From positions 203,136 to 267,135 of the forward strand of contig NZ_KE136481.1 in NCBI RefSeq assembly GCF_000407185.1: 64,000 nt of DNA, given 5' to 3'. Below the pieces are notes generated by a model. That model was not told the DNA's origin. It saw nothing but the letters and a program-made list of their open reading frames with translations, and searched no databases. Below, one piece after another: positions 1 to 64,000 of the stretch; the first letter of the stretch is position 1; the number at the start of each line of letters is the position of its first letter. The translations under genes were made by a program, and so were the position numbers. This DNA is from Enterococcus malodoratus ATCC 43197 (GTDB lineage Bacteria; Bacillota; Bacilli; Lactobacillales; Enterococcaceae).

Positions 1-384
1 GTTGAAATCAATGGTTTTTGAGTAAATCCAGTTATAGATCGTGGATGTACATACCTTTACGCTTTTAACGGAATGTGCAATTTGTTCTGGAGAATATTTT
101 AGATTCAGATATTTTAAAATAGTTTTTATATTGTGAATCGTGGCTTTTTTAGTAACTCCACAGTTCTTTTTCCGCAATTTAGCAATATTTTGTGCACTTG
201 AAGCTTGATAAGGCAACCGTGCGATACTGTTGGCTTTTCTAGCTTCAGTCCCCCGTTGAATCTCCCGAGTGATTGTTGAACGATGGCGATCTAATCTACG
301 TGCTATTTCAGCTGGTCGTAATCCTTCGTCAAGATAGGCTTCAATTTTCCCGCGCTCTTCAGCGGTTAAATGCTTATATACCAT
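1..384 (-). CDS. IS30-family transposase, N-terminal part (cut by window edge)
   Basis: The frame is open from an ATG at 384 to the window edge, giving the first 128 residues. It starts MVYKHLTAEERGKIEAYL, followed by EIARRLDRHRSTITREIQRG, the N-terminal helix-turn-helix of IS30-type transposases that binds the terminal inverted repeats. A second helix-turn-helix-like stretch (YSPEQIAHSVK, then STIYNWIYSKTIDF) follows, as is usual ahead of the DDE catalytic domain, which would lie outside the window. IS30 transposases are normally about 310-350 residues, so roughly a third is visible. No frameshift is seen here. Whether the element is intact cannot be judged. The family call is confident; the individual IS name is not recognised. 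Confidence 0.9.
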   Translation of the reverse strand, partial: MVYKHLTAEERGKIEAYLDEGLRPAEIARRLDRHRSTITREIQRGTEARKANSIARLPYQASSAQNIAKLRKKNCGVTKKATIHNIKTILKYLNLKYSPEQIAHSVKSVKVCTSTIYNWIYSKTIDFN

Positions 385-448
385 GTATCAAACTAGCTCC
401 CTTGCTCTATTAATTACTACGGCAACGAATGATTTGACAATGAACCTT

Positions 449-528
449 CACAGATATGAGATCCGCTTCCAACTAGGAGCTAACTTAAGACAAGTCAGCT
501 CAGCCGATACAAGGCTATCATATCTGTG
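449..528. repeat. 11-bp perfect inverted repeat upstream of the IS30 transposase
   Basis: The arm cacagatatga (449-459) is repeated as its exact reverse complement tcatatctgtg (518-528), enclosing 58 bases. It lies 65-144 bases upstream of the transposase start. It could belong to the IS end region or be a regulatory hairpin. It is not followed by a T-run, so it is not a plain terminator. The exact IS boundary cannot be set from one end. Confidence 0.45.
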
Positions 529-539
529 TTCATAATCAA

Positions 540-1101
540 ATCGTATTACCTACCGTATGCAGGCACATCGTATCATATTAAATAACGAGCATCAATATAA
601 GTTTGTGGAGGTTTGTTGCGCTTTATTTTGCTATCCAGGAGCTAAATAGTAGTTTTTAGTATACAGATATTGGGATTCATTGATCCACATATTAATTATT
701 TTAACTATTTATCCATTTTAACCATGCGATTATATTCTATTGATTTGTGAGTTTTTTTGAAAAAAGAATTTTATGTTCGTTTTTATTGGCGTTCGTTTTT
801 TGATTTACTAATTTAAATGCTTTGCTAACCAAAGATTTATTTTTTGTACTTAGAAACTTTGTAAAATTTTTAGCTGAAATAATTTCATTTCTTTTAAAAA
901 CTTATCATTTTGCTAACGCTCGATTAAGTTTAATCAATTCAAAGTCTGATGTTTATTTTAAAGATTGCATTGCTTATTTACTGATATGATTAAAGTATTG
1001 ATGTCAGGACTATTAAAATTTTCTCATCTATGTAAGCGCTGTAAAAGCTTTTAAAATTATTTCATGATCTGTCTTCTACTTCCGCATTTTTTTTAAATTT
1101 T
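540..1101. other. AT-rich non-coding stretch
   Basis: About 560 bases of very AT-rich sequence between the IS30 edge and the terminator of the VOC gene. No frame with a ribosome binding site, no RNA gene and no repeat array was recognised on either strand. It probably includes the IS flank and insertion site. Confidence 0.5.
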
Positions 1102-1145
1102 AAAAAGCTGAGAAACCTTCATTTCAAGAGATTTCTCAGCTTTTT
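1102..1145. terminator. Bidirectional intrinsic terminator
   Basis: A 14-bp stem, aaaaagctgagaaa (1102-1115) with tttctcagcttttt (1132-1145), has T-runs on both strands. It sits 15 bases beyond the stop of the VOC-family gene and ends that leftward transcript. Confidence 0.85.
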
Positions 1146-1159
1146 TGATATTAGAGCTT

Positions 1160-1582
1160 TTAAAATACACGGCTGTTCATTGCGTGATCGTCATTAAACT
1201 GGACTAAATCCCATAAATTTCCATATAGATCCTTAAAAACAGCGACAGTTCCATAATCAGCTACTTTAGGATCTCTAACAAACTCAATCTCTTTTGAGAG
1301 CATTTCATTGTAATCTCGATAAAAATCATCTGTTCCGAGAAATAAAAAGACACGCCCTCCCGCTTGATTTCCGATAAAGTCTTTTTGAATTGGTTTTGAG
1401 GCTTTGGCCAAAAGAATTGTCGTGCCATTTGAACCTTGTGGTGATACAACTACCCATCTTTTGTCTTGCTCGGCTTGATAAGTATCCTCTATTAAATCAA
1501 AATTTAGTTTTTTGGTATAAAAATCGATTGCTTCATCGTAATCGTTTACAACTAAAGCAATATGAACGATACTTTGTTTCAT
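1160..1582 (-). CDS. VOC-family (glyoxalase/bleomycin-resistance fold) protein
   Basis: A 140-residue protein of the vicinal oxygen chelate superfamily. It has the usual single-chain pair of beta-alpha-beta-beta-beta modules: IVHIALVVNDYDEAIDFYTKKLNF at the N-terminus and VFKDLYGNLWDLVQ near the C-terminus. The His in VHIALVV is in the position of the first metal ligand, and the Asp in LWDLVQ takes the place of the usual Glu. The substrate cannot be deduced. The start was placed at the third codon of the longest frame, because AGGAGG then sits 6 bases ahead of ATG; the outer ATG directly abuts the Shine-Dalgarno. It is probably the last gene of a HAD-GNAT-VOC group read leftwards. Confidence 0.85.
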   Translation of the reverse strand: MKQSIVHIALVVNDYDEAIDFYTKKLNFDLIEDTYQAEQDKRWVVVSPQGSNGTTILLAKASKPIQKDFIGNQAGGRVFLFLGTDDFYRDYNEMLSKEIEFVRDPKVADYGTVAVFKDLYGNLWDLVQFNDDHAMNSRVF

Positions 1583-1648
1583 ACTCATCCTCCTTTTCTA
1601 TTATTATTTGCTATTTGTTTGGTAAAGGCAAGTTGTGTTCAGCTTAAA

Positions 1649-2164
1649 TTATCCGCAATCGTTGGACAATTGATAAACTAAGTATTTCTTCTTCCCATCA
1701 TTCTGTTCCCGTTGGTAATTAAAAGCATAGCTCATTCCTTTTTTTTCAAGGACCTTTTTTGAAAAACTATTTTCTATTGCGACTTGTCCAACTACTTGCG
1801 ATAAATGATATTCTGCAAAAGCTAAGCCAATGAGTTCGCGAGCAATTTTTGTTGCATACCCTCTTCCCTGATATTCCTTCTTTAAAATATAGGCAATTTC
1901 ATCAAATGGTTGTGAATCAATCGTTGTCCTGAGAATTCCTGCGATACCAATCGGCTTATCAACTATTGAGCTTTTCACTATGAAGTAACTATAGCCATAC
2001 TCAGTGTATTGTTGCGAGATTTTTTCGATCCATTCCATTACCTCAGCATCCGTATATGTTTTCCCCCAACCCAACAGCATTAATTCTTCATCCTGCAGGA
2101 TCGATTTTAGAAATGGAAAATCATTGATTGCAATTTTTTGAAAAATAAATGCATCTTCAGTCAT
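1649..2164 (-). CDS. GNAT-family N-acetyltransferase (RimJ/RimL-like)
   Basis: A 171-residue acetyltransferase of the GCN5-related fold. The acetyl-CoA binding motif A is visible as KKEYQGRGYATKIARELIGLAF around residues 93-115, followed by IENSFSKKVLEKKGM, the Asn-containing C-terminal signature typical of RimJ/RimL-like enzymes. The acceptor is unknown. The frame can be read one codon further out from a TTG, but ATG at 2164 behind GGGTGG is preferred. It lies 15 bases after the HAD gene and is probably co-transcribed with it. Confidence 0.85.
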   Translation of the reverse strand: MTEDAFIFQKIAINDFPFLKSILQDEELMLLGWGKTYTDAEVMEWIEKISQQYTEYGYSYFIVKSSIVDKPIGIAGILRTTIDSQPFDEIAYILKKEYQGRGYATKIARELIGLAFAEYHLSQVVGQVAIENSFSKKVLEKKGMSYAFNYQREQNDGKKKYLVYQLSNDCG

Positions 2165-2179
2165 CAAGCTGCGCCACCC

Positions 2180-2848
2180 TTAATTTGATTGTTTCAATTT
2201 ACGGATAATGCTATAAATTTCTACCATGTCTTTCGCTAAATAATCCGCGGCGCTTTGATCTATGGCTGCGCGTGTTTCTTCGTAAGCAATAGTAGTAATA
2301 CCTGCGGCCTTTGCTGCGGAAATGCCATAAAAAGAATCTTCGATGGCGATTGCGTATTCCGGATCAACACCTAGCAGATTCAAGGTATTTTGATAAATCG
2401 CTGGATTTGGTTTGCTTTCTTCGACAAACTCTCCGCTGTAAATCACATCAAAATATTCTTTTATATCGCAAGAAGTTAAAACTTCGATGATATGCTCGTG
2501 CGTTGAAGAAGAAGCCACTGCCAGTAATATGCTATTCTTCTTAGCCCACTTTAAAATCGAAAGAATATCTGTACGAAAAAGCTGCTGATAATCGATTGAC
2601 TGATACGCGACAGCATTAAATCGTTCAAACCGTTCTTTTATTTTCTCGATTGGTTCATTGCTAGCGGTAAAATCTTTTAATGTCGTGTAAAGCATACGAT
2701 AGGATTGTCCAATTAATACGTCGAAGTTCGCTTTTGCTAGATCAATGGCTGGATTTTCCTTTTTTATGAAGTCCTGTTGAATTTTGAAATCCTGAAACTC
2801 AGTGTCAACGATAACGCCATCCATATCAAAAATGATTGTTTTGATCAT
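2180..2848 (-). CDS. HAD-superfamily hydrolase, beta-phosphoglucomutase-like
   Basis: A 222-residue HAD protein. Motif I is FDMDGVIVDTE at the N-terminus (nucleophile and acid/base Asp). Motif II is AVASSS near residue 113, motif III the Lys in ESKPNPAIY, and motif IV IAIEDSFYGISAAKAAG. The alpha-helical cap between motifs I and II is of the subclass I type found in beta-phosphoglucomutase, phosphoglycolate phosphatase and similar sugar-phosphate enzymes. No beta-phosphoglucomutase operon surrounds it, so the substrate remains open. It starts behind a strong AGGAGGAATAGTATT-ATG and probably leads the HAD-GNAT-VOC group. Confidence 0.88.
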   Translation of the reverse strand: MIKTIIFDMDGVIVDTEFQDFKIQQDFIKKENPAIDLAKANFDVLIGQSYRMLYTTLKDFTASNEPIEKIKERFERFNAVAYQSIDYQQLFRTDILSILKWAKKNSILLAVASSSTHEHIIEVLTSCDIKEYFDVIYSGEFVEESKPNPAIYQNTLNLLGVDPEYAIAIEDSFYGISAAKAAGITTIAYEETRAAIDQSAADYLAKDMVEIYSIIRKLKQSN

Positions 2849-2927
2849 AATACTATTCCTCCTTCGTCACTCATAAAACAAATTATTGCAAACCGTTTCA
2901 TAAAAAGCAACTAGACTCAAGAAATAC

Positions 2928-2976
2928 AAAAAAATAGCCAATCACGTATCTGTTTTACGCAGTCGGCTATTTTTTT
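2928..2976 (-). terminator. Intrinsic terminator overlapping a stop codon
   Basis: The arms ggctattttttt (2965-2976) and aaaaaaatagcc (2928-2939) form a 12-bp stem ending in a T-run on the leftward strand. It overlaps the stop codon of the membrane-protein gene that ends at 2967 and separates it from the HAD group. Confidence 0.75.
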
Positions 2977-3584
2977 ATTTTGTCACGTAGTGCTTTTATT
3001 TTTTCCATTGTGATTATTTTTGTTGGAGGTTCTGGATTTTTTTCTGCTTCTTCTTTATTTTCTTCAACAAGTTTCAACCCTCGGTGTTCCGCACGAAAAA
3101 TATTTCGTTTAATTTGTTCAACGTGTGCTAATTTTTCTAAAGATTCCGGCTCGTAGCGCAATAACTCCTTGGTTTTTCTATCATGGATTCGTTCAGTTAC
3201 TTTCTCGTCAAAATAACTAGTAATAGCCAAATTGATCACTAAAGCAATCAAAAGAAAATTATCTGTCACGCTGGATTTATTGAGGTAGCCATTACTAAAT
3301 AACCAAATAACGAAGCAGAGTAAAGCAATGGTGCTGAAAACTTGATAAACTCTCAATGCTTTTTCTTTTTCATTTCGGTCTGCAAAGACGGGCTTGGCTT
3401 CATAAAATAAGGCAAGATAAAGATGACGCGCCTCTGCGAATTCTGGCTGCGTCTTTTTAGCTGCTTCATAAGCTTCTCTCTTATCAAAGCCTTGCTCTTT
3501 CATATAATATTTCGCAATTTTCCTTTTTCGGATCATCTGGACCCCCTCTTCGATTCTAAGATCATGAATGTTTTGAAGATTCAT
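2967..3584 (-). CDS. Conserved hypothetical protein with two membrane segments
   Basis: A 205-residue protein not assigned to a named family. The N-terminal half is charged and helical (GFDKREAYEAAKKTQPEFAE). Two hydrophobic segments follow at about residues 85-104 (STIALLCFVIWLF) and 110-128 (NFLLIALVINLAITSYF). A Lys/Glu-rich tail (about 140-205) probably faces the cytoplasm. The start has AAGGAG 7 bases upstream. An internal ATG at codon 17 also has a good Shine-Dalgarno (GAGGGGG), so a shorter form is possible. It appears monocistronic, with its own terminator at 2928-2976. Confidence 0.7.
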   Translation of the reverse strand: MNLQNIHDLRIEEGVQMIRKRKIAKYYMKEQGFDKREAYEAAKKTQPEFAEARHLYLALFYEAKPVFADRNEKEKALRVYQVFSTIALLCFVIWLFSNGYLNKSSVTDNFLLIALVINLAITSYFDEKVTERIHDRKTKELLRYEPESLEKLAHVEQIKRNIFRAEHRGLKLVEENKEEAEKNPEPPTKIITMEKIKALRDKIKK

Positions 3585-3704
3585 AAGGTCTCTCCTTAAT
3601 CACGGAATTCACATTTCAGCAACCTCTATTTTATCATTAAGTAGACAGAAAGACTAAGAAATTATTTAATATTTTTCGTCTCGTCTGAATTTCGAAAAGA
3701 GAAA

Positions 3705-3735
3705 TCCACTCAGACAAGGGTTCTTGCTGAGTGGA
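3705..3735 (-). terminator. Intrinsic terminator
   Basis: The arms tccactcag (3705-3713) and ctgagtgga (3727-3735) form a 9-bp stem just beyond the stop of the NAD(P)-binding gene. On the leftward strand it is followed by a T-rich stretch. Confidence 0.7.
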
Positions 3736-3744
3736 CCATTTTCT

Positions 3745-4368
3745 TTATATTTTTTTCACTGCCTCTTCGATTGGTACGTCTCCGTCCCCCATCAAAATCA
3801 CTTTTTTTATCGTATTGTCTTGTTCAAGCAATTCTGCCAAAACGGCAGCCACATTTTCAATCGAGTTTTCTGATTTTTTCTCAATTCCTGTGGTTATTTT
3901 CCCGCTCCCTGGTGTCTCTTTTAGGTTGCCTGGTTGTAAAATTGTATAATCCAAGTTTGTTTTATCAATCAGCCAGCTATCAGAAAAGAATTTCGATATG
4001 TTGTAATCTGTCAGTGCTTCACTCCATTTTTCTGGTTGCAAAGCAAATAGTGAACTTAAGTGAATGTACCGCTTAATTCCCTTTTGTTCTGCAGCCTGCA
4101 TTAGTTTCACCGCACCGTATAGATCCGTTTGCAATAAATCCTTTCCGCGTGATCCAGCAACAAAGTAAACAGCTTCTGCATCGGACAAAGTATCTGCAAT
4201 AGCGTCAACACTTCCATGCAAGTCTAGATGAGTTGGTTGAACTGAGTCGTTTGACTCAATCTCTCCTTCGCGTCTTGCTCCCGCATAAACATAATGACCT
4301 TTCTTAACAAGATCTTTAATTAATTCTTCGCCGACCCGTCCAGTCGCACCAGCAATAAATATTTTCAT
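3745..4368 (-). CDS. NAD(P)-binding atypical SDR-family protein
   Basis: A 207-residue Rossmann-fold protein starting MKIFIAGATGRVGEELIKDL, the GxTGxxG dinucleotide-binding loop of atypical/extended short-chain dehydrogenases of the NmrA/YwnB kind. Later conserved blocks are DAEAVYFVAGSRGKDL and YTILQPGNL, but no canonical YxxxK catalytic pair is evident. It may therefore act as a redox sensor or NAD(P)H-binding reductase rather than a classical dehydrogenase. The start was moved in to 4368: AGGAAAGGGG lies inside the longer frame and is correctly spaced from this ATG. It is a single gene diverging from the B6 salvage operon. Confidence 0.82.
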   Translation of the reverse strand: MKIFIAGATGRVGEELIKDLVKKGHYVYAGARREGEIESNDSVQPTHLDLHGSVDAIADTLSDAEAVYFVAGSRGKDLLQTDLYGAVKLMQAAEQKGIKRYIHLSSLFALQPEKWSEALTDYNISKFFSDSWLIDKTNLDYTILQPGNLKETPGSGKITTGIEKKSENSIENVAAVLAELLEQDNTIKKVILMGDGDVPIEEAVKKI

Positions 4369-4470
4369 ACAAATGACCCCTTTCCTCATCAAATATGCTA
4401 ACTTATTTTCTGATTAGAGACAACTATTTCCACTCATAATTGGATGAGATAAAAAACAACCAATTGGCTG

Positions 4471-4498
4471 TTTATTTTTTTTTAGACAACTTTATAAT
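4471..4498 (+). promoter_or_regulatory. Candidate promoter of the pdxK operon
   Basis: TTTATT at 4471-4476 and TATAAT at 4493-4498 are separated by 16 bases, ahead of the rightward operon. The -10 is perfect and the -35 weak. Confidence 0.4.
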
Positions 4499-4531
4499 AA
4501 GAATCATTAACGAAGTCATTCTGATCTTTTA

Positions 4532-4543
4532 CTCACTAGTGAG
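4532..4543. promoter_or_regulatory. Palindromic operator-like site before pdxK
   Basis: The perfect 12-bp palindrome ctcactagtgag lies between the candidate promoter and the pdxK start, where a repressor would act. No regulator gene is adjacent. Confidence 0.35.
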
Positions 4544-4610
4544 CAGATTGATCATCCTGTATTGATTAATTCGATACAAATAAACGAATGAACTTATGAG
4601 GAGCTTTTTT

Positions 4611-5408
4611 ATGACACAAACAGTTCTGACAATCGCTGGTTCGGACACTTTAGCCGGCGGCGGATTGCAATCAGATTTAAAAACTTTTGAGAATTATCAT
4701 TTATTTGGCCTTACCGCGATTACTTGTATCGCAGTGGTCAAAAATAACCAATTTGAGATAAACGATTTATCATCAACACTTTTTCGAGAGCAACTGACCA
4801 CCGTCAGTGAAAATTTAGACTTGGCCGGAATAAAGATCGGTTTGGTCCATCAATTGGATTCCCTTGATATCGTGAAGAGCTTTATTCAAGATTTTGAGGG
4901 TCCGATTGTACTAGATCCAGTAATGGCATTTAAGGAAACTGATCAAGTATATGGTCAGGCCTACCGCAACAAATTAATCGAATTATTTCCCTTCGTTACG
5001 ATTGTCACACCAAATTTGAAAGAGGCTGAAATACTCAGCCAACAGAGAATTACCAATTTAGCTGAAATGGAACAGGCGGCTCAGAAAATTATAGCTTTGG
5101 GTGCCTCTTCTGTGGTAATCAAAGGCGGCGAACGTCTTTCCGGTGAACTGGCTTCTGATTTATTCTATGATGGCGATCAGTTTGAATTCTTTTCTAAACC
5201 CAAATTAACTGAAGTGACTATTAATGGTGCTGGTTGTACGTTGGCGTCAGCAATTACCGCCAATTTGGTTTTAGGCAAGGAATTAGTAACAGCAATCAGT
5301 GAGAGTAAAGAGTTTGTTTATCAGGGAATCAAAAATGGTGTTCGGTTAAAAAATGGCGAAGGAAATGTCTGGTTCGGTGACAGTGTGAATGCGGGGGTTT
5401 TGGTATGA
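4611..5408 (+). CDS. pdxK: Pyridoxal/HMP kinase (PdxK/ThiD type)
   Basis: A 265-residue ribokinase-fold kinase. VLTIAGSDTLAGGGLQSDLKTFE at the N-terminus is the substrate-binding signature of ThiD/PdxK proteins, and TINGAGCTLASAITANL near residue 212 holds the anion hole with Cys in place of Asp, as in the Firmicute pyridoxal kinases. The substrate is pyridoxal/pyridoxine or hydroxymethylpyrimidine; the neighbours (an ECF S component and YwlG) favour vitamin B6 salvage. The lid segment reads MAFKETDQV where the dual-cysteine kinases carry a Cys, so only one of the two cysteines is evident. The start was moved to 4611, 8 bases behind GAGGAG. It overlaps the next gene by 4 bases (ATGA). Confidence 0.82.
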   Translation: MTQTVLTIAGSDTLAGGGLQSDLKTFENYHLFGLTAITCIAVVKNNQFEINDLSSTLFREQLTTVSENLDLAGIKIGLVHQLDSLDIVKSFIQDFEGPIVLDPVMAFKETDQVYGQAYRNKLIELFPFVTIVTPNLKEAEILSQQRITNLAEMEQAAQKIIALGASSVVIKGGERLSGELASDLFYDGDQFEFFSKPKLTEVTINGAGCTLASAITANLVLGKELVTAISESKEFVYQGIKNGVRLKNGEGNVWFGDSVNAGVLV

Positions 5409-5899
5409 AAACAAGAGAAATGACAAAACTTGCGATGATGGTTGCGTTGACTGTGACGCTGTCCATTCTTTTCATTATTCCAATTCCTGCCACCAAAGGA
5501 TTTGTCACACTTTGCGAGGTTGGAATCTATGCCTCTGCGCTGCTTTTCGGTCCAACCGGCGGGCTTATGGTTGGGGCTTTAAGCGGCGGATTGATTGATT
5601 TGATATCTGGCTATCCCGAATGGGCGATTTTTTCAATCCTCATTCATGGTATCCAAGGCTTCATTTTGGGTTATCTTTATAATAAGTTTCCCAACAAAAA
5701 AGGTCTTACATTAGGCTTCCTATTCGCAAGTCTATTTATGATCACTGGTTATGCCTTAGCAACTGCGCTTTTATTTGGCTGGCCAGCGGGCTTGGCTTCA
5801 TTGCCGGGCAATAGTGTTCAAAATATTTTCGGTATCGCGGTGACGGTCCCTCTTTTTCAAGCGTTACAAAGAGTGCTACGCCATCCTCAATATAAATAG
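5405..5899 (+). CDS. ECF transporter S component, probable vitamin B6 type
   Basis: A 164-residue integral membrane protein with about five to six hydrophobic segments. [19 protein letters not shown] at the N-terminus is typical of ECF S components (the region contacting EcfT), and [25 protein letters not shown] is a conserved loop. S components bind a vitamin and use the shared EcfA/A'/T module encoded elsewhere. Translational coupling to a PdxK-type kinase suggests pyridoxine/pyridoxal uptake (a PdxU2-like role); hydroxymethylpyrimidine is the alternative. No riboswitch was recognised upstream. Confidence 0.8.
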
Positions 5900-5922
5900 T
5901 TCACAGAAAGAAGTTATTTAAA

Positions 5923-6462
5923 ATGGAAAAAGAAAAGTTACAACAACAACTAACAACAATCGTCAACGATGTCTTGGATGCGGCAAATCTTAAGGCTGGC
6001 GATGTTTTTGTATTAGGCTGTACCACGAGTGAAATCGTTGGCGGAACAATTGGAAAAAACTCTAGCCAAGAAGTTGGCCAATGGGTGATCGAGACTTTGA
6101 AATCTATTCTTGATCCTAAGAAAATCTATTTGGCGGTTCAAGGATGCGAACACATTAATCGTGCCGTAGTTGTCGAGCGAGAGCTTGCCGAGAAAAAAGA
6201 TTGGGAGATTGTTTCAGTCAAACCAGCATTACATGCGGGCGGTTCATGCTCTGTTGCTGCGTTTGAACAGTTCAGCGATCCTGTAGAGGTCGAGCACATC
6301 GTTGCTCAAGCCGGAATTGATATTGGTGATACTTCTATCGGCATGCATGTTAAATATGTGCAAGTGCCAGTACGTCCTTCAATTAAGGAATTAGGCGGTG
6401 CCCATGTAACTGCTTTACGCAGTCGTCCAAAATATATTGGCGGTCCTCGCGCAACGTACTAA
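5923..6462 (+). CDS. UPF0340/TIGR01440 family protein (YwlG-like)
   Basis: A 179-residue cytoplasmic protein matching the YwlG family along its length: [23 protein letters not shown] near residue 27, [16 protein letters not shown] near 70, [12 protein letters not shown] near 107, and [12 protein letters not shown] at the C-terminus. Length equals the family norm. The biochemical role is not established. Its place as third gene of a kinase/S-component operon links it to B6 or thiamin-precursor salvage by context only. It follows the S component by 23 bases and precedes a strong bidirectional terminator. Confidence 0.85.
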
Positions 6463-6477
6463 AAATTTTAAAAAGCT

Positions 6478-6515
6478 AAAAATCCCTGCGAAGAAAGATT
6501 CGCAGGGATTTTTTT
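6478..6515. terminator. Bidirectional terminator between convergent genes
   Basis: A perfect 15-bp stem, aaaaatccctgcgaa (6478-6492) with ttcgcagggattttt (6499-6513), has T-runs on both sides. It serves both the B6 operon and the convergent AAA+/VWA gene. Confidence 0.9.
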
Positions 6516-8745
6516 AGACAAAACGTGCAATCAATTGCAGGAGTTGTTGCGACAATGTCGAAATATCTGAAATATCAACAAAATTATTTTCGCCATATAG
6601 TGTCCGGAGCTGTTCTTTATCTTCGCCGATAGCACAAGCAATAAACAGAATTCCCTTCCGTTCATAGTCAGCTAAAACCGCTTGGATATCTTGTCTGGCT
6701 TTTTCACCCGAATAATCAGGCAAAGCTTTCGGTTGGCCGTCACTAATAGAGAGTAAAACTTTAGTATCGGCAGCCTGTTGACTAAGCTTTTCTGCCAATA
6801 GTCGTAGTGGCACACCGTCACGATTATTCTGTCGAGGTTTCATGGTCGCAATCTTTGCTGCCATAAAGTCATAACCATCATCGAACTCTTTGTAGGAGTA
6901 AATCGACGTTTTTTCCCGCTGACTAAGATCGGCCGAATCGCCATACAGCATCAATGGAATATTGGTCTTTTCGGCAAATAAACTTAACGCAACTGCTGCT
7001 AACTTGGCATTTTGAATTCGATCATCACGCAGCATCGATCCTGATTCATCGACGCGCACGGCTAGAGCCAATGAAGGTTGTTCATTTGGCGGATTTTTCT
7101 TGTCGAAATTCCGCAAATCGCCGTATGCGACATGACTTGGATTGAATCGTGAGCCGTAATACTTGCCGCCAGCATAGTCATTGCTGACTTCTTTGTTCAA
7201 TAGATCATTGATTACACGACTTAAGCTTTCTACTTCCGGCGAAACCATTTTGGTCAATTCCTGGCCGTTTTTGATCGCGGCTTCATTGATCGTTGGACGA
7301 TGAAGAATCGTTCCTTCTTTCGCGTGGATCGTTTCTTTCAAACTCTCACGAATTTCACGGTTGAGCTCTTTTCGTTTAGTCTTATCTATCTCAGTAAGTT
7401 CATCAAGCGACATCGCCGAACCAATCTTATCTTCTTCATCAACTGACGCTGATTGACTTTGAGCATCGGCATCACTTCGTTCCGCCTCATCAGAGATACT
7501 TGCCGCTTCTGGTTGTTTTGTTTTCTCAGGTGTAGCTTCTTCTGTCTCGATCGTTTCTGGTGCTGTTGAGGAACCAGCATCTTGCGCTTCACTTTTCAGA
7601 GTGGCTTCTTCGGACTCTTCCGTAATATTCCGCAGATCTGCTTCGTCCTGACTGATTCTTCTTCCTTGCCGCAACTTTTGTTGATTCTTTACTTGTTGCA
7701 GTGCGGTTAATAACTTACTTTGTTCCAAGGCATCTTGTAATATTTTTAATTCTGTTTCGTCGGTGGTCAATTTATAGAGTACTTTTGGAAAGATACTTTC
7801 TAAAGGATCTTGGCCTTGTTTCAAACTGTTGACCCAGAAAAAATACGAGCGCATGCCAGCGACTCCTTTGATTGCGTTAGCTTTGGCTGTTTCATCTAGT
7901 AAGCGAATAATTTCCGCCATGATCTCTAGATACTCTCGATCCGTAAAATTAGTCTTAGCGATCGCACGTTCGATCATAACCTCAATCGAAGGCAAGTCCA
8001 TTTTTTCGGCATGCTGTACGCGGTCACGCAAGGATTCGTTTAACGGACGGTTTCCCTGATAATTACGATTAGTCGTAATGACAACAATACAATCCGGATG
8101 TCTCCGAATGATCCCAGTAGGAATATTCAATAAGCCGTTTGGTTCCAACGCGGAGTTTAAAGCAACTAGGACAGAAGCATCGCGAATCACTGTTGGTTCT
8201 TGAATTTCAAGCAAATAGCCTTTTTGCATCGCGCGAACGATTTCTGAGGGATAAAATTTATAGTCCACACTGGCAGCTTTTTCATCGCTATCCAATCGTT
8301 CGATCAGCTTGCTTAATCGTTCTTTTGCCTGATTGGCATCAATTTGAAAATGGGTTTCGATCACTGACAAAACGTCCTGTAAAGAGTCCGTTTGATAAAT
8401 AGCCTCCAGTAATTCTTGATCTTCGTTATCATCACTCGAAACAACAGGCAGTAGCGCGCCAAAAACATCTGTCTTATCCATATCCGCAAAACAAGTCACT
8501 TTTGTATACGGCAGCTGTAAATCAGCCGAAAGTGCTCGAGCAAGTTGTGTCTTTCCTGATCCGGCATCTCCCTCCAGCAAAATATTCATAATCTTCATTT
8601 CAGGATCAAGCCAATTATTTTTGATCTCCGCTGCGATTCTTATTTCTTCCTGACTCGTTTTATGACTGGACGGTTTTTGCCAAATCATTTGTTCTTCTAA
8701 CTTGGTAAACTTTCGTTCCTCTGTTAGGACAAAAGTCTTATCCAT
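6514..8745 (-). CDS. AAA+ ATPase fused to a C-terminal VWA (MIDAS) domain
   Basis: A 743-residue protein. Residues about 30-330 form an AAA+ module of the MoxR/CobS kind: Walker A LLEGDAGSGKTQ near 59-66, an Asp-containing stretch near the Walker B position, sensor-like VVITTNRNY, and an arginine-rich ESLRDRV. Residues about 365-465 are a low-complexity Glu/Ala/Ser linker. Residues about 560-743 form a von Willebrand A domain with an intact MIDAS: DESGSM at about 566-571, then RDGVPL and ISDGQP. The order AAA+ - acidic linker - VWA resembles a fusion of the cobaltochelatase subunits CobS and CobT, but no cobalamin genes are nearby. A role as an ATP-driven chaperone or insertase is inferred. 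Start 8745 follows GAGGTG. It is second after the DUF6530 gene. Confidence 0.85.
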   Translation of the reverse strand: MDKTFVLTEERKFTKLEEQMIWQKPSSHKTSQEEIRIAAEIKNNWLDPEMKIMNILLEGDAGSGKTQLARALSADLQLPYTKVTCFADMDKTDVFGALLPVVSSDDNEDQELLEAIYQTDSLQDVLSVIETHFQIDANQAKERLSKLIERLDSDEKAASVDYKFYPSEIVRAMQKGYLLEIQEPTVIRDASVLVALNSALEPNGLLNIPTGIIRRHPDCIVVITTNRNYQGNRPLNESLRDRVQHAEKMDLPSIEVMIERAIAKTNFTDREYLEIMAEIIRLLDETAKANAIKGVAGMRSYFFWVNSLKQGQDPLESIFPKVLYKLTTDETELKILQDALEQSKLLTALQQVKNQQKLRQGRRISQDEADLRNITEESEEATLKSEAQDAGSSTAPETIETEEATPEKTKQPEAASISDEAERSDADAQSQSASVDEEDKIGSAMSLDELTEIDKTKRKELNREIRESLKETIHAKEGTILHRPTINEAAIKNGQELTKMVSPEVESLSRVINDLLNKEVSNDYAGGKYYGSRFNPSHVAYGDLRNFDKKNPPNEQPSLALAVRVDESGSMLRDDRIQNAKLAAVALSLFAEKTNIPLMLYGDSADLSQREKTSIYSYKEFDDGYDFMAAKIATMKPRQNNRDGVPLRLLAEKLSQQAADTKVLLSISDGQPKALPDYSGEKARQDIQAVLADYERKGILFIACAIGEDKEQLRTLYGENNFVDISDISTLSQQLLQLIARFV

Positions 8746-8770
8746 GTAACTCACCTCGCAATCGAAATTT

Positions 8771-9250
8771 TTAATAGCCTAGTTCGTCTAATAGACGTTT
8801 TAATGTGCGGTACCGTTGTGCGATCAAGTCGCCGTCTTTATTCATCGTATCATTAAATAAAACGATATCTTCATCGATCTTAGGATTTTCCGTATCTACT
8901 TGGACCTCCATCCTGCCTCCCTGCAGTCCAATTATTTCAACTTTAGGATTTTCAGGATCGTAAAATTTTTCATAGCGATAGGCATCTTGCAAGTAAATAC
9001 TGGATTGTGCGACTAAAATCGCTAAATCCAAAATACGTGTTATCGGTAATTCTTCTGATTGGCGTGACCATTTTTCACCTGTATGACGCCAAACCTTCCC
9101 TGAAATGTCGACACGTCCGCGATCGTTCCATTGAGCTAATCCTAAAGTCAGACCTTTGGCATCACTTTCCCAAGCATGATGTCCATCAACTTTATCGTAA
9201 TCTTCTACTAAAAAGACCGGTTTATGTTTTAAATTTGTTGGGATCTTCAT
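8771..9250 (-). CDS. DUF6530-like protein, partner of the AAA+/VWA ATPase
   Basis: A 159-residue soluble protein starting MKIPTNLKHKPVFLVEDYDKVDGHHAWESDA. It resembles the DUF6530 group; no catalytic motif was identified. Other visible blocks are LSLGLAQW-like TLGLAQWNDRGRVDISGKVWRHTG and the C-terminal RYRTLKRLLDELGY. The start was set at 9250 because GGAGG sits inside the longer frame and 7 bases ahead of this ATG. It lies 25 bases upstream of the AAA+/VWA gene and both share the promoter at about 9320. Function is inferred only from this pairing: it may be a client, adaptor or regulator of the ATPase. Confidence 0.65.
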   Translation of the reverse strand: MKIPTNLKHKPVFLVEDYDKVDGHHAWESDAKGLTLGLAQWNDRGRVDISGKVWRHTGEKWSRQSEELPITRILDLAILVAQSSIYLQDAYRYEKFYDPENPKVEIIGLQGGRMEVQVDTENPKIDEDIVLFNDTMNKDGDLIAQRYRTLKRLLDELGY

Positions 9251-9315
9251 TCTAATTCCTCCTAATTTCAAATAAAGCCGTCAAAAAATCGGCTTATTTT
9301 AAGTCTAATTATCCA

Positions 9316-9351
9316 ATTATACAGCATTCACTAATTTAGTAAATTACTAAA
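9316..9351 (-). promoter_or_regulatory. Promoter with overlapping palindromic operator (AAA+/VWA operon)
   Basis: On the leftward strand TTTACT (9338-9343) and TATAAT (9316-9321) are 16 bases apart. The odd palindrome 9335-9351, with 8-bp arms tttagtaa and ttactaaa around one base, covers the -35 element. This is the layout of a repressor operator. Confidence 0.5.
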
Positions 9352-9397
9352 CTACTAATGAAGTCAGAATACGCAATTCAGGCAATTTATGCAAACA

Positions 9398-9440
9398 AAA
9401 AACTCACTAAACGTCCTCAATAAGTCGTTAGTGAGTTTTT
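9398..9440 (-). terminator. Intrinsic terminator of degV
   Basis: A 13-bp stem, aaaaactcactaa (9398-9410) with ttagtgagttttt (9428-9440), directly after the degV stop; T-run on both strands. Confidence 0.85.
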
Positions 9441-9442
9441 GT

Positions 9443-10288
9443 TTATTTTGCGACACCAAGAGCAATGGCTTTGTCGCCTAAATGCGTACCGATAACGGGA
9501 CCAAATGTGCCGATATCAATCGTTGCATTGGGATATTTTTGACTTAATTTCTCATATTCTTGCTGAGCTAGTTCAGGGTTATTACCGTGAATGACAAAAA
9601 TCCTTAAGTCTTCTTGATTCTCTTGACGGCGTTCCTCGATAATCTCTTCTGTACGCTGCAGGGCTTTTTTTAGAGAACGGATCTTTTCTGCTAAAACAAT
9701 TTTGCCATCTTCAAAAGTTAAAATCGGTTTGATTTTTAGTAAGCCACCAATAATCGCAGCACTATTAGTCAGACGACCGCCACGAACCAGATTATCTAAA
9801 TCGTCAACGATTATATACGCATTCGTGGTATCGCGAATAGTATCAATTGCGGTTAATACTTCCTCCAATGAACGCTCTTGATCGCTCATTTCCAAAGCTT
9901 TCTCTACCATATAGCCCATCGGAACACTCGTGATCTTTGAATCATAAGGAACGATCTGCAAGCCATCGATATCATCCTTAATTGCAGTCAGTGTGCGAAC
10001 AAAGCCTGAAATACCTTCAGACAAATGGATACTGATAACAGTGTCATAGCCTTGCTCTTTAATCGAACGGTACAACTCATAAACTTCTCCAAGAACTGGT
10101 TGAGAAGTCTTGGGGAAATCTTTGCTGCTTTTTAACTTTTGATAGAACTCTTCATAACCAATATCCACGCCTTCTTCAAACGGTTGATCGTCAATAATGA
10201 CAGGGATTGGGATAATAAATAGATCTTTATGATTGCGCATGCGTTCATTCAGATAGGCGGTACTATCTGTCACGATCGCTAATTTCAT
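9443..10288 (-). CDS. DegV family fatty-acid-binding protein
   Basis: A 281-residue DegV-family protein, the usual length. The N-terminal signature KLAIVTDSTAYLNERM is followed by IIPIPVIIDDQPFEEGVDI. Later blocks are KTSQPVLGEVYELY, ISIHLSEGISGFVRT and the C-terminal FGPVIGTHLGDKAIALG. Members bind fatty acids and act as FakB subunits presenting them to the kinase FakA; which fatty acid this copy prefers cannot be told. It is monocistronic with a GAGGAAG ribosome binding site. Confidence 0.9.
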   Translation of the reverse strand: MKLAIVTDSTAYLNERMRNHKDLFIIPIPVIIDDQPFEEGVDIGYEEFYQKLKSSKDFPKTSQPVLGEVYELYRSIKEQGYDTVISIHLSEGISGFVRTLTAIKDDIDGLQIVPYDSKITSVPMGYMVEKALEMSDQERSLEEVLTAIDTIRDTTNAYIIVDDLDNLVRGGRLTNSAAIIGGLLKIKPILTFEDGKIVLAEKIRSLKKALQRTEEIIEERRQENQEDLRIFVIHGNNPELAQQEYEKLSQKYPNATIDIGTFGPVIGTHLGDKAIALGVAK

Positions 10289-10367
10289 ATTCGCTTCCTC
10301 GTTTCAATCAAAATTTACAATAATTATAATATAGCATACTCAAAGAATCATGGGAATCAAAATCCCG

Positions 10368-11552
10368 TTACTTCCCTAAAAAGCCTTGAGCAGACTGCGC
10401 ATTTTGGTTCGTATCAACGGCAAGCGCACTACCGGCATTATCCGTATCAATGTAGGACCATGAGCCATCAACCGGCAATGTTAAACGATCGATCCCTCCG
10501 ACAGCTTTGGCAAAATTGAGGAGATGTGATACCACATACGTATTCGGCATATCCGTTGAGAGATATCCCCAAATTTTACCGGCGGCATAAGGACCGCGCA
10601 ATAATACTAGAGGATTGATCAGCTGTCCAAAGACGGATTGCATAACTTGCTGTTGTCTGCGCACACGTCCAAAATCCCCTTCTTCGTCCATTCGAAAGCG
10701 GGCGTAGTTCAATAAGGTATGACCATTCATCCGCTGCGGACCTTTACTGATCGGTGCATCAATATAGGAACTCATATCCTTTTCCGCGTCAATTTGAACT
10801 CCGCGAGGAAATAAGGCATCCACTCCTTTTTCAAAGGTTTGGAAATCCACCATCGCGTAATAGCGGCAATCAATGCCAAAATTTTCTTTTAATGTTTGGC
10901 GAACAAGGTCAGCCCCACCATAGGCATAAGCCGCATTCAGCTTATTCTGTCCGACTCCGGGAATGTTGACATACATGTCCCGCATAAAGGAGACAAGCTT
11001 AGGTTTTCCAAAACCGTCGACTTGCAAAACCATCATTGAATCCGACCGACCGCTAATATTGTCTCGCGTGTCGCTGCCTAAGAGTAAAATATTTCGTTTG
11101 CCGTTTTCTGATTTCACGCCATTGAATTCCTGCGTCTCGATCTTTGGCATGGAAGAATCATGCTTTGCGGCAAAATTACCAATCCCAAAAGAAATCACAG
11201 AGTAGCCTAAAATCGCGATCAGAATCATGACTAAAGTTCTGCGCCAGCGTCGCTTTTTCTTTGGCTTTGGTTCATACGGGTTTTTTGGTTTTCGTTTAAA
11301 TGGATTTTTTATGCTTGGCAGTTTAAACCCAAATTGCTTTTTCTTTGGTTCTTGATAATGATCTTCATAGTAAAATTCCTCTTCTGGTTCACGAAAAGGT
11401 TCTTTCGGTTGCTCATAAACGGGGTCTTCATACCGGGCTTTTTCTGATGCGGCTTTTGGGTCTTTTTTCATCTCACGTCGAAAGCCCAAAGGTTTTTTCT
11501 CGTCCTTCTGACTCTCCTCGTGGATCTTTTTATATTTATCCATTCGGCTCAT
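10368..11552 (-). CDS. LytR-CpsA-Psr (LCP) family phosphotransferase
   Basis: A 394-residue single-pass membrane enzyme. It has a long, very basic and Pro-rich cytoplasmic N-terminus (about 1-105, KKEKKP/KPKNPYEPKPKKKRR-like). One membrane segment follows near 110-132 (LVMILIAILGYSVISFGIG), then an extracellular LCP domain. LCP landmarks are NILLLGSDTRD, RSDSMMVLQV, SFMRDMYVNIPG, KLNAAYAYGG and NYARFRMDEEGDFGRVRRQQQV. LCP enzymes attach wall teichoic acid or polysaccharide to peptidoglycan from undecaprenyl-phosphate precursors. The start was moved to 11552 behind GAGGTG. It lies 96 bases after pheA and may be the last gene of the aro transcript. No pbp5 neighbour is present, so the name psr is not used. 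Confidence 0.88.
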   Translation of the reverse strand: MSRMDKYKKIHEESQKDEKKPLGFRREMKKDPKAASEKARYEDPVYEQPKEPFREPEEEFYYEDHYQEPKKKQFGFKLPSIKNPFKRKPKNPYEPKPKKKRRWRRTLVMILIAILGYSVISFGIGNFAAKHDSSMPKIETQEFNGVKSENGKRNILLLGSDTRDNISGRSDSMMVLQVDGFGKPKLVSFMRDMYVNIPGVGQNKLNAAYAYGGADLVRQTLKENFGIDCRYYAMVDFQTFEKGVDALFPRGVQIDAEKDMSSYIDAPISKGPQRMNGHTLLNYARFRMDEEGDFGRVRRQQQVMQSVFGQLINPLVLLRGPYAAGKIWGYLSTDMPNTYVVSHLLNFAKAVGGIDRLTLPVDGSWSYIDTDNAGSALAVDTNQNAQSAQGFLGK

Positions 11553-11648
11553 AGTGCACCTCTTCATTTCATTACTATTATTAATAAAATAGCAAATCAT
11601 CTGCCCTTTGTCTTATTTTTACCAAAAAAAATTAGAAAACCTTAACTA

Positions 11649-12497
11649 CTAAGATTTTCTAACTTTTGGAATATAAGTTGGGTAATCACCAATTAATGTG
11701 ACAGAAAAATTTTGTTTTTCTAGTTGATGCAGCACCTTCTGAAGTTTCCCATCCTCAGGTGTTTCTAAATCAATGATAAAGAAATATTCCCCTAATTTGG
11801 TTTTTTGTGTGCGCGACTCAATTTTGGTTAAGTTGATTTTTTCTGCTGCAAAAATTGCCAAACATTGATACAGTGCCCCCGGATGATCTGCCGCTAGATC
11901 AAATAGCAGAGTCGCTTTGTTCTGCCCTTGAGGTAAATCGCCTTTCAGTGGTTTAGCGCCTAACACCCAGAAGCGGGTTTCATTTTCACCAATGGATTGA
12001 ATGTTTTCTTGTACAATACTTAAACCAAATTGTGTTGCGGCATCTCTAGATCCAATCGCCGCGTATTTCATAGCTGGGTTGTCAGCAACCTTTTGTGCCC
12101 CTTGTGCAGTAGATCCTGTTTGTTCAATATCAACAGTTGGAAAATGATTCATAATGAATACTTGGGATTGTGCCAGAGCTTGCGGATGGCTGCAGATCAA
12201 TGCTGTCTCCTCCCATGAATCAGCATGGGTAGGATGAACCATCAATTGCTGCTGAATTGGCAACACGATTTCCGCTTGAATCGTCGGTAATGTTTGAAAG
12301 ATCAAATCCAAGGTAGGTAATACCGAGCCCTCAATAGTATTTTCGATTGGGACGACACAATAATCCAAAGTACCTTTTCTTTGTTCTTCAAGCAAAGCCG
12401 TCAAAGAGTCATATGGAAGCAGCTCTTCCTCTGAAAAGAAATTTGCTGCCGCGCTATAAGTAAACGATCCTCTAGGTCCTAAATAGCCAACTTCCAT
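11649..12497 (-). CDS. pheA: Prephenate dehydratase
   Basis: A 282-residue enzyme converting prephenate to phenylpyruvate in the Phe branch. The catalytic domain begins VGYLGPRGSFTYSAA and contains VVPIENTIEGSVLPTLD and IGSRDAATQFGLSI; TRFWVLG closes the PDT domain. A C-terminal ACT domain (about 200-275) carries DHPGALYQCLAIFAAEKINLTKIESRTQK, where ESRP-type Phe feedback binding occurs in the family. There is no chorismate mutase domain; that activity is not encoded nearby as a separate gene either. Its start overlaps the aroK stop by one base. Confidence 0.95.
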   Translation of the reverse strand: MEVGYLGPRGSFTYSAAANFFSEEELLPYDSLTALLEEQRKGTLDYCVVPIENTIEGSVLPTLDLIFQTLPTIQAEIVLPIQQQLMVHPTHADSWEETALICSHPQALAQSQVFIMNHFPTVDIEQTGSTAQGAQKVADNPAMKYAAIGSRDAATQFGLSIVQENIQSIGENETRFWVLGAKPLKGDLPQGQNKATLLFDLAADHPGALYQCLAIFAAEKINLTKIESRTQKTKLGEYFFIIDLETPEDGKLQKVLHQLEKQNFSVTLIGDYPTYIPKVRKS

Positions 12498-13000
12498 TAG
12501 GACGCGACCTGTTGAATGATTTCATTAACGATCTCTTCAGGCAATTTTTCTGAGGTATCTACGGTGATTTTAGCTAACTTTTCATAAAGTTTTTCTCTCG
12601 AAAAGAACAATCTCTTCAAATCCCCATCGTCATTTTTAATCGCTAAAGGACGAACATTTACTTTATCTTCACGAATACGTTGAACCAAGATATTCGCGTC
12701 AGCCTTTAAATAAACAACCAATTTATCAGATAAAACTTTTTGGTTTTCTTTTTGTAAGATCACGCCTCCGCCAGTCGCGATAACTGATTCCTCATTTAGC
12801 GCTTCTTTTAAGAGGTTGGTCTCATGCTCTCTAAAAGACGGTTCTCCATGTTCTTCAAAATAATCGCTGATCGGCTGACCAATGCGCTCAACCAAGACAT
12901 CATCCATATCCACCACACGAGTATTCAGTGTAGCGGCAAGTTCTTTACTGATCGTTGTTTTTCCGGCTCCCATAAAGCCAATTAAGACGATTGATTCCAT
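12497..13000 (-). CDS. aroK: Shikimate kinase
   Basis: A 167-residue P-loop kinase phosphorylating shikimate at the 3-OH. Walker A GFMGAGKTTISKELA is at the N-terminus. Shikimate-binding residues lie in VVDMDDVLVERIG, EPSFREHE and ATGGGVILQ; the lid contains RPLAI. The start was set at 13000 behind AAGGAG, which lies inside the longer frame. It sits between aroA and pheA in the aro operon. Confidence 0.95.
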   Translation of the reverse strand: MESIVLIGFMGAGKTTISKELAATLNTRVVDMDDVLVERIGQPISDYFEEHGEPSFREHETNLLKEALNEESVIATGGGVILQKENQKVLSDKLVVYLKADANILVQRIREDKVNVRPLAIKNDDGDLKRLFFSREKLYEKLAKITVDTSEKLPEEIVNEIIQQVAS

Positions 13001-13052
13001 TAGACATTCTCCTTCTTCATTTAAGGTACTCATTTTCAGGCCAGTTATTATT

Positions 13053-14324
13053 CTAGATTAATGAACTCAAGTCAGTGAAAAAATCTGGGTAAGAAATATT
13101 AATCGCTTCAGGATGACTTAACTCCACTGCTTCTTCTGTCAATAGAGCGGCAACCTGCAGCATCATTCCGATACGATGATCGCCATGACTGTCGACGGCA
13201 CCGCCATGCAAAGGTGTTGGACCATGAATAATCATCCCGTCATCGGTGGTTTCGATGTTCGCACCCAGCTTGTTTAGTTCTTTTGCTGTTGCATCGATCC
13301 GATTTGTTTCTTTCACCTTTAATTCTTGTGCATCACGAATGATTGTTGTTCCTTCTGCTTGTGTTGCTGCCAAAGCAATAACTGGCAGTTCATCAATCAA
13401 GCGTGGAATGATCTCTCCGCCAATCTCGCTTGCCTTTAATGGCGCATTCTTAATCAATAAGTCAGCCGCTTGGTTCTGCTGGTCAAATCCGACTTGTTGA
13501 ATATCTGCTCCCATGTCCTGCAAAACATCTAAAATACCAGTACGTGTTGGATTTACACCGACATGCTTCAAATGGAGATCACTTTCTGGCAATAAGCTGG
13601 CTGCAACTAGATAAAAGGCTGCAGAGGAAATATCTCCTGGCACGGTCACTTCTTGGCCAACCAGCTTTTGTCCCCCCGATACAGTGATTGTTTTGTCATC
13701 AACTGAAATCTCTCCGCCGAATTGCTTGATCATTTCTTCTGTATGATTGCGTGATTTTTCTTTTTCAATAATAGTGGTCAAACCTTCAGCTTGTAATGCT
13801 GCAAAAAGAATCGCAGATTTTACTTGGGCGCTGGCGATCGGCATTTCATAAGAGATAGCTGATAAGCTGGTTCCTGTAACTTCGATTGGCGGAAACTCGC
13901 TTCCGTCTTTGCCTTGAAGGTTTCCTCCCATCGTTCGTAAGGGTCCCATGACTCTTTCCATTGGACGGCGGTTCAATGAAGCATCTCCGGCAATTTTTGA
14001 ATCGAAAGGCTGCCCTGCCAATATTCCTAAAACCAAACGCATTGTTGTTCCGGAATTTCCGGCATCTAAGATATCTTTGGGCGCCTTCAGATTATTGAAT
14101 CCTGCACCTTCAACAATTATATCTTCCCCATCATCTTCAATCTTTACTCCTAAGGCCTTAAAAACAGCAACACTGCTTAAACAATCCTCAGCTCTTAAAA
14201 AATTGTGAATAGTTGTTCTTCCATGACTGATCGCACCAAACATAATGCTGCGATGAGAAATTGATTTATCTGCTGGTACGGTCAATGCACCCTTTAGCCC
14301 TGTTTTTGTTTTCAATAGTTCCAT
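13053..14324 (-). CDS. aroA: EPSP synthase (3-phosphoshikimate 1-carboxyvinyltransferase)
   Basis: A 423-residue enzyme joining shikimate-3-phosphate and PEP. Landmarks are [15 protein letters not shown] near residue 10, [19 protein letters not shown] near 80, [15 protein letters not shown] near 115 and [14 protein letters not shown] near 385. Gly and Ala positions in the NSGTTMR loop look wild type. The start at 14324 follows AAGGAG and lies 4 bases after the tyrA stop, whose last codons hold the Shine-Dalgarno. Confidence 0.95.
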
Positions 14325-14328
14325 TTGT

Positions 14329-15402
14329 TCAACTCCTTCTGCGACAACGAAAATCTGCTGCTTCAATTAGCAGTTGCCCTTTTTCCAAGTCTGCCTGATT
14401 TTTGAATGAAAGTTCGAAAACACCGAAAATATCTTCCCGCGTTTCTTGGATTTTCAAATTGATAATTGAGATATCAGCGTCACTCAAGATCGTCATAACC
14501 TTGGCGATCGCACCTGCGATATCTGGTATGTCGACGTAAAGATCATAGAATGCTGGAATAACTCCATGATCTTTTGCAGGTAAGTGATCGCGAGAGTGCT
14601 TTGCCTGACTGAAAAAATCATAGATGGCAGGTTGGTCTTCCTGCACTAGGCTTTCACGAACCTTGGACATTTCTTCCTGCCAACCTGTAATCAACTCTAG
14701 CAGGATAGTCCGATTGGTTAATAAAATATCCGTCCACATTTGCGGGTCTGATGAAGCAATCCGAGTAATATCACGGAACCCGCCGGCGGCCAATTGGCTC
14801 GCTCGCGGATGCTCCTCTGCCAACTTGTCACTCATTCTTACCAAACCTGAAGCCACGATGTGAGGCAAATGACTCAAAACACCTACGATTTCATCATGAG
14901 ATTCAGGTTCGATCACCACGAATTTTGCTCTCGTCGGCTCTAACAGTTCAATTAGAGGTTCCGCATCGGTTCCTTCTGGCGGTGTCAAAATGTAGTAAGC
15001 TTCTTCAAAAAGATTTGGATTACCTGCTTTGACACCAGATTTGTGCGATCCTGCCATCGGGTGACCGCCGATAAAGGTAAATGGCAATGTCTTTGCTAAT
15101 TTCATTACTTCATTCTTTGTGCTGCCTGTGTCAGTGACGATTACCGATTCTTTCAGCGGCAAACGCGCCAGCTCGTGCAAATAATGCAATGTGGATAGAA
15201 CGGGTACGGCTAAAATAATCACGTCCATCTCAGGTGCTCTTTCAATAGAAGCAATTTGATCAACTAGTCCAACTTCACTTGCAATTTCGCGGGTTTCTTC
15301 CGAATAATCCCAACCAAAAAGCTCGATTGTTGGATTTTTAATAGCCCGGCAAAGTGAAGCGCCAATTAAACCAAGTCCTAAGACGAACACTTTCTTTCTC
15401 AT
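14329..15402 (-). CDS. tyrA: Prephenate dehydrogenase with ACT domain
   Basis: A 357-residue NAD-dependent enzyme making 4-hydroxyphenylpyruvate for Tyr. The N-terminal Rossmann fold starts [17 protein letters not shown]. The [10 protein letters not shown] and [15 protein letters not shown] blocks carry catalytic and substrate residues, and [16 protein letters not shown] follows. A C-terminal ACT domain (about 290-350, [32 protein letters not shown]) suggests feedback control by Tyr. The stop codon region supplies the aroA ribosome binding site. Confidence 0.94.
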
Positions 15403-15418
15403 AGACGTACCCTCTCTC

Positions 15419-16579
15419 TTAAAAGTTTTTGATAGCTTCTCGGTATTCTGCTACCGCTTGTTGCAATTCATCGATCGTATCGGATGAGAATTTTTCTAAA
15501 ATTTCTTCTGCCAATACTGTAGCAACGACATGTTCTGCTACGACTGAAGCGGCTGGTACCGCTGTGCTGTCTGAGCGTTCAACACTCGCTTTGTAAGGTT
15601 CTTTTGTATCAATATCGACACTCATTAGTGGTTTGTATAAAGTAGGGATCGGCTTCATAACACCCCGCACGATAATTTGTTCGCCGTTGGTCATTCCGCC
15701 TTCGAAACCACCAAGATGGTTACTAGTACGGCTGTACCCTTCATCCCAAACGATTTCATCCATAACCTTCGAGCCTGGTTGTCTGGCTGCTTCAAATCCG
15801 ATACCGAATTCGACACCCTTAAAAGCATTGATGCTCATCATGATTTGTGCAATTTTTCCGTCCAGCTTGCGATCCCATTGAACGTAGCTGCCTAATCCTG
15901 CCGGTACATTGTCTGTTCGGACTTCTACAACGCCGCCAATTGTATCCCCTGCTTTTTTAGTTTGATCGATCAATTCTTTGACTGACTCTTCGACTGTTTC
16001 GTCTACCATATTGACTTCTGATACGGTTGCCTTTATCTGAATCTCTTTGACACTCAGTTCCTCTGGCACAGTCGCCTCAATCCCGCCAAGGATTGCCACA
16101 TGACTGGCGATTTCGATATCGACGGCCGCCAAAATTTGTTTGGCGATGGCACCCACTGCTACCCGCATTGTGGTTTCGCGAGCAGAAGAACGCTCTAGAA
16201 CATTGCGTAAATCGCTATGATGGTATTTCATTCCGCCGACTAAATCAGCATGACCGGGACGCGGCTTTGAAACGCGGCGTAATTTTTCATCTTTTTCTGC
16301 TACGGCTTCGACTGACATGACCTTCTGCCAATTTTTCCAATCGCGGTTTTCTACAATCATCGTGATTGGAGAACCTAAAGTTTTGCCATGACGGATGCCA
16401 GAGGTGATCCGGACTTGATCCTTTTCGATCTTCATTCGTCCACCGCGGCCGTACCCGCCTTGTCTGCGAGATAATTCGTGATTGATTGCTTCAACGGAAA
16501 GTGTTAGCCCTGCTGGAACACCTTCAATGATCGTAGTTAATTCTGGTCCATGAGATTCTCCAGCTGTTAAGTAACGCAT
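15419..16579 (-). CDS. aroC: Chorismate synthase
   Basis: A 386-residue FMN-dependent enzyme converting EPSP to chorismate. The family signatures are all present: [19 protein letters not shown] at the N-terminus, [61 protein letters not shown], and [17 protein letters not shown]-type residues near 300. Length is normal. It belongs to the aro operon, 18 bases after aroB. Confidence 0.96.
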
Positions 16580-16597
16580 AAACTACTTCCCTTCTAC

Positions 16598-17644
16598 TTA
16601 TAAAAAGTCTTTGATTTCTGTTAGTTTGATTTTTTGAATATAAGCTTTACCGATGTCTTCTAGTAAAATAATGTTTAAACTGTTTCCCCGCGCCTTTTTA
16701 TCATGGGTGATGGCGGAATAAAACTCTTCAGCGTTCCAAGGCTGATACTCGATTGGCAATTGATATTTTTGATTCATCGCCATGATCTTGTTGGTGATTC
16801 CAGCTGGTGAAAGGTTCTTTTCCTCCGCCGTCTGGGATATCTTCACCATTCCGATCGCAACTGCTTCACCATGGCTGATTTTTCCATAGCCGGCAGTGTT
16901 TTCGATCGCGTGGCCGATCGTATGACCAAAGTTCAACAATAAACGTGACCCATTATCGAACTCATCTTCTTCTACAACTGTTTTCTTCACTTGCAGAGCT
17001 TTGAGAATGATCGCTTCACTATGGTCTAAAAGATCTTGGATTCCTGTTAGTTTCTCAAGGTCTTGCCACAGTGAAGCATCACTGATTGCCCCACATTTGA
17101 TGATTTCCGCGATGCCTTCACGAACTCGAAGTTCGGGCAGCGTATTTAATGTCTCTGGATCGATCAATACACCATCAGGTTGAGCGAAAGTACCAATCAT
17201 ATTTTTAGCCATACTTGAATTCACTGCTGTCTTTCCGCCAATACTAGAATCGACTTGAGCTAGTAATGAGGTCGGTATCTGAACAAACGCGATACCTCGC
17301 ATATAAGTAGAAGCAACGAAGCTGGCCAAGTCGCCAACAACACCTCCGCCCAAAGCGATGACAGCGTCACTGCGAGTAAATTGCTGATCGGCTAGAAAAT
17401 CGTAAAGGTTATTCGCCATTTTCAATGATTTGCTGCTTTCACCTGCGGGTACTGTATAATGGCATACCTCGTAGTCGGCTAATTGCTGCTTGATTTTTTT
17501 CCCGTAAATCGGAAAAACATGTTCATCGCTGATAATCGCGATTTTTTTATTTTGCCAAAGTGAGGCGATCCATTCGCCCACAGAATCTAAGGCATGACGT
17601 TTTACAATGATCTCATACGTTTTTTCTGGTAAAACAATTTCCAT
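16598..17644 (-). CDS. aroB: 3-dehydroquinate synthase
   Basis: A 348-residue NAD- and metal-dependent enzyme closing DAHP to 3-dehydroquinate. The NAD-binding GGGVVGDLASFVASTYMRG and the substrate/metal residues in DSSIGGKTAVN, REGIAEIIKCG, LLNFGHTIGHAIE and HGEAVAIGM are intact. It is third in the operon, 16 bases after aroF. No type I or II dehydroquinase gene (aroD/aroQ) was found in this operon, so step 3 must be encoded elsewhere. Confidence 0.96.
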   Translation of the reverse strand: MEIVLPEKTYEIIVKRHALDSVGEWIASLWQNKKIAIISDEHVFPIYGKKIKQQLADYEVCHYTVPAGESSKSLKMANNLYDFLADQQFTRSDAVIALGGGVVGDLASFVASTYMRGIAFVQIPTSLLAQVDSSIGGKTAVNSSMAKNMIGTFAQPDGVLIDPETLNTLPELRVREGIAEIIKCGAISDASLWQDLEKLTGIQDLLDHSEAIILKALQVKKTVVEEDEFDNGSRLLLNFGHTIGHAIENTAGYGKISHGEAVAIGMVKISQTAEEKNLSPAGITNKIMAMNQKYQLPIEYQPWNAEEFYSAITHDKKARGNSLNIILLEDIGKAYIQKIKLTEIKDFL

Positions 17645-17660
17645 GAAACGTTCCCCCTAC

Positions 17661-18701
17661 TTAGATAAGTGAAGCTTCTTTTGTCAGTGCTTTAACCTTT
17701 TGCATCGCTTCAACCATGATCTCAACTTCACTCATCATTGTAAGGTAGTTTTTCTCATTCAATGATTGTTCACCATCAGACCATGCGTGCAATGGATCAG
17801 GATGGATCTCGACGATCATACCGTCCGCTCCACTAGCAACACCTGCGCGAGCCATTGGGGCAACTAGGTCCCAAACGCCTGTACCGTGACTTGGGTCAAC
17901 GATGATTGGGAAATGGCTCAATTTTTTGATTAATGGCACGGCACTTAAATCGAAGGTATTCCGTGTCGCTGTTTCGTAAGTACGAATCCCGCGTTCAATG
18001 AAAATGATTTTCGAATTGCCTTGAACAGCGATGTATTCAGCGGCATTCAACCATTCTTGGATCGTACCTGAGATTCCGCGTTTCAAGCCGATTGGTTTAC
18101 CTGTCTTACCAACTGCTTCTAATAAGCGAAAGTTTTGCATGTTTCGTGCACCGATTTGAATGATATCAGCGTATTCGCAGACAACATCGATATGAGCTTC
18201 ATCCATAACTTCTGTGATTACCTTTAGGCCATGAGCATCAGCGGCTTTGCGCATGATCTTCAAGCCTTCTTCACCTAACCCTTGGAAAGCGTATGGAGAA
18301 GTACGAGGTTTGTATGCTCCGCCGCGTAAGATTTTTGCTCCGCCGGCTTTTGCCATGCGTGCTGTTTCCATAATTTGCTCTTCGCCTTCGACTGAACAAG
18401 GACCAGCCATTGTTACAAAGCTGCCATCACCAATTTTTACGCCATCAACATCAACAACCGTATCTTGTGGATGGAATTCTCTTGACGTTAATTTGTAGGT
18501 GTTTGAAATCGCTACTGCTCGTTCAACAACACTGTATGCTTGAAACGGCACATTTTGAATAATCTTTGGATCTCCTAGCAGACCTAAAACTAAACGATCT
18601 TTTCCGTGATTGATTTGTACACCTAAACCCTCTTCTTTAATGCGAGATAAGATGGGTGATAATTCTGATTCCTGAATACCTTTTTTTATAATTAAGATCA
18701 T
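17661..18701 (-). CDS. aroF: DAHP synthase, type I-beta with N-terminal regulatory domain
   Basis: A 346-residue enzyme condensing PEP and erythrose-4-phosphate, the entry to the shikimate pathway. The first about 70 residues ([20 protein letters not shown] onwards) form the ferredoxin/ACT-like domain which in homologues such as the Thermotoga enzyme mediates Tyr or Phe inhibition. The barrel carries [55 protein letters not shown] and VDPSHGTG. The start was set at 18701 behind AAGGAAG. It lies 21 bases after aroE. Confidence 0.94.
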
Positions 18702-18722
18702 AGTAAAAACTTCCTTCACTTT

Positions 18723-19601
18723 TTATTTTTTAATTTCTTTTTCCAATAATGGTTGGATTTGTTCGACGGGCATTTCCTTGCCTGTCCATAAGTTGAATGC
18801 CGCAGCTCCTTGATAAAGCAGCATGTCTAAACCATTAACTGCTTTTGCTCCGGTTGCTTTCGCGGCTTTTAACAATTTGGTTTCACCTGGATGATAGATC
18901 ACATCGAAAACTGGCAAGTCTTTTCTTAGCAGTCCTTCATTTGGCAAAGGCATTTGATCTGTCTTTGGCGCCATTCCAATATTGGTGGCATTGATCAATA
19001 GACTGCTTGCTGCTAAAGAGTCGGCCAATTGTTTTTCATCTGTTAAATCGTGCAGTTGAATTTGACAGTTGGTTTCTTCAGCAATCATGGCCAGTTTCGG
19101 TTCGATTTTTTGATAAAAGTCATCTTTGATGTTAAAAACATCAATGGCTTCTACGCCGTCGATCGCCGCTTGTGTGATAATCGCGGTGGCGGCACCACCA
19201 GCGCCAAGAATCGTCATTCTCTTGCCGATGATCTCAATTCCGTTTTGCTTCAAACTTTCCATACAGCCGATGCCATCTGTGATATGCCCGATTAACTTAC
19301 CATCTTGGTTCACGATGGTATTGATTGCCCCGATCAAGCGAGCTGCCTGACTGAGTTCATCAACATATTTGACGGCTTCCATCTTGTGAGGCATCGATAA
19401 ATTGATTCCCAACATTTCAAGATCGCGAATGGCTTGAATACTTTCGCCAAGTCTTTCCGGCTGAACGTCAAAGCTTAAATAGACCGCATCAACCCCCGTT
19501 GCCTGGAACGCTGTTGTGTGCATCATTGGTGAAAAGCTGTGCCTTGCCGGCAGTGCAAACAAGCCAGCTAAACGCGTTCTTCCTGAAATTTCATTTTCCA
19601 T
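18723..19601 (-). CDS. aroE: Shikimate dehydrogenase
   Basis: A 292-residue NADPH-dependent reductase of 3-dehydroshikimate. Visible are the shikimate-binding LPARHSFSPMMHTTAF, NLSMPHKMEAVKYVDEL with the catalytic Lys, GAINTIVN, the GAGGAATAII nucleotide loop, INATNIGMAP and NGLDMLLYQGAAAFNLWTG. It is the first structural gene of the aro operon, behind AGGAGTGAGGAAAG-ATG and a leader of about 500 nt that carries a Tyr/Phe attenuator. Confidence 0.95.
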   Translation of the reverse strand: MENEISGRTRLAGLFALPARHSFSPMMHTTAFQATGVDAVYLSFDVQPERLGESIQAIRDLEMLGINLSMPHKMEAVKYVDELSQAARLIGAINTIVNQDGKLIGHITDGIGCMESLKQNGIEIIGKRMTILGAGGAATAIITQAAIDGVEAIDVFNIKDDFYQKIEPKLAMIAEETNCQIQLHDLTDEKQLADSLAASSLLINATNIGMAPKTDQMPLPNEGLLRKDLPVFDVIYHPGETKLLKAAKATGAKAVNGLDMLLYQGAAAFNLWTGKEMPVEQIQPLLEKEIKK

Positions 19602-19653
19602 CTTTCCTCACTCCTATTCCTAAATAATTTTTTCTGACATGAAAAATTTTACC

Positions 19654-19667
19654 AATCGTATACGATT
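19654..19667. promoter_or_regulatory. 14-bp perfect palindrome upstream of aroE
   Basis: aatcgtatacgatt is self-complementary and lies about 55 bases before the aroE start, downstream of the attenuator. It could be a protein operator or a small RNA hairpin. No regulator is adjacent. Confidence 0.35.
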
Positions 19668-19815
19668 CCTCTAATCTGCTAAAGCAGAAAAAGTAACTCG
19701 CATCCTTCCATAACACTAGTCAACCTTCAATCAGCTACTTAAAACCAGCTATTTCGGAACCAATGAACTTATTTTCCAAAAACCGGAAAAATAAATTTAT
19801 TCTCTTTTCGCGTAT

Positions 19816-19851
19816 GCTTCCACTAATCGTGCTGAAGCCCGACGTGGAAGC
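19816..19851 (-). other. Stem-loop in the aro leader after the second terminator
   Basis: The arms gcttccac (19816-19823) and gtggaagc (19844-19851) form an 8-bp stem with a 20-base loop in the leader RNA, immediately after terminator T2. It could stabilise the processed operon mRNA. Function is unknown. Confidence 0.4.
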
Positions 19852-19854
19852 CAC

Positions 19855-19889
19855 AAAAAAGGCCCACTGTAGAAAATCTACAATGAGCC
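19855..19889 (-). terminator. Aro leader terminator T2
   Basis: RNA arms at 19877-19889 (segment 6) and 19861-19873 (segment 7) pair over 13 bp, including two G-U pairs, around a 3-nt loop. A T-run follows on the leftward strand at 19855-19860. It stands about 50 bases after T1, so the leader ends in two intrinsic terminators in series. Confidence 0.85.
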
Positions 19890-20023
19890 TAGTCTCCCAA
19901 AAAATACTAAAGAAAAAGCCACTATAGATTTTCATCTATGTGGCATTAAGTCGAACTTAATATCCTTAGCCATCATAGATACAAACTTGTTGTAGTCTGC
20001 ATCCATGAATCATGAACACAAAC
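19861..20023 (-). promoter_or_regulatory. Tyr/Phe leader-peptide attenuator of the aro operon
   Basis: Seven alternating RNA segments follow the leader peptide: S1 20011-20023, S2 19995-20007, S3 19969-19986, S4 19934-19944, S5 19918-19929, S6 19877-19889 and S7 19861-19873. S1:2 (13 bp, 3-nt loop) excludes S2:3 (13 bp, 8-nt loop), and G-U wobbles are what allow S2 to pair with both neighbours. S3:4 is an 11-bp antiterminator against T1 (4:5). S5:6 (10 bp, 19919-19928 with 19877-19886) would block T2 (6:7). S1 begins at the base after the leader stop codon, so a ribosome reaching the stop masks S1 (terminate), while one stalled on Tyr/Phe codons leaves S1 free (read through). No T-box motif is present. 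Pairings were read by eye, without energies. Confidence 0.8.
19909..19944 (-). terminator. Aro leader terminator T1
   Basis: Segment 4 (19934-19944, RNA gccacatagat) pairs with segment 5 (19918-19929, RNA atctatagtggc) around a GAAA loop with one bulge. UUUUUCUUU follows in the RNA. Segment 4 can alternatively pair with segment 3 (19969-19980) over 11 bp, also with one bulge, which would abolish T1. Confidence 0.85.
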
Positions 20024-20086
20024 CTATCTAAAATAGCTAAAGTAATAATTATTCAGTTGTGTGTGCGTACTCTTATTCTTATTCAT
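20024..20086 (-). CDS. Aro operon leader peptide (Tyr/Phe-rich)
   Basis: A 20-codon reading frame encoding MNKNKSTHTQLNNYYFSYFR and ending in TAG. Five of the last seven residues are Tyr or Phe (Y14, Y15, F16, Y18, F19). GGAG is placed 8 bases upstream of the ATG, and the predicted transcription start lies about 28 bases upstream, so it is the first translated frame of the aro mRNA. The stop codon directly adjoins attenuator segment S1. This is the hallmark of a ribosome-stalling sensor of charged Tyr- and Phe-tRNA, as in the pheA and trp leaders of enteric bacteria. The peptide itself probably has no other role. It was found by reading the leader strand; it is too short for ordinary gene calling. 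Confidence 0.85.
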   Translation of the reverse strand: MNKNKSTHTQLNNYYFSYFR

Positions 20087-20120
20087 AAAAACCGCTCCAA
20101 ACTGATTTAAGATTGAACTT

Positions 20121-20149
20121 AGTATAGATTTGTTTTTCTGATAAGTCAA
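20121..20149 (-). promoter_or_regulatory. Promoter of the aro operon
   Basis: On the leftward strand TTGACT (20144-20149) and TATACT (20121-20126) are separated by 17 bases. The expected start is near 20114, about 500 bases ahead of aroE. Confidence 0.8.
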
Positions 20150-20183
20150 CCCATTACTTTAATTTTCTGTAAAAAAGTTTTTT

Positions 20184-20966
20184 TTACATTACTTCAGCTA
20201 CTGTCTCGCTCTCTTCAAATAGCAGGAATAAATCTGCTAACGTCATCCGTTCCTTCTCTTCCCCTCGGATGTCTTTGATGATTTCCCCTTTTTCCATAAC
20301 GATCACGCGATCGCCGTAATGCAGAGCGTCTTCCATTTTATGGGTGACCATCAAACAGGTCAGATTTTCTTCTTTGATTCGCTGATCAGTCAGCGTCATT
20401 AATTGCTTCGCTGTTTTCGGATCGAGTGCAGCTGTGTGTTCATCTAATAGTAATAAGTCGGGTTTCGTAATTGTCGCCATCAGCAAACTTAAAGCTTGTC
20501 TTTGTCCGCCGGAAAGAAATCCTGTTGGTGTATCGAGGTGGTTCTCCAGACCGTTGCCGATCAGTTTGCACAATTCACGATACATTTCTTTCTTTTGGTT
20601 TAATTGCCGTTGACGCAATCGCCGTTTTAGTCCGCGTTTTTCTGCTAATCCTAAATTTTCTGCTACCGTCAATCGTGGTGCCGTCCCCATTTTCGGATCC
20701 TGAAACACACGAGAGATCGATGTCGCACGCTGTTCTTCAGAAAGTTTAGTTAAATTTTTTCCCATTACTGAGACGGTTCCGCTGTCTAATTGCAGGTTGC
20801 CGGAAATACTATTAAACAGAGTGCTTTTCCCTGCGCCGTTTCCGCCAAGGACAGTGACGAACTCTCCGGGAGCGATCGTCAAATCGACATTGTTCAGGAT
20901 TCTGCGCTTATCATTGACGCCGTTGCTGATGGTCTTGCTCGCGTTTCTTACCTCTAATGCGTTCAT
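20184..20966 (-). CDS. trpZ: ABC transporter ATP-binding protein, tryptophan-type (TrpZ)
   Basis: A 260-residue ATPase. Walker A is VLGGNGAGKSTLFNSI near residue 37, the Q-loop lies in SRVFQDPKMGT, the signature is FLSGGQRQALSLLMA near 155, Walker B is DLLLLDEHTAALDPKTA, and the switch His is in VTHKMEDAL. It belongs to the COG1101 type paired with COG4120 permeases and COG2984 binding proteins, which in streptococci were named TrpXYZ from their Trp-responsive regulation. The leader peptide with Trp codons upstream supports the same substrate here. The start lies 4 bases after the permease stop. Confidence 0.85.
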   Translation of the reverse strand: MNALEVRNASKTISNGVNDKRRILNNVDLTIAPGEFVTVLGGNGAGKSTLFNSISGNLQLDSGTVSVMGKNLTKLSEEQRATSISRVFQDPKMGTAPRLTVAENLGLAEKRGLKRRLRQRQLNQKKEMYRELCKLIGNGLENHLDTPTGFLSGGQRQALSLLMATITKPDLLLLDEHTAALDPKTAKQLMTLTDQRIKEENLTCLMVTHKMEDALHYGDRVIVMEKGEIIKDIRGEEKERMTLADLFLLFEESETVAEVM

Positions 20967-20970
20967 ACGA

Positions 20971-21852
20971 TCACTCCTCCTTTTCCAATCCAGTTTTCAA
21001 ATTCAAGGCTTCTTTCAATCTTGGAATCATCAAGCACAATGCCAAAATGATTGAAGAGAAAATCTTCAAATAAGTTGTATCTAATCCAACTTTGATGATG
21101 ATTAAAATCAATAATTGATAAATGATACTACCTAAAACGATTGCGACAAGTCTTTCAACAAAAGTGACTTCACCATACAGGACCTCACCGATGATGATCG
21201 AAGCTAGACCGATAACGATTACACCGACCCCTTTACCGATATCCGCATAGCCGTCATTTTGTGCAATCAACGCGCCTGATAGAGCAATCACACCATTTGA
21301 TAAAGTCAAACCGATCACTTTCATGCGATCTGTGTTGATACCGATCGAACGCGCCATATTTTCATTATCGCCAGTAGCGATATATGCTTGACCAAAATCT
21401 GTAAAAAAGAAAAACAGCAGCAAGACCACGATGATCACGATTGCGATCAAGCCTAACAATACGATATCAAAATGATCCGGCAGATTTAGGTTCGTAAAGA
21501 AATCTTGAATCTTTGGCTGCTTCAACAAGGAAAGATTCGGTGTCTGCATAATGAAAAGCATCACCGAGTTCAATCCTGACATGACTAAAATTCCAGCTAA
21601 GATGACCGGGATTTTTCCTTTAGTGTAAAGCATGCCCGTAATAAACCCGGCACACATACCTGCGACGATTCCTAAAAGTGTCGCGAGAAACGGGGATACG
21701 CCGTTAGTGATCGCCGTTACACAGACTGCTCCGCCTAACGGAAATGAACCCTCTGTTGTCATATCCGGGAAATTTAGGATCCGGTACGTCATGAAAATAC
21801 CTAATCCTAAAATACCCCATAAAAATCCTTGTCCTATCGCTGAAATTACCAT
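20971..21852 (-). CDS. trpY: ABC transporter permease, tryptophan-type (TrpY)
   Basis: A 293-residue membrane protein with about eight hydrophobic segments, matching the branched-chain/BMP-type permease family (COG4120). It begins MVISAIGQGFLWGILGLGIFMTYRILNFPDMTTEGSFPLGGAV, a conserved N-terminal signature of this group, and contains DNENMARSIGINTDRMKVIGLTLSNG, the loop that contacts the ATPase. A single permease probably forms a homodimer. Substrate assignment follows the binding protein and the Trp-codon leader. Confidence 0.85.
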   Translation of the reverse strand: MVISAIGQGFLWGILGLGIFMTYRILNFPDMTTEGSFPLGGAVCVTAITNGVSPFLATLLGIVAGMCAGFITGMLYTKGKIPVILAGILVMSGLNSVMLFIMQTPNLSLLKQPKIQDFFTNLNLPDHFDIVLLGLIAIVIIVVLLLFFFFTDFGQAYIATGDNENMARSIGINTDRMKVIGLTLSNGVIALSGALIAQNDGYADIGKGVGVIVIGLASIIIGEVLYGEVTFVERLVAIVLGSIIYQLLILIIIKVGLDTTYLKIFSSIILALCLMIPRLKEALNLKTGLEKEE

Positions 21853-21856
21853 TTGT

Positions 21857-22867
21857 CTACTCCCCTTTAACTACTTCTGCTTTTTCTTTGATTTTATCTG
21901 GAATCGTAATTCCTAATTCTTTGGCTTTTTCTTCATTGATAATCATATCGCCATAATCGATTACATTGACTGGTGTGTCTGCTGGTTTTGATTTACCGCT
22001 TAATACATTAGCAGCCATTTTTCCAGATTCAACACCTAGCTCAAATTGATTTTGTCCCACAGTTGCGATTCCGCCTTCTTTCACCATGTTGTCCACCGAA
22101 ACAAACACAGGCTTCTTCGCTTTGTCTGACTCACTGATCATTGTTTGGAAGGCACTGGCGATCGTGTTGTCTTGCGGGATGTATAAGTAGTCTGTTTCTT
22201 GACAAGCTTGCTGTGTGATCTGAGCGATATCATTACTTGAACTGATCGCATATTTCTTTACAGTCAAGCCCTCTTTGGTCGCACGTTTTTCGGCCCGGTC
22301 AATTTGTGATTTAGAGTTTTCTTCTGAAGATGAGTAGATCATTCCAACGGTTTTTGCATCAGGGAACATTTCTTTCGCCATATCTAATTGCTGATCAACC
22401 GGCGTTAAATTATTTACACCTGTGATATTTCCACCGGGATGCTTCAAATCTTTGACTAGACCCGCTCCGATCGGATCGCTGATCGCTGACATGATGATCG
22501 GCTTGTCGCTAGTCGCGTTGGCCAATGCTTTGGCTGCGGGAGTTGCAACACCAATTAAGACATCCGAGTTTTTTTCTAACAGTTGTTGGCTCATGCTGTT
22601 CAATTTACTTTGATCACCTTGACCGTTTAAAAATTCAATTTTGATATTCTTGCCGTCTTCATAGCCCTCATCTTTTAATCCTTTGATCACACCGTCTTTG
22701 ATTTGATCTAACGATGGGTGACTGATGAATTGCAAGATACCGACAGTCTTCATTTCTTCCTTATCTGCTGTAGCGTCTGTTTGACGCGAACCCATTTGAT
22801 AAGCGAATACCCCGATTAGTACAACTGCTAACGCGATGATTGATCCAATAATTCCTTTATTTTTCAT
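21857..22867 (-). CDS. trpX: ABC transporter substrate-binding protein, tryptophan-type (TrpX)
   Basis: A 336-residue binding protein of the COG2984 family. It has an N-terminal hydrophobic segment (IGSIIALAVVLIGVFAYQM, about 5-23), then TVGILQFISHPSLDQIKDGVIKGL, GVATPAAKALANATSDKPIIMSAISDPIGAGLV and VGMIYSSSEENS. No lipobox Cys follows the hydrophobic stretch, so it seems to be held by an uncleaved anchor rather than a lipid. Family members bind amino-acid-like ligands, and the Trp codons in the leader point to tryptophan or a precursor. It is the first gene of the operon, behind GGAGG. Confidence 0.85.
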   Translation of the reverse strand: MKNKGIIGSIIALAVVLIGVFAYQMGSRQTDATADKEEMKTVGILQFISHPSLDQIKDGVIKGLKDEGYEDGKNIKIEFLNGQGDQSKLNSMSQQLLEKNSDVLIGVATPAAKALANATSDKPIIMSAISDPIGAGLVKDLKHPGGNITGVNNLTPVDQQLDMAKEMFPDAKTVGMIYSSSEENSKSQIDRAEKRATKEGLTVKKYAISSSNDIAQITQQACQETDYLYIPQDNTIASAFQTMISESDKAKKPVFVSVDNMVKEGGIATVGQNQFELGVESGKMAANVLSGKSKPADTPVNVIDYGDMIINEEKAKELGITIPDKIKEKAEVVKGE

Positions 22868-22966
22868 GATTAATTCCTCCGGTTTTTGTTTTTTTGATGG
22901 TACTGGTCTTGAAGGCTGCTAACTCACTAGTAGTTTACTAGCTGTAGCACGATTAGAAAAACTGGC

Positions 22967-23005
22967 AAAAAAAGACAACTACCCCAAATTTAACGGTAGT
23001 TGTCT
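22967..23005 (-). terminator. Trp transporter leader terminator T2
   Basis: Segment 6 (22995-23005) and segment 7 (22973-22983) are exact 11-bp complements (agacaactacc type) with an 11-nt loop. A T-run follows on the leftward strand. It lies between T1 and the trpX start. Confidence 0.88.
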
Positions 23006-23132
23006 TAGAAAAAACAAAAACCGCATAGATATAGTCTCTATGCGGGAATAAGCATCAAAAAATATCCAGCATAGATACAAAATTTAGAAGTTGCCTAAAC
23101 GTTGTATCTATGAGTGAATTCATAAATACAAC
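22973..23132 (-). promoter_or_regulatory. Trp leader-peptide attenuator of the TrpXYZ transporter
   Basis: The segment order is the same as before aroE: S1 23120-23132, S2 23101-23113, S3 23066-23080, S4 23034-23045, S5 23021-23029, S6 22995-23005 and S7 22973-22983. S1:2 is a 13-bp hairpin. S2:3 is 11 perfect bp and excludes it. S3:4 (tctatgctgg with ccgcataga, one bulged T) is an antiterminator against T1 (4:5). T2 is 6:7. A weaker S5:6 pairing (23013-23023 with 22994-23004; 4 and 5 bp around a 2x2 internal loop) could open T2. S1 starts at the base after the leader stop. Stalling at the Trp codons should favour read-through and completed translation should favour termination. An 8-bp stem (23168-23175 with 23132-23139) also encloses both Trp codons. 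Confidence 0.8.
23009..23045 (-). terminator. Trp transporter leader terminator T1
   Basis: RNA ccgcataga (23037-23045) pairs with tctatgcgg (23021-23029) over 9 bp with a 7-nt loop, then UUUUUGUUUUUU. The upstream arm can instead pair with segment 3, which ends ...tctatgctgg. Confidence 0.88.
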
Positions 23133-23189
23133 TTATCTACGCCAGTTTTGCCAGCTATTCAATTGATTAGATAAGTTTGCGTGTCTCAT
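23133..23189 (-). CDS. Trp transporter leader peptide (two Trp codons)
   Basis: An 18-codon frame encoding MRHANLSNQLNSWQNWRR and ending in TAA. The two TGG codons are at 23151-23153 and 23142-23144. AAGGAG is 8 bases upstream of ATG, and the predicted transcript start is about 30 bases upstream. Two Trp in 18 residues is far above background, and the stop codon abuts the first strand of the attenuator, as in enteric trpL. It is read as a sensor of charged Trp-tRNA. No T-box motif occurs in this leader. It is too short for ordinary gene calling. Confidence 0.85.
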   Translation of the reverse strand: MRHANLSNQLNSWQNWRR

Positions 23190-23225
23190 GAATGTCACTC
23201 CTTTTTCTTTTTTAAGGTTGAGGTT

Positions 23226-23254
23226 AGTTTAGCCGAAAAAAAATCGACTGTCAA
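23226..23254 (-). promoter_or_regulatory. Promoter of the trpXYZ operon
   Basis: On the leftward strand TTGACA (23249-23254) and TAAACT (23226-23231) are separated by 17 bases. The expected start is near 23219. Confidence 0.82.
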
Positions 23255-23301
23255 CTCTTTTTATTAAAAAAAACTCATTTATTTTATTCGTACTCTCATT
23301 T

Positions 23302-23862
23302 TTACTTTTTAAGGTCCCACATCGGTAAACGATTCAATTCAGGAATAAATTCATTATTCAAATCCGCTAAACTCTCAACTACAAAACGATTCTTCTCTTT
23401 TCCATTATGGAAGAAGATGAAGGTCACCTGTCGGGGATCAAGTTTATATTTTTGGGCAATCGTCTCGCTATCATAGACAATTGGATAATAATAAAACTTG
23501 CGATTAAGCATCGTTTGTTGATTGGGATCATCTAAGACGGTCATTACATTTCTAAAAGAAGTCCCGTCTGGTTGGCTGAACATAATCGAAATCGCCTTTG
23601 TATCCTTTATTTTCTGATCGACCGTTTGATACTCCAAAGGGATTAAGTGGTCCGATTTTAGTGAATCAAAAACTAACTCATCTAGTTGGTCTTGCCGAAT
23701 TGTCTTTTGAGCAAAAGCAGCTGAGGTAGAAAAAATAATCGCAAAAATGACTAGCCCAGCCAAAATTGCTAAGGTGCGGCGTTCATTTTCCGATACTACT
23801 ATAATAAAATTCCGCCAAAAATTAAGTATTTTTTCTTTAGCAGTTGCTAAATATCGTTCCAT
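23302..23862 (-). CDS. Membrane-anchored protein of unknown function, possibly thioredoxin-like
   Basis: A 186-residue protein with one hydrophobic anchor (about 30-50, LAILAGLVIFAIIFSTSAAFA) and an extracytoplasmic domain. The order AISIMFSQPDGTSFRNVMTVLDD, then YYPIVYDSETIAQKYKLDPRQVTFIFFHNGKEKNRFVVE, resembles the beta-alpha-beta layout of a thioredoxin fold. There is no CxxC and no Cys at all in that domain, so a redox role is unlikely. It lies directly upstream of the trpXYZ promoter on the same strand, with only about 50 bases between its stop and the -35. No clear terminator was seen between them. Confidence 0.6.
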   Translation of the reverse strand: MERYLATAKEKILNFWRNFIIVVSENERRTLAILAGLVIFAIIFSTSAAFAQKTIRQDQLDELVFDSLKSDHLIPLEYQTVDQKIKDTKAISIMFSQPDGTSFRNVMTVLDDPNQQTMLNRKFYYYPIVYDSETIAQKYKLDPRQVTFIFFHNGKEKNRFVVESLADLNNEFIPELNRLPMWDLKK

Positions 23863-23899
23863 AATAACGCCTCCCTTCTTATCATTATATTATTTTTTT

Positions 23900-23916
23900 C
23901 TTAAAAGCGCTACCAG
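23900..23916. promoter_or_regulatory. Candidate catabolite-responsive element upstream of pckA
   Basis: cttaaaagcgctaccag resembles a CcpA cre site with its central AAGCGCT core, about 120 bases upstream of pckA. Glucose repression of gluconeogenic PEPCK would fit, but one of the conserved flanking bases differs. Confidence 0.3.
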
Positions 23917-24033
23917 CAAGGATGGATTTCACTTTTTTTATATATTCAGGAAGCGCATCGTGTTTTATATTGGATTGTTAGCGTTTTATTTTAATGATAT
24001 TATAATAATGATAATTCATTTTAAGGAGGTTTT

Positions 24034-25704
24034 ATGATGAGCAGTATTGAACATTTTTCACGTAATGAGATAACAAAGAGTAATCGGCTTCTTTCCAGTA
24101 TTCGCAGTGTGATCGAGACGGCGTTCTATGGAAATAATGTCTCGCGGATTCGCCATCTTACGGATGCTTACGCGTTGGCTAAGGCGAGTCCAGGAACGAT
24201 CACGACGGATCTTGATGTTGCCTATACGAGTAGATTGCAGCTTCCTACAGATGCCAAAGTCTTAGTGACGAATGATGGAAAAATCGTTGGACGAACAGCT
24301 GCCGCTCGACGCATTATCGGTCAACAAGGAATCGACAGTGCTTTTTATAGTGAGCTTTTAAGAGAAGCAGTTTTCAATGCCCGGTCTAAAAAGTTTTACT
24401 CCGGTGAAGTTATCGTGGGTTTGGATGAAGAATTCACGGTTAAATCGCATTTGATGTTGCCGGCCGACTACAGTCCTAACCTCTACTCCTATTTACTAAA
24501 CTTTCAGATTGGCGATGCCAAGCATCTTTTCTATCAGCAATCAGATGAAATTCATACAGGCGACATTTTCATTTTTGCTGACCCAGATTGGGAGCATCCT
24601 GACTTCCCGGATGGCGTGGTCGTGATTGATCCGCTGCATAATTGTGCCGGTATTTTAGGATTGCGCTATTTCGGCGAATTGAAAAAAGCGACTTTGACGT
24701 TGGCATGGGCAACTGCTCATCGTAACGGCTTCCTTGCCTGCCATGGCGGGATGAAGCAATACCTGTTAGAAGATAAAAAATATACAATGGCCGCCTTTGG
24801 CTTATCAGGCTCAGGCAAATCAACGATTACGCTGGCGAAACCTAAAAATAAAGGTGAAGTTCATGTTCTTCATGATGACGCATTTGTTATTTCGAAGGAA
24901 AAAGGGTCGACGACTGCTTTAGAGCCGGCCTATTTTGATAAGACACAGGATTACCCGATGACTAGCGAACAGATCAAATACATTGTCACGGCTCAAAACG
25001 TCGGAGTTACTTTGGATGAACAAAATAAAAAAGTTTTAGTCACAGAAGATGTTCGTAATGGGAATGGACGCAGCATCAAGAGCCGCTATGCTACGCCGAA
25101 TCGTGTGGATCATATTGCGGAAAAGGTCGACGGTCTGTTCTGGATCATGAAAGATGACAGCCTACCGCCATTGATCAAGATTGAAGACCCTTCCCTTGCC
25201 GCAGTTTTTGGTGCGACGCTCGCGACGAAACGTTCAACCGCTGAAAATGTAGTTGGCGAAGTCGCCGATCAATTGGTGATCGAACCTTTCGCAAATCCGT
25301 TCCGCTGTTATCCTTTACAGGAAGATTATCAAGATTTCAAAGAACTGTTCCAAAAACAGAAGACTGCTTGCTTTATTTTGAATACAGGTGATTTCAAGGG
25401 ACGTAAGGTTACCCCCGAAGAAACCCTAAGCAGTATTGAGAAAATCATCGACGGGTCAGCAAAGTTCAAGCCTTTTGGTCCGCTGAAAAAAATCAGTTAT
25501 CTGCCAGTTAAGAAGCACGAGCCGGATTTTAATAGTCATCATTACTTGATCCATTTGATGACTCGTTTAGAAACACGTCTTGCGTTTGTTCAATCGCGCA
25601 AAACGTATCAAGGCGGCTACGATCGCTTGCCAAATGAAGCGGAACAGCTGCTTTTACAGCTTTTGGACGAGCTTCACAGCTACCACGAATCATTAAGCGT
25701 CTAA
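24034..25704 (+). CDS. pckA: Phosphoenolpyruvate carboxykinase (ATP)
   Basis: A 556-residue ATP-dependent PEPCK interconverting oxaloacetate and PEP. The kinase-1a loop FGLSGSGKSTITL is near residue 255, and the metal/kinase-2 stretch HVLHDDAFVIS follows. Other blocks are GNGRSIKSRYATPNR (substrate-binding Arg) and EPFANPFRCYP. There are two adjacent ATGs (24034 and 24037); the second gives a better 7-base spacing from GGAGG, so the protein may be one residue shorter. It is monocistronic, ended by the hairpin at 25721. Its neighbours give no pathway context. Confidence 0.92.
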   Translation: MMSSIEHFSRNEITKSNRLLSSIRSVIETAFYGNNVSRIRHLTDAYALAKASPGTITTDLDVAYTSRLQLPTDAKVLVTNDGKIVGRTAAARRIIGQQGIDSAFYSELLREAVFNARSKKFYSGEVIVGLDEEFTVKSHLMLPADYSPNLYSYLLNFQIGDAKHLFYQQSDEIHTGDIFIFADPDWEHPDFPDGVVVIDPLHNCAGILGLRYFGELKKATLTLAWATAHRNGFLACHGGMKQYLLEDKKYTMAAFGLSGSGKSTITLAKPKNKGEVHVLHDDAFVISKEKGSTTALEPAYFDKTQDYPMTSEQIKYIVTAQNVGVTLDEQNKKVLVTEDVRNGNGRSIKSRYATPNRVDHIAEKVDGLFWIMKDDSLPPLIKIEDPSLAAVFGATLATKRSTAENVVGEVADQLVIEPFANPFRCYPLQEDYQDFKELFQKQKTACFILNTGDFKGRKVTPEETLSSIEKIIDGSAKFKPFGPLKKISYLPVKKHEPDFNSHHYLIHLMTRLETRLAFVQSRKTYQGGYDRLPNEAEQLLLQLLDELHSYHESLSV

Positions 25705-25720
25705 ACAAAGTTAAGGATCT

Positions 25721-25753
25721 CCAGTGACTTGCTTGGTCACTGGGGCTTTTTTG
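25721..25753 (+). terminator. Intrinsic terminator of pckA
   Basis: The arms ccagtgac (25721-25728) and gtcactgg (25736-25743) are followed by ggcttttttg. Confidence 0.85.
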
Positions 25754-25793
25754 TTTATAATAGATATATTATGAATAGAAATGAGGGAGAAAA

Positions 25794-27485
25794 ATGTCCT
25801 TTGATGGAGTTTTTACCCATGCGATGGTCCGAGAATTGAAAGATCAGCTCGTCACCGGCAGAATATCCAAGATTCACCAGCCCTATGAAAATGAAGTCGT
25901 TTTGGTCATCCGCGCGCAAGGAAAAAATCGCCGCCTGCTCCTTTCGGCGCATCCTAGCTACGCACGAATCCAATTAACAGAAATTGCTTATACTAATCCG
26001 GAAAATCCGCCGAACTTCGTCATGATGCTGCGTAAGCATTTAGAGGGTGCGATTTTAGAGGATATTCATCAAGTGGAAAATGACCGGGTCGTTCACTTTA
26101 CTTTCAGCAAACGCGATGAATTGGGCGATCTGCAAAATATTGTCTTAATCGTGGAATTGATGGGGCGCCACTCGACAATTGTCCTATTGAACAAAGAAAC
26201 TGGTAAAATTTTAGATGCAATCAAGCATATTGGTCATTCCCAAAATACGTACCGCTCTATCCTGCCCGGCAGCGAGTACATCGAACCGCCAAAACAAGAA
26301 CAGCTGAATCCTTTTCACGCTCCTAAGGAACAGGTATTTAAGATTCTTTCAACTGCGGAAATCCTCGATGGCCGTTACCTGCAGCAGAATTTCCAAGGGT
26401 TGGGGCGTGATACCGCTGAGGAACTAGTCTTTCGTCTTACCCAACGGCCAAATGAAAAAATGGCTGTCTGGGCGGAATTTTGGCAAAGTGTCCAAGATGA
26501 CCTTACTCCAACCGTGGGAACGAAAAATGACAAAGAATTCTTTGCCCCGCTTGCTTTTGAAACGCTGGAGAATACAACAGCTTATGATAGTTTAAGTACG
26601 TTACTTGACGCTTACTATGGTGAAAAAGCGGAAAAGGATCGAGTGAAACAACTCGGCAATGACTTGATTCGCAAAGTCGATAATGAGATTAAACGCAATC
26701 AGACCAAGCTGGCAAAACGTGAAAAAACCTTGCATGATTCTGAAAATGCAGAGGAATTCCGCCGCGACGGTGAATTACTGACGACTTTCATGACACAGGT
26801 TCCGCGAGGGGCAGAAAGTGTTGAATTGCAAAATTATTATGAAGAAAATGCGCCAATCGTGATTAAATTGAATCCGGCATTAACGCCAAATCAAAATGCT
26901 CAGAAATATTTCCAAAAGTATCAGAAGTTAAAAAATGCAGTCAAATTGATTTACAATCAGATCGCTGAAGCCAAAGATGAGATTGCCTATCTTGAATCGG
27001 TCTTGGCGCAGTTAGAGATCGCCGGTCCAATGGACATCGAGGTTATCAAAGAAGAGCTTGTTGCCAGCGGCTACTTGAAACGGAAACGCAGCAAGAAAAA
27101 TCGGAAGCAGACCCCTTCTAAACCTGAACGCTTCGTAGCTAGTGATGGCACAGAAATCTTGGTCGGGAAAAACAACCTGCAAAATGATCAATTAACTTTG
27201 AAACAAGCACGAAAAACCGATATCTGGCTTCATGCCAAAAATATCCCAGGTTCTCACGTAATTGTAAAAAGCAATGACCCTAGTGAGGAAACTTTGCTAG
27301 AAGCCGCCGAACTGGCCGCCTATTTTTCAAAATTCCGCCAATCTGCGCAGGTCCCGGTGGATTATGTCGCGGTCAAACATGTCCATAAACCAAATGGAGC
27401 AAAACCGGGTTTTGTGATTTATGAAAATCAAAAAACTTTGTTCGTGACCCCCGAGGAATCTCTGGTGGAAAAATTACGTGGATAG
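25794..27485 (+). CDS. rqcH: RqcH (Rqc2/NFACT family, fibronectin-binding protein A homologue)
   Basis: A 563-residue NFACT protein. The N-terminal NFACT-N domain begins MSFDGVFTHAMVRELKDQL and has LIVELMGRHSTIVLLN near residue 120 (the RHS region needed for tRNA-Ala binding in homologues). A central coiled-coil/HhH segment spans about 280-420. The C-terminal NFACT-R domain contains DIWLHAKNIPGSHVIVK near 480. The family binds obstructed 50S subunits and adds Ala tails in ribosome quality control; older names refer to fibronectin binding. Length is normal. It starts behind GAGGGAG and ends at a strong bidirectional terminator. Confidence 0.92.
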   Translation: MSFDGVFTHAMVRELKDQLVTGRISKIHQPYENEVVLVIRAQGKNRRLLLSAHPSYARIQLTEIAYTNPENPPNFVMMLRKHLEGAILEDIHQVENDRVVHFTFSKRDELGDLQNIVLIVELMGRHSTIVLLNKETGKILDAIKHIGHSQNTYRSILPGSEYIEPPKQEQLNPFHAPKEQVFKILSTAEILDGRYLQQNFQGLGRDTAEELVFRLTQRPNEKMAVWAEFWQSVQDDLTPTVGTKNDKEFFAPLAFETLENTTAYDSLSTLLDAYYGEKAEKDRVKQLGNDLIRKVDNEIKRNQTKLAKREKTLHDSENAEEFRRDGELLTTFMTQVPRGAESVELQNYYEENAPIVIKLNPALTPNQNAQKYFQKYQKLKNAVKLIYNQIAEAKDEIAYLESVLAQLEIAGPMDIEVIKEELVASGYLKRKRSKKNRKQTPSKPERFVASDGTEILVGKNNLQNDQLTLKQARKTDIWLHAKNIPGSHVIVKSNDPSEETLLEAAELAAYFSKFRQSAQVPVDYVAVKHVHKPNGAKPGFVIYENQKTLFVTPEESLVEKLRG

Positions 27486-27501
27486 TATCTCGCTTTGAAA
27501 C

Positions 27502-27537
27502 AAAAAAAGGAACCGCCAGTTAGGCGGTTCCTTTTTT
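27502..27537. terminator. Bidirectional terminator between rqcH and the AI-2E gene
   Basis: aaaggaaccgcc and ggcggttcctttt (within 27502-27537) form a GC-rich 11+ bp stem with A/T runs on both sides. It overlaps the 3' end of the convergent gene. Confidence 0.9.
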
Positions 27538-28548
27538 CTGTGTTTTCTTCGTACTAATCTTAACGCCTAATATTTCCAGGAAGAAATTGAAAATCGGAAT
27601 ACCGACGATCAAGCCCCAAACACCCAAGAATTTTTCACTGACTAATAGAATGACGAAGGTATAAAAGATCGGTAATTTTGTACGGCTCGACATAAACTTT
27701 GGATTCAAGATATAGGCCTCAATACAATGAACGACCACGATCAAGATTAATACGTAAACGACCGTCTGAATGCCTCCCGTTGAATAGGCGATCAATGTCA
27801 GCGGGATACAGGAGAAAATTACCCCAGCCACTGGAATCAAGCTCAAAATGAAAATCATGATCGCTAATGTCGGCAATTGCGTAAAGCCGATCAGCCCTAA
27901 GCCAACGGTGGTAATCACGGTATTGACGATCGCAATCAATAATTGCACCTCTACCACCACGCCGAAGGTATCCACGAAAACTTTAGCAAAGTAGTATAAA
28001 TCTTGGAAAAACCAAGAATACTCGCTACTCAAAAAGTTCTTTGAGAACAAGACTGTCTTTTCCTTTTCCACCATAAAGAAGAAACTCAAAATGAAGGAAA
28101 CAATGAAGGCGACAGCTAATCGACCAACATTTTGCAATTGTTCCAAAATAATTCCGGCACCGCTCTCCACCTTATCCTGCCAATTATGATTTTTGAAATA
28201 ATTGGAAATCGTGTTAGTGATGAAATCAGAATCGAAATCCTTATGCTGGTAAAAATGGACGATCGAATTATAAGTGGATGTCACCTGATCAATCAATATC
28301 GTCGAATACCTAGAGATTAGCAAATAGAGCAGCCATAACTCAATTAAATACAGGAGTGTCGCTAATAGAAAGGTCGGAGCTTTAATATAGCGTTGGACAA
28401 ATTTGACGATTTTAACTGAAATCAAGGTAAAGATGAAGGTCAGTAAAATCGAGGTCATAAACTCTCTGACTAAAAATAGGACAAAGATAACTACTGCTAG
28501 AACCGTAAATCTTCGTAACCGAGTGTTGTTTAAAAATTTCTCATACAT
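27520..28548 (-). CDS. AI-2E family transporter (TqsA/YdiK type membrane protein)
   Basis: A 342-residue polytopic protein with about seven to eight membrane segments. Paired helices at the N-terminus (VLAVVIFVLFLVREFMTSILLTFIF), a soluble loop about residues 90-150, and the C-terminal ILSLIPVAGVIFSCIPLTLIAYSTGG region are characteristic of the AI-2E transporter family (formerly UPF0118). Members export autoinducer-2 or act as Na+/H+ antiporters, so the cargo is undetermined. The C-terminal tail is Lys/Thr-rich and overlaps the terminator. Confidence 0.85.
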   Translation of the reverse strand: MYEKFLNNTRLRRFTVLAVVIFVLFLVREFMTSILLTFIFTLISVKIVKFVQRYIKAPTFLLATLLYLIELWLLYLLISRYSTILIDQVTSTYNSIVHFYQHKDFDSDFITNTISNYFKNHNWQDKVESGAGIILEQLQNVGRLAVAFIVSFILSFFFMVEKEKTVLFSKNFLSSEYSWFFQDLYYFAKVFVDTFGVVVEVQLLIAIVNTVITTVGLGLIGFTQLPTLAIMIFILSLIPVAGVIFSCIPLTLIAYSTGGIQTVVYVLILIVVVHCIEAYILNPKFMSSRTKLPIFYTFVILLVSEKFLGVWGLIVGIPIFNFFLEILGVKISTKKTQKKGTA

Positions 28549-28888
28549 TTGAAAGCCTCTTATTCATAATAATATATCTATTTTTCTGTCTGAAAAATAA
28601 ATTTGATGCACAAATCACGCTTTTTCAACTATCATTCTTTAACATTGTTCTGATTCTAATCCATAATTTTTGGTTTGTATAGGATCAATCAAAAAGTCGG
28701 ATAATTTCAAATTAACGCAATAAATGTGATTATTTATCCTCGACTTTGCCCGCTAAAGCAACTAGCGAAACTAGCGTCGAAAAAATCTACTGAAAATAAT
28801 ATACCATTAAACCTCTTTTTCGGCTTCTAATAAACATTGCACCCTTTTTGAGGATTGAAGTTGTTTAGCTCATGAAATCATCGTAAAC
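28549..28888. other. Non-coding stretch between the AI-2E gene and the pyr operon
   Basis: About 340 AT-rich bases that must hold the promoter of the AI-2E gene. No small gene or structured RNA was recognised. A short direct repeat (actagcg copies near 28760-28775) is the only visible structure. Confidence 0.45.
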
Positions 28889-28915
28889 AAAAAAAGCATC
28901 CGCAGATGCTTTTTT
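28889..28915 (-). terminator. Terminator of the pyr operon
   Basis: aaaaaaagcatc (28889-28900) pairs with gatgctttttt (28905-28915) just after the pyrE stop, with a T-run on the leftward strand. Confidence 0.85.
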
Positions 28916-28919
28916 GTGT

Positions 28920-29546
28920 TTAATTCAACCAGTTTTCAGGGTCCTTACGCCATTTTTTCAATAGCTCAAGCTGTTCATGATTGATATAGTTCTCTTTTAA
29001 GGCACTTTCGATCAAAGTCGAATAATTGGTCAACGTAACTAACGGCATGTTGGCCGCTTCGAAATTATTTTTACCTTTGGCTAATTCATAAGTGAAGATC
29101 GCTGCGACGCCTAAGACATCCGCACCCTCTCTTTTTGCCGCTTCGGCCGCTTCTAATACACTGCCGCCGGTTGAGATCAAGTCTTCAATTACGACCATCT
29201 TTTGGCCTTCTTTGATGCGGCCTTCAATTTGGTTTCCACGACCGTGATCTTTTGCTTTACTGCGAATGTAAACCATCGGCAAGTCTAAAATTTCTGCTAC
29301 CCAAGCCGCATGAGGAATTCCTGCTGTTGCCGTTCCGGCGATTACTTCGACATTTGGAAAGGCTTCTTTGATTTTTTCCGCCAAGCCTTGCGCGATTGCG
29401 CGGCGAACTTCAGGATAGCTCATGGTCACGCGATTGTCGCAATAGATGGGTGATTTTAATCCGCTGGCCCAAGTGAAAGGCTCATCAGGACTCAAAGAAA
29501 CTGCTTCGATTGATAATAAGTCTTTGGCGATTTGTTCTGCGATCAT
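28920..29546 (-). CDS. pyrE: Orotate phosphoribosyltransferase
   Basis: A 208-residue PRTase making OMP from orotate and PRPP. The PRPP-binding motif [21 protein letters not shown] is near residue 117 and the flexible-loop stretch [15 protein letters not shown] precedes it. It is the last gene of the UMP operon, abutting pyrF with no gap. Confidence 0.95.
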
Positions 29547-30262
29547 TTATGCTTCACCGTTCCATTCTTTTTTGATTTGTAAATAGCTTTGATACGGGTT
29601 TTCTGCTTGTGTGATTGGTCGGCCGACAACAATGTAATTCGAACCGATTTCCCGCGCTTTGGCTGGTGTCATGACGCGTTTTTGGTCACCGACACTGGCA
29701 CCTTGCGGACGAATCCCTGGTGTTAAACAGATGAAATCTTCATTTGTTGCTTCGTGAATTTTTTCGACTTCATGAGCCGAACAGACTACGCCCTCTAATC
29801 CGGCTTTTTCCGCGCATTTGGCGTAGTGCAGCACACTTTCCTGCAAGCTGACTTTGATCAGCTGGTCGTCATGCATCTGTTCTTCACTTGTGGAGGTTAA
29901 TTGTGTTACAGCGATCAGTTCAGGGATCGTTTGATCTTCTGCTGTCCCGTCACTTAATCCCTGTTTAGCCGCCTGCATCATTTCCACGCCGCCCGCGGCA
30001 TGGACATTGGTGATCTTGACGCCCATTTTCGCAATGCCGCGCATCGCTTTTTGGACAGTATTTGGAATGTCATGCAGTTTCAGGTCAAGGAAAATATCGT
30101 GACCTTGAGTGCGTAAAAAATTAACGATTGCTGGTCCTTCTTGGTAAAAAAGCTCCATGCCGATCTTCACGAATAATTTCTCCGTGATTGGAAAATGAGT
30201 TAAAAAGGTTTCGATTTCCTGCTTTGAAGCAAAATCAAAAGCGACGATTGGTCTTTTTTCCA

Positions 30263-30263
<1 letters not shown>
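29547..30263 (-). CDS. pyrF: Orotidine-5'-phosphate decarboxylase
   Basis: A 238-residue barrel enzyme forming UMP. The catalytic [15 protein letters not shown] motif (Asp-Lys-Asp array) is near residue 60, and [24 protein letters not shown] and [14 protein letters not shown] bind the phosphate. The start overlaps the pyrD stop by one base. Confidence 0.95.
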
Positions 30264-31950
<1,687 letters not shown>

Positions 31951-31971
31951 AACGGCCTCCCTATAGATCGA

Positions 31972-31995
31972 CAGAGTGAAGCACGCTCCACTCTG
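31972..31995 (-). other. Intercistronic hairpin between carB and pyrK
   Basis: cagagtg (31972-31978) and cactctg (31989-31995) form a 7-bp stem in the 51-base gap. No T-run follows, so it is more likely an mRNA stability or translation element than a terminator. Confidence 0.4.
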
Positions 31996-32001
31996 CAAAA
32001 A

Positions 32002-35000
32002 TTATATTTCTTGGATTGAAAATGCGCGTGATTCCATGACTCGTAAGATTGCATCAGCAGTGTCTAGCGAAGTGAACAAGGATACTCCATGTTCCACTGC
32101 TTCTCGGCGAATGATAAAGCCGTCTTCTGATGAGTTTTGACGATTTTTGTCCATCGTGTTGATGACGACTTGTGCTTCGCCGCTGCGAATCAGGTCAATC
32201 ACATTGTTGTCATCTGACTCGGAAATTTTCGCGACGGTCTTGGCATTCAGACCATTTTCCTCAAGGAATTTGGCGGTGCCCGCGGTTGCGATCAGACTGT
32301 AGCCAACATCTTTGAAGCGTTTCGCAAGGTCTAATGCTTCATCCTTCGTTTCATCAGCGACTGTGAACAAGACTGCGCCGAAATCTGGTAAATGAAGGCC
32401 GGATGCCGCAAAAGCTTTGTAAAGAGCCTTCGCTAAATTACGATCGGTTCCCATTACTTCACCGGTTGATTTCATTTCAGGCCCTAAGTAGGTATCGACC
32501 TTTTGCAGCTTCGTGAAGCTGAAGACAGGTGCTTTTACATGAACCATGTCACTTTCAGGATATAATCCGTCTTGGTAGCCTAGTTCTTTCAAGCTTTGGC
32601 CTAAGATCGCTTTTGTAGCAATTTGCGCCATCGGGATATTCGTGATTTTACTCAAGAATGGCACTGTCCGACTTGCGCGCGGATTGACTTCGATCACGAA
32701 GACTTCATCGTTGTGGATGACAAACTGGATGTTCATCATGCCGATACAATTCATGCCTAAGGCTAAACGACGCGTATACTCTTCAATCGTAGCCTTCAAT
32801 TCATCAGAGAAAGTCTGCGGCGGATAAACCGCCATCGAGTCGCCAGAGTGAACCCCTGCGCGTTCGATATGTTCCATGATTCCTGGAATCAAGACCGTTT
32901 CGCCGTCACAGATCGCGTCTACTTCACATTCTTTACCGATCAAGTAGCGATCGACTAGAACGGGATGTTCTGGAGAAGCTTTCACAGCGTTAGCCATGTA
33001 GTCTTCTAAATCTGCTTGATTCTCAACGATTTCCATTGCCCGTCCACCTAACACATAACTTGGGCGAACCAAGACTGGGTAACCGATTCTGTCAGCGATT
33101 TTCACTGCTTCTTTCGCACTGGTTGCTGTATCACCCGGCGGCTGCGGAATATCCAAGCTTTGCAGAACTTGCTCGAATTGGTCGCGGTCTTCTGCCCGGT
33201 CTAAGTCTTCAATCGTTGTTCCAAGAATCTTGACGCCGTTTTTCACCAATGGTTCAGCCAAGTTGATGGCTGTTTGCCCACCGAATTGGACGATAACGCC
33301 GGTTGGTTGTTCTAGTTCAACCACGTTCATTACGTCTTCCAGTGTCAATGGTTCGAAGTATAATTTATCCGAAACGGAGAAGTCAGTCGAAACAGTCTCT
33401 GGATTGCTGTTCATGATAATTGCCTCATAGCCGGCCGCTTGGATCGCCTTAACTGAGTGAACCGTCGCGTAATCGAACTCGACCCCTTGCCCGATCCGGA
33501 TCGGACCTGAACCTAAAACTAGGACAGATTCCTTATCAGAACGAACGCTTTCGTTTTCGAACTCGTAGGTGCTGTAGAAGTAGGGGGTTTGTGATTCGAA
33601 CTCTGCGGCGCAGGTATCGACCATTTTATAAACTGGCACGATTTTTTCTGCCGTCCGGAATTCCCGAACTTCATTCGCCGACATGCCCCAAAGCTGGGCA
33701 ATTTTGACATCGGCAAAGCCGTTTTGTTTGGCTTGCTTTAATAAAGTAGTATCCTTTTTGTTCTGCGCTAATTCTGTTTCTAATTCAACGATGTGCAGCA
33801 GTTTATCCAAGAAGAAGAGATCGACTTTTGTCAGTTCGTTGATTTCTTGGATTGAATACCCGCGGCGGATCGCTTCTGTTAAGTAGAATAATCGATCGTC
33901 TTGAGCCTTAACCATTTTTTCGGTTAATTCTTCATCCGTGACTTCACTTAATTCAGGTAATTCTGCGTGGTAAGTCCCGATTTCTAATGAACGAACGGCT
34001 TTTAGCAAGGATTCTTCGATATTTCGACCGATCGCCATAACTTCGCCAGTCGCTTTCATTTGTGTCCCGAGAACGCGTTCGCCGCTTTCGAACTTATCGA
34101 ATGGCCAGCGCGGGATTTTCGCAACTACATAGTCTAAAGCTGGTTCAAACTCCGCATACGTCGTTTCGGTGACTGGATTTTTCATTTCATCCAATGTCAG
34201 ACCAACCGCGATTTTTGCGGCAAGCTTAGCGATTGGATATCCCGTTGCTTTACTTGCTAATGCGGACGAACGAGAAACCCGCGGGTTCACTTCGATCACG
34301 TAGTAGTCAAAGCTGTGAGGATCAAGGGCCAACTGAACGTTACAGCCGCCTTCGATTTTTAACGCGCGGATAATCGATAGAGATGCATCCCGCAGCATTT
34401 GATATTCATAATCCGATAAGGTTTGGCTTGGGGCAAAAACGATCGAGTCGCCGGTATGGATTCCGACTGGATCAAAGTTCTCCATGTTACACACGACGAT
34501 CGCGTTGTCTGCTGAATCGCGCATCACTTCGTATTCGATTTCCTTGAAGCCGGCAATTGACTTTTCAATCAAGCATTGTGTCGCTGGTGAAAGTTTCAAA
34601 CCATTTTCTGCGATTGTACGAAGGTCTTCTTCATTGTCACACATTCCGCCGCCGGTTCCGCCTAAAGTAAAGGCCGGGCGTACGATGATCGGATAACCGA
34701 TCGTGTTGGCAAAGGCTACCGCTTCTTCAACCGTATTGACGATTTCTGATTCGGGAATCGGCTGATCCAGCTCCTCCATCAATTGTTTGAACAAGTCACG
34801 GTCTTCCGCTTGATCGATCGCTGATAATTTTGTTCCAAGCAATTCGATTTTCAACTCATCTAAAATCCCTGAGTCCGCTAATTCCATCGCCATGTTCAAG
34901 CCTGTTTGACCGCCAAGTGTCGGTAAGATTGCATCAGGCAGCTCTTTGCGTAAAATGCGGGAAACAAATTCCAGTGTGATTGGTTCAATGTAGACTGTAT

Positions 35001-35184
35001 CCGCGATTTCACGGTCCGTCATGATCGTCGCTGGGTTTGAATTGACCAAGACGACTTCATAGCCCTCTTCTTTTAACGCTAAGCAAGCTTGCGTGCCGGC
35101 GTAATCAAATTCCGCGGCTTGTCCAATCACGATCGGTCCAGAACCGATGACCATGATCTTTTTAATATCTGTACGTTTTGGCAT
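32002..35184 (-). CDS. carB: Carbamoyl-phosphate synthase large subunit
   Basis: A 1060-residue synthetase with two homologous ATP-grasp halves. The first starts [22 protein letters not shown] and holds [12 protein letters not shown] and [20 protein letters not shown]. The second starts [17 protein letters not shown] and holds [12 protein letters not shown] and [16 protein letters not shown]. The C-terminal MGS-like regulatory domain (about 930-1060) includes [16 protein letters not shown]. It makes carbamoyl phosphate from ammonia supplied by CarA. As part of a pyr operon it is the pyrimidine isoform, sitting next to carA without a gap. Confidence 0.96.
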
Positions 35185-36264
35185 TTATGCTTGCTCCTTC
35201 CATGCATCCATCATTTCCATAAACTCGTCGAATAAATGAACCCCGTCGTGCGGTCCAGGCGCAGCGTCTGGGTGATACTGTACGCTGAATGCCGGATAGT
35301 TCCGATGACGGACGCCTTCGACTGTTTCGTCATTGACTTCTACGTGTGTGATCATCAATTTTTCAGGATCGATTGTTTTTTCATCGACCGCGAAGCCGTG
35401 ATTTTGTGAAGTAAAGTCAATCCGTCCAGTCGCGATTTCCCGCACTGGATGATTCAATCCGCGGTGTCCAAATTTCATTTTGTACGTATCGGCACCATTC
35501 GCTAATGCGAACAGCTGATGTCCAAGGCAGATACCGAAAATCGGTACTTTCCCTTGAATTTGCTTGATCATTTCAATTGCTTCCGGCACATCTTTTGGAT
35601 CGCCGGGGCCGTTGGTCAGCATCACACCGTCGGGACAAAGGTCTAGGATCGTTTGGGCATCCGTGTTGTAAGGCATCACGGTCAAATTGCATTCACGGCG
35701 CGACAATTCGCGTAAGATGCTGTGCTTCAAGCCGAAGTCGATCACGACAACGTTGCGGCCGACACCCGGACTCGGATAAGGAGTGACCGTCGAAACTTGT
35801 GCGACTTGGTTCGTTGGCAAGACTGTTGCTTTTAGTTGATCAAACGAGTGCTCCAATTGATCGGCTGGATCAACGATGCTGCCTTTCATGGTTCCAACAC
35901 TGCGTAATTTTTTGGTTAATGCGCGTGTATCGATTCCAGAAATTCCCGGAATGCCCTTGCGTTTCAGAAATTCGTCTAGGGTCATTTGGTTGCGCCAATT
36001 GCTGGCCAAGCGTGCGTGTTCTTTAACAATCACACCTTTGCAAGTGGGTGCGATCGATTCATAGTCATCGCGGTTTACGCCGTAATTTCCTACCATCGGA
36101 TAAGTGAAGGTAATGATTTGGCCATTGAAACTTTGGTCGGTAATTGTTTCTTGATATCCGGTCATGCTGGTGGTGAAGACGACTTCGCCGACGACATTTG
36201 CCTCTGCGCCGAATCCTTCACCTTCAAATACTGTGCCATCTTCTAAAATTAAAAGTCTTTTCAA
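35185..36264 (-). CDS. carA: Carbamoyl-phosphate synthase small subunit
   Basis: A 359-residue glutaminase subunit. The N-terminal domain has [21 protein letters not shown]. The class I amidotransferase domain has the nucleophile in [15 protein letters not shown] and His/Glu in [12 protein letters not shown]. The start is judged to be a TTG at 36264 (product beginning [15 protein letters not shown], as in homologues), because GGAGG is correctly spaced from it and falls within the end of pyrC. No ATG start exists in a sensible position. It is coupled to pyrC, with a 4-base gap. Confidence 0.92.
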
Positions 36265-36268
36265 CGTC

Positions 36269-37549
36269 TTAGTCCTCCTTGTTGTATACCAACTGACCAT
36301 CCACGAAGGTCATCAGTGTCGCACCTTTGACTGGCCACCCAGTGAAAGGTGTGTTCACCCCTAGTGATGCGAATTTTTTGTCATCGATTTTTTCTTCGTG
36401 ATTCAGATCGAATACCGCGATATCCGCCGGTTGGCCGATATTTAATGTACCCGCGGTTAAGCCGAAGATCTCCGCTGGTTTGACAGCCATCCAATCAATC
36501 ACTTGTTCTAATGTAAATTGTCCTGTTTCAACAAAGTGCGTATAAATCAATTGGAACGCTGTTTCGCTGCCGACGATTCCGAATGGTGATTTCAAGAAGC
36601 TTTGGTTCTTTTCTTCAAAACCATGGGGAGCATGATCGGTTGCGATACAGTCGATCGTGCCGTCAAGCAGGCCTTCGATCAATGCTTCGCGATCGCCTAC
36701 ACCGCGTAATGGCGGGTTCATCTTCCAGTAGCCATGATCCTCTGGAATATTTTCATCGATCAGGATCAAGTGATGCGGTGATACTTCAGCAGTGACATGC
36801 ACGCCGGCTTTCTTCGCGTCGCGGATTACCCGGACACTTTCCTTCGTTGACACGTGGCACACATGATAGTGAACACCCGTCTCTTCTGCTAAGATCAAAT
36901 CTCTAGCGATCTGTGAGGATTCCGTAGCGCTCAAGATTCCTGGCAAATCCAGCTTTTCACTAACTTCGCCTTTATGCATGACACCGCCGAATAATAAGGA
37001 TTCATCTTCCGTATGAGCGACTAAAGCCATATTGTTTTCGGCTGCTTCCTTCATTGCTAAGTACATCGTACCGGCTGTTTGTACCCCGACTCCGTCATTA
37101 GTGAAGGCGAAGGCCCCAGCGGCTTTTAGGCCTTTTTGGTCCGTCAAAATCTCGCTGCGCAATTCTTCAGTGATCGGCGCGTATTGTAATACTTTGACTA
37201 CCGCGTCTTTTTCAATAATGTCTTTTATCGCATTGAACTTTTCGACAGTGTCAGGGACTGGATCTAGGTTAGGCATCGCGCAGACTGTTGTATAGCCGCC
37301 GCGAGCCGCTGCTTTCGAACCGTCCTTGATGGTTTCTTTATAAGTAAAGCCTGGTTCTCGTAAATGAACATGAACATCAACTAAGCCTGGTGTGATTAAC
37401 TGATTGTTTGCGTCGTACGCCTGATCAAACGTAATGTCCGAAAAATCTTTTCCCATGCCGGCGATAATGCCGTCTTCTAGCCAAAGGTCACACGTAATTG
37501 TTTGATTGTCTTTTGTTACGATCTTTCCATTTTTAATCAATGTTTTCAT
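36269..37549 (-). CDS. pyrC: Dihydroorotase
   Basis: A 426-residue amidohydrolase closing carbamoyl-aspartate to dihydroorotate. The metal ligands are in [13 protein letters not shown] near residue 55, HTEDES near 177, [10 protein letters not shown] and CIATDHAPH near 300. It is the type I dihydroorotase typical of Firmicutes. Its last codons contain the carA Shine-Dalgarno. Confidence 0.95.
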
Positions 37550-37562
37550 TTTATCTGCCCCT

Positions 37563-38489
37563 TTACGATTTTCCTCTAAGTACTGCTTCTAAAATTGCCA
37601 TTCGAATGTACACGCCGTTCGTCATTTGCGGAACGATCCGTGATTGCAAGCCTTCAACTAAGCTGTCGGCGATTTCCACATCGCGATTGACTGGTGCCGG
37701 ATGCATAATGATCGCACGGTCTTTCAACTGTTGGCCGCGTTCGATCGTTAAGCCGTATCTTTCGTGGTATTCTTCCTTTGAAAAGCTTTCCTGTCCGTCA
37801 TGGCGTTCATGCTGGACACGTAAAAGCATCATGACATCAACCTCCGGTACGAGTTCATCCAGCGGACGGTAAGAGCCATAGACATCAAAGCTTTCGTCGT
37901 ACCATTCTTCTGGTCCGGAGAAAAATACTTCCGCGCCTAGACGTTTCAACATCTGCATGTTGGATTTCGCTACGCGTGAGTGGGTAATGTCCCCAGCAAT
38001 CGCAACCTTCAAGCCGGCAAAACGACCAAACTCTTGATAAATCGTCATCAAGTCCAGCAAACATTGGGTTGGATGCTGACCGCTGCCGTCGCCGCCGTTA
38101 ACGATCGAACATTGGATCGTCTTGCTTTGGATCAATTCGTCATAATAATTCTCATCGCCGTGGCGAATGACCGCCACATCAACGCCTAATGCCGACATAG
38201 TCAAGACGGTGTCATACAAGGTCTCGCCTTTTTGAACGGAACTGGTTTTGGCGTCAAAATCAATCACATCTAGTCCGAGTTTTTTCTCAGCAACTTCAAA
38301 ACTTTTATGGGTTCGGGTACTATTTTCAAAGAAAAGATTGGAGACAAAGTATTGGTCCTTATGCGGTGTCCAGCGCGCACCTTGTTTGAATTGCTGCGCT
38401 CGTCGAATCAGTCCCATCACCTCTTGATCGGTCAACGCTTCGACCGTCAATAAATGCTTCAGACTAATTTCCTCAGACTGAATGATCAT
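37563..38489 (-). CDS. pyrB: Aspartate carbamoyltransferase catalytic subunit
   Basis: A 308-residue transferase. The carbamoyl-phosphate site is [19 protein letters not shown] near residue 50, and [30 protein letters not shown] and [11 protein letters not shown] carry further substrate residues. No pyrI regulatory subunit is present, as usual in Firmicutes. It follows pyrP after a 79-base gap holding a small hairpin (gactaac with gttagtc) without a T-run. Confidence 0.95.
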
Positions 38490-38568
38490 GAAATTTCCTC
38501 CTCGTTTCTATTTAATAGAATGTTCCTGCGTCGATTCCATCCGACTAACCCATTAGTGTTGTGTTAGT

Positions 38569-39840
38569 CTAATTTTCGCTGCGCGCTTGCTCCGGCAAGA
38601 TGAGATTCAAAAGGATTCCCAAGACGGTCGCCAAAGCCATGGCAGATAAAGTGAAGGTTCCTGCTTCAAAAACCAAGCCGCCGATACCGATGACCAGAAT
38701 GGTTGAAGCGATTAATAAGTTCTTTTTACGGTCAAAGTCGATCTTGTTTTCGATCAAGATCTTCAACCCGCTTGCGGCAATAACTCCGAAGAGGATGAAG
38801 CTGATCCCTGAGATGACTGGACCAGGAATGCTTAAGATTAGTGCGCTAAGCTTGCCGACAAAACCCAGCAAGACTGCGAAGACTGCTGCACCGCCGATGA
38901 CGAATACACTATGAACACGTGTGATTGCCAGAACCCCGATATTTTCACCGTAACTTGTTACGGGAGGTCCGCCGACGAAGCCTGCGACGATTTGCGCTAG
39001 GCCGTCGCCCATCAAGGTGCGATCCAAGCCAGGATCATCGAAGAAATTTCGTTTCGTCAATTTATTCAATACCATCAAGTGTCCGATGTGTTCAGTCATT
39101 GTGACAAAAGCGATCGGCGCCATGGTCGTTATCGCGTTGACATAAAGTTTCGGCTGATAGCTGACGAAAGGCACACTGAAAGCAGGCATCGCCAACCATT
39201 TTGCATCGATGATCGGTTGATAGTCGATGATGCCGAAGAGCATTGCTGTGACATAGCCGCCGACGATTCCTAAAAGGATCGGAATCAGTCCTAGGAAGCC
39301 GGTGAAGAACATGTTGAAGAAAATCGTTAGTCCCAATGTGATCAAAGCAACCATTACGTATTTGAAGCTGTAAACTCCGTTGTTATACATCGCGTTTTGT
39401 GCGGCGTTGCTGGCTAAGCCTAAGCCGATGACCATTACGACTGGTCCAACAACGATCGGCGGTAAAATTTTATCCAGCCAAGCAGAGCCGATTTTGCGGA
39501 TAATGAAGGAAACGATCAAGTAAACCAATCCGCAGGTCAAAGCGCCTTGCGCGACTGCTGGATAGCCGTCACTCTTCATCAATAATTTCATCGCTGCGAT
39601 AAAGGCGAAGCTGCTGCCTAAGTAGGCAGGAATTTTTCCTTTAGTTACAGTCAGGTAAACGATTGTTCCTAATCCTGAGCTGACTAGTGCGATACTTGGG
39701 TTGATTCCGACTAAGATCGGTACTAAGACCGTCGCGCCGAACATCGTGAATAAATGTTGAATACTTAATCCGACCCAGTGTCCTGCACTTGGGCGGTCGT
39801 GAATATCTAAAACAACGTCGTCATTGTGAAACTCTTGCAT
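38569..39840 (-). CDS. pyrP: Uracil permease
   Basis: A 423-residue NCS2/UraA-type membrane transporter with about 12 to 14 hydrophobic segments. The N-terminus holds SIQHLFTMFGATVLVPILVGINPSIALVSSGLGT, and the conserved MTEHIGH and GGPPVTSYGENIGVLAITRVHS near the substrate site are present. It imports uracil by proton symport, so the operon combines salvage with synthesis. Confidence 0.93.
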   Translation of the reverse strand: MQEFHNDDVVLDIHDRPSAGHWVGLSIQHLFTMFGATVLVPILVGINPSIALVSSGLGTIVYLTVTKGKIPAYLGSSFAFIAAMKLLMKSDGYPAVAQGALTCGLVYLIVSFIIRKIGSAWLDKILPPIVVGPVVMVIGLGLASNAAQNAMYNNGVYSFKYVMVALITLGLTIFFNMFFTGFLGLIPILLGIVGGYVTAMLFGIIDYQPIIDAKWLAMPAFSVPFVSYQPKLYVNAITTMAPIAFVTMTEHIGHLMVLNKLTKRNFFDDPGLDRTLMGDGLAQIVAGFVGGPPVTSYGENIGVLAITRVHSVFVIGGAAVFAVLLGFVGKLSALILSIPGPVISGISFILFGVIAASGLKILIENKIDFDRKKNLLIASTILVIGIGGLVFEAGTFTLSAMALATVLGILLNLILPEQARSEN

Positions 39841-39877
39841 GGAGAATGTCCTCTTTCTAGTGTCTATACATTATTTT

Positions 39878-40561
<684 letters not shown>

Positions 40562-40606
40562 ACTCTTAAAGGATCACTATTAAGTTATTTATTTCTTACT
40601 AAAAAC

Positions 40607-40635
40607 ACTATACTATTCCTTAATTCAGAAATCAA
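40607..40635 (-). promoter_or_regulatory. Promoter of the pyr operon
   Basis: TTGATT (40630-40635) and TATAGT (40607-40612) on the leftward strand, 17 bases apart; the -35 overlaps the stop codon of the RluD-family gene. Confidence 0.65.
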
Positions 40636-41540
40636 TCTTTTTCTTTTAACTGTTTCAAAGTTTTTTTGAAAAGCTCTGGCAGCGGTGCTTCAAAGACCAT
40701 CATCTCGCCTGTTGTCGGATGTTCAAAGCCCAATAATTTTGCGTGCAGAAATTGACCGTTGCCTTTCAAGGTCTTCTTAGGTCCATACAAAGGATCGCCT
40801 GCGACAGGATAACCGATGTACTTCATGTGAACTCTGATTTGATGAGTACGGCCAGTTTCCAGCTGCAATTCGATCAACGTATACCCTTCATAGCGCTTCA
40901 ACACTTCAAAGTGTGTTACAGCCGGTTTCCCGTCTTCGATCACGTCCTGCATCTTGCGATTCACCTTTGAGCGGCCGATTGGGGCTTCGATCCGGCCTTT
41001 TTCGTGAGGAATCTCGCCATGAACTAAGGCAACATATTTCCGCAGCGAAGTTTTATCTTTTAACTGCTTTGCCAATGCCTCATGAGCACGGTCATTTTTC
41101 GCCACCATCAGCAAACCTGAGGTATCCTTATCAATTCGATGCACGATCCCAGGTCGAACCACGTCATTGATCGTTGAAAGAGTTTTGATTTGATATAGCA
41201 AACCATTGACCAAGGTCCCTTGCGGATGCCCAGCCGATGGATGCACCACCATACCTTGGGGTTTATTGACGATCACGACATCGTCATCTTCGTAAACAAT
41301 TTCCAGATTTAAATTTTCAGGTACTAAATCTAATTCCTCTGGTTCCGGGATTTCGATCAAAATTTGATCGCCAGCACTAACCTTATAATTCGCTCTGATA
41401 GGTTTCCCATCGATCGAAACGTGTTGATTTTTGATCCATTGCTGAATCTGTGAACGAGAATACTCCGTTAGACGATCATTTAAAACCTTATCGATCCGCC
41501 CTTTTTCCTCTTTAATAATAACTTCAATTTGATTATCCAT
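40632..41540 (-). CDS. RluA/RluD-family 23S rRNA pseudouridine synthase
   Basis: A 302-residue enzyme. An N-terminal S4 RNA-binding domain (about 5-65, GRIDKVLNDRLTEYSRSQIQQWIKNQHVSIDG) is followed by the synthase domain, with VNKPQGMVVHPSAGHPQGTLVNGLL and the catalytic Asp in GIVHRIDKDTSGLLMVAK. ETGRTHQIRVHMKYIGYPVAGDPLYG closes the active site. The likely targets are helix 69 of 23S rRNA, by family analogy. It follows lspA with overlapping stop/start regions, as is common in Firmicutes. The start was placed at the second ATG; the first has no ribosome binding site. Confidence 0.9.
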   Translation of the reverse strand: MDNQIEVIIKEEKGRIDKVLNDRLTEYSRSQIQQWIKNQHVSIDGKPIRANYKVSAGDQILIEIPEPEELDLVPENLNLEIVYEDDDVVIVNKPQGMVVHPSAGHPQGTLVNGLLYQIKTLSTINDVVRPGIVHRIDKDTSGLLMVAKNDRAHEALAKQLKDKTSLRKYVALVHGEIPHEKGRIEAPIGRSKVNRKMQDVIEDGKPAVTHFEVLKRYEGYTLIELQLETGRTHQIRVHMKYIGYPVAGDPLYGPKKTLKGNGQFLHAKLLGFEHPTTGEMMVFEAPLPELFKKTLKQLKEKD

Positions 41541-41994
41541 TTTTCTTGTCTCTCTCATCTAATAGAATATAAATAAATATCATGACTACTCCCGCAACTA
41601 AAGCCATATCCGCGATATTAAAAATCGGAAAGTTGATAAAATCCAATCGGAACATATCAACGACATATCCCAACCGGAAACGATCAATAAAATTGCCGAT
41701 GGCTCCCGCTAAAAAGAAGCTCAAACCAACCGTCAACCACTTGCTTTCATGTAAATGTTTGATCAAATAATACAGCACCGCTGCGACCGCCACGACAGTG
41801 ATCACAAGGAAGAAGATCTGCTGGCCTTCGAATAAGCTGAAGGCACCGCCGGTATTGCGGATATGTGTCAATGATAAAACATTGGGAATGATTGTCTGAC
41901 TATCGCCAAAATTATACTGGCTGACGATCCACCATTTGAACCACTGATCCAGCGCAATGATTCCCGCGCTTAATAATAAGTAAATAACTAACAA
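41533..41994 (-). CDS. lspA: Lipoprotein signal peptidase (signal peptidase II)
   Basis: A 153-residue aspartyl protease with four membrane segments. It cleaves lipoprotein signal peptides after diacylglyceryl modification. The two catalytic Asp lie in AGAIGNFIDRFRLGYVVDM and FNIADMALVAG. Only a TTG start is available in a sensible position (41994), with AAGGG upstream at slightly long spacing. It is adjacent to the CBS-domain gene (2-base gap) and overlaps the RluD-family gene by 8 bases. Confidence 0.92.
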   Translation of the reverse strand: MLVIYLLLSAGIIALDQWFKWWIVSQYNFGDSQTIIPNVLSLTHIRNTGGAFSLFEGQQIFFLVITVVAVAAVLYYLIKHLHESKWLTVGLSFFLAGAIGNFIDRFRLGYVVDMFRLDFINFPIFNIADMALVAGVVMIFIYILLDERDKKNG

Positions 41995-41996
41995 GC

Positions 41997-42698
41997 TTAC
42001 TGCTTCCCTTCTTGTGTATAAATATCTCGTGGCCGAATAATCCCTAATAGATTACCGTCCGAGTTTCCATCCTTTGTAATCAAGATCGCCTCTAGGACAC
42101 CTTCTGTTTGGAACATCTTCTCCACCTCAGAAACTTTGGTGTCGCCCGAAACAAATTTGAAATTCACTCGTTTCCCATTAGCCATCAATAAATCTTCCGC
42201 CACCCGGCCTTTGAGACTCACAGAACCTGTTAAACTTTCCTGAGCAAAATAGAATCCAATCGTACGCAAGGTGATCAGTCCCATAAACTTTCCTGAGTCA
42301 TAAACTGGGAACTGAGAAAAGCGTTTTTCAGTAATGATCTTCATGATCTCTACTAAAGGCAGATCGCGTTCAAACCCGGTCACCTTCTTGCCGAAACGCG
42401 GCAAAACTTTTTCTGGACGCAGCAGGCTCGTTTCAATCTGCTGGATTCGTTCAACAGCCCATTCATTTGGCTCAGCGATCACAAAATCATCCGCCACTTG
42501 ATCGTGTACAATTGCATTGCGTAATTGTGCCAATTGCAGCAAATCATTTTCACTTCCGCCGATCCAGTTATCCCGCCGTTTCGATAACCGACGAACCGCT
42601 TCGCTGAAGCTCATGTTTGCAGGATTGCCTAATTGACGTTTTAATTCCTTTTCGATCCGATTAAATGTGCTTAAAAAAATATCCGCCCGTTCTCCCAT
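41997..42698 (-). CDS. Protein with HEPN-like N-terminus and tandem CBS domains
   Basis: A 233-residue protein. The N-terminal about 95 residues are helical and end in DLLQLAQLRNAIVHDQ, whose R60-x4-H65 (RNxxxH) pattern is the catalytic motif of HEPN RNases. Residues about 105-233 form two CBS modules (ERDLPLVEIMKIITEKRFSQFPVYDSGKFMGLITLRTI and VSEVEKMFQTEGVLEAILITKDG...LLGIIRPRDI), which normally bind adenosine nucleotides. A nucleotide-gated RNase or nucleotide sensor is inferred, not shown. It precedes lspA and the RluD-family gene in the same direction and starts behind GGAG. Confidence 0.7.
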   Translation of the reverse strand: MGERADIFLSTFNRIEKELKRQLGNPANMSFSEAVRRLSKRRDNWIGGSENDLLQLAQLRNAIVHDQVADDFVIAEPNEWAVERIQQIETSLLRPEKVLPRFGKKVTGFERDLPLVEIMKIITEKRFSQFPVYDSGKFMGLITLRTIGFYFAQESLTGSVSLKGRVAEDLLMANGKRVNFKFVSGDTKVSEVEKMFQTEGVLEAILITKDGNSDGNLLGIIRPRDIYTQEGKQ

Positions 42699-42880
42699 TC
42701 AGCCGCTCCTAATGTTTAGATTCTTTTACACCGTGTCCTGCTAAAATCCGATAGCTCCAGTATAAGTGAAAAAAAGCGCGATGGAAAGTCTGAGGTTTAG
42801 GAAAAAAAGAAAAACGAGTCAAACTATTTTTAACCAATCCAATTCGATAACCTGATTATTCTGCTGATCAAACCCTGCTC

Positions 42881-42919
42881 ACGACAAATAGCCCACTGAT
42901 TCAGGGGGCTATTTGTCGT
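42881..42919. repeat. 14-bp inverted repeat in the gap before the CBS gene
   Basis: acgacaaatagccc (42881-42894) pairs with gggctatttgtcgt (42905-42918) around a short loop, a strong hairpin in either RNA. T-runs are weak on both sides. It may terminate the DUF2922 transcript. A separate 10-bp palindrome ccaacgttgg lies at 42964-42973. No gene is seen in the 298-base gap. Confidence 0.5.
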
Positions 42920-42996
42920 TATTCACTTTTAAATACTTTTATATTTAGCCCGTTTATCTTATACCAACGTTGGATTTTCGATAAGACAAACCATCA

Positions 42997-43650
42997 TCAA
43001 TTGTTTCGTTTTTTAATCCGATCAATCAAACGCGCGCTTTTTTTCTTCGGTTCGACCGGTGGGGATTGCGTAGCCAAGATCGGTTCAAATGCGAGTTGCT
43101 CCGTCAAGATAATTTTAGCGGGATTCGTCTGATCCTCGATTCGAATATCCTTCAATGAGGCATTTTGAGGCATACAGGCCGTGATAAGAGCCAGCGCTTG
43201 GCTCTCAGTCAACTTATGCGGATTGATTCCCTCAGGCAATTCGACGGTTTGGACAAGAATATCCGAAGCCAGCTTTTCTTCCGAAATGCATAGATCTTCC
43301 GGAATTTGGATAGACTCTGGTCCTTGTTCTGCGCAAGCTGCTTGCGGTCTTTCTTGTACAGCGGTCACACTTTGTACGGAACTTTCTGTCAGCGCATCCT
43401 TCACGGCAGGCTTAGCCAGTGGTCTTTTCTCATTCTTATCAATAATTATCGTTTCGGTTTTTTCGACAAATTTCGCCGTGATCACTTTTTTGAACAGAAC
43501 GACGCCCTCTTCTTCAAAAATATTTAACAACGTCAATTTTTCTAATGAGGCTTTGATTTCAGCTGGTGTTTTATTAGGATTCGCCTCTTTCACGCTCAAA
43601 CGGCGGCGCTTTCCATTACTATTTTCAAAAGTAGCGGCTAATCTTCGCAT
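42997..43650 (-). CDS. DUF2922 protein with an unusually long C-terminal extension
   Basis: A 217-residue protein. The first about 70 residues (LAATFENSNGKRRRLSVKEANPNKTPAEIKASLEKLTLLNIFEEEG...AKFVEKTETIII) match the DUF2922 fold, which normally makes up a whole protein of about 70-75 residues. The remaining about 145 residues are low-complexity, acidic and Gln/Pro-rich, ending in a basic tail KKKSARLIDRIKKRNN; no domain was recognised there. It follows the 128-residue gene at 43694 by about 43 bases and is probably co-transcribed with it. Function unknown. Confidence 0.65.
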   Translation of the reverse strand: MRRLAATFENSNGKRRRLSVKEANPNKTPAEIKASLEKLTLLNIFEEEGVVLFKKVITAKFVEKTETIIIDKNEKRPLAKPAVKDALTESSVQSVTAVQERPQAACAEQGPESIQIPEDLCISEEKLASDILVQTVELPEGINPHKLTESQALALITACMPQNASLKDIRIEDQTNPAKIILTEQLAFEPILATQSPPVEPKKKSARLIDRIKKRNN

Positions 43651-43693
43651 TTATTCTTCCCTCCTTCTCCGTCTATTCTCCCTGAACGATCCG

Positions 43694-44080
43694 TCATGAT
43701 CCGACTAATCCTTTCAAAGGTGTTTTGATGAATTGCGTATATAGTTGCTTCGCTTTTTCAGCGATAAATGTTTTGATTGGGAATAATCTGATGGATAAGA
43801 TGCGCCATTCTTTCTGAACAAAGTATTCTTTGAAGAAAACATAGTAGCGACGCAAAATCCGAGTCGGTTTGCTTTGTAAAAAGATTTGTCGAATTAAATC
43901 CTCTAATACAAAAGAAAAATCTTCTTCACCCAACTCTTCACGAACTTGAAGCGCTATCAAAAATTCGATTGTGTCCTGTTCATTACCCGTTTGATAATAG
44001 TTCTTTCTGATTCGCTTTTCTAAAGTTTTGCGGGTTAATGAAAATAATTGCCGTCTATTCAACAGTATTTCTTGCTTCAT
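43694..44080 (-). CDS. Small basic hypothetical protein
   Basis: A 128-residue protein starting MKQEILLNRRQLFSLTRKTLEKRIRKNYYQTGN. It is helical, rich in Arg/Lys and aromatic residues (ILRRYYVFFKEYFVQKEW), without signal peptide, membrane segment or known motif. The start is ATG at 44080, 7 bases behind GGAGG. It leads a two-gene unit with the DUF2922 protein. Not recognised. Confidence 0.6.
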   Translation of the reverse strand: MKQEILLNRRQLFSLTRKTLEKRIRKNYYQTGNEQDTIEFLIALQVREELGEEDFSFVLEDLIRQIFLQSKPTRILRRYYVFFKEYFVQKEWRILSIRLFPIKTFIAEKAKQLYTQFIKTPLKGLVGS

Positions 44081-44440
44081 GAGCAATCCTCCTTTCCTTC
44101 AATAGTTGATTTTATTCAAAAATGCATCTTTTCCTCGATCGAGTTATTTACAAGGACAATGTACACCTATTCCTACGGCCTTTGCACTCCTAAAATTTAA
44201 TTATTATTTAAACATAATGATTCTCAAAATAGAATATCTGATTTACCAAGGCTTCCGGCGTTTTCAAATAATGAAAAATGTCGCTATTTTGTACTTAACA
44301 TCACTTTTGAAATGTAAAAAATCCTCAGAAATCATAAAATTTCTGAGGACATTCCCACTAAAATGACTGATATTTAGGAGTTTTTCGGATAATACTAGTA
44401 AAAATTCGTTTCAGTTTCTATTCAAACGCGGAAATAGCTG
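44081..44440. other. Intergenic stretch between argD and the hypothetical pair
   Basis: About 360 AT-rich bases. They hold the arg operon terminator at its argD side and presumably the promoter of the leftward two-gene unit. No coding frame with a ribosome binding site was recognised. Confidence 0.5.
44315..44348 (-). terminator. Terminator of the arg operon
   Basis: cctcagaaat (44323-44332) and atttctgagg (44339-44348) form a perfect 10-bp stem followed by a T-run on the leftward strand, about 95 bases after argD. Confidence 0.8.
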
Positions 44441-45580
44441 TTATTTCAGTACCAACTGAATGATTTCGACACCATTTGCCAATTCTTCTTGACTGATCGT
44501 CAACGGCGGCAGTAATCTAAGTACTTTTTTTCCAGCTTTGATTGCCAATAATTTTTGCGCCTTCAAATCTTGGATCGTTTGCTGCAGCGTTTCTGCTGAG
44601 TCCAGTTCTACACCAACCATCAGGCCTTTTCCACGGACATCAAGAACTTTGTCTGAAACTGCGATAAGCTTGGTCAGTTCTTCGATCAAGTAATTGCCTT
44701 TAGCCGTTACTTCTGCCATAAAATCGGGCTGATTGATCTCTGCTACCACAGTATCCGCAACCTTCATTGCTAGATTGTTTCCACCAAAAGTCGTTCCGTG
44801 AGAACCAGGGCCAAAAGCTTCGGCTAATTCTTTTTTTCCTAACATTGCACCAACGGGTATCCCGTTAGCCAAAGCTTTGGCGATTGTGATGATATCTGGT
44901 TCGATCTGATAAGTTTCAAAGGCGAAAAAGGTTCCTGTTCTTCCCATTCCGGTTTGAATCTCATCAATAATCAATAAACTATTATTCTCTTTACATAATT
45001 TTGCGACATCCTGAAGCCATTCTTTCTCTGCGGGAATAATACCGCCTTCCCCCTGAATCACTTCCAACATGACCGCTGCCAAAGTTTCATCTAATTGCTC
45101 CTTCAGCGGCTCAAGCTGATTGTAAGGCAAATATTCGAAGCCTTCGACAATCGGAAAAAAGCCGGCTTGCAAGGCGGGTTGACCAGTCGCACTCAAGGCA
45201 CCATAGGTTCGGCCATGGAAAGACTGTTCAAAACTTAAGATTTTCGAACGGCCAGTTGCTTTTCTAGCTAGTTTGATCGCCGCTTCATTGGCTTCGGTCC
45301 CGCTATTACAGAAAAAAGCTAAATACTCTTTTCCCATCGTCAATTTTTCAGCAACCTGTTCTTGTAAATGACTGGAATATAAATTCGAGCTGTGCCAAAT
45401 TTTGTCGGCTTGCTCAGAGAGAGCCTGCATCACTTTAGGATGATTATGACCTAGATTACTCACAGCGATCCCGCTCATAAAATCCAAATAGCTTGTCCCG
45501 TTTTGATCGTAAACATAGCTGCCTGAACCATCGACTAAATCAATCGTGTCTCGTGCATAGTTGGGAAAAAGTTGACTCAT
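44441..45580 (-). CDS. argD: Acetylornithine aminotransferase
   Basis: A 379-residue class III PLP aminotransferase giving N-acetylornithine. The N-terminus has DGSGSYVYDQNGTSYLDFMSGIAVSNLGHNHP, FCNSGTEANEAAIKLARKATGR binds the cofactor phosphate, LLIIDEIQTGMGRTGTFFAFE holds the PLP-contacting Asp, and the Schiff-base Lys is in ITIAKALANGIPVGAML. ATGA overlap with argB. It is the last gene of argCJBD. Confidence 0.94.
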   Translation of the reverse strand: MSQLFPNYARDTIDLVDGSGSYVYDQNGTSYLDFMSGIAVSNLGHNHPKVMQALSEQADKIWHSSNLYSSHLQEQVAEKLTMGKEYLAFFCNSGTEANEAAIKLARKATGRSKILSFEQSFHGRTYGALSATGQPALQAGFFPIVEGFEYLPYNQLEPLKEQLDETLAAVMLEVIQGEGGIIPAEKEWLQDVAKLCKENNSLLIIDEIQTGMGRTGTFFAFETYQIEPDIITIAKALANGIPVGAMLGKKELAEAFGPGSHGTTFGGNNLAMKVADTVVAEINQPDFMAEVTAKGNYLIEELTKLIAVSDKVLDVRGKGLMVGVELDSAETLQQTIQDLKAQKLLAIKAGKKVLRLLPPLTISQEELANGVEIIQLVLK

Positions 45581-46326
45581 GCAAAGACCCCCTCTTTAAC
45601 TATCACGGTACCAGATTTCTCAATGCAGTTGGTAATATGAACTTCTGAAACGCCGTTTTCTAAAGCGTCCATCGCACTTTCTAATTTGGGAATCATGCCT
45701 CCGGTGATGACTTTTTCTTTTTTCAATTGTTCCACTTCAGTGATTGAAACCTTTTCAAGCCATTCGCCTGATTGCTTCACACCGGGAACATCGGTTAATA
45801 AATACAAGGCATCCGCATCAACCGCCTCTGCGATTTTACAGGCAGTATCATCGGCATTCACATTCAACCATTGTCCTGTATTCGTCATTCCTAAAGGAGC
45901 GATGATCGGAATGTAGTTTTTATGCAGAACACTTTCAATCGCCGCAGGATGAACGTCAGTGATTTCACCAACGTAACCCAACTTTTTCTGATCGATCAAT
46001 TTTCCTTGGATCAAATTATCGCAAGAGGCATTGAGACCGATCGTCCCAAACCCGTGCTGCTGGAAGAGCGTCGTGATCGTCGGTTGAACTTGACCGATCA
46101 GCACCATTTGAGTGACCTTCAGCGCCTGCTCAGTCGTCACCCGCAGCCCGTCTTTTATCATTACCGGAATATTTAAACGTTCCATCATTTCAGTGATATA
46201 GTAGCCGCCGCCATGGACAATAATGATTTCATGGCCGCATGCTTGCCACTGTTCGATTTGTTGGAAAAATTTCTTTGTTAGATTATCACTGGCTACACCG
46301 CCAATTTTTACGACAATTTTACTCAT
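45577..46326 (-). CDS. argB: Acetylglutamate kinase
   Basis: A 249-residue amino acid kinase. KIVVKIGGVA at the N-terminus, IIIVHGGGYYITEMMERLNIP and NVNADDTACKIAEAVDADALYLLTDVPGV are the family blocks, with GGMIPKLESAMDALENGVSEVHI near the C-terminus. The hallmark N-terminal helix of Arg-sensitive hexameric kinases is not obvious, so strong Arg feedback is uncertain. The second of two near ATGs is preferred for spacing from AAGGAG. Confidence 0.93.
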   Translation of the reverse strand: MSKIVVKIGGVASDNLTKKFFQQIEQWQACGHEIIIVHGGGYYITEMMERLNIPVMIKDGLRVTTEQALKVTQMVLIGQVQPTITTLFQQHGFGTIGLNASCDNLIQGKLIDQKKLGYVGEITDVHPAAIESVLHKNYIPIIAPLGMTNTGQWLNVNADDTACKIAEAVDADALYLLTDVPGVKQSGEWLEKVSITEVEQLKKEKVITGGMIPKLESAMDALENGVSEVHITNCIEKSGTVIVKEGVFA

Positions 46327-46379
46327 GGTCATTCGCTCCTTATTTCAGATCAGTCAGTCATTTTTTCTATTAAGATATT

Positions 46380-47573
46380 TTATGTGTGATACAAAGCATT
46401 TACTTCGATATATTTATAAGTCAGATCACAGCCCCAAGCTTTCCCGCTTTGTTCGCCGATATTCAGATCCACCGTGATACAAATTTTTTCTTTTTCCAGT
46501 GTTTCTTTCATAACTAGTTCGTCAAATTCTTGCGGTTGACTGTGTTTCAATAATTGCTGATCGCCGATCCACATATCGATTTTTTCCGGATCAGTCTGTG
46601 ATCCCGCATAGCCAACTGCGCAAATGATTCGGCCCCAGTTTGGGTCTTCACCGAACATAGCCGTCTTCACTAGACTCGAGCCCACGACCTTTTTTGCGAC
46701 CAAACGGGCCTCGGTATCACTAAGTGCACCCACCACTTGTACTTCAATCAGTTTTGTGGCACCCTCGCCATCTTTGGCGATCATTTTGGCCAACGTTTCA
46801 CTGACCAGCTGGAACATCGCGATAAATTTTTCATGCGCTTCAGAATTTTTTTCAATGATTGGATTTTCTGCCAAACCATTGGCAAGAACTAAAACCATAT
46901 CATTCGTTGATGTGTCGCCATCAACCGTGATTTGATTAAAGGTCGTCTCCGTTTTGTCAGCCAGCATTTCTTGCAACAAATCTTTTGAGATTTGCGCATC
47001 GGTTGTAATAAAGGCCAGCATCGTCGCCATATTAGGATGGATCATGCCAGACCCCTTTGCGACACCAGCCATTGTCACCATTTGACCATTGATTTCCTCG
47101 GTTACAACGATTTCTTTTGTGCTGGTATCAGTTGTCAAAATGGCTTCGTGAAACGCATATGGTTGTTGCTGCTGCAAATCAATTTTACTAATTCCAGACT
47201 CAATAATCTCCATCGGCAATTGTTTTCCAATCACTCCTGTTGAGGCAACTGCGACATTTTCTTTTGCGACGTTTAATTGAGACGCTGCTAAGGACTGCAT
47301 CTCCTTCGCGTTTTCCAATCCAAGATCTCCTGTACAGGCATTTGCGATACCTGAGTTGACCACTACCGATTGGACTTTTTGATCAGCCATTGCTTCTTTA
47401 GTAACGAAAATCGGGGCCGCTTTGACTTGATTCGTGGTGTAAACCGCGGCCGCATTAGCTGGGATCGCTGAATAGATCACACCTAAATCTTTCTTTTCTT
47501 TTTTTAAGCCTGCATGTAAGCCAGTTGCATAAAAACCTTTAGGACTGGCGATTGTTCCGTCTATAATTTGCAT
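46380..47573 (-). CDS. argJ: Glutamate N-acetyltransferase / bifunctional ArgJ
   Basis: A 397-residue self-processing enzyme that recycles the acetyl group from N-acetylornithine to glutamate. The cleavage site lies in KGSGMIHPNMATMLAFITTDA, with Thr in the ATML motif as the nucleophile released on autoproteolysis. TSTNDMVLVLANG and EDPNWGRIICAVGYAG are further family signatures. With argJ present no separate argA or argE is needed. The start was set at 47573 behind GGAG, correcting a longer frame that runs into argC. Confidence 0.93.
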   Translation of the reverse strand: MQIIDGTIASPKGFYATGLHAGLKKEKKDLGVIYSAIPANAAAVYTTNQVKAAPIFVTKEAMADQKVQSVVVNSGIANACTGDLGLENAKEMQSLAASQLNVAKENVAVASTGVIGKQLPMEIIESGISKIDLQQQQPYAFHEAILTTDTSTKEIVVTEEINGQMVTMAGVAKGSGMIHPNMATMLAFITTDAQISKDLLQEMLADKTETTFNQITVDGDTSTNDMVLVLANGLAENPIIEKNSEAHEKFIAMFQLVSETLAKMIAKDGEGATKLIEVQVVGALSDTEARLVAKKVVGSSLVKTAMFGEDPNWGRIICAVGYAGSQTDPEKIDMWIGDQQLLKHSQPQEFDELVMKETLEKEKICITVDLNIGEQSGKAWGCDLTYKYIEVNALYHT

Positions 47574-47595
47574 ATTCTTCACACTCCGAAATTTT

Positions 47596-48627
47596 TTAAG
47601 GATAAATTGGGACAAGCTTTAAACCGGTCGTTTCTGGCCAGCCTGCTAGATGATTTAGATTATGAACGGCCTGCCCGGCAGCACCCTTCACTAAATTATC
47701 CAATACGGTGACTACCGTGATCATGTTAGTGACCTCATTGTAGGCAACGCCGATATCACAAAAGTTTGATCCGATGACTTGTCGCAAGTTGGGATAACAA
47801 TTTTGATTTTGTACCCGAACAAACGGTTTTTCTTGATAAAACTCTCGGTAAATATCCCATAATTGGCTTTGCGTCATCTTTTCTTTACTTCTAGCATATG
47901 TAGTAATAAAGATTCCTCGTGTCACTGGAATCAAAGAAGTAGAAAACTGGATCGCCGGGATTTTTTTATCCCATCGTTGCAATTGCTGCATAATTTCTGG
48001 AATATGTTGGTGACTATTCATTTTATAGAGGGTCATATTTTCATTGCTATTAACGAAATGACTCGATTCGGATAAGTTCTTTCCGGCACCGGATAATCCC
48101 GATTTTGCATCAACGATAATCGATTCTGTCTCGATTAATTTCTGTGTTACTAAAGGAGCCAGTGATAATAAGCTGCCTGTCGCGTAACAACCGGGGTTAG
48201 CGATTAATTTTGATGATGGTTCAGGATAAAAGTCCGCTAGACCATAATGCGCATTTTGCAGAAAATCAAAAGGAGCACTTGAATTTTTATACCACTTTTC
48301 ATACTGCCCATCGGCCTTTAAACGAAAGTCACCAGATAAGTCGATGATTGGGAAATCTGCTTCGACAAAGGCTGTCGCGATTTCCTTTGAGATACCTGAC
48401 GGTGTTGCGAAAAATACCAGCTCAGCTCGCTCCATTATTTTTGTCGAATCAATCGGCTCCAACGGCAGATCGAGTAATTGTTTTAAATGCGGCAGATATT
48501 CATCGATATCTTTACCAATCTGAGAATGGCTATGAATTGAAACAATGTCCACTTTTGGATGTTGCAATAAAAGACGAACCAACTCGATCCCGCTATAACC
48601 TGTCACTCCGATAATCGATACTTTCAT
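47596..48627 (-). CDS. argC: N-acetyl-gamma-glutamyl-phosphate reductase
   Basis: A 343-residue NADPH-dependent reductase. It starts MKVSIIGVTGYSGIELVRLLLQHP; the catalytic Cys is in ANPGCYATGSLLSLAPL near residue 148; HQHIPEI and LIPVTRGIFITTYA are typical. The start at 48627 lies behind AAGGGAGTG. It is first in the argC-argJ-argB-argD operon. The remaining steps (argF, argG, argH) are not in the window. Confidence 0.94.
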   Translation of the reverse strand: MKVSIIGVTGYSGIELVRLLLQHPKVDIVSIHSHSQIGKDIDEYLPHLKQLLDLPLEPIDSTKIMERAELVFFATPSGISKEIATAFVEADFPIIDLSGDFRLKADGQYEKWYKNSSAPFDFLQNAHYGLADFYPEPSSKLIANPGCYATGSLLSLAPLVTQKLIETESIIVDAKSGLSGAGKNLSESSHFVNSNENMTLYKMNSHQHIPEIMQQLQRWDKKIPAIQFSTSLIPVTRGIFITTYARSKEKMTQSQLWDIYREFYQEKPFVRVQNQNCYPNLRQVIGSNFCDIGVAYNEVTNMITVVTVLDNLVKGAAGQAVHNLNHLAGWPETTGLKLVPIYP

Positions 48628-48748
48628 ATGATCCACTCCCTTCTCATCTTTGAGGAAAATAATTTTGGTTTTCATTCGTATATTCTTTCATTTTCGAACT
48701 GTCTAAGAATTGTATAATAATACGATTAGAAACCTGCTATTTGTGATG

Positions 48749-48777
48749 ATTATACGTTTAGTATTTATACAAGTCAA
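48749..48777 (-). promoter_or_regulatory. Promoter of the arg operon, possible ArgR/AhrC target
   Basis: TTGACT (48772-48777) and TATAAT (48749-48754), 17 bases apart, on the leftward strand. The spacer tgtataaatactaaacg is AT-rich and half-resembles an ARG box; a second similar stretch lies near 48820-48840. Repression by arginine is a reasonable inference. Confidence 0.65.
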
Positions 48778-48841
48778 TGGTTTTTTATAAATTTATTCAG
48801 GCTTTTTTCGAAATAATATGCATTTATTCTTTTTAGTATGC

Positions 48842-48876
48842 AAAAAAACGCAGAGACGACTCATCTCTGCGTTTTC
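48842..48876 (-). terminator. Terminator of fhs
   Basis: aaaacgcagaga (48845-48856) pairs with tctctgcgtttt (48864-48875), with a T-run on the leftward strand (A7 at 48842-48848). Confidence 0.85.
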
Positions 48877-48894
48877 TAATCTTCTATTATGTGT

Positions 48895-50568
48895 TTAGAA
48901 TAGACCGATTGCATTGCCTTCTTCATCAACATCCATGTTTAATGCTGCTGGTTTTTTCGGCAAACCAGGCATGGTCATCACATCACCGGTCAAAGCGACC
49001 ACAAAGCCCGCACCGATTTTTGGAACAAATTCACGAATCGTCACATCGAAGTCAATCGGAGCACCCAATTTACTTGGATCATCAGATAAGGAATATTGCG
49101 TTTTTGCCATACAGACCGGCAGGCGATCCCAGCCATATTTTTTAAAGCTGGCTAATTGCTGCTGCGCCTTCTTACTATAGATAACTTCATTTCCACCGTA
49201 AATCTCGCGAACGATCGTTTCGACTTTTTCGTTCAAGTCATCCTGATCTCTGCTAAAGATCGAATGGAAATTGTTTTCCTCATTTGCGATCACGTCAACC
49301 ACTGTTTTAGCTAAGTTAATACCGCCATCTGGCCCCTTTTCCCAAACACTGGCAAGCTCAACCTTCACATCTTCCTGTTCGCAAAGACTTTTTAATAAGG
49401 AGATTTCTTTTTCCGTATCACTAATAAACTCATTAATAGCAACCACGACAGGCAAGCCATATTTACGCATGTTGCGAATATGCTTAGCAAGATTGCTAAA
49501 GCCTTCCTTCAACGCCTCAAGGTTTTCAGCGCTTAAATCTGTTTTCGCAACGCCGCCATGCATTTTCAGTGCCCGAATGGTCGCGACGATCACCACAGCA
49601 TCAGGTGCTTTGCCTAAACTTGGTACTTTGATATCCAAAAATTTTTCTCCGCCAAGATCCGCGCCGAAGCCAGCTTCCGTAACGGCGTAATCACCACAAT
49701 GCAATGCGGCTCTTGTTGCTAAGATACTGTTGCAGCCGTGTGCGATATTCGCGAATGGTCCGCCATGCACAAAGGCTGGTGTTTGATAAATTGTTTGAAC
49801 AAGATTTGGTTTTATCGCATCCTTAAGTACCAGCGCCAAAGCACCCTCAACTCTTAAATCTCCAACCGTTACTGGTTCACGATCAAATGTGTAAGCCACA
49901 ACAATGTTGGATAGTCGACGCTTCAAATCTTTCAGACCTGTCGCCAAGCATAGGATCGCCATGATTTCACTGGCTACGGTTATGTCGAATCCATCTTCCC
50001 GCGGAACACCGTTGATTGGTCCGCCAAGTCCCACAGTGATATGACGCAATTCGCGATCATTTAGATCTACCACTCGTTTCCAGATTACTCGCCGCGCGTC
50101 GATATTTAAATCGTTGCCTTGATGAATATGATTGTCTAATAATGCAGATAGCGCATTGTTAGCCGTCGTAATCGCGTGCATGTCACCAGTGAAATGAAGA
50201 TTGATGTCTTCCATTGGCAATACTTGCGCATAACCGCCGCCGGTTGCTCCACCTTTGATTCCCATTACTGGTCCTAAAGAAGGTTCGCGCAAAGCAATCA
50301 CTGTTTTCTTACCAATTTTATTTAGGGCATCTCCTAAACCGATTGTAACAGTTGATTTACCTTCACCTGCTGGAGTTGGATTGATCGAGGTCACTAGGAT
50401 CAGTTTTCCTTCAGGATTTTTTTTCATTTTTTCTAAAGCATCAAATTCAATTTTTGCTTTATATTTACCATGCAATTCTAAATCATCAAAAGATAAATTA
50501 ATTTTTTCTGCAACTTCTGTAATTGGTGCTAGAGTCGTTGCTTGAGATATTTCAATGTCAGTCTTCAT
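48895..50568 (-). CDS. fhs: Formate-tetrahydrofolate ligase
   Basis: A 557-residue ATP-dependent ligase forming 10-formyl-THF. The P-loop is [23 protein letters not shown] near residue 63, followed by [40 protein letters not shown]. Length matches the family. It supplies one-carbon units for purines and formyl-Met-tRNA. Monocistronic, with a -10 like TATAAT near 50630 and its own terminator. Confidence 0.96.
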
Positions 50569-50742
50569 AAAAACTCCCTTTCCCGAACGTTATTCAGAAA
50601 AACACACTTTTTTATTCGTTCATTTTTATTATAACGAATTTTTCTGAGAAAAACAGCACCTAGAATCGGCAATCTTATTGATTCGCAATTTTTGTTTCCA
50701 TCACGTATAATAAAAACAGCAATTGCAAAGGGGTGTTGCGTG

Positions 50743-50943
50743 ATGAATAGTGGCATTGTTAAATGGTTCGATGAAAAAAAAGGCTATGGTTTTATTGACT
50801 ATGAAGAGAATCAAGAGGTATTTGTTCACTTTACCGCTATTGAGGAAGACGGGTTCAAAACTTTGGATTCTGGTGACGAAGTAGAATTTGTAATTGTCGA
50901 AGGCGCACGCGGTATGCAGGCGGCTCATGTGAAAAAGAAATAA
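50743..50943 (+). CDS. Cold-shock-like protein
   Basis: A 66-residue single OB-fold protein starting [33 protein letters not shown]1 reads KGYGFI (commonly KGFGFI) and RNP2 VFVHFTAI, so single-stranded nucleic acid binding is expected. The start was set at 50743 behind AAAGGGG; a longer frame upstream has no ribosome binding site. Which paralogue this is cannot be told. Confidence 0.92.
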
Positions 50944-50985
50944 ACGAAAAGATCAGTCACGACTGATCTTTTCGTTTGTTTTTTT
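50942..50985. terminator. Bidirectional terminator after csp
   Basis: aaacgaaaagatcagtc (50942-50958) pairs with gactgatcttttcgttt (50961-50977), a 17-bp stem followed by T-runs; it also covers the end of the convergent ebsA gene. Confidence 0.88.
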
Positions 50986-51387
50986 AATTTCAATTTCAGG
51001 ATAAAATGCGGCGAAATCTTTGATAAAAGCTTCTTTTCGTTTTTTCCGCATGGCAAGATGGAAATTCGCGCCGCTAAGTCCCTTGCGCTGGATAATAATC
51101 CCGTCTTTACAAAGAGCCAAATAATCGATATGCTCTCGAAGGATCGTCTCGCGCCGCCAAAGTCTGGCATACCGGATTCTTATCCCAGATTCTTCAAGAA
51201 ATAAATAGCGATGAAGCCCGACCAGCGAAAATAAAAGGAAGATCCCAATAAAAATGTTCCCTCTTAAATAAGGATGGGTTTTTTCCAAGGTCAAAATTAG
51301 ACCATAAAAAAGAATAATAAAGGTCAGCGACCAATAAATTATGCTAATCGAAAGCTCTGGTTGCCAAAAATAGCGTTTTTTTTCCAT
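50953..51387 (-). CDS. ebsA: EbsA-family membrane protein
   Basis: A 144-residue protein with two membrane segments (about 12-35, SISIIYWSLTFIILFYGLIL, and 43-62, GNIFIGIFLLFSLVGLHRYL) and a C-terminal cytoplasmic domain (IRIRYARLWRRETILREHIDYLALCKDGIIIQRKG). It resembles EbsA of enterococci, described as a pore-forming-like protein affecting surface properties; the molecular role is unclear. Adjacency to an RNase HI-like gene is also typical for this family in Lactobacillales. It overlaps the csp terminator at its 3' end. Confidence 0.7.
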   Translation of the reverse strand: MEKKRYFWQPELSISIIYWSLTFIILFYGLILTLEKTHPYLRGNIFIGIFLLFSLVGLHRYLFLEESGIRIRYARLWRRETILREHIDYLALCKDGIIIQRKGLSGANFHLAMRKKRKEAFIKDFAAFYPEIEIKKTNEKISRD

Positions 51388-51426
51388 GCATTTACTCCTA
51401 CTCTACTCTAAAAAAGGATGATCATT

Positions 51427-51813
51427 ATGTTAAAAGTATATACCGATGCTGCCACGAATGCAGAAAAAAGTGGCGGAGGCATTCTAATTATTGCTGAAAA
51501 GCAAAAACAACTTGCGATATCATTGCCCGAAACCGACAATCATCAAGCCGAATTGGCCGTAATTCTCTATGCGCTAACTTATTTAATTGAGCATCAGTTG
51601 AATGATCAAACGATTTTGCTCTATTCTGATAGTAAAACTGCAATAAAAATTTTAGACCAAGGACAAACAAAAAACAAGCTCTTCCAGCCATATTTATCAG
51701 AGTTTAATGAATTGGCTCCGCAATTCCCATTACTTGTCCTGCAATGGATCCCCGAGGGCAAAAATAAAGGGGCGGACAATCTAGCCCGCCAAGGATTGCG
51801 AAAAAAATTATAA
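51427..51813 (+). CDS. RNase HI-like protein
   Basis: A 128-residue RNase H-fold protein starting MLKVYTDAATNAEKSGGGILI. The four acidic catalytic residues are visible in order: Asp in VYTDAATN, Glu in HQAELAVILYAL, Asp in LLYSDSKTA and Asp in KGADNLARQG. It is shorter than E. coli RNase HI and lacks the basic protrusion, as in the YpdQ-like/plant-type subgroup. Activity on RNA-DNA hybrids is likely but unproven. Start set at 51427 behind AAGGA. Divergent from ebsA with a 39-base gap. Confidence 0.85.
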   Translation: MLKVYTDAATNAEKSGGGILIIAEKQKQLAISLPETDNHQAELAVILYALTYLIEHQLNDQTILLYSDSKTAIKILDQGQTKNKLFQPYLSEFNELAPQFPLLVLQWIPEGKNKGADNLARQGLRKKL

Positions 51814-53268
51814 AACTGGTGATAACAAGCGAGAAAAACGCTGTTTGAAATTTAACCAATGAGATTGATTGGCAATCATTTCATCAGTTAATAAGATACA
51901 TTCCTTCATATCGTCTTCAAATATTTTACGGAATAACCGCGCTACCTCTGGATCATAGATAAAACTGCTGACTTCAAAATTCAGCTCATAGCTTCTGATA
52001 TCCTGATTAGTAGAACCAAACGTCGCTAATTCGTCATCTACCACGATGGTCTTAGAATGAAGAAACCCATCTGCATAATGGTAAATTTTAACACCGCGCT
52101 GATGCAAATAATTCGCGTAGTACTGCGTCGCACGATAAATGAACGGATGATCCGGCATATTTGGAATCATAATTCGGACATCGATCCCAGAGCGCACGGC
52201 AATTAAGATTGCTGAAATCATCGTCTCGTCTGGAACAAGATACGGACTTTGAATCCAAACGCTCTTTTCCGCGGCTAAAATCAAGCGAACAAAGCCGTCC
52301 TTAATTATCTGTTCGCTTGAGTCAGGGCCATCAGCAACAATCTGCATCGGTACCCCTTTGTCGATTTGCTTCTGCGGCAAAACAAAATACTCCGGCAGAT
52401 AACTCATACGTTCCGTTTTATCTGCTACAGAAGCATTCCAATCACGAATAAAGATCTCCTGTAAGGTGAAGCTTGCAGTCCCTTCAATCCTGCCATGCGT
52501 ATCCCGCCATCTGCCGAATCGTTCAGATTCTCCCAGGTATTGATCTCCAACATTAAAACCGCCTGTCCAACCAATTTGACCATCCACTACAACGATCTTG
52601 CGATGCAAGTGATAATTCAAACGTGTTTTGGCCAAAATATTTTTTGATGTGATGAAAGGTGTGACTTTCCCGCCATTCTTGATCAGCGTTTCAAAAAACT
52701 TCTTATTTGTTTTGGGCGACCCCCACGGATCATAGATCATTCGTACTTCTACGCCTTGAGCGGCCTTCTCCTCTAAGATACGCATAAAACGATTGCCGAT
52801 TCGATCATTAAAGAAGGCATAATATTCAACATGAATCGTACTTTGTGCTTCCCGCAGATCCACAAATAGACGTTCAAATTTTTCTGTTCCGTCTAAAAAG
52901 AATTCCAGTTCATTTCGAATCGCTAATGGCGACTCATCTAAATTTTTAAAATACTTTACTAAAGCCGTTGCGGCCGGATACAGTTGATCCGGTTCGTTAT
53001 AATCCACATGACGATTGTCTTCTTGGATTATCCCATTAATTTCTTTTACACGCGTTTCATCTTCCTGTTCAAAACGATACATCGTTTCCCCATCGATTCC
53101 ACGACCGCAAAAAGCGTAAATAAGAAAGCCGATGACTGGTAAAAAGATCAAGGTCAGAAGCCAAGCCCAGATCGTCGTAATATTCCGCGGTTTGCGAAAA
53201 ACAGTAATGATCGCGCCGACGGCATTGACAATAAAAATAAGAAAAATAATTTGCTCAATAATTCCCAA
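51808..53268 (-). CDS. cls: Cardiolipin synthase
   Basis: A 486-residue phospholipase D-family enzyme. Two N-terminal membrane segments (about 5-22 and 35-55, TTIWAWLLTLIFLPVIGFLIYAF) are followed by two HKD motifs, HLHRKIVVVDGQIGWTGGFN and FLHSKTIVVDDELATFGSTN. It condenses two phosphatidylglycerols to cardiolipin at the membrane. The start is read as TTG at 53268 (product beginning MGIIEQIIFL), as GAGGGG is well placed and the length then equals the family norm; the longer frame from 53406 would add an unrelated hydrophilic stretch. Confidence 0.9.
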   Translation of the reverse strand: MGIIEQIIFLIFIVNAVGAIITVFRKPRNITTIWAWLLTLIFLPVIGFLIYAFCGRGIDGETMYRFEQEDETRVKEINGIIQEDNRHVDYNEPDQLYPAATALVKYFKNLDESPLAIRNELEFFLDGTEKFERLFVDLREAQSTIHVEYYAFFNDRIGNRFMRILEEKAAQGVEVRMIYDPWGSPKTNKKFFETLIKNGGKVTPFITSKNILAKTRLNYHLHRKIVVVDGQIGWTGGFNVGDQYLGESERFGRWRDTHGRIEGTASFTLQEIFIRDWNASVADKTERMSYLPEYFVLPQKQIDKGVPMQIVADGPDSSEQIIKDGFVRLILAAEKSVWIQSPYLVPDETMISAILIAVRSGIDVRIMIPNMPDHPFIYRATQYYANYLHQRGVKIYHYADGFLHSKTIVVDDELATFGSTNQDIRSYELNFEVSSFIYDPEVARLFRKIFEDDMKECILLTDEMIANQSHWLNFKQRFSRLLSPVL

Positions 53269-53371
53269 GTGGTCCCCTCTTTTCAAAAAAATAAATCTCT
53301 CATTCAAATTATACCGAAAGAAGCTTAGCTTTAAAAGAAACACGTCGTCGATAATGGAATTTTTCTCATTC

Positions 53372-53402
53372 AAAAAAGGCAGGACGCTATGTTTGTCCTG
53401 CC
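53372..53402 (-). terminator. Terminator of alaS
   Basis: ggcaggac (53378-53385) pairs with gtcctgcc (53395-53402); TTTTTTG follows on the leftward strand. Confidence 0.85.
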
Positions 53403-53417
53403 TCATAAAACTATTTC

Positions 53418-56051
53418 CTATGCCAACCAGTTTTCAACTTCTGTTAGTGCAGCTGATAATCCCGCTGGATTTTTTCCGCCGGCTTGCGCCATATCAGGTC
53501 GACCGCCACCGCCGCCGCCTACTTTTGGAGCGATTGCTTTGATTAAATCGCCAGCTTTTAAGTCCTTCTCATTCGCAGCAGGGCTCATAGCTGCTAGAAG
53601 ATTGACTTTCTCGCCTTGAACAGTTCCAAGAACAAGAACGTCTGATAAGGCTTTTTGTTTCCATTGATCAGCTAATTGACGCAGCTGATTCATGTCCTTC
53701 ACATTGACTTGGGCTGTGATCACAGTCGTACCGTTGATTTCTTTCACATCTTTGAAGACATCCCCAGCTTGCTGGTTTGCCAATTTTGTTGCTAATTGTT
53801 CGTTTTCTTTCTGTAACTCACGTAATTGCTGCTGCAACTGCTCTGTCTTGCTGACAACTTCTTTGATTTGTGGTGATTTGACGATCTGTGCAACTTGAAG
53901 CAATTGTTCTTCTTCTTCGCGGAACGCTTGATAAGCTTCTTTGCCGGTCAGCGCTTCGATCCGACGAACGCCGGCACCGATTCCTGATTCTGAAACGATC
54001 TTGAATACACCAATATCTTCTGTATTAGCAACATGTGTCCCGCCGCATAGTTCAATCGACCAATCGCCGATATTTACCACTCGTACGTCGTGACCATATT
54101 TTTCACCAAATAGCGCCATTGCACCCATGTTTTTTGCTGTGTCGATATCCGTTTCGATCGTAACCACTGGAATAGCTTCCCAAATTTTTTGGTTGACGAT
54201 TTTTTCCATTTCTTTTAGTTCTGCGGCAGTCACTTGACCAAAATGCGTAAAGTCAAAACGTAAATGCTTATCTGTCACTAATGAACCCGCTTGGTTCGCG
54301 TGATCTCCTAAAACCTCTTTTAATGCTTTATGAAGTACATGCGTCGCGGTATGGTTTTTGATAATTTTATTGCGATAAGCTGCATTGACTTGTAAGAAAT
54401 AAGTTGAACCTTCGCTTAATGGTGCAAGAATTTCTACCGTATGCAATGCTTGCCCATTTGGCGCTTTTTGGACATCTATCACATTGGCGATAATTTTGCC
54501 GTCTTGATCAACAATAATCCCTTTATCGGCGATTTGTCCCCCCATTTCAGCGTAGAACGGTGTTTCAGCAAAGATTACTTGTGCTTCACCCTCACTCACT
54601 GATGAAACCAGTGCATTGTCTTGTAAAATGACTAGTAATTCACTTTCGCTTTCTAAATGGTCATAACCGACAAATTTGCTTGTGACTTTGATGTCGCCTA
54701 ATAAGGCTGTTTGAACACCCATTGATTTTTCTGTTGTTCGTGCAGCACGAGCACGCTCTTTTTGTGCCTGCATTTCTACATCGAAGCCAGCATGGTCGAC
54801 TTTCAAACCTTCATCCTCTGCAACTTCTTCGGTAAGTTCCACTGGAAAGCCGAAGGTATCGTAAAGCTTGAAGATCATTTTACCATCTAATGTCGTTTCA
54901 TTATTCGCCTTCAATTCAGCCAACACATCGTTGAGCATCGTTAGGCCATCATTAATCGTTTCGTGGAAACGTTCTTCTTCCGTACGAACAACTTTTTCGA
55001 TAAACGCTTCTTGCTGTTTGACTTCTGGATAATAGCTCACCATAATTTCGCCAACAACTGGAACTAGTTTATATAAGAACGCTTGGTCAATCCCCAGCTT
55101 TTTCCCATGCATAACGGCACGACGCAATAGACGACGTAAAACATAACCACGACCTTCGTTTGAAGGAAGAGCACCATCACCGATCGCGAAAGCCAAAGAA
55201 CGAATATGGTCAGAAATAACTTTGAAAGAAATATCTAATTGATTGTCAGTACCATATTTTTTCCCGCTCAATTCTTCCACTTTACCAATGATTGGTAAGA
55301 ACAAGTCGGTCTCAAAGTTAGTCGGAGCATCTTGGATAATTGAAACCATCCGTTCAAGTCCCATCCCGGTATCAATGTTTTGATGCGGCAATGGTTCGTA
55401 AGTTCCCTGCGGCGTATGGTTGAATTCTGAGAATACCAGATTCCAGATTTCAAGATAACGTTCATTTTCCCCTCCAGGATAATTTTCCGGATCGTCTTCG
55501 GCTAAATCATTAAACGATTCGCCGCGATCATAGAAAATTTCTGAGTCAGGACCGCTTGGACCGGCGCCAAGATCCCAAAAATTGTCTTCAATTTCAACTA
55601 CGTGATCTGCTGGAATCTTAACTTCTTCCAACCAGATACGTTTTGCTTCTTTATCTTCTGGATAAACCGTCACGTATAGCTTATCTGGATCGAAACCAAT
55701 CCAGTCTGGTGACGTTAAGAACTCCCAGGCCCATTCGATCGCTTCTACTTTAAAATAATCACCGATCGAAAAGTTGCCCAGCATCTCAAACATCGTATGG
55801 TGACGAGCTGTCTTACCTACGTTTTCAATATCATTGGTACGAATGGATTTTTGAGCATTAGCAATCCGCGGATTTTCTGGGACAACACTGCCGTCAAAGT
55901 ATTTTTTCATCGTTGCAACACCTGAGTTGATCCACAGCAAAGTTGGATCATTGACCGGTACTAACGATGCACTCGGTTCGATCATGTGTTGTTTGGTTTT
56001 AAAGAAATCTAAAAACATTTGGCGCACTTCAGCGCTTGATAATTTTTTCAT
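53418..56051 (-). CDS. alaS: Alanyl-tRNA synthetase
   Basis: An 877-residue class II synthetase. The N-terminal aminoacylation core begins with [37 protein letters not shown]. The editing domain shows the zinc-binding [11 protein letters not shown] and [11 protein letters not shown]. The C-Ala domain ends [20 protein letters not shown]. Length is normal. It is controlled by the upstream T-box leader. Confidence 0.97.
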
Positions 56052-56069
56052 CTATATTCCCCTTTTCTT

Positions 56070-56282
56070 AAAAAAAATAAAAACTACCACTGCAGTCAAG
56101 GACGAAAACTCGCGGTACCACCTTGATTGCAATGATAGTTTGATCATTACCTCTTCAGCTCGTTAACGCTGAGCAGCGTTGATTTTTCAACCAAAAATGT
56201 CGGGAGCAATTTATTATCCGCAACGTGCAGCTTTCAGCAACCGTGCACTTTCTGTAGATGCGTGAAGAATAAACCATATCCT
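56070..56282 (-). promoter_or_regulatory. T-box leader of alaS
   Basis: The leader RNA carries the T-box motif aaggtggtaccgcgagtttt (56105-56124, leftward). The terminator stem of 19 bp with G-U pairs joins 56121-56139 and 56083-56101 and runs into U-rich sequence. Uncharged tRNA-Ala pairing with the UGG-containing bulge should stabilise the antiterminator. A GCT triplet at 56205-56207 is a candidate specifier, but Stem I was not folded. The RNA would start near 56282. Confidence 0.9.
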
Positions 56283-56288
56283 TTTAAG

Positions 56289-56317
56289 AGTATAGAAAAA
56301 AGTTTGTCAAAAGTCAA
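56289..56317 (-). promoter_or_regulatory. Promoter of alaS
   Basis: TTGACT (56312-56317) and TATACT (56289-56294), separated by 17 bases, on the leftward strand, directly ahead of the T-box leader. Confidence 0.75.
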
Positions 56318-56318
56318 A

Positions 56319-57371
56319 CTAGATCTTGATTAAAATCGCTTTACGATACAAATAGTCACTCGGCGACAGCACTTCTTCATGAAGCATTGACGTGCTGTTG
56401 CTGTAATAACTAGCTAACGGAAGAAAATCAACGATCGGAATACCGACATTGTTTTTCCTGTTCGTCAATTTTAGTACGCCAGGATCTTCAGTAATTTCAA
56501 AACGTTCCATCGAAGTTTCGAAAAATAAACCAAACATATTGGCCTGTTCCATCATTTTTCTGACATTTTTCCCGCGATAAGGATCCATCACGTTCAAATC
56601 ATTGCCCCAGCGGAACAAGCGTCGACTGCCGGCACCATTCACATATTCCCATTGGTCCTCTGTCAATAAGTCGAAATTCTTTTTGCGAATCGCTTTTCGC
56701 AAACTGGTATAAGTATGCTTTTCATGACTAAAGACATAATAACTATCCGAATGAGGAATCATTTCAATGTACCAGCGGTCTTCCTTCAACACATTTTTAG
56801 GAAATGACCAAGTCATACTTTCCTCAGGTGTAAGATTAGGCGATAGTACCTCTTTTATTTCTTCTTCATATGATGAAAATTGATCGGCCTCACCCGAAAA
56901 GCTTCCCGTCACCGAATCATAGACCCCTAAATAATTCGTCCCTGCCGGTAAAGCATGGCGTTGGACAAACATAGGTGGAATTTGAACTTTCCGTAAGCTG
57001 GTCGTTTTATCATTGATCAGTTCCCCTAATGAATCTACATCAAAAAAGTTGTATTGCCCCCGCAGCTCCTGCGGAATCGTAATTTCCTGTGCGCTAGGTG
57101 CTGTTTCTAATAAAGACAAGCCTTTGGTCCCCAAATTCCAGCCCAAAATGGCATCTTTGTTGCCAGGAATGAACACAAACTCCTCTTCGTCTATCATTAA
57201 TTGAAATGTCTGGCACTTAATACCAAATAAATCAAAATCTTTTAACTCAATATCCGAAATCTTCATTAACGGATTTACAAAATGAAGCAAAAGCTGGCTT
57301 AACAACGTGCGTTTTTCTCTTGGATTCAATCGTTTCCAATAGGACCAGTCCAATTGATCTAATAAGTTCAT
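56319..57371 (-). CDS. Divergent formylglycine-generating-enzyme (SUMF1)-like protein
   Basis: A 350-residue cytoplasmic protein. The stretch LLTEDQWEYVNGAGSRRLFRWGND near residue 260 matches the core of FGE/SUMF1-type proteins (family form: L-T-E-x-E-W-E-Y ... W-G-N). The remainder, including LGVYDSVTGSFSGEADQFSS and PPMFVQRHALPAGTNYLGVYD, is not recognised. The FGE active-site cysteines are not evident, so formylglycine formation is doubtful; a binding or scaffold role is as likely. No sulfatase gene is nearby. The start was set at 57371, since GGAGGAGG lies inside the longer TTG-started frame. It diverges from the GNAT gene. Confidence 0.65.
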   Translation of the reverse strand: MNLLDQLDWSYWKRLNPREKRTLLSQLLLHFVNPLMKISDIELKDFDLFGIKCQTFQLMIDEEEFVFIPGNKDAILGWNLGTKGLSLLETAPSAQEITIPQELRGQYNFFDVDSLGELINDKTTSLRKVQIPPMFVQRHALPAGTNYLGVYDSVTGSFSGEADQFSSYEEEIKEVLSPNLTPEESMTWSFPKNVLKEDRWYIEMIPHSDSYYVFSHEKHTYTSLRKAIRKKNFDLLTEDQWEYVNGAGSRRLFRWGNDLNVMDPYRGKNVRKMMEQANMFGLFFETSMERFEITEDPGVLKLTNRKNNVGIPIVDFLPLASYYSNSTSMLHEEVLSPSDYLYRKAILIKI

Positions 57372-57441
57372 AAATCTTTCTGCCTCCTCCAACAATCGTA
57401 TGCTAGAATTATACCATTATCATCAAGAAATGAGGAAAAAG

Positions 57442-57882
57442 ATGAAGGAATATTTTGGAGCTTCGCCAGAACTACGAGCTGCAGCCTTTTATTTACGCTA
57501 TCAAATTTTCATTTTAGAACAAGAAATCTCACCAGAGGATGAATTTGATGCCCTTGACACAGCTGATCGGCACTATTATGTGCTCTTTGATAATGAACTA
57601 CCGATCGCAACGATTCGTTATCAAAAATTAGACAAACAAACGCTTAATCCTGACCGTTTATGCGTATTGCCTGATTATCGCCAACAAGGTTTAGGGGCAA
57701 AGCTCTTAACTTCGATTGAACAACGGGCGATCAGTGAAAAATGCAAGCGATCCATTCTTTCTGCAGAAACCACTGCGCAGCAATTTTACGAAAACTTAGG
57801 GTATCATGTGATTTCTGATGTCTTTATCGAGGATGGAATTCCTTGTGTAAAAATGCAAAAAGCACTTGCGGCCAATCAGTAA
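57442..57882 (+). CDS. GNAT-family N-acetyltransferase
   Basis: A 146-residue acetyltransferase similar to the YjcF/ElaA-type group. Visible are RYQIFILEQEISPEDEFDALD at the N-terminus, the acetyl-CoA loop VLPDYRQQGLGAKLLTSIEQ near residue 75, and SAETTAQQFYENLGYHVISDVFIEDGIPCVKM at the C-terminus. The acceptor is unknown. The start was placed at 57442, 6 bases behind GAGG; upstream ATGs overlap the divergent promoter. Monocistronic with a terminator overlapping its end. Confidence 0.88.
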   Translation: MKEYFGASPELRAAAFYLRYQIFILEQEISPEDEFDALDTADRHYYVLFDNELPIATIRYQKLDKQTLNPDRLCVLPDYRQQGLGAKLLTSIEQRAISEKCKRSILSAETTAQQFYENLGYHVISDVFIEDGIPCVKMQKALAANQ

Positions 57883-57902
57883 TGATGGCTGCAAGTGCTT
57901 TT
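57857..57902. terminator. Bidirectional terminator between GNAT and cshB
   Basis: aaaaagcacttgcggcc (57857-57873) pairs with ggctgcaagtgctttt (57887-57902), one mismatch, with A/T runs on both sides. Confidence 0.85.
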
Positions 57903-57910
57903 ATTAGCTG

Positions 57911-59260
57911 TTAAGAGTTGGAGCGTTTCTTGTTCTTGCGAGCACCGCGTTCTTCTTGACGTCGCGTTTGACGTCGTTTTTGTTTATTTGAATCGGCAAT
58001 TGCTCGGTCAATTTTCTTTTTATAACCTGGTTTGATTTTTTTCTTCGATTTTTTAACAAGTCCAATCAAGGTTGGATCTAATTCATCCTTTGATTTTTCC
58101 CGTTTTTTCCGGCGGTTTCGATCATACGTATCCACGATCTCATCATTTTTGATTTCTTTAGGCTGGAAGGTCACGCCCATATTTTCAATCAATGAAACAT
58201 CATTTTCATCACTTGGACTATACAATGTAATCGCTGTTCCAGGTAACCCGTTTCGACCGGTTCTTCCGACACGATGGATGAAGAAATCTAAATCCTGTGG
58301 AATCTCCGCATTGATAACGTGGGAAACTCCTTCGATATCAATCCCGCGAGCCGCTAAGTCAGTCGCCACAACATATTGATAATCCAAGTTTTGGACTTGG
58401 CGCATTACACGTTTCCGTTCACGAGGAGAAATACCACCGTGAATTTTCGCTACCTTCAATCCTTGTTTCTTCAAATAATCGCTGATTTCATCAACATGTT
58501 GCTTCGTGTTCGCAAAAACGATTGCTAAATAAGGATGACCGATCGTTAGTAACTGATAGAGCAAACGATTTTTGTCTTGCCCTTTAGTAGAAATCAACCA
58601 GTTCTCGATGGTATCGGAGATCACCGCATGCGATTTGATCTCTTCAATGACTGGATTTTCCATATATTTTAATAGGAATGGACGTAATTTCTCTGGAATC
58701 GTTGCTGAGAACACTAGCATTTGCAAATGTTTTGGCAAACGACCGGCAATTTGATCGACTTCTGTTAAAAAGCCCATATCCAAAGTCATGTCCGCCTCAT
58801 CAACGACAAAGTATTCTGCCGTATGAACTTTTAAGGCCTGTTCATTCATCATATCTAAAATTCGTCCAGGTGTTCCAATGACAACATGGGGCTGATGAGT
58901 CGTCAATTTATCTACCTGACGCTGTTTGTCGGTTCCGCCGACAAAGTTAGTCACTCGCATCTCGATGGGTGAAAATTGAGCGATCTGAACCGCTGCTTGA
59001 TAAATTTGACTAGCTAACTCGCGACTAGGTGCTGTGATTACAACTTGAACTGCATCCTTTGCAGCATCGATATTATTCATTAATGGTAGTAAAAATGTAT
59101 GAGTCTTTCCTGACCCAGTTTGTGATTGACCAACGACATTTTTCCCTTTTTTGATTAATGGGATCAGCTTTTCTTGAACCGCTGTTGGTTCAGTAAAACC
59201 TTTATCCTTGATGGCTTCAAGGATAAACGGTTGGAAATTGAATGATTCAAACGTTCGCAT
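57911..59260 (-). CDS. cshB: DEAD-box RNA helicase (CshB-like)
   Basis: A 449-residue helicase. The Q motif is FESFNFQPFILEAIKDKGFTEPTAVQEKLIP, motif I GQSQTGSGKT, motif Ia APSRELASQ, motif II VDEADM, motif III FSATIP, motif V ATDLAARGIDI and motif VI HRVGRTGR. The C-terminal tail (about 390-449) is very basic. The N-terminus and length fit the B. subtilis CshB (YqfR) subgroup, involved in cold adaptation and rRNA or mRNA metabolism. The start was set at 59260 behind AGAGG. It is 2 bases after the VanZ/RDD gene and so probably co-transcribed. Confidence 0.9.
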   Translation of the reverse strand: MRTFESFNFQPFILEAIKDKGFTEPTAVQEKLIPLIKKGKNVVGQSQTGSGKTHTFLLPLMNNIDAAKDAVQVVITAPSRELASQIYQAAVQIAQFSPIEMRVTNFVGGTDKQRQVDKLTTHQPHVVIGTPGRILDMMNEQALKVHTAEYFVVDEADMTLDMGFLTEVDQIAGRLPKHLQMLVFSATIPEKLRPFLLKYMENPVIEEIKSHAVISDTIENWLISTKGQDKNRLLYQLLTIGHPYLAIVFANTKQHVDEISDYLKKQGLKVAKIHGGISPRERKRVMRQVQNLDYQYVVATDLAARGIDIEGVSHVINAEIPQDLDFFIHRVGRTGRNGLPGTAITLYSPSDENDVSLIENMGVTFQPKEIKNDEIVDTYDRNRRKKREKSKDELDPTLIGLVKKSKKKIKPGYKKKIDRAIADSNKQKRRQTRRQEERGARKNKKRSNS

Positions 59261-59261
59261 G

Positions 59262-60410
59262 TTATACCTCTTTCTTAAGTGTGCTGATTGTAAACGTGTG
59301 ACTTGCTTTATCATGGAATAGGCGGTGTTTTCGTCTTATGAGAGCATACAATAAGTTGAATAGAAATAAAAGTAAAATTCCTAAACTTATCAAACCAAAT
59401 GTGACATATGCGATAAAAACAGTATGATTTGTAGTGGTCAAGTGATTCATTGTGTATTGGAAAATTTGCAGTAACCCATACATCAGCAAATAAAATGCAC
59501 TATATCGTTTAACGAGACTCCACAAACGAATATGTTCGCGATTCTTTTCTACAACTTGTATCCGCACTATTTTTTTTCCGACAGTTTGACCATTCCATAG
59601 ATACATGAAGATCATAAAATAAAGGATAACCTCAAGTGTAAAACCTACGAAAGAATAATTAAATAGATCGTAAACAGCCGTCGGCAGAAAACTTGAAAGA
59701 AAACTTAATAATGTACTAAGAATGCCAATAACAAACCAGTCAATCATCATCGCCAAAAAACGACGCAGCAGCGAAACCGTTTGACCCTTAACCAATGATT
59801 CAGAATCCAATTCACTTCGAGTTGGCAAAAAGAAGGTAAACAACGGTGCACAAGCAAAACCTAAAAGACCGCCTATCGTATTATGCAATAGATCATTTAC
59901 ATCAAATAAACGATAAGGCCGCGGATAAATAAAATACAATCCACTTAATTGTGTCAGTTCAAAAAATAGAGATAAACAGAAACTTGCTAAGATTGTCTTT
60001 CCAAGAGAAAACTTGAAGTAATAGCGGCAATAAACACCGAATGGAAAAAGCAAGAAAATATTAAACACCGGTTCCAGAAAGACGCTTTGCTTCATTGCTG
60101 CTAGATACGTGCTTGGATTGTTCAATTGTAGAACAGTCTGATTCATAAAATTATGCCATGATTGAAACAAATGCAATTCGTAACGCGGCCCGGTCATTTG
60201 AGCCACACTGCTGATACTAGGCAAAGGCAGAATCACTAAGTAATACGCACATAATAAGTAGAAAACAAAAGAATACAAAATAACACTTCTCAGTTTTCCT
60301 AACTGTCCGTATTTACGATAATAATAAATTAGAAATGGGGCAGCAATTACCATTGCCAAAAAAGGAAAAGTGAGTACCGCCGCTTTGATTGGAAAAATAT
60401 AACTGTTCAT
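59262..60410 (-). CDS. VanZ-domain / RDD-domain fusion membrane protein
   Basis: A 382-residue polytopic protein with about nine to ten membrane segments. The first about 185 residues form a VanZ-like domain (NIFLLFPFGVYCRYYFKFSLGKTILASFCLSLFFELTQLSGLYFIYPRPYRLFDVNDLLHNTIGGLLGF; the FDxxDLLxNxxG pattern is the family hallmark). Residues about 205-375 form an RDD domain (RRFLAMMIDWFVIGILSTL...NGQTVGKKIVRIQVV). VanZ relatives confer low-level teicoplanin tolerance; RDD proteins are thought to be small-ion or exchanger proteins. No glycopeptide cluster is near. It leads the pair with cshB. Confidence 0.82.
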   Translation of the reverse strand: MNSYIFPIKAAVLTFPFLAMVIAAPFLIYYYRKYGQLGKLRSVILYSFVFYLLCAYYLVILPLPSISSVAQMTGPRYELHLFQSWHNFMNQTVLQLNNPSTYLAAMKQSVFLEPVFNIFLLFPFGVYCRYYFKFSLGKTILASFCLSLFFELTQLSGLYFIYPRPYRLFDVNDLLHNTIGGLLGFACAPLFTFFLPTRSELDSESLVKGQTVSLLRRFLAMMIDWFVIGILSTLLSFLSSFLPTAVYDLFNYSFVGFTLEVILYFMIFMYLWNGQTVGKKIVRIQVVEKNREHIRLWSLVKRYSAFYLLMYGLLQIFQYTMNHLTTTNHTVFIAYVTFGLISLGILLLFLFNLLYALIRRKHRLFHDKASHTFTISTLKKEV

Positions 60411-60538
60411 AAAACTCCCTCGTTTTTAAGACTTTTTTTACCGATCCTGTTTCAAATCAGCAAGGCTTTTTCTGTATTATGGTAGAATAGATGCGTATCC
60501 ATCGTAATAATGAACATTTCTTAAGGAGGTAAAAATAA

Positions 60539-60853
60539 ATGCTTAACCCGCTTTTTGCTTTTGGCGTTCCCGCCGCTTTAATGGTTATCTACATGATTTT
60601 CTATTTTGTAAAAAAATTAAGAAGCACGGACTATCGTCGTTTCGTCTTAACACTAATTGCAGTTTTCTTAACAACTTTTAGTTATCAAGTGTATAACTAT
60701 AGTCAAACAGTCATAGCAATTACTTCGGCCGAGAGTTTCCAAAAAAACTTTGGTTACAGTCAAGGTCGCTTAGTGGTGCCGTTAATTCTAGGGGCCGTCT
60801 TATCTGTCATTAACTTCTATTATCTTTTTCGTCAGTTTAGAAAAAAAGAATAA
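60539..60853 (+). CDS. Small membrane protein with three predicted helices
   Basis: A 104-residue protein with hydrophobic segments at about 5-25 (FAFGVPAALMVIYMIFYFV), 35-55 (FVLTLIAVFLTTFSYQVYNY) and 78-98 (LVVPLILGAVLSVINFYYLF), plus a basic C-terminus. A strong AAGGAGG precedes the start by 9 bases. No family recognised. Divergent from the VanZ/RDD gene, convergent with the following gene. Confidence 0.75.
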   Translation: MLNPLFAFGVPAALMVIYMIFYFVKKLRSTDYRRFVLTLIAVFLTTFSYQVYNYSQTVIAITSAESFQKNFGYSQGRLVVPLILGAVLSVINFYYLFRQFRKKE

Positions 60854-60873
60854 CAGGACACCCTGCTATTCTT
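60841..60873 (-). terminator. Terminator of the gene at 60866
   Basis: aagaataacagg (60846-60857) pairs with cctgctattctt (60862-60873), one mismatch, followed by a T-run on the leftward strand; it spans both convergent stop codons. Confidence 0.7.
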
Positions 60874-61213
60874 CCAAATCAAAGAATTTGATTTCCACAT
60901 TGTCTAATAGGCTCAGGGTGTTTAAATCCAAATTGACCCATTCTTTTGTTGTGGGTTGATAATGGTTATCCTCAAAAGACATTTCAATCGCATTCAATAA
61001 TTGTTCTGATGTACCAAAAAAACTTCGATCTTTTTCAAGCAAGACACTGATCAGTGCCGGATTTTCTACTAGGAAATAATCCTCTTGATATTTATATAAA
61101 ATAATTTGATAGGTCTTATTTGTAAGTTGGCAACGAATAGCAAATAATCCCTCAGACAAGTTGGGCATTTTTCCCAAAACTTCTTCGGGACTCAAAATTT
61201 CACGATGCAGCAT
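60866..61213 (-). CDS. Hypothetical cytoplasmic protein
   Basis: A 115-residue acidic protein starting MLHREILSPEEVLGKMPNLSEGLFAIRCQL, with alternating beta-strand-like segments (TYQIILYKYQEDYFLVENPALISVLL) and an acidic tail. AGGAGG is well placed upstream. No recognised domain; it stands alone between the HD gene and the small membrane protein. Confidence 0.65.
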   Translation of the reverse strand: MLHREILSPEEVLGKMPNLSEGLFAIRCQLTNKTYQIILYKYQEDYFLVENPALISVLLEKDRSFFGTSEQLLNAIEMSFEDNHYQPTTKEWVNLDLNTLSLLDNVEIKFFDLEE

Positions 61214-61328
61214 TTAGAGTTCCTCCTAACCAAGGAACATTATAGGAGAAAAATAAGTTCACTGGAAATAATATGTCTTGTCTAAGGGATTTTTTTAGTT
61301 TTTTATGATTATTTAAGCTCCAATTTTA

Positions 61329-61970
61329 TTATAAATTCCACTCTTCATAAAATCTTTTTAAAAACTCTTCCATAAATACCATTCTTTTTTGTGCCTCGGC
61401 CTTACCTGCTTCTGTGTTCATCGTCGCCGGCAATTTAAACAATTTTTCATAAAAATGATTGATCACGGTACTTTTCTGTCGATACTCCTGCTTAGTTTTA
61501 AACTCTTGCGGTAAAAGATTGGGGTCATATAAAGGACTTTGTGTGTGACCTCCATAATAAGCGGTTCGAAGAATACCGATCGCACCCAGCGCATCTATAC
61601 GATCAGCATCTTGAACAATTTGTCCCGCTAAAGTTAACTCCGCCTTTCCCAATTCTAGTTCTTTAGAAAACGAAATATTTTCGATGATGTCAAAAATTTC
61701 ATTTATACTTTCATCGGAAAAACTAAGTCCTTTTAAAAACTTTTTAAGAGCTTCTTTTTCGCTTTCAACATTTGCGAAGACTTTGTCATCTATCACGTCA
61801 TGCAGATAACTTGCGGCTTCGATTAACAATATATCTTGAATGCCTTCTTCTTCAGCTAATTTTCCAGCAATTTTTGCTACCCGTTCAACATGGTAGAAAT
61901 CATGGCCGCTGCGATCGCTGCCAAGTTTTTCCTTTGCATACCCGCGGATCGCCGCTAAATTATTTTGCAT
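61329..61970 (-). CDS. HD-domain phosphohydrolase
   Basis: A 213-residue HD-superfamily protein of the YedJ/YpgQ type. The metal-binding residues are in GHDFYHVERVAKIAGKLAEEEG (first His-Asp), LIEAASYLHDVIDD (HD pair) and VQDADRIDALGAIGILRTAYYGG (last Asp). Homologues hydrolyse nucleotides or pyrophosphate; substrate unknown here. The chosen start (61970) overlaps the end of the methyltransferase gene, so the pair is probably translationally coupled. The longer frame lacks a better ribosome binding site. Confidence 0.82.
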   Translation of the reverse strand: MQNNLAAIRGYAKEKLGSDRSGHDFYHVERVAKIAGKLAEEEGIQDILLIEAASYLHDVIDDKVFANVESEKEALKKFLKGLSFSDESINEIFDIIENISFSKELELGKAELTLAGQIVQDADRIDALGAIGILRTAYYGGHTQSPLYDPNLLPQEFKTKQEYRQKSTVINHFYEKLFKLPATMNTEAGKAEAQKRMVFMEEFLKRFYEEWNL

Positions 61971-63123
61971 CGTTTCTCGGCATTCTTGGCGGACGTTCAC
62001 CCCAGTATTGGAACAGGTCAGTTCTTATTGCACCGTTATACAATTTTCTTTTCTTAGTAGCCTTAGCGCCATAAAACTCCTCGAAGGCTAGATCACTCGT
62101 CAAGATATATTTACTCCAAGTCTTCAACGGACGGAAAACATCGCCCATCTCGCGGTACAATGCACGAACTTGTTCTTCCTCACCTAAACGTTCTCCATAA
62201 GGAGGATTGGCTACGATCACACCATAATCTTTTTCAGTTTTGAAATCTTTGACCGCTCGTTGCTTAAAGTCAATCGAACCACCTAATCCAATTTCCTCAG
62301 CATTAGCTTGCGCAATCTCAATCATTCGGCCATTAATATCAGAACCCGCGATATCCAATTCAATATCATAATCTGCCGCCTCATCTGCTGCAGCACGAAC
62401 TTTGTCTAAAACAGCTGGGTCGAACCAATCCCATGCCTCACAAGCAAATTCACGATTGAATCCTGGAGCGATGTTATGACCAATCAAGGCCGCCTCAATA
62501 CATAAAGTACCTGAACCACAGACAGGATCATAAAATGGACGGTCTTTCCTCCAATTGGTCAGCATTACCAATGCTGCCGCCATATTTTCTTTTAAGGGCG
62601 CGCCACCCTTTTCTAATCGATACCCCCGTTTGAATAAACTTGGGCCAGTCGTATCCAAAGTCAGAACAACATGGTCTTTTAACAACGCAACTTCCAATTG
62701 GAACAGCGCACCTGTTTCAGGCAATGGAACCCGAGCAGGACGATGGTAGACTTCACGCAATCGTTCAACGATAGCCTTTTTTGTAATTGATTGGCAATCG
62801 GGTACACTGTACAGTTTTGATTTGATTGAACGACCAGCAACTGGGAATTCAGCATCCATTGGCAAGAAATCTTCCCATGGAATCGCTTTGACTTTTTCAA
62901 ATAATTCATCAAATGTAAAAGCGTCAAACTCGCCGACAATTATTTTTACGCGATCAGCCGTTCTTAACCATAAATTCGCAGTAGCGATCGTTTCAAGATC
63001 GCCTTTAAAACGTGCACGTCCGTTTTCAACTTGGCAATCAATTCCTAAATCTCTCAGTTCCTTGCCTACTAACGCTTCGATACCTGCTGCGGCAGTAGCA
63101 ATTAAATTATATTGTTTTTCCAT
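61960..63123 (-). CDS. THUMP-domain class I SAM-dependent rRNA methyltransferase (YpsC/RlmL-N type)
   Basis: A 387-residue enzyme. The N-terminal THUMP domain (about 45-160) includes NLWLRTADRVKIIVGEFDAFTFDELFEKVKAIPW. The Rossmann methyltransferase domain holds FYDPVCGSGTLCIEAALIG (SAM) and the catalytic IVANPPYGERLG. It corresponds to the YpsC family, which N2-methylates guanosine of 23S rRNA by analogy with E. coli RlmL. Its position next to rnpB and gpsB is the conserved Firmicute order. Confidence 0.9.
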   Translation of the reverse strand: MEKQYNLIATAAAGIEALVGKELRDLGIDCQVENGRARFKGDLETIATANLWLRTADRVKIIVGEFDAFTFDELFEKVKAIPWEDFLPMDAEFPVAGRSIKSKLYSVPDCQSITKKAIVERLREVYHRPARVPLPETGALFQLEVALLKDHVVLTLDTTGPSLFKRGYRLEKGGAPLKENMAAALVMLTNWRKDRPFYDPVCGSGTLCIEAALIGHNIAPGFNREFACEAWDWFDPAVLDKVRAAADEAADYDIELDIAGSDINGRMIEIAQANAEEIGLGGSIDFKQRAVKDFKTEKDYGVIVANPPYGERLGEEEQVRALYREMGDVFRPLKTWSKYILTSDLAFEEFYGAKATKKRKLYNGAIRTDLFQYWGERPPRMPRNDAK

Positions 63124-63315
63124 GATAGCTCCTTTTGGGTTTCGTTATCTTAATAATGACATTTGTCTATTGCTCAGATTCCATAGTAGAGATTTTCAAA
63201 AGGATAAGAATCTCCTCGATTCTTATCTCTCAAATCCTTGCGCTAAACAGCATAATCAATTTTTTCTATTTGTCTGAATTCAGCTCGTTTTTTTAATGTT
63301 GAAAAAAACGGACTG

Positions 63316-63347
63316 AAAAAAAACCTTCACAACACAAAGTTGGAAGG
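63316..63347 (-). terminator. Terminator of rnpB
   Basis: ccttc/gaagg (63324-63328, 63343-63347) and caac/gttg (63330-63333, 63339-63342) form a stem with one bulged base, followed by a run of eight U on the leftward strand. Confidence 0.8.
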
Positions 63348-63359
63348 CACACCCTGAAT

Positions 63360-63748
63360 TGCTGCAATTTTCTGTAAGCCATGTTTTGTACGCCGAACAA
63401 CTCAGGGGAGTTTGTCCGTCGTGGTAATCATCTATCTCCGACATAAATGCCGTCTCTTTCATCGTTCATTTCCTTAGAAAAAGCGCCCCTACCATCGTTT
63501 GGGTTGCTCGCTCGAGGGGTTTACCGCGTTCCACCATTTTGATTTCTCAAAATGCTTCGTCACTGTGGCACTTTCAAGAATACTCAGGCATAGATTACTC
63601 CTTAGCCCTTTTTTCTGCCGTTACCCAATTAAGAGTACCTTAGCTTATGGTTTCGCTAAGCACGAACACTACAGACATCTCAGTCTGTGCGAGCATGGAC
63701 TTTCCTCAGCCTGCGTAATGCAGACCGCGATTACCAAAAAATTGCATC
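63360..63748 (-). ncRNA. rnpB: RNase P RNA, type B
   Basis: Read leftwards, the region contains the invariant gaggaaagtccatgctcgc block, then cagactgagatg and ggtaacggcagaaa..., the conserved acagtgacgaag and ggtggaacgcggtaaacccc blocks, and gagacggcatttatg. P1 is visible as tgcaattttttgg near 63746 pairing with aaaattgca near 63363. The length of about 390 nt and the gpsB-rnpB-ypsC order fit the Firmicute type B ribozyme that matures tRNA 5' ends. Ends are estimated from P1. Confidence 0.93.
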
Positions 63749-63756
63749 ATTCAAAT

Positions 63757-64000
63757 TTAAAATTGACGAGTTTTTTCAATATCACTTTCGTCTTGTGTAT
63801 AATTTTGACCAAAATCAGAAGTTGTCGCTTGACTTGATGCTTGTTGATCAAGTTTTTTACCGAACACTTCTCTCTCAAGATTTGATAAACGTTTCAAAAT
63901 GTCAAAGTTCGTAACAGCTGAACTCTTAGGTGCCGCTTCTTTTACACGTGAAGGAGCTGGCTGAGCTTTTGATAGTTGTTCAACTTTTGCTTTCAAGCGA
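63757..64000 (-). CDS. gpsB: Cell-division protein GpsB, C-terminal part (cut by window edge)
   Basis: 81 codons are visible, running from the window edge to the stop at 63757. RLKAKVEQLSKAQ is the end of the coiled coil, followed by a Pro/Ala/Ser linker and TNFDILKRLSNLEREVFGKKL, the conserved trimerising C-terminal helix of GpsB. A poorly conserved acidic tail follows. GpsB links PBPs and division proteins to coordinate elongation and septation. Its start lies outside the window. Position next to rnpB supports the call. Confidence 0.88.
   Translation of the reverse strand, partial: RLKAKVEQLSKAQPAPSRVKEAAPKSSAVTNFDILKRLSNLEREVFGKKLDQQASSQATTSDFGQNYTQDESDIEKTRQF

Follow-up and report, generated by a model that had tools for sequence, protein, structure and literature searches.

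A Trp-coded leader peptide and tandem terminators upstream of trpX in Enterococcus malodoratus point to attenuation by the RF04312 trpB motif

We propose, from sequence analysis, that the trpX leader of Enterococcus malodoratus is a ribosome-mediated transcription attenuator that would sense charged Trp-tRNA, a reading to which we assign a probability of roughly 0.92. Two properties by which an attenuator can be recognized, namely a translatable short ORF with sensor codons for the regulated amino acid, and an antiterminator that is mutually exclusive with an intrinsic terminator, are both present in this leader, which lies in the 64,000-nucleotide stretch of DNA that was analyzed here (hereafter, the window). 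The analysis adds to a preliminary description of the locus an existing Rfam family (RF04312), a leader of like design before the aroE operon, and a second terminator. The promoter and leader ORF lie upstream of the trpX start at 22867 (-), with the 18-codon ORF between promoter and gene:

23226..23254 (-), sigma-70-type promoter, TTGACA-17-TAAACT (-35 and -10 spaced by 17 nt)
23198..23203 (-), Shine-Dalgarno sequence AAGGAG, 8 nt 5' of the leader ATG
23133..23189 (-), leader ORF MRHANLSNQLNSWQNWRR, followed by a stop; 18 codons, kept in relatives
23142..23153 (-), sensor codons Trp13 (23153-23151) and Trp16 (23144-23142), with Gln14 and Asn15 between them
23009..23114 (-), Rfam match to the RF04312 trpB motif, 64.5 bits (cut-off 59)

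This arrangement bears out the preliminary description, which had claimed a peptide with two Trp codons near its end, an AAGGAG site at 8 bases, a TTGACA-17-TAAACT promoter, and a stop codon adjoining the first attenuator strand; the stop codon TAA occupies 23135-23133 (-), and strand A, GTTGTATTTATG, begins at the very next base. Taken by itself, the promoter match does not exceed chance expectation in this region (5 found, against 7.0 ± 2.8 in shuffles), while a promoter matching at least 10 of 12 positions is found upstream of 87 of the 142 Trp leaders called at RF04312 matches (see below), vs 14 of 426 mononucleotide shuffles. By score (at least 59 bits), the window leader belongs to RF04312, and, since the Rfam match begins 3' of the leader stop codon, the leader peptide falls outside the RF04312 model. 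The leader RNA at 23140-23009 folds far better than its shuffles (z -5.7), and can be divided into strands in the order P, A, B and C (together P1), C3, D and E (terminator 1), and F and G (terminator 2):

23137..23145 (-), strand P, CTGGCGTAG, spanning the final codons as far as the stop; a potential pairing partner of the 3' end of strand C
23121..23132 (-), strand A, which forms 12 bp with strand B
23095..23112 (-), strand B, the 5' side of P1 (the Rfam hairpin)
23070..23087 (-), strand C, the 3' side of P1; its end and the next base (TCTATGC) pair with D as the antiterminator
23074-23066 (-), the 3' end of strand C (C3), CTATGCTGG, the pairing partner of P
23021..23045 (-), terminator 1 (strands D and E), then a U tract
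22972..23006 (-), terminator 2 (strands F and G), then a U tract; strand E together with the first U tract is a possible partner of its 5' arm

In the mechanism that we propose, transcription would start about 30 bases upstream of the leader ORF. When Trp is short, a ribosome would stall at Trp13 or Trp16, covering P and leaving A free, such that A:B would form and release C, and the C:D antiterminator would block terminator 1 (D:E); the free E, together with its U tract, would then pair with F and so hinder terminator 2 (F:G) too, and with both terminators avoided, trpXYZ would be transcribed in what we take to be the response to Trp. When Trp is plentiful, a ribosome at the stop codon would cover A, leading to B:C, D:E, and F:G and thus to the end of transcription, and if there is no translation, P could hold C, with termination again favored. 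We infer this order of folding in the cell, and the model relies on folding during transcription because the terminators form stronger duplexes than the antiterminators do (in the window, -12.3 kcal/mol for E and its U tract with F, vs -18.9 kcal/mol for F:G). The sequence itself shows the ORF, the two terminators, conservation of the complementarity, the order of the genes, and the pocket residue of the binding protein.

To gauge the complementarity, native strand pairs were compared with cross-genome partners in 91 leaders, which derive from 145 Trp leaders (142 called and three identified by eye) that reduce to 92 non-redundant sequences, one of which was left out as it has no terminator 1. 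Native partners were stronger both for the pairs that would accompany termination (B:C, D:E, F:G, and P:C3) and for those that would accompany read-through (A:B, C+C3:D, and E:F), for example in 78/91 leaders for A:B, 72/91 for C:D, and 66/91 for P:C3, while none of nine control strand combinations was stronger natively, and A:D and P:D were weaker. The same test shows nothing for A:F, which we had considered as an antiterminator for terminator 2 and rejected. In an alignment of 44 sequences, 92.8% of cells are paired for A:B and C:D, and both sides change at 3 of 19 pairs (at only 2 of 12 for A:B); P:C is paired in 90.4%, but its covariation is not above that of shuffles. In the window, P:C3 is weak, at -2.0 kcal/mol with short segments and -7.8 kcal/mol with longer ones. 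The pairing of P may explain the frequent Gln-Ser/Asn codons after the Trp codon.

We then folded the leaders with a ribosome mask, in which all sequence up to the leading edge of the ribosome is left out of the fold. Across the 91 leaders, the mean P(C:D) was 0.74 with the ribosome at the first sensor Trp, 0.68 at the last, 0.32 at the stop codon, and 0.27 with no ribosome, and in silico, a stall at the first Trp gave a P(C:D) higher by >0.1 than the stop in 81/91 leaders, with the opposite in 2/91. The corresponding values for the window change modestly (0.87, 0.80, 0.67, and 0.60, respectively), but its P(B:C) shifts clearly, from 0.25 when stalled to 0.85 at the stop. The modeled fold would thus favor read-through when the ribosome is stalled at a sensor codon.

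The second terminator is the part of this model for which a different reading retains the most weight. Terminator 2 is predicted below -12 kcal/mol in 66/91 leaders, vs 15/273 shuffles, and below -8 kcal/mol in 73/91. It could be a constitutive back-up only, with E:F a by-product of similar sequences and the switch residing in terminator 1 alone, as would fit with the 18/91 leaders that lack a terminator 2 below -8 kcal/mol, and with F:G being stronger than E:F. However, native E:F pairs are stronger than cross pairs in 56/73 leaders (p = 1.8e-8), and pairing of the 5' arm of terminator 2 (F) with upstream sequence averages 0.66 with E free vs 0.26 with terminator 1 formed, being higher by >0.1 with E free in 70/73 leaders (in the window, 0.83 vs 0.46). 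In addition, a constitutive terminator would block expression under starvation as well. We therefore regard a back-up role as possible, yet less probable than a second terminator that responds to the stalled ribosome.

Taking this model to the relatives of E. malodoratus, RF04312 is found at E ≤0.001 in 104/105 genomes of the window's family and in 211/395 genomes of its order, compared to 5/398 genomes in a sample of the phylum (own genome included). We examined 228 RF04312 loci, comprising 55 returned by searches, 64 matches from outside the family that were new as loci among the matches listed, and family matches (35 second or third, 20 weak first, and 54 first matches), such that all 139 family matches are covered. 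Leader peptides were called blind to Trp, from a Shine-Dalgarno sequence, a length of 8-40 codons, and a stop at -45 to +5 of the motif start, and a Trp leader was one with Trp within the last 12 codons. A Trp leader lies directly upstream of the motif at 196/228 matches (142 of the first 174 and all 54 further ones), with a Tyr/Phe-rich leader at 17 and neither type at 15. Dinucleotide shuffles of the first 174 loci (17,400 in total) gave a Trp leader in 1.8% and a Tyr/Phe-rich one in 0.8% of cases, and control places in 55 of the loci gave 3.5% and 1.0%, respectively. Among the 15 misses, four have a leader by eye that was lost to the Shine-Dalgarno rule of the caller (L097, L107, and L119 for Trp, and L131 for Tyr/Phe), L144 is the antisense of L007, and the other ten are below the Rfam cut-off and resemble chance matches.

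Downstream of the 142 Trp leaders is a TrpX-type binding protein in 130 cases and a trpB-like gene in eight (by Pfam PALP in the case of L006). There are also less usual neighbors. At L087 the Trp leader precedes an oligopeptide-binding protein (SBP_bac_5), a hint that cells short of Trp may respond by taking up peptides, and at L035 it is upstream of a reverse-transcriptase-like ORF, while at L038 and L057 the leader and terminator are followed by a stretch with no same-strand ORF of 80 codons. At L003, from another class of the phylum, a Phe-rich leader (MNYINNFNLKIQIFFNNHFR, then a stop) with the same strand order stands before a sodium-dependent (SNF) transporter, with an RF04312 match of 52.1 bits, which is below the cut-off.

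The comparison of leaders upstream of transporter genes in relatives, as called for in the preliminary description, was also run from the side of the gene, using the best 80 of at least 578 named TrpX loci (some of these genomes are shared with the RF04312 set), mainly from Enterococcus, Vagococcus, Tetragenococcus, and lactobacilli. A second caller, which required a hairpin downstream of a Trp or Tyr/Phe-rich peptide, placed a Trp leader at 72/80 loci; the script returned 73, one of which, in Streptococcus acidominimus, is spurious, and the locus contains by eye a T-box-like core, which scores below all Rfam cut-offs. No leader was found at 7/80 (two Floricoccus, two Bifidobacterium, Lactococcus raffinolactis, Levilactobacillus koreensis, and one Tetragenococcus halophilus). 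The leader peptide of E. raffinosus DSM 5633 is identical to that of the window. In Bifidobacterium mongoliense (L262), TrpX is 55% identical and is preceded by a peptide ending WRCWRRYL, with GC-richer strands that are complementary by eye and a first terminator-like hairpin without a clear U tract, which suggests a possible horizontal transfer with the pairing kept.

A leader of the same design but with other sensor codons is present in the window itself, upstream of the aroE operon:

20024..20086 (-), second leader ORF, MNKNKSTHTQLNNYYFSYFR, followed by a stop (Tyr/Phe sensor)
19869..20040 (-), match to RF02863 'sRNA 2410', 73.1 bits (cut-off 61)
18723..19601 (-), aroE, first gene of the shikimate/Tyr/Phe operon (11649-19601)

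By score (at least 61 bits) the aroE leader is a member of RF02863, and the 5' end of the match overlaps the leader ORF; terminator-like hairpins are seen by eye at 19918-19944 and 19860-19890 (-). The operon runs aroE, DAHP synthase, aroB, aroC, prephenate dehydrogenase, aroA, a shikimate kinase homologue, and prephenate dehydratase, where the kinase, with no NCBIfam hit at the strict limit, was assigned by its likeness to L211. RF02863 is present in 101/105 genomes of the window's family, and in a sample of 50 loci (30 top matches and 20 chosen by hand), a leader was called at 48, all of them Tyr/Phe-rich and mostly ending YFSYFR. Downstream at these 50 loci are a second TrpX-like binding protein (40 loci), aroE (four), DAHP synthase (three), an AroB-like protein (two), and shikimate kinase (one). 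We note that a third RF02863 leader of the E. malodoratus genome (L206 590-1327, on C1) stands before a lone AroB-like protein of 246 aa, which scores 62.9 bits where the aroB cut-off is 305; proteins like it occur at L217 and, by our reading, at L131, L139, and L143. Trp-type P strands pair better with their own C3 than with Tyr/Phe-type C3 in 79/91 leaders, as do Tyr/Phe-type P strands with their own C3 rather than Trp-type C3 in 40/42; within the Tyr/Phe set, the difference between native and cross P:C3 is not significant (27/42).

The exchange of sensor codons can be compared with the likely cargo of the transporters behind the leaders, which in the window are encoded as follows:

21857..22867 (-), trpX, substrate-binding protein, pocket residue Gln274
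20971..21852 (-), permease (PF02653)
20184..20966 (-), ATPase (PF00005)

The window TrpX scores 465.3 bits against the NCBIfam TrpX equivalog NF041285 (cut-off 390), and has Gln274 at the position of Gln-284 in the Trp pocket of SP1069, the residue expected of a TrpXYZ pocket, both of which support the preliminary claim that tryptophan is the probable cargo. Crystal structures have Gln-284 in the Trp-binding SP1069, vs Tyr in Tyr- and Phe-binding relatives (PMC6816091). This column holds Gln in 132 of 133 binding proteins behind Trp leaders (three of these leaders having been identified by eye), the remaining one being a gap, and Tyr in 40 of 40 behind Tyr/Phe leaders. At the Glu-263 column, Val is found in 111/133 and Ser in 35/40, respectively, and the Tyr-specific Glu-263 is absent from both of these sets, so that Phe and Tyr cargo are indistinguishable by pocket residues. 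In a tree of 86 proteins (the window TrpX, 45 of the 133 Trp-leader proteins, and all 40 Tyr/Phe-leader proteins), the leader type switches once, with support of 100/100, and the E. malodoratus genome encodes two PF04392 binding proteins, one downstream of a Trp leader and the other of a Tyr/Phe leader. The leader codons thus agree with the cargo pocket of the binding protein.

These data bear on how RF04312 has been viewed to date. In 2024, the trpB motif was described as a strong riboswitch candidate with an unknown ligand and >900 members across Firmicutes and Fusobacteria, the most frequent downstream gene being an uncharacterized amino-acid-like ABC transporter, by authors who did not rule out a classic attenuator (PMC11109978). 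The RF04312 model shares with the window leader, which matches it above the cut-off, the P1 hairpin and a terminator, but omits the leader peptide, strands P and A, and terminator 2. As a riboswitch, P1 would bind a small ligand such as Trp and control terminator 1, and the ORF would be incidental. We consider this very unlikely, since a Trp leader is present at all 77 loci above the Rfam cut-off among the matches listed (65/65 and 12/12), paralogues of the same design change from Trp to Tyr/Phe codons along with the regulated genes and the pocket residue, and strand pairing accounts for much of the conserved sequence. Still less credible is a protein factor that binds the leader RNA and sets antitermination, with the peptide merely helping, as the sensor codons track the pathway, which such a factor would not need. 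That the ORF encodes a functional small protein, for which its good ribosome-binding site might speak, is hardly tenable given an N-terminal half that varies in length and sequence, with mostly sensor codons and paired bases kept.

The RF04312 and RF02863 RNAs are therefore best read as probable ribosome-mediated attenuators, and not as a riboswitch and an sRNA, respectively. RF02863 was filed as an sRNA, 'sRNA 2410', and differs from the window leader in its Tyr/Phe rather than Trp sensor codons, but has the same strand order, a leader ending YFSYFR and a stop, and tandem hairpins; Northern blots of sRNA_2410 in Enterococcus faecium gave two transcripts (PMC5593968), which by our own reading would fit with two terminators. 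In the open-license literature, we found no paper that reads either the trpB motif or sRNA 2410 as a leader-peptide attenuator. This reading offers a mechanism for an orphan riboswitch candidate with >900 reported members, would make a ligand search unnecessary, and would reclassify an enterococcal 'sRNA'. We further lean, with some reserve, toward a broader view in which RF04312 and RF02863 belong to a single superfamily of codon-programmed attenuators, which serves many Lactobacillales as their main sensor of aromatic amino acids, with eight alternating strands, one stalled ribosome flipping two successive terminators, and Trp and Tyr/Phe sensor codons exchanged as the scaffold moved to new genes. 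With sensor codons swapped on one scaffold, leader codons would predict the cargo of a transporter family with two members in this genome.

The preliminary description had also claimed that the locus has no T-box motif and that a leader-peptide sensor takes its place. Consistent with the first point, no T-box is found in the window at the Rfam cut-off, and none in 22860-23300 at E ≤1. The second is supported by a peptide and alternative helices that are conserved across Lactobacillales, and further by the occurrence of Tyr/Phe-coded paralogues upstream of Tyr/Phe genes and by the Trp-type residue in the TrpX pocket, all of which point to a leader-peptide sensor. The genome has 24 T-box matches at E ≤0.001 (16 above the cut-off), none of them at trpX, meaning that leader peptides are used within a T-box-rich genome. 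A weak T-box match in the window, at 56095-56296 (-) (72 bits, cut-off 93), was rejected as a trpX regulator as it directly precedes a gene read as alaS. A simple T-box pattern found none in the 80 named trpX loci, though a T-box-like core visible by eye in L313 escaped it. The trpX of Streptococcus suis has an experimentally tested T-box, which shares with the window leader the transporter, the signal (Trp-tRNA charging), and transcription termination, but which reads the tRNA directly, whereas none was found at the window trpX (PMC9382623).

The enteric trp and pheA leaders are built on a short sensor-codon peptide, where ribosome stalling chooses between antiterminator and terminator using four strands and one terminator. 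In contrast, the stall in the window leader would act one step earlier, with A:B freeing C for D, and there are two terminators; a permissive Rfam scan of 22860-23300 returned no enteric leader family. The histidine leader peptides of bacilli are regular leader peptides that likewise replace T-boxes in Firmicutes, but for another amino acid and other genes; Naville and Gautheret (2010) wrote that, apart from ermC, no earlier such system was known to them from outside Proteobacteria and Actinobacteria (PMC2965389). With the leaders described here, classical leader-peptide attenuation, which is reported to be rare in Firmicutes, would extend to a set of genes for aromatic amino acids. As a minor observation, a complement, TTTTGCCAG, is found 3' of terminator 2 in the window, where TTTTGCCAGTTTTT, at 22957-22970 (-), complements the part of the leader that holds the Trp codons.
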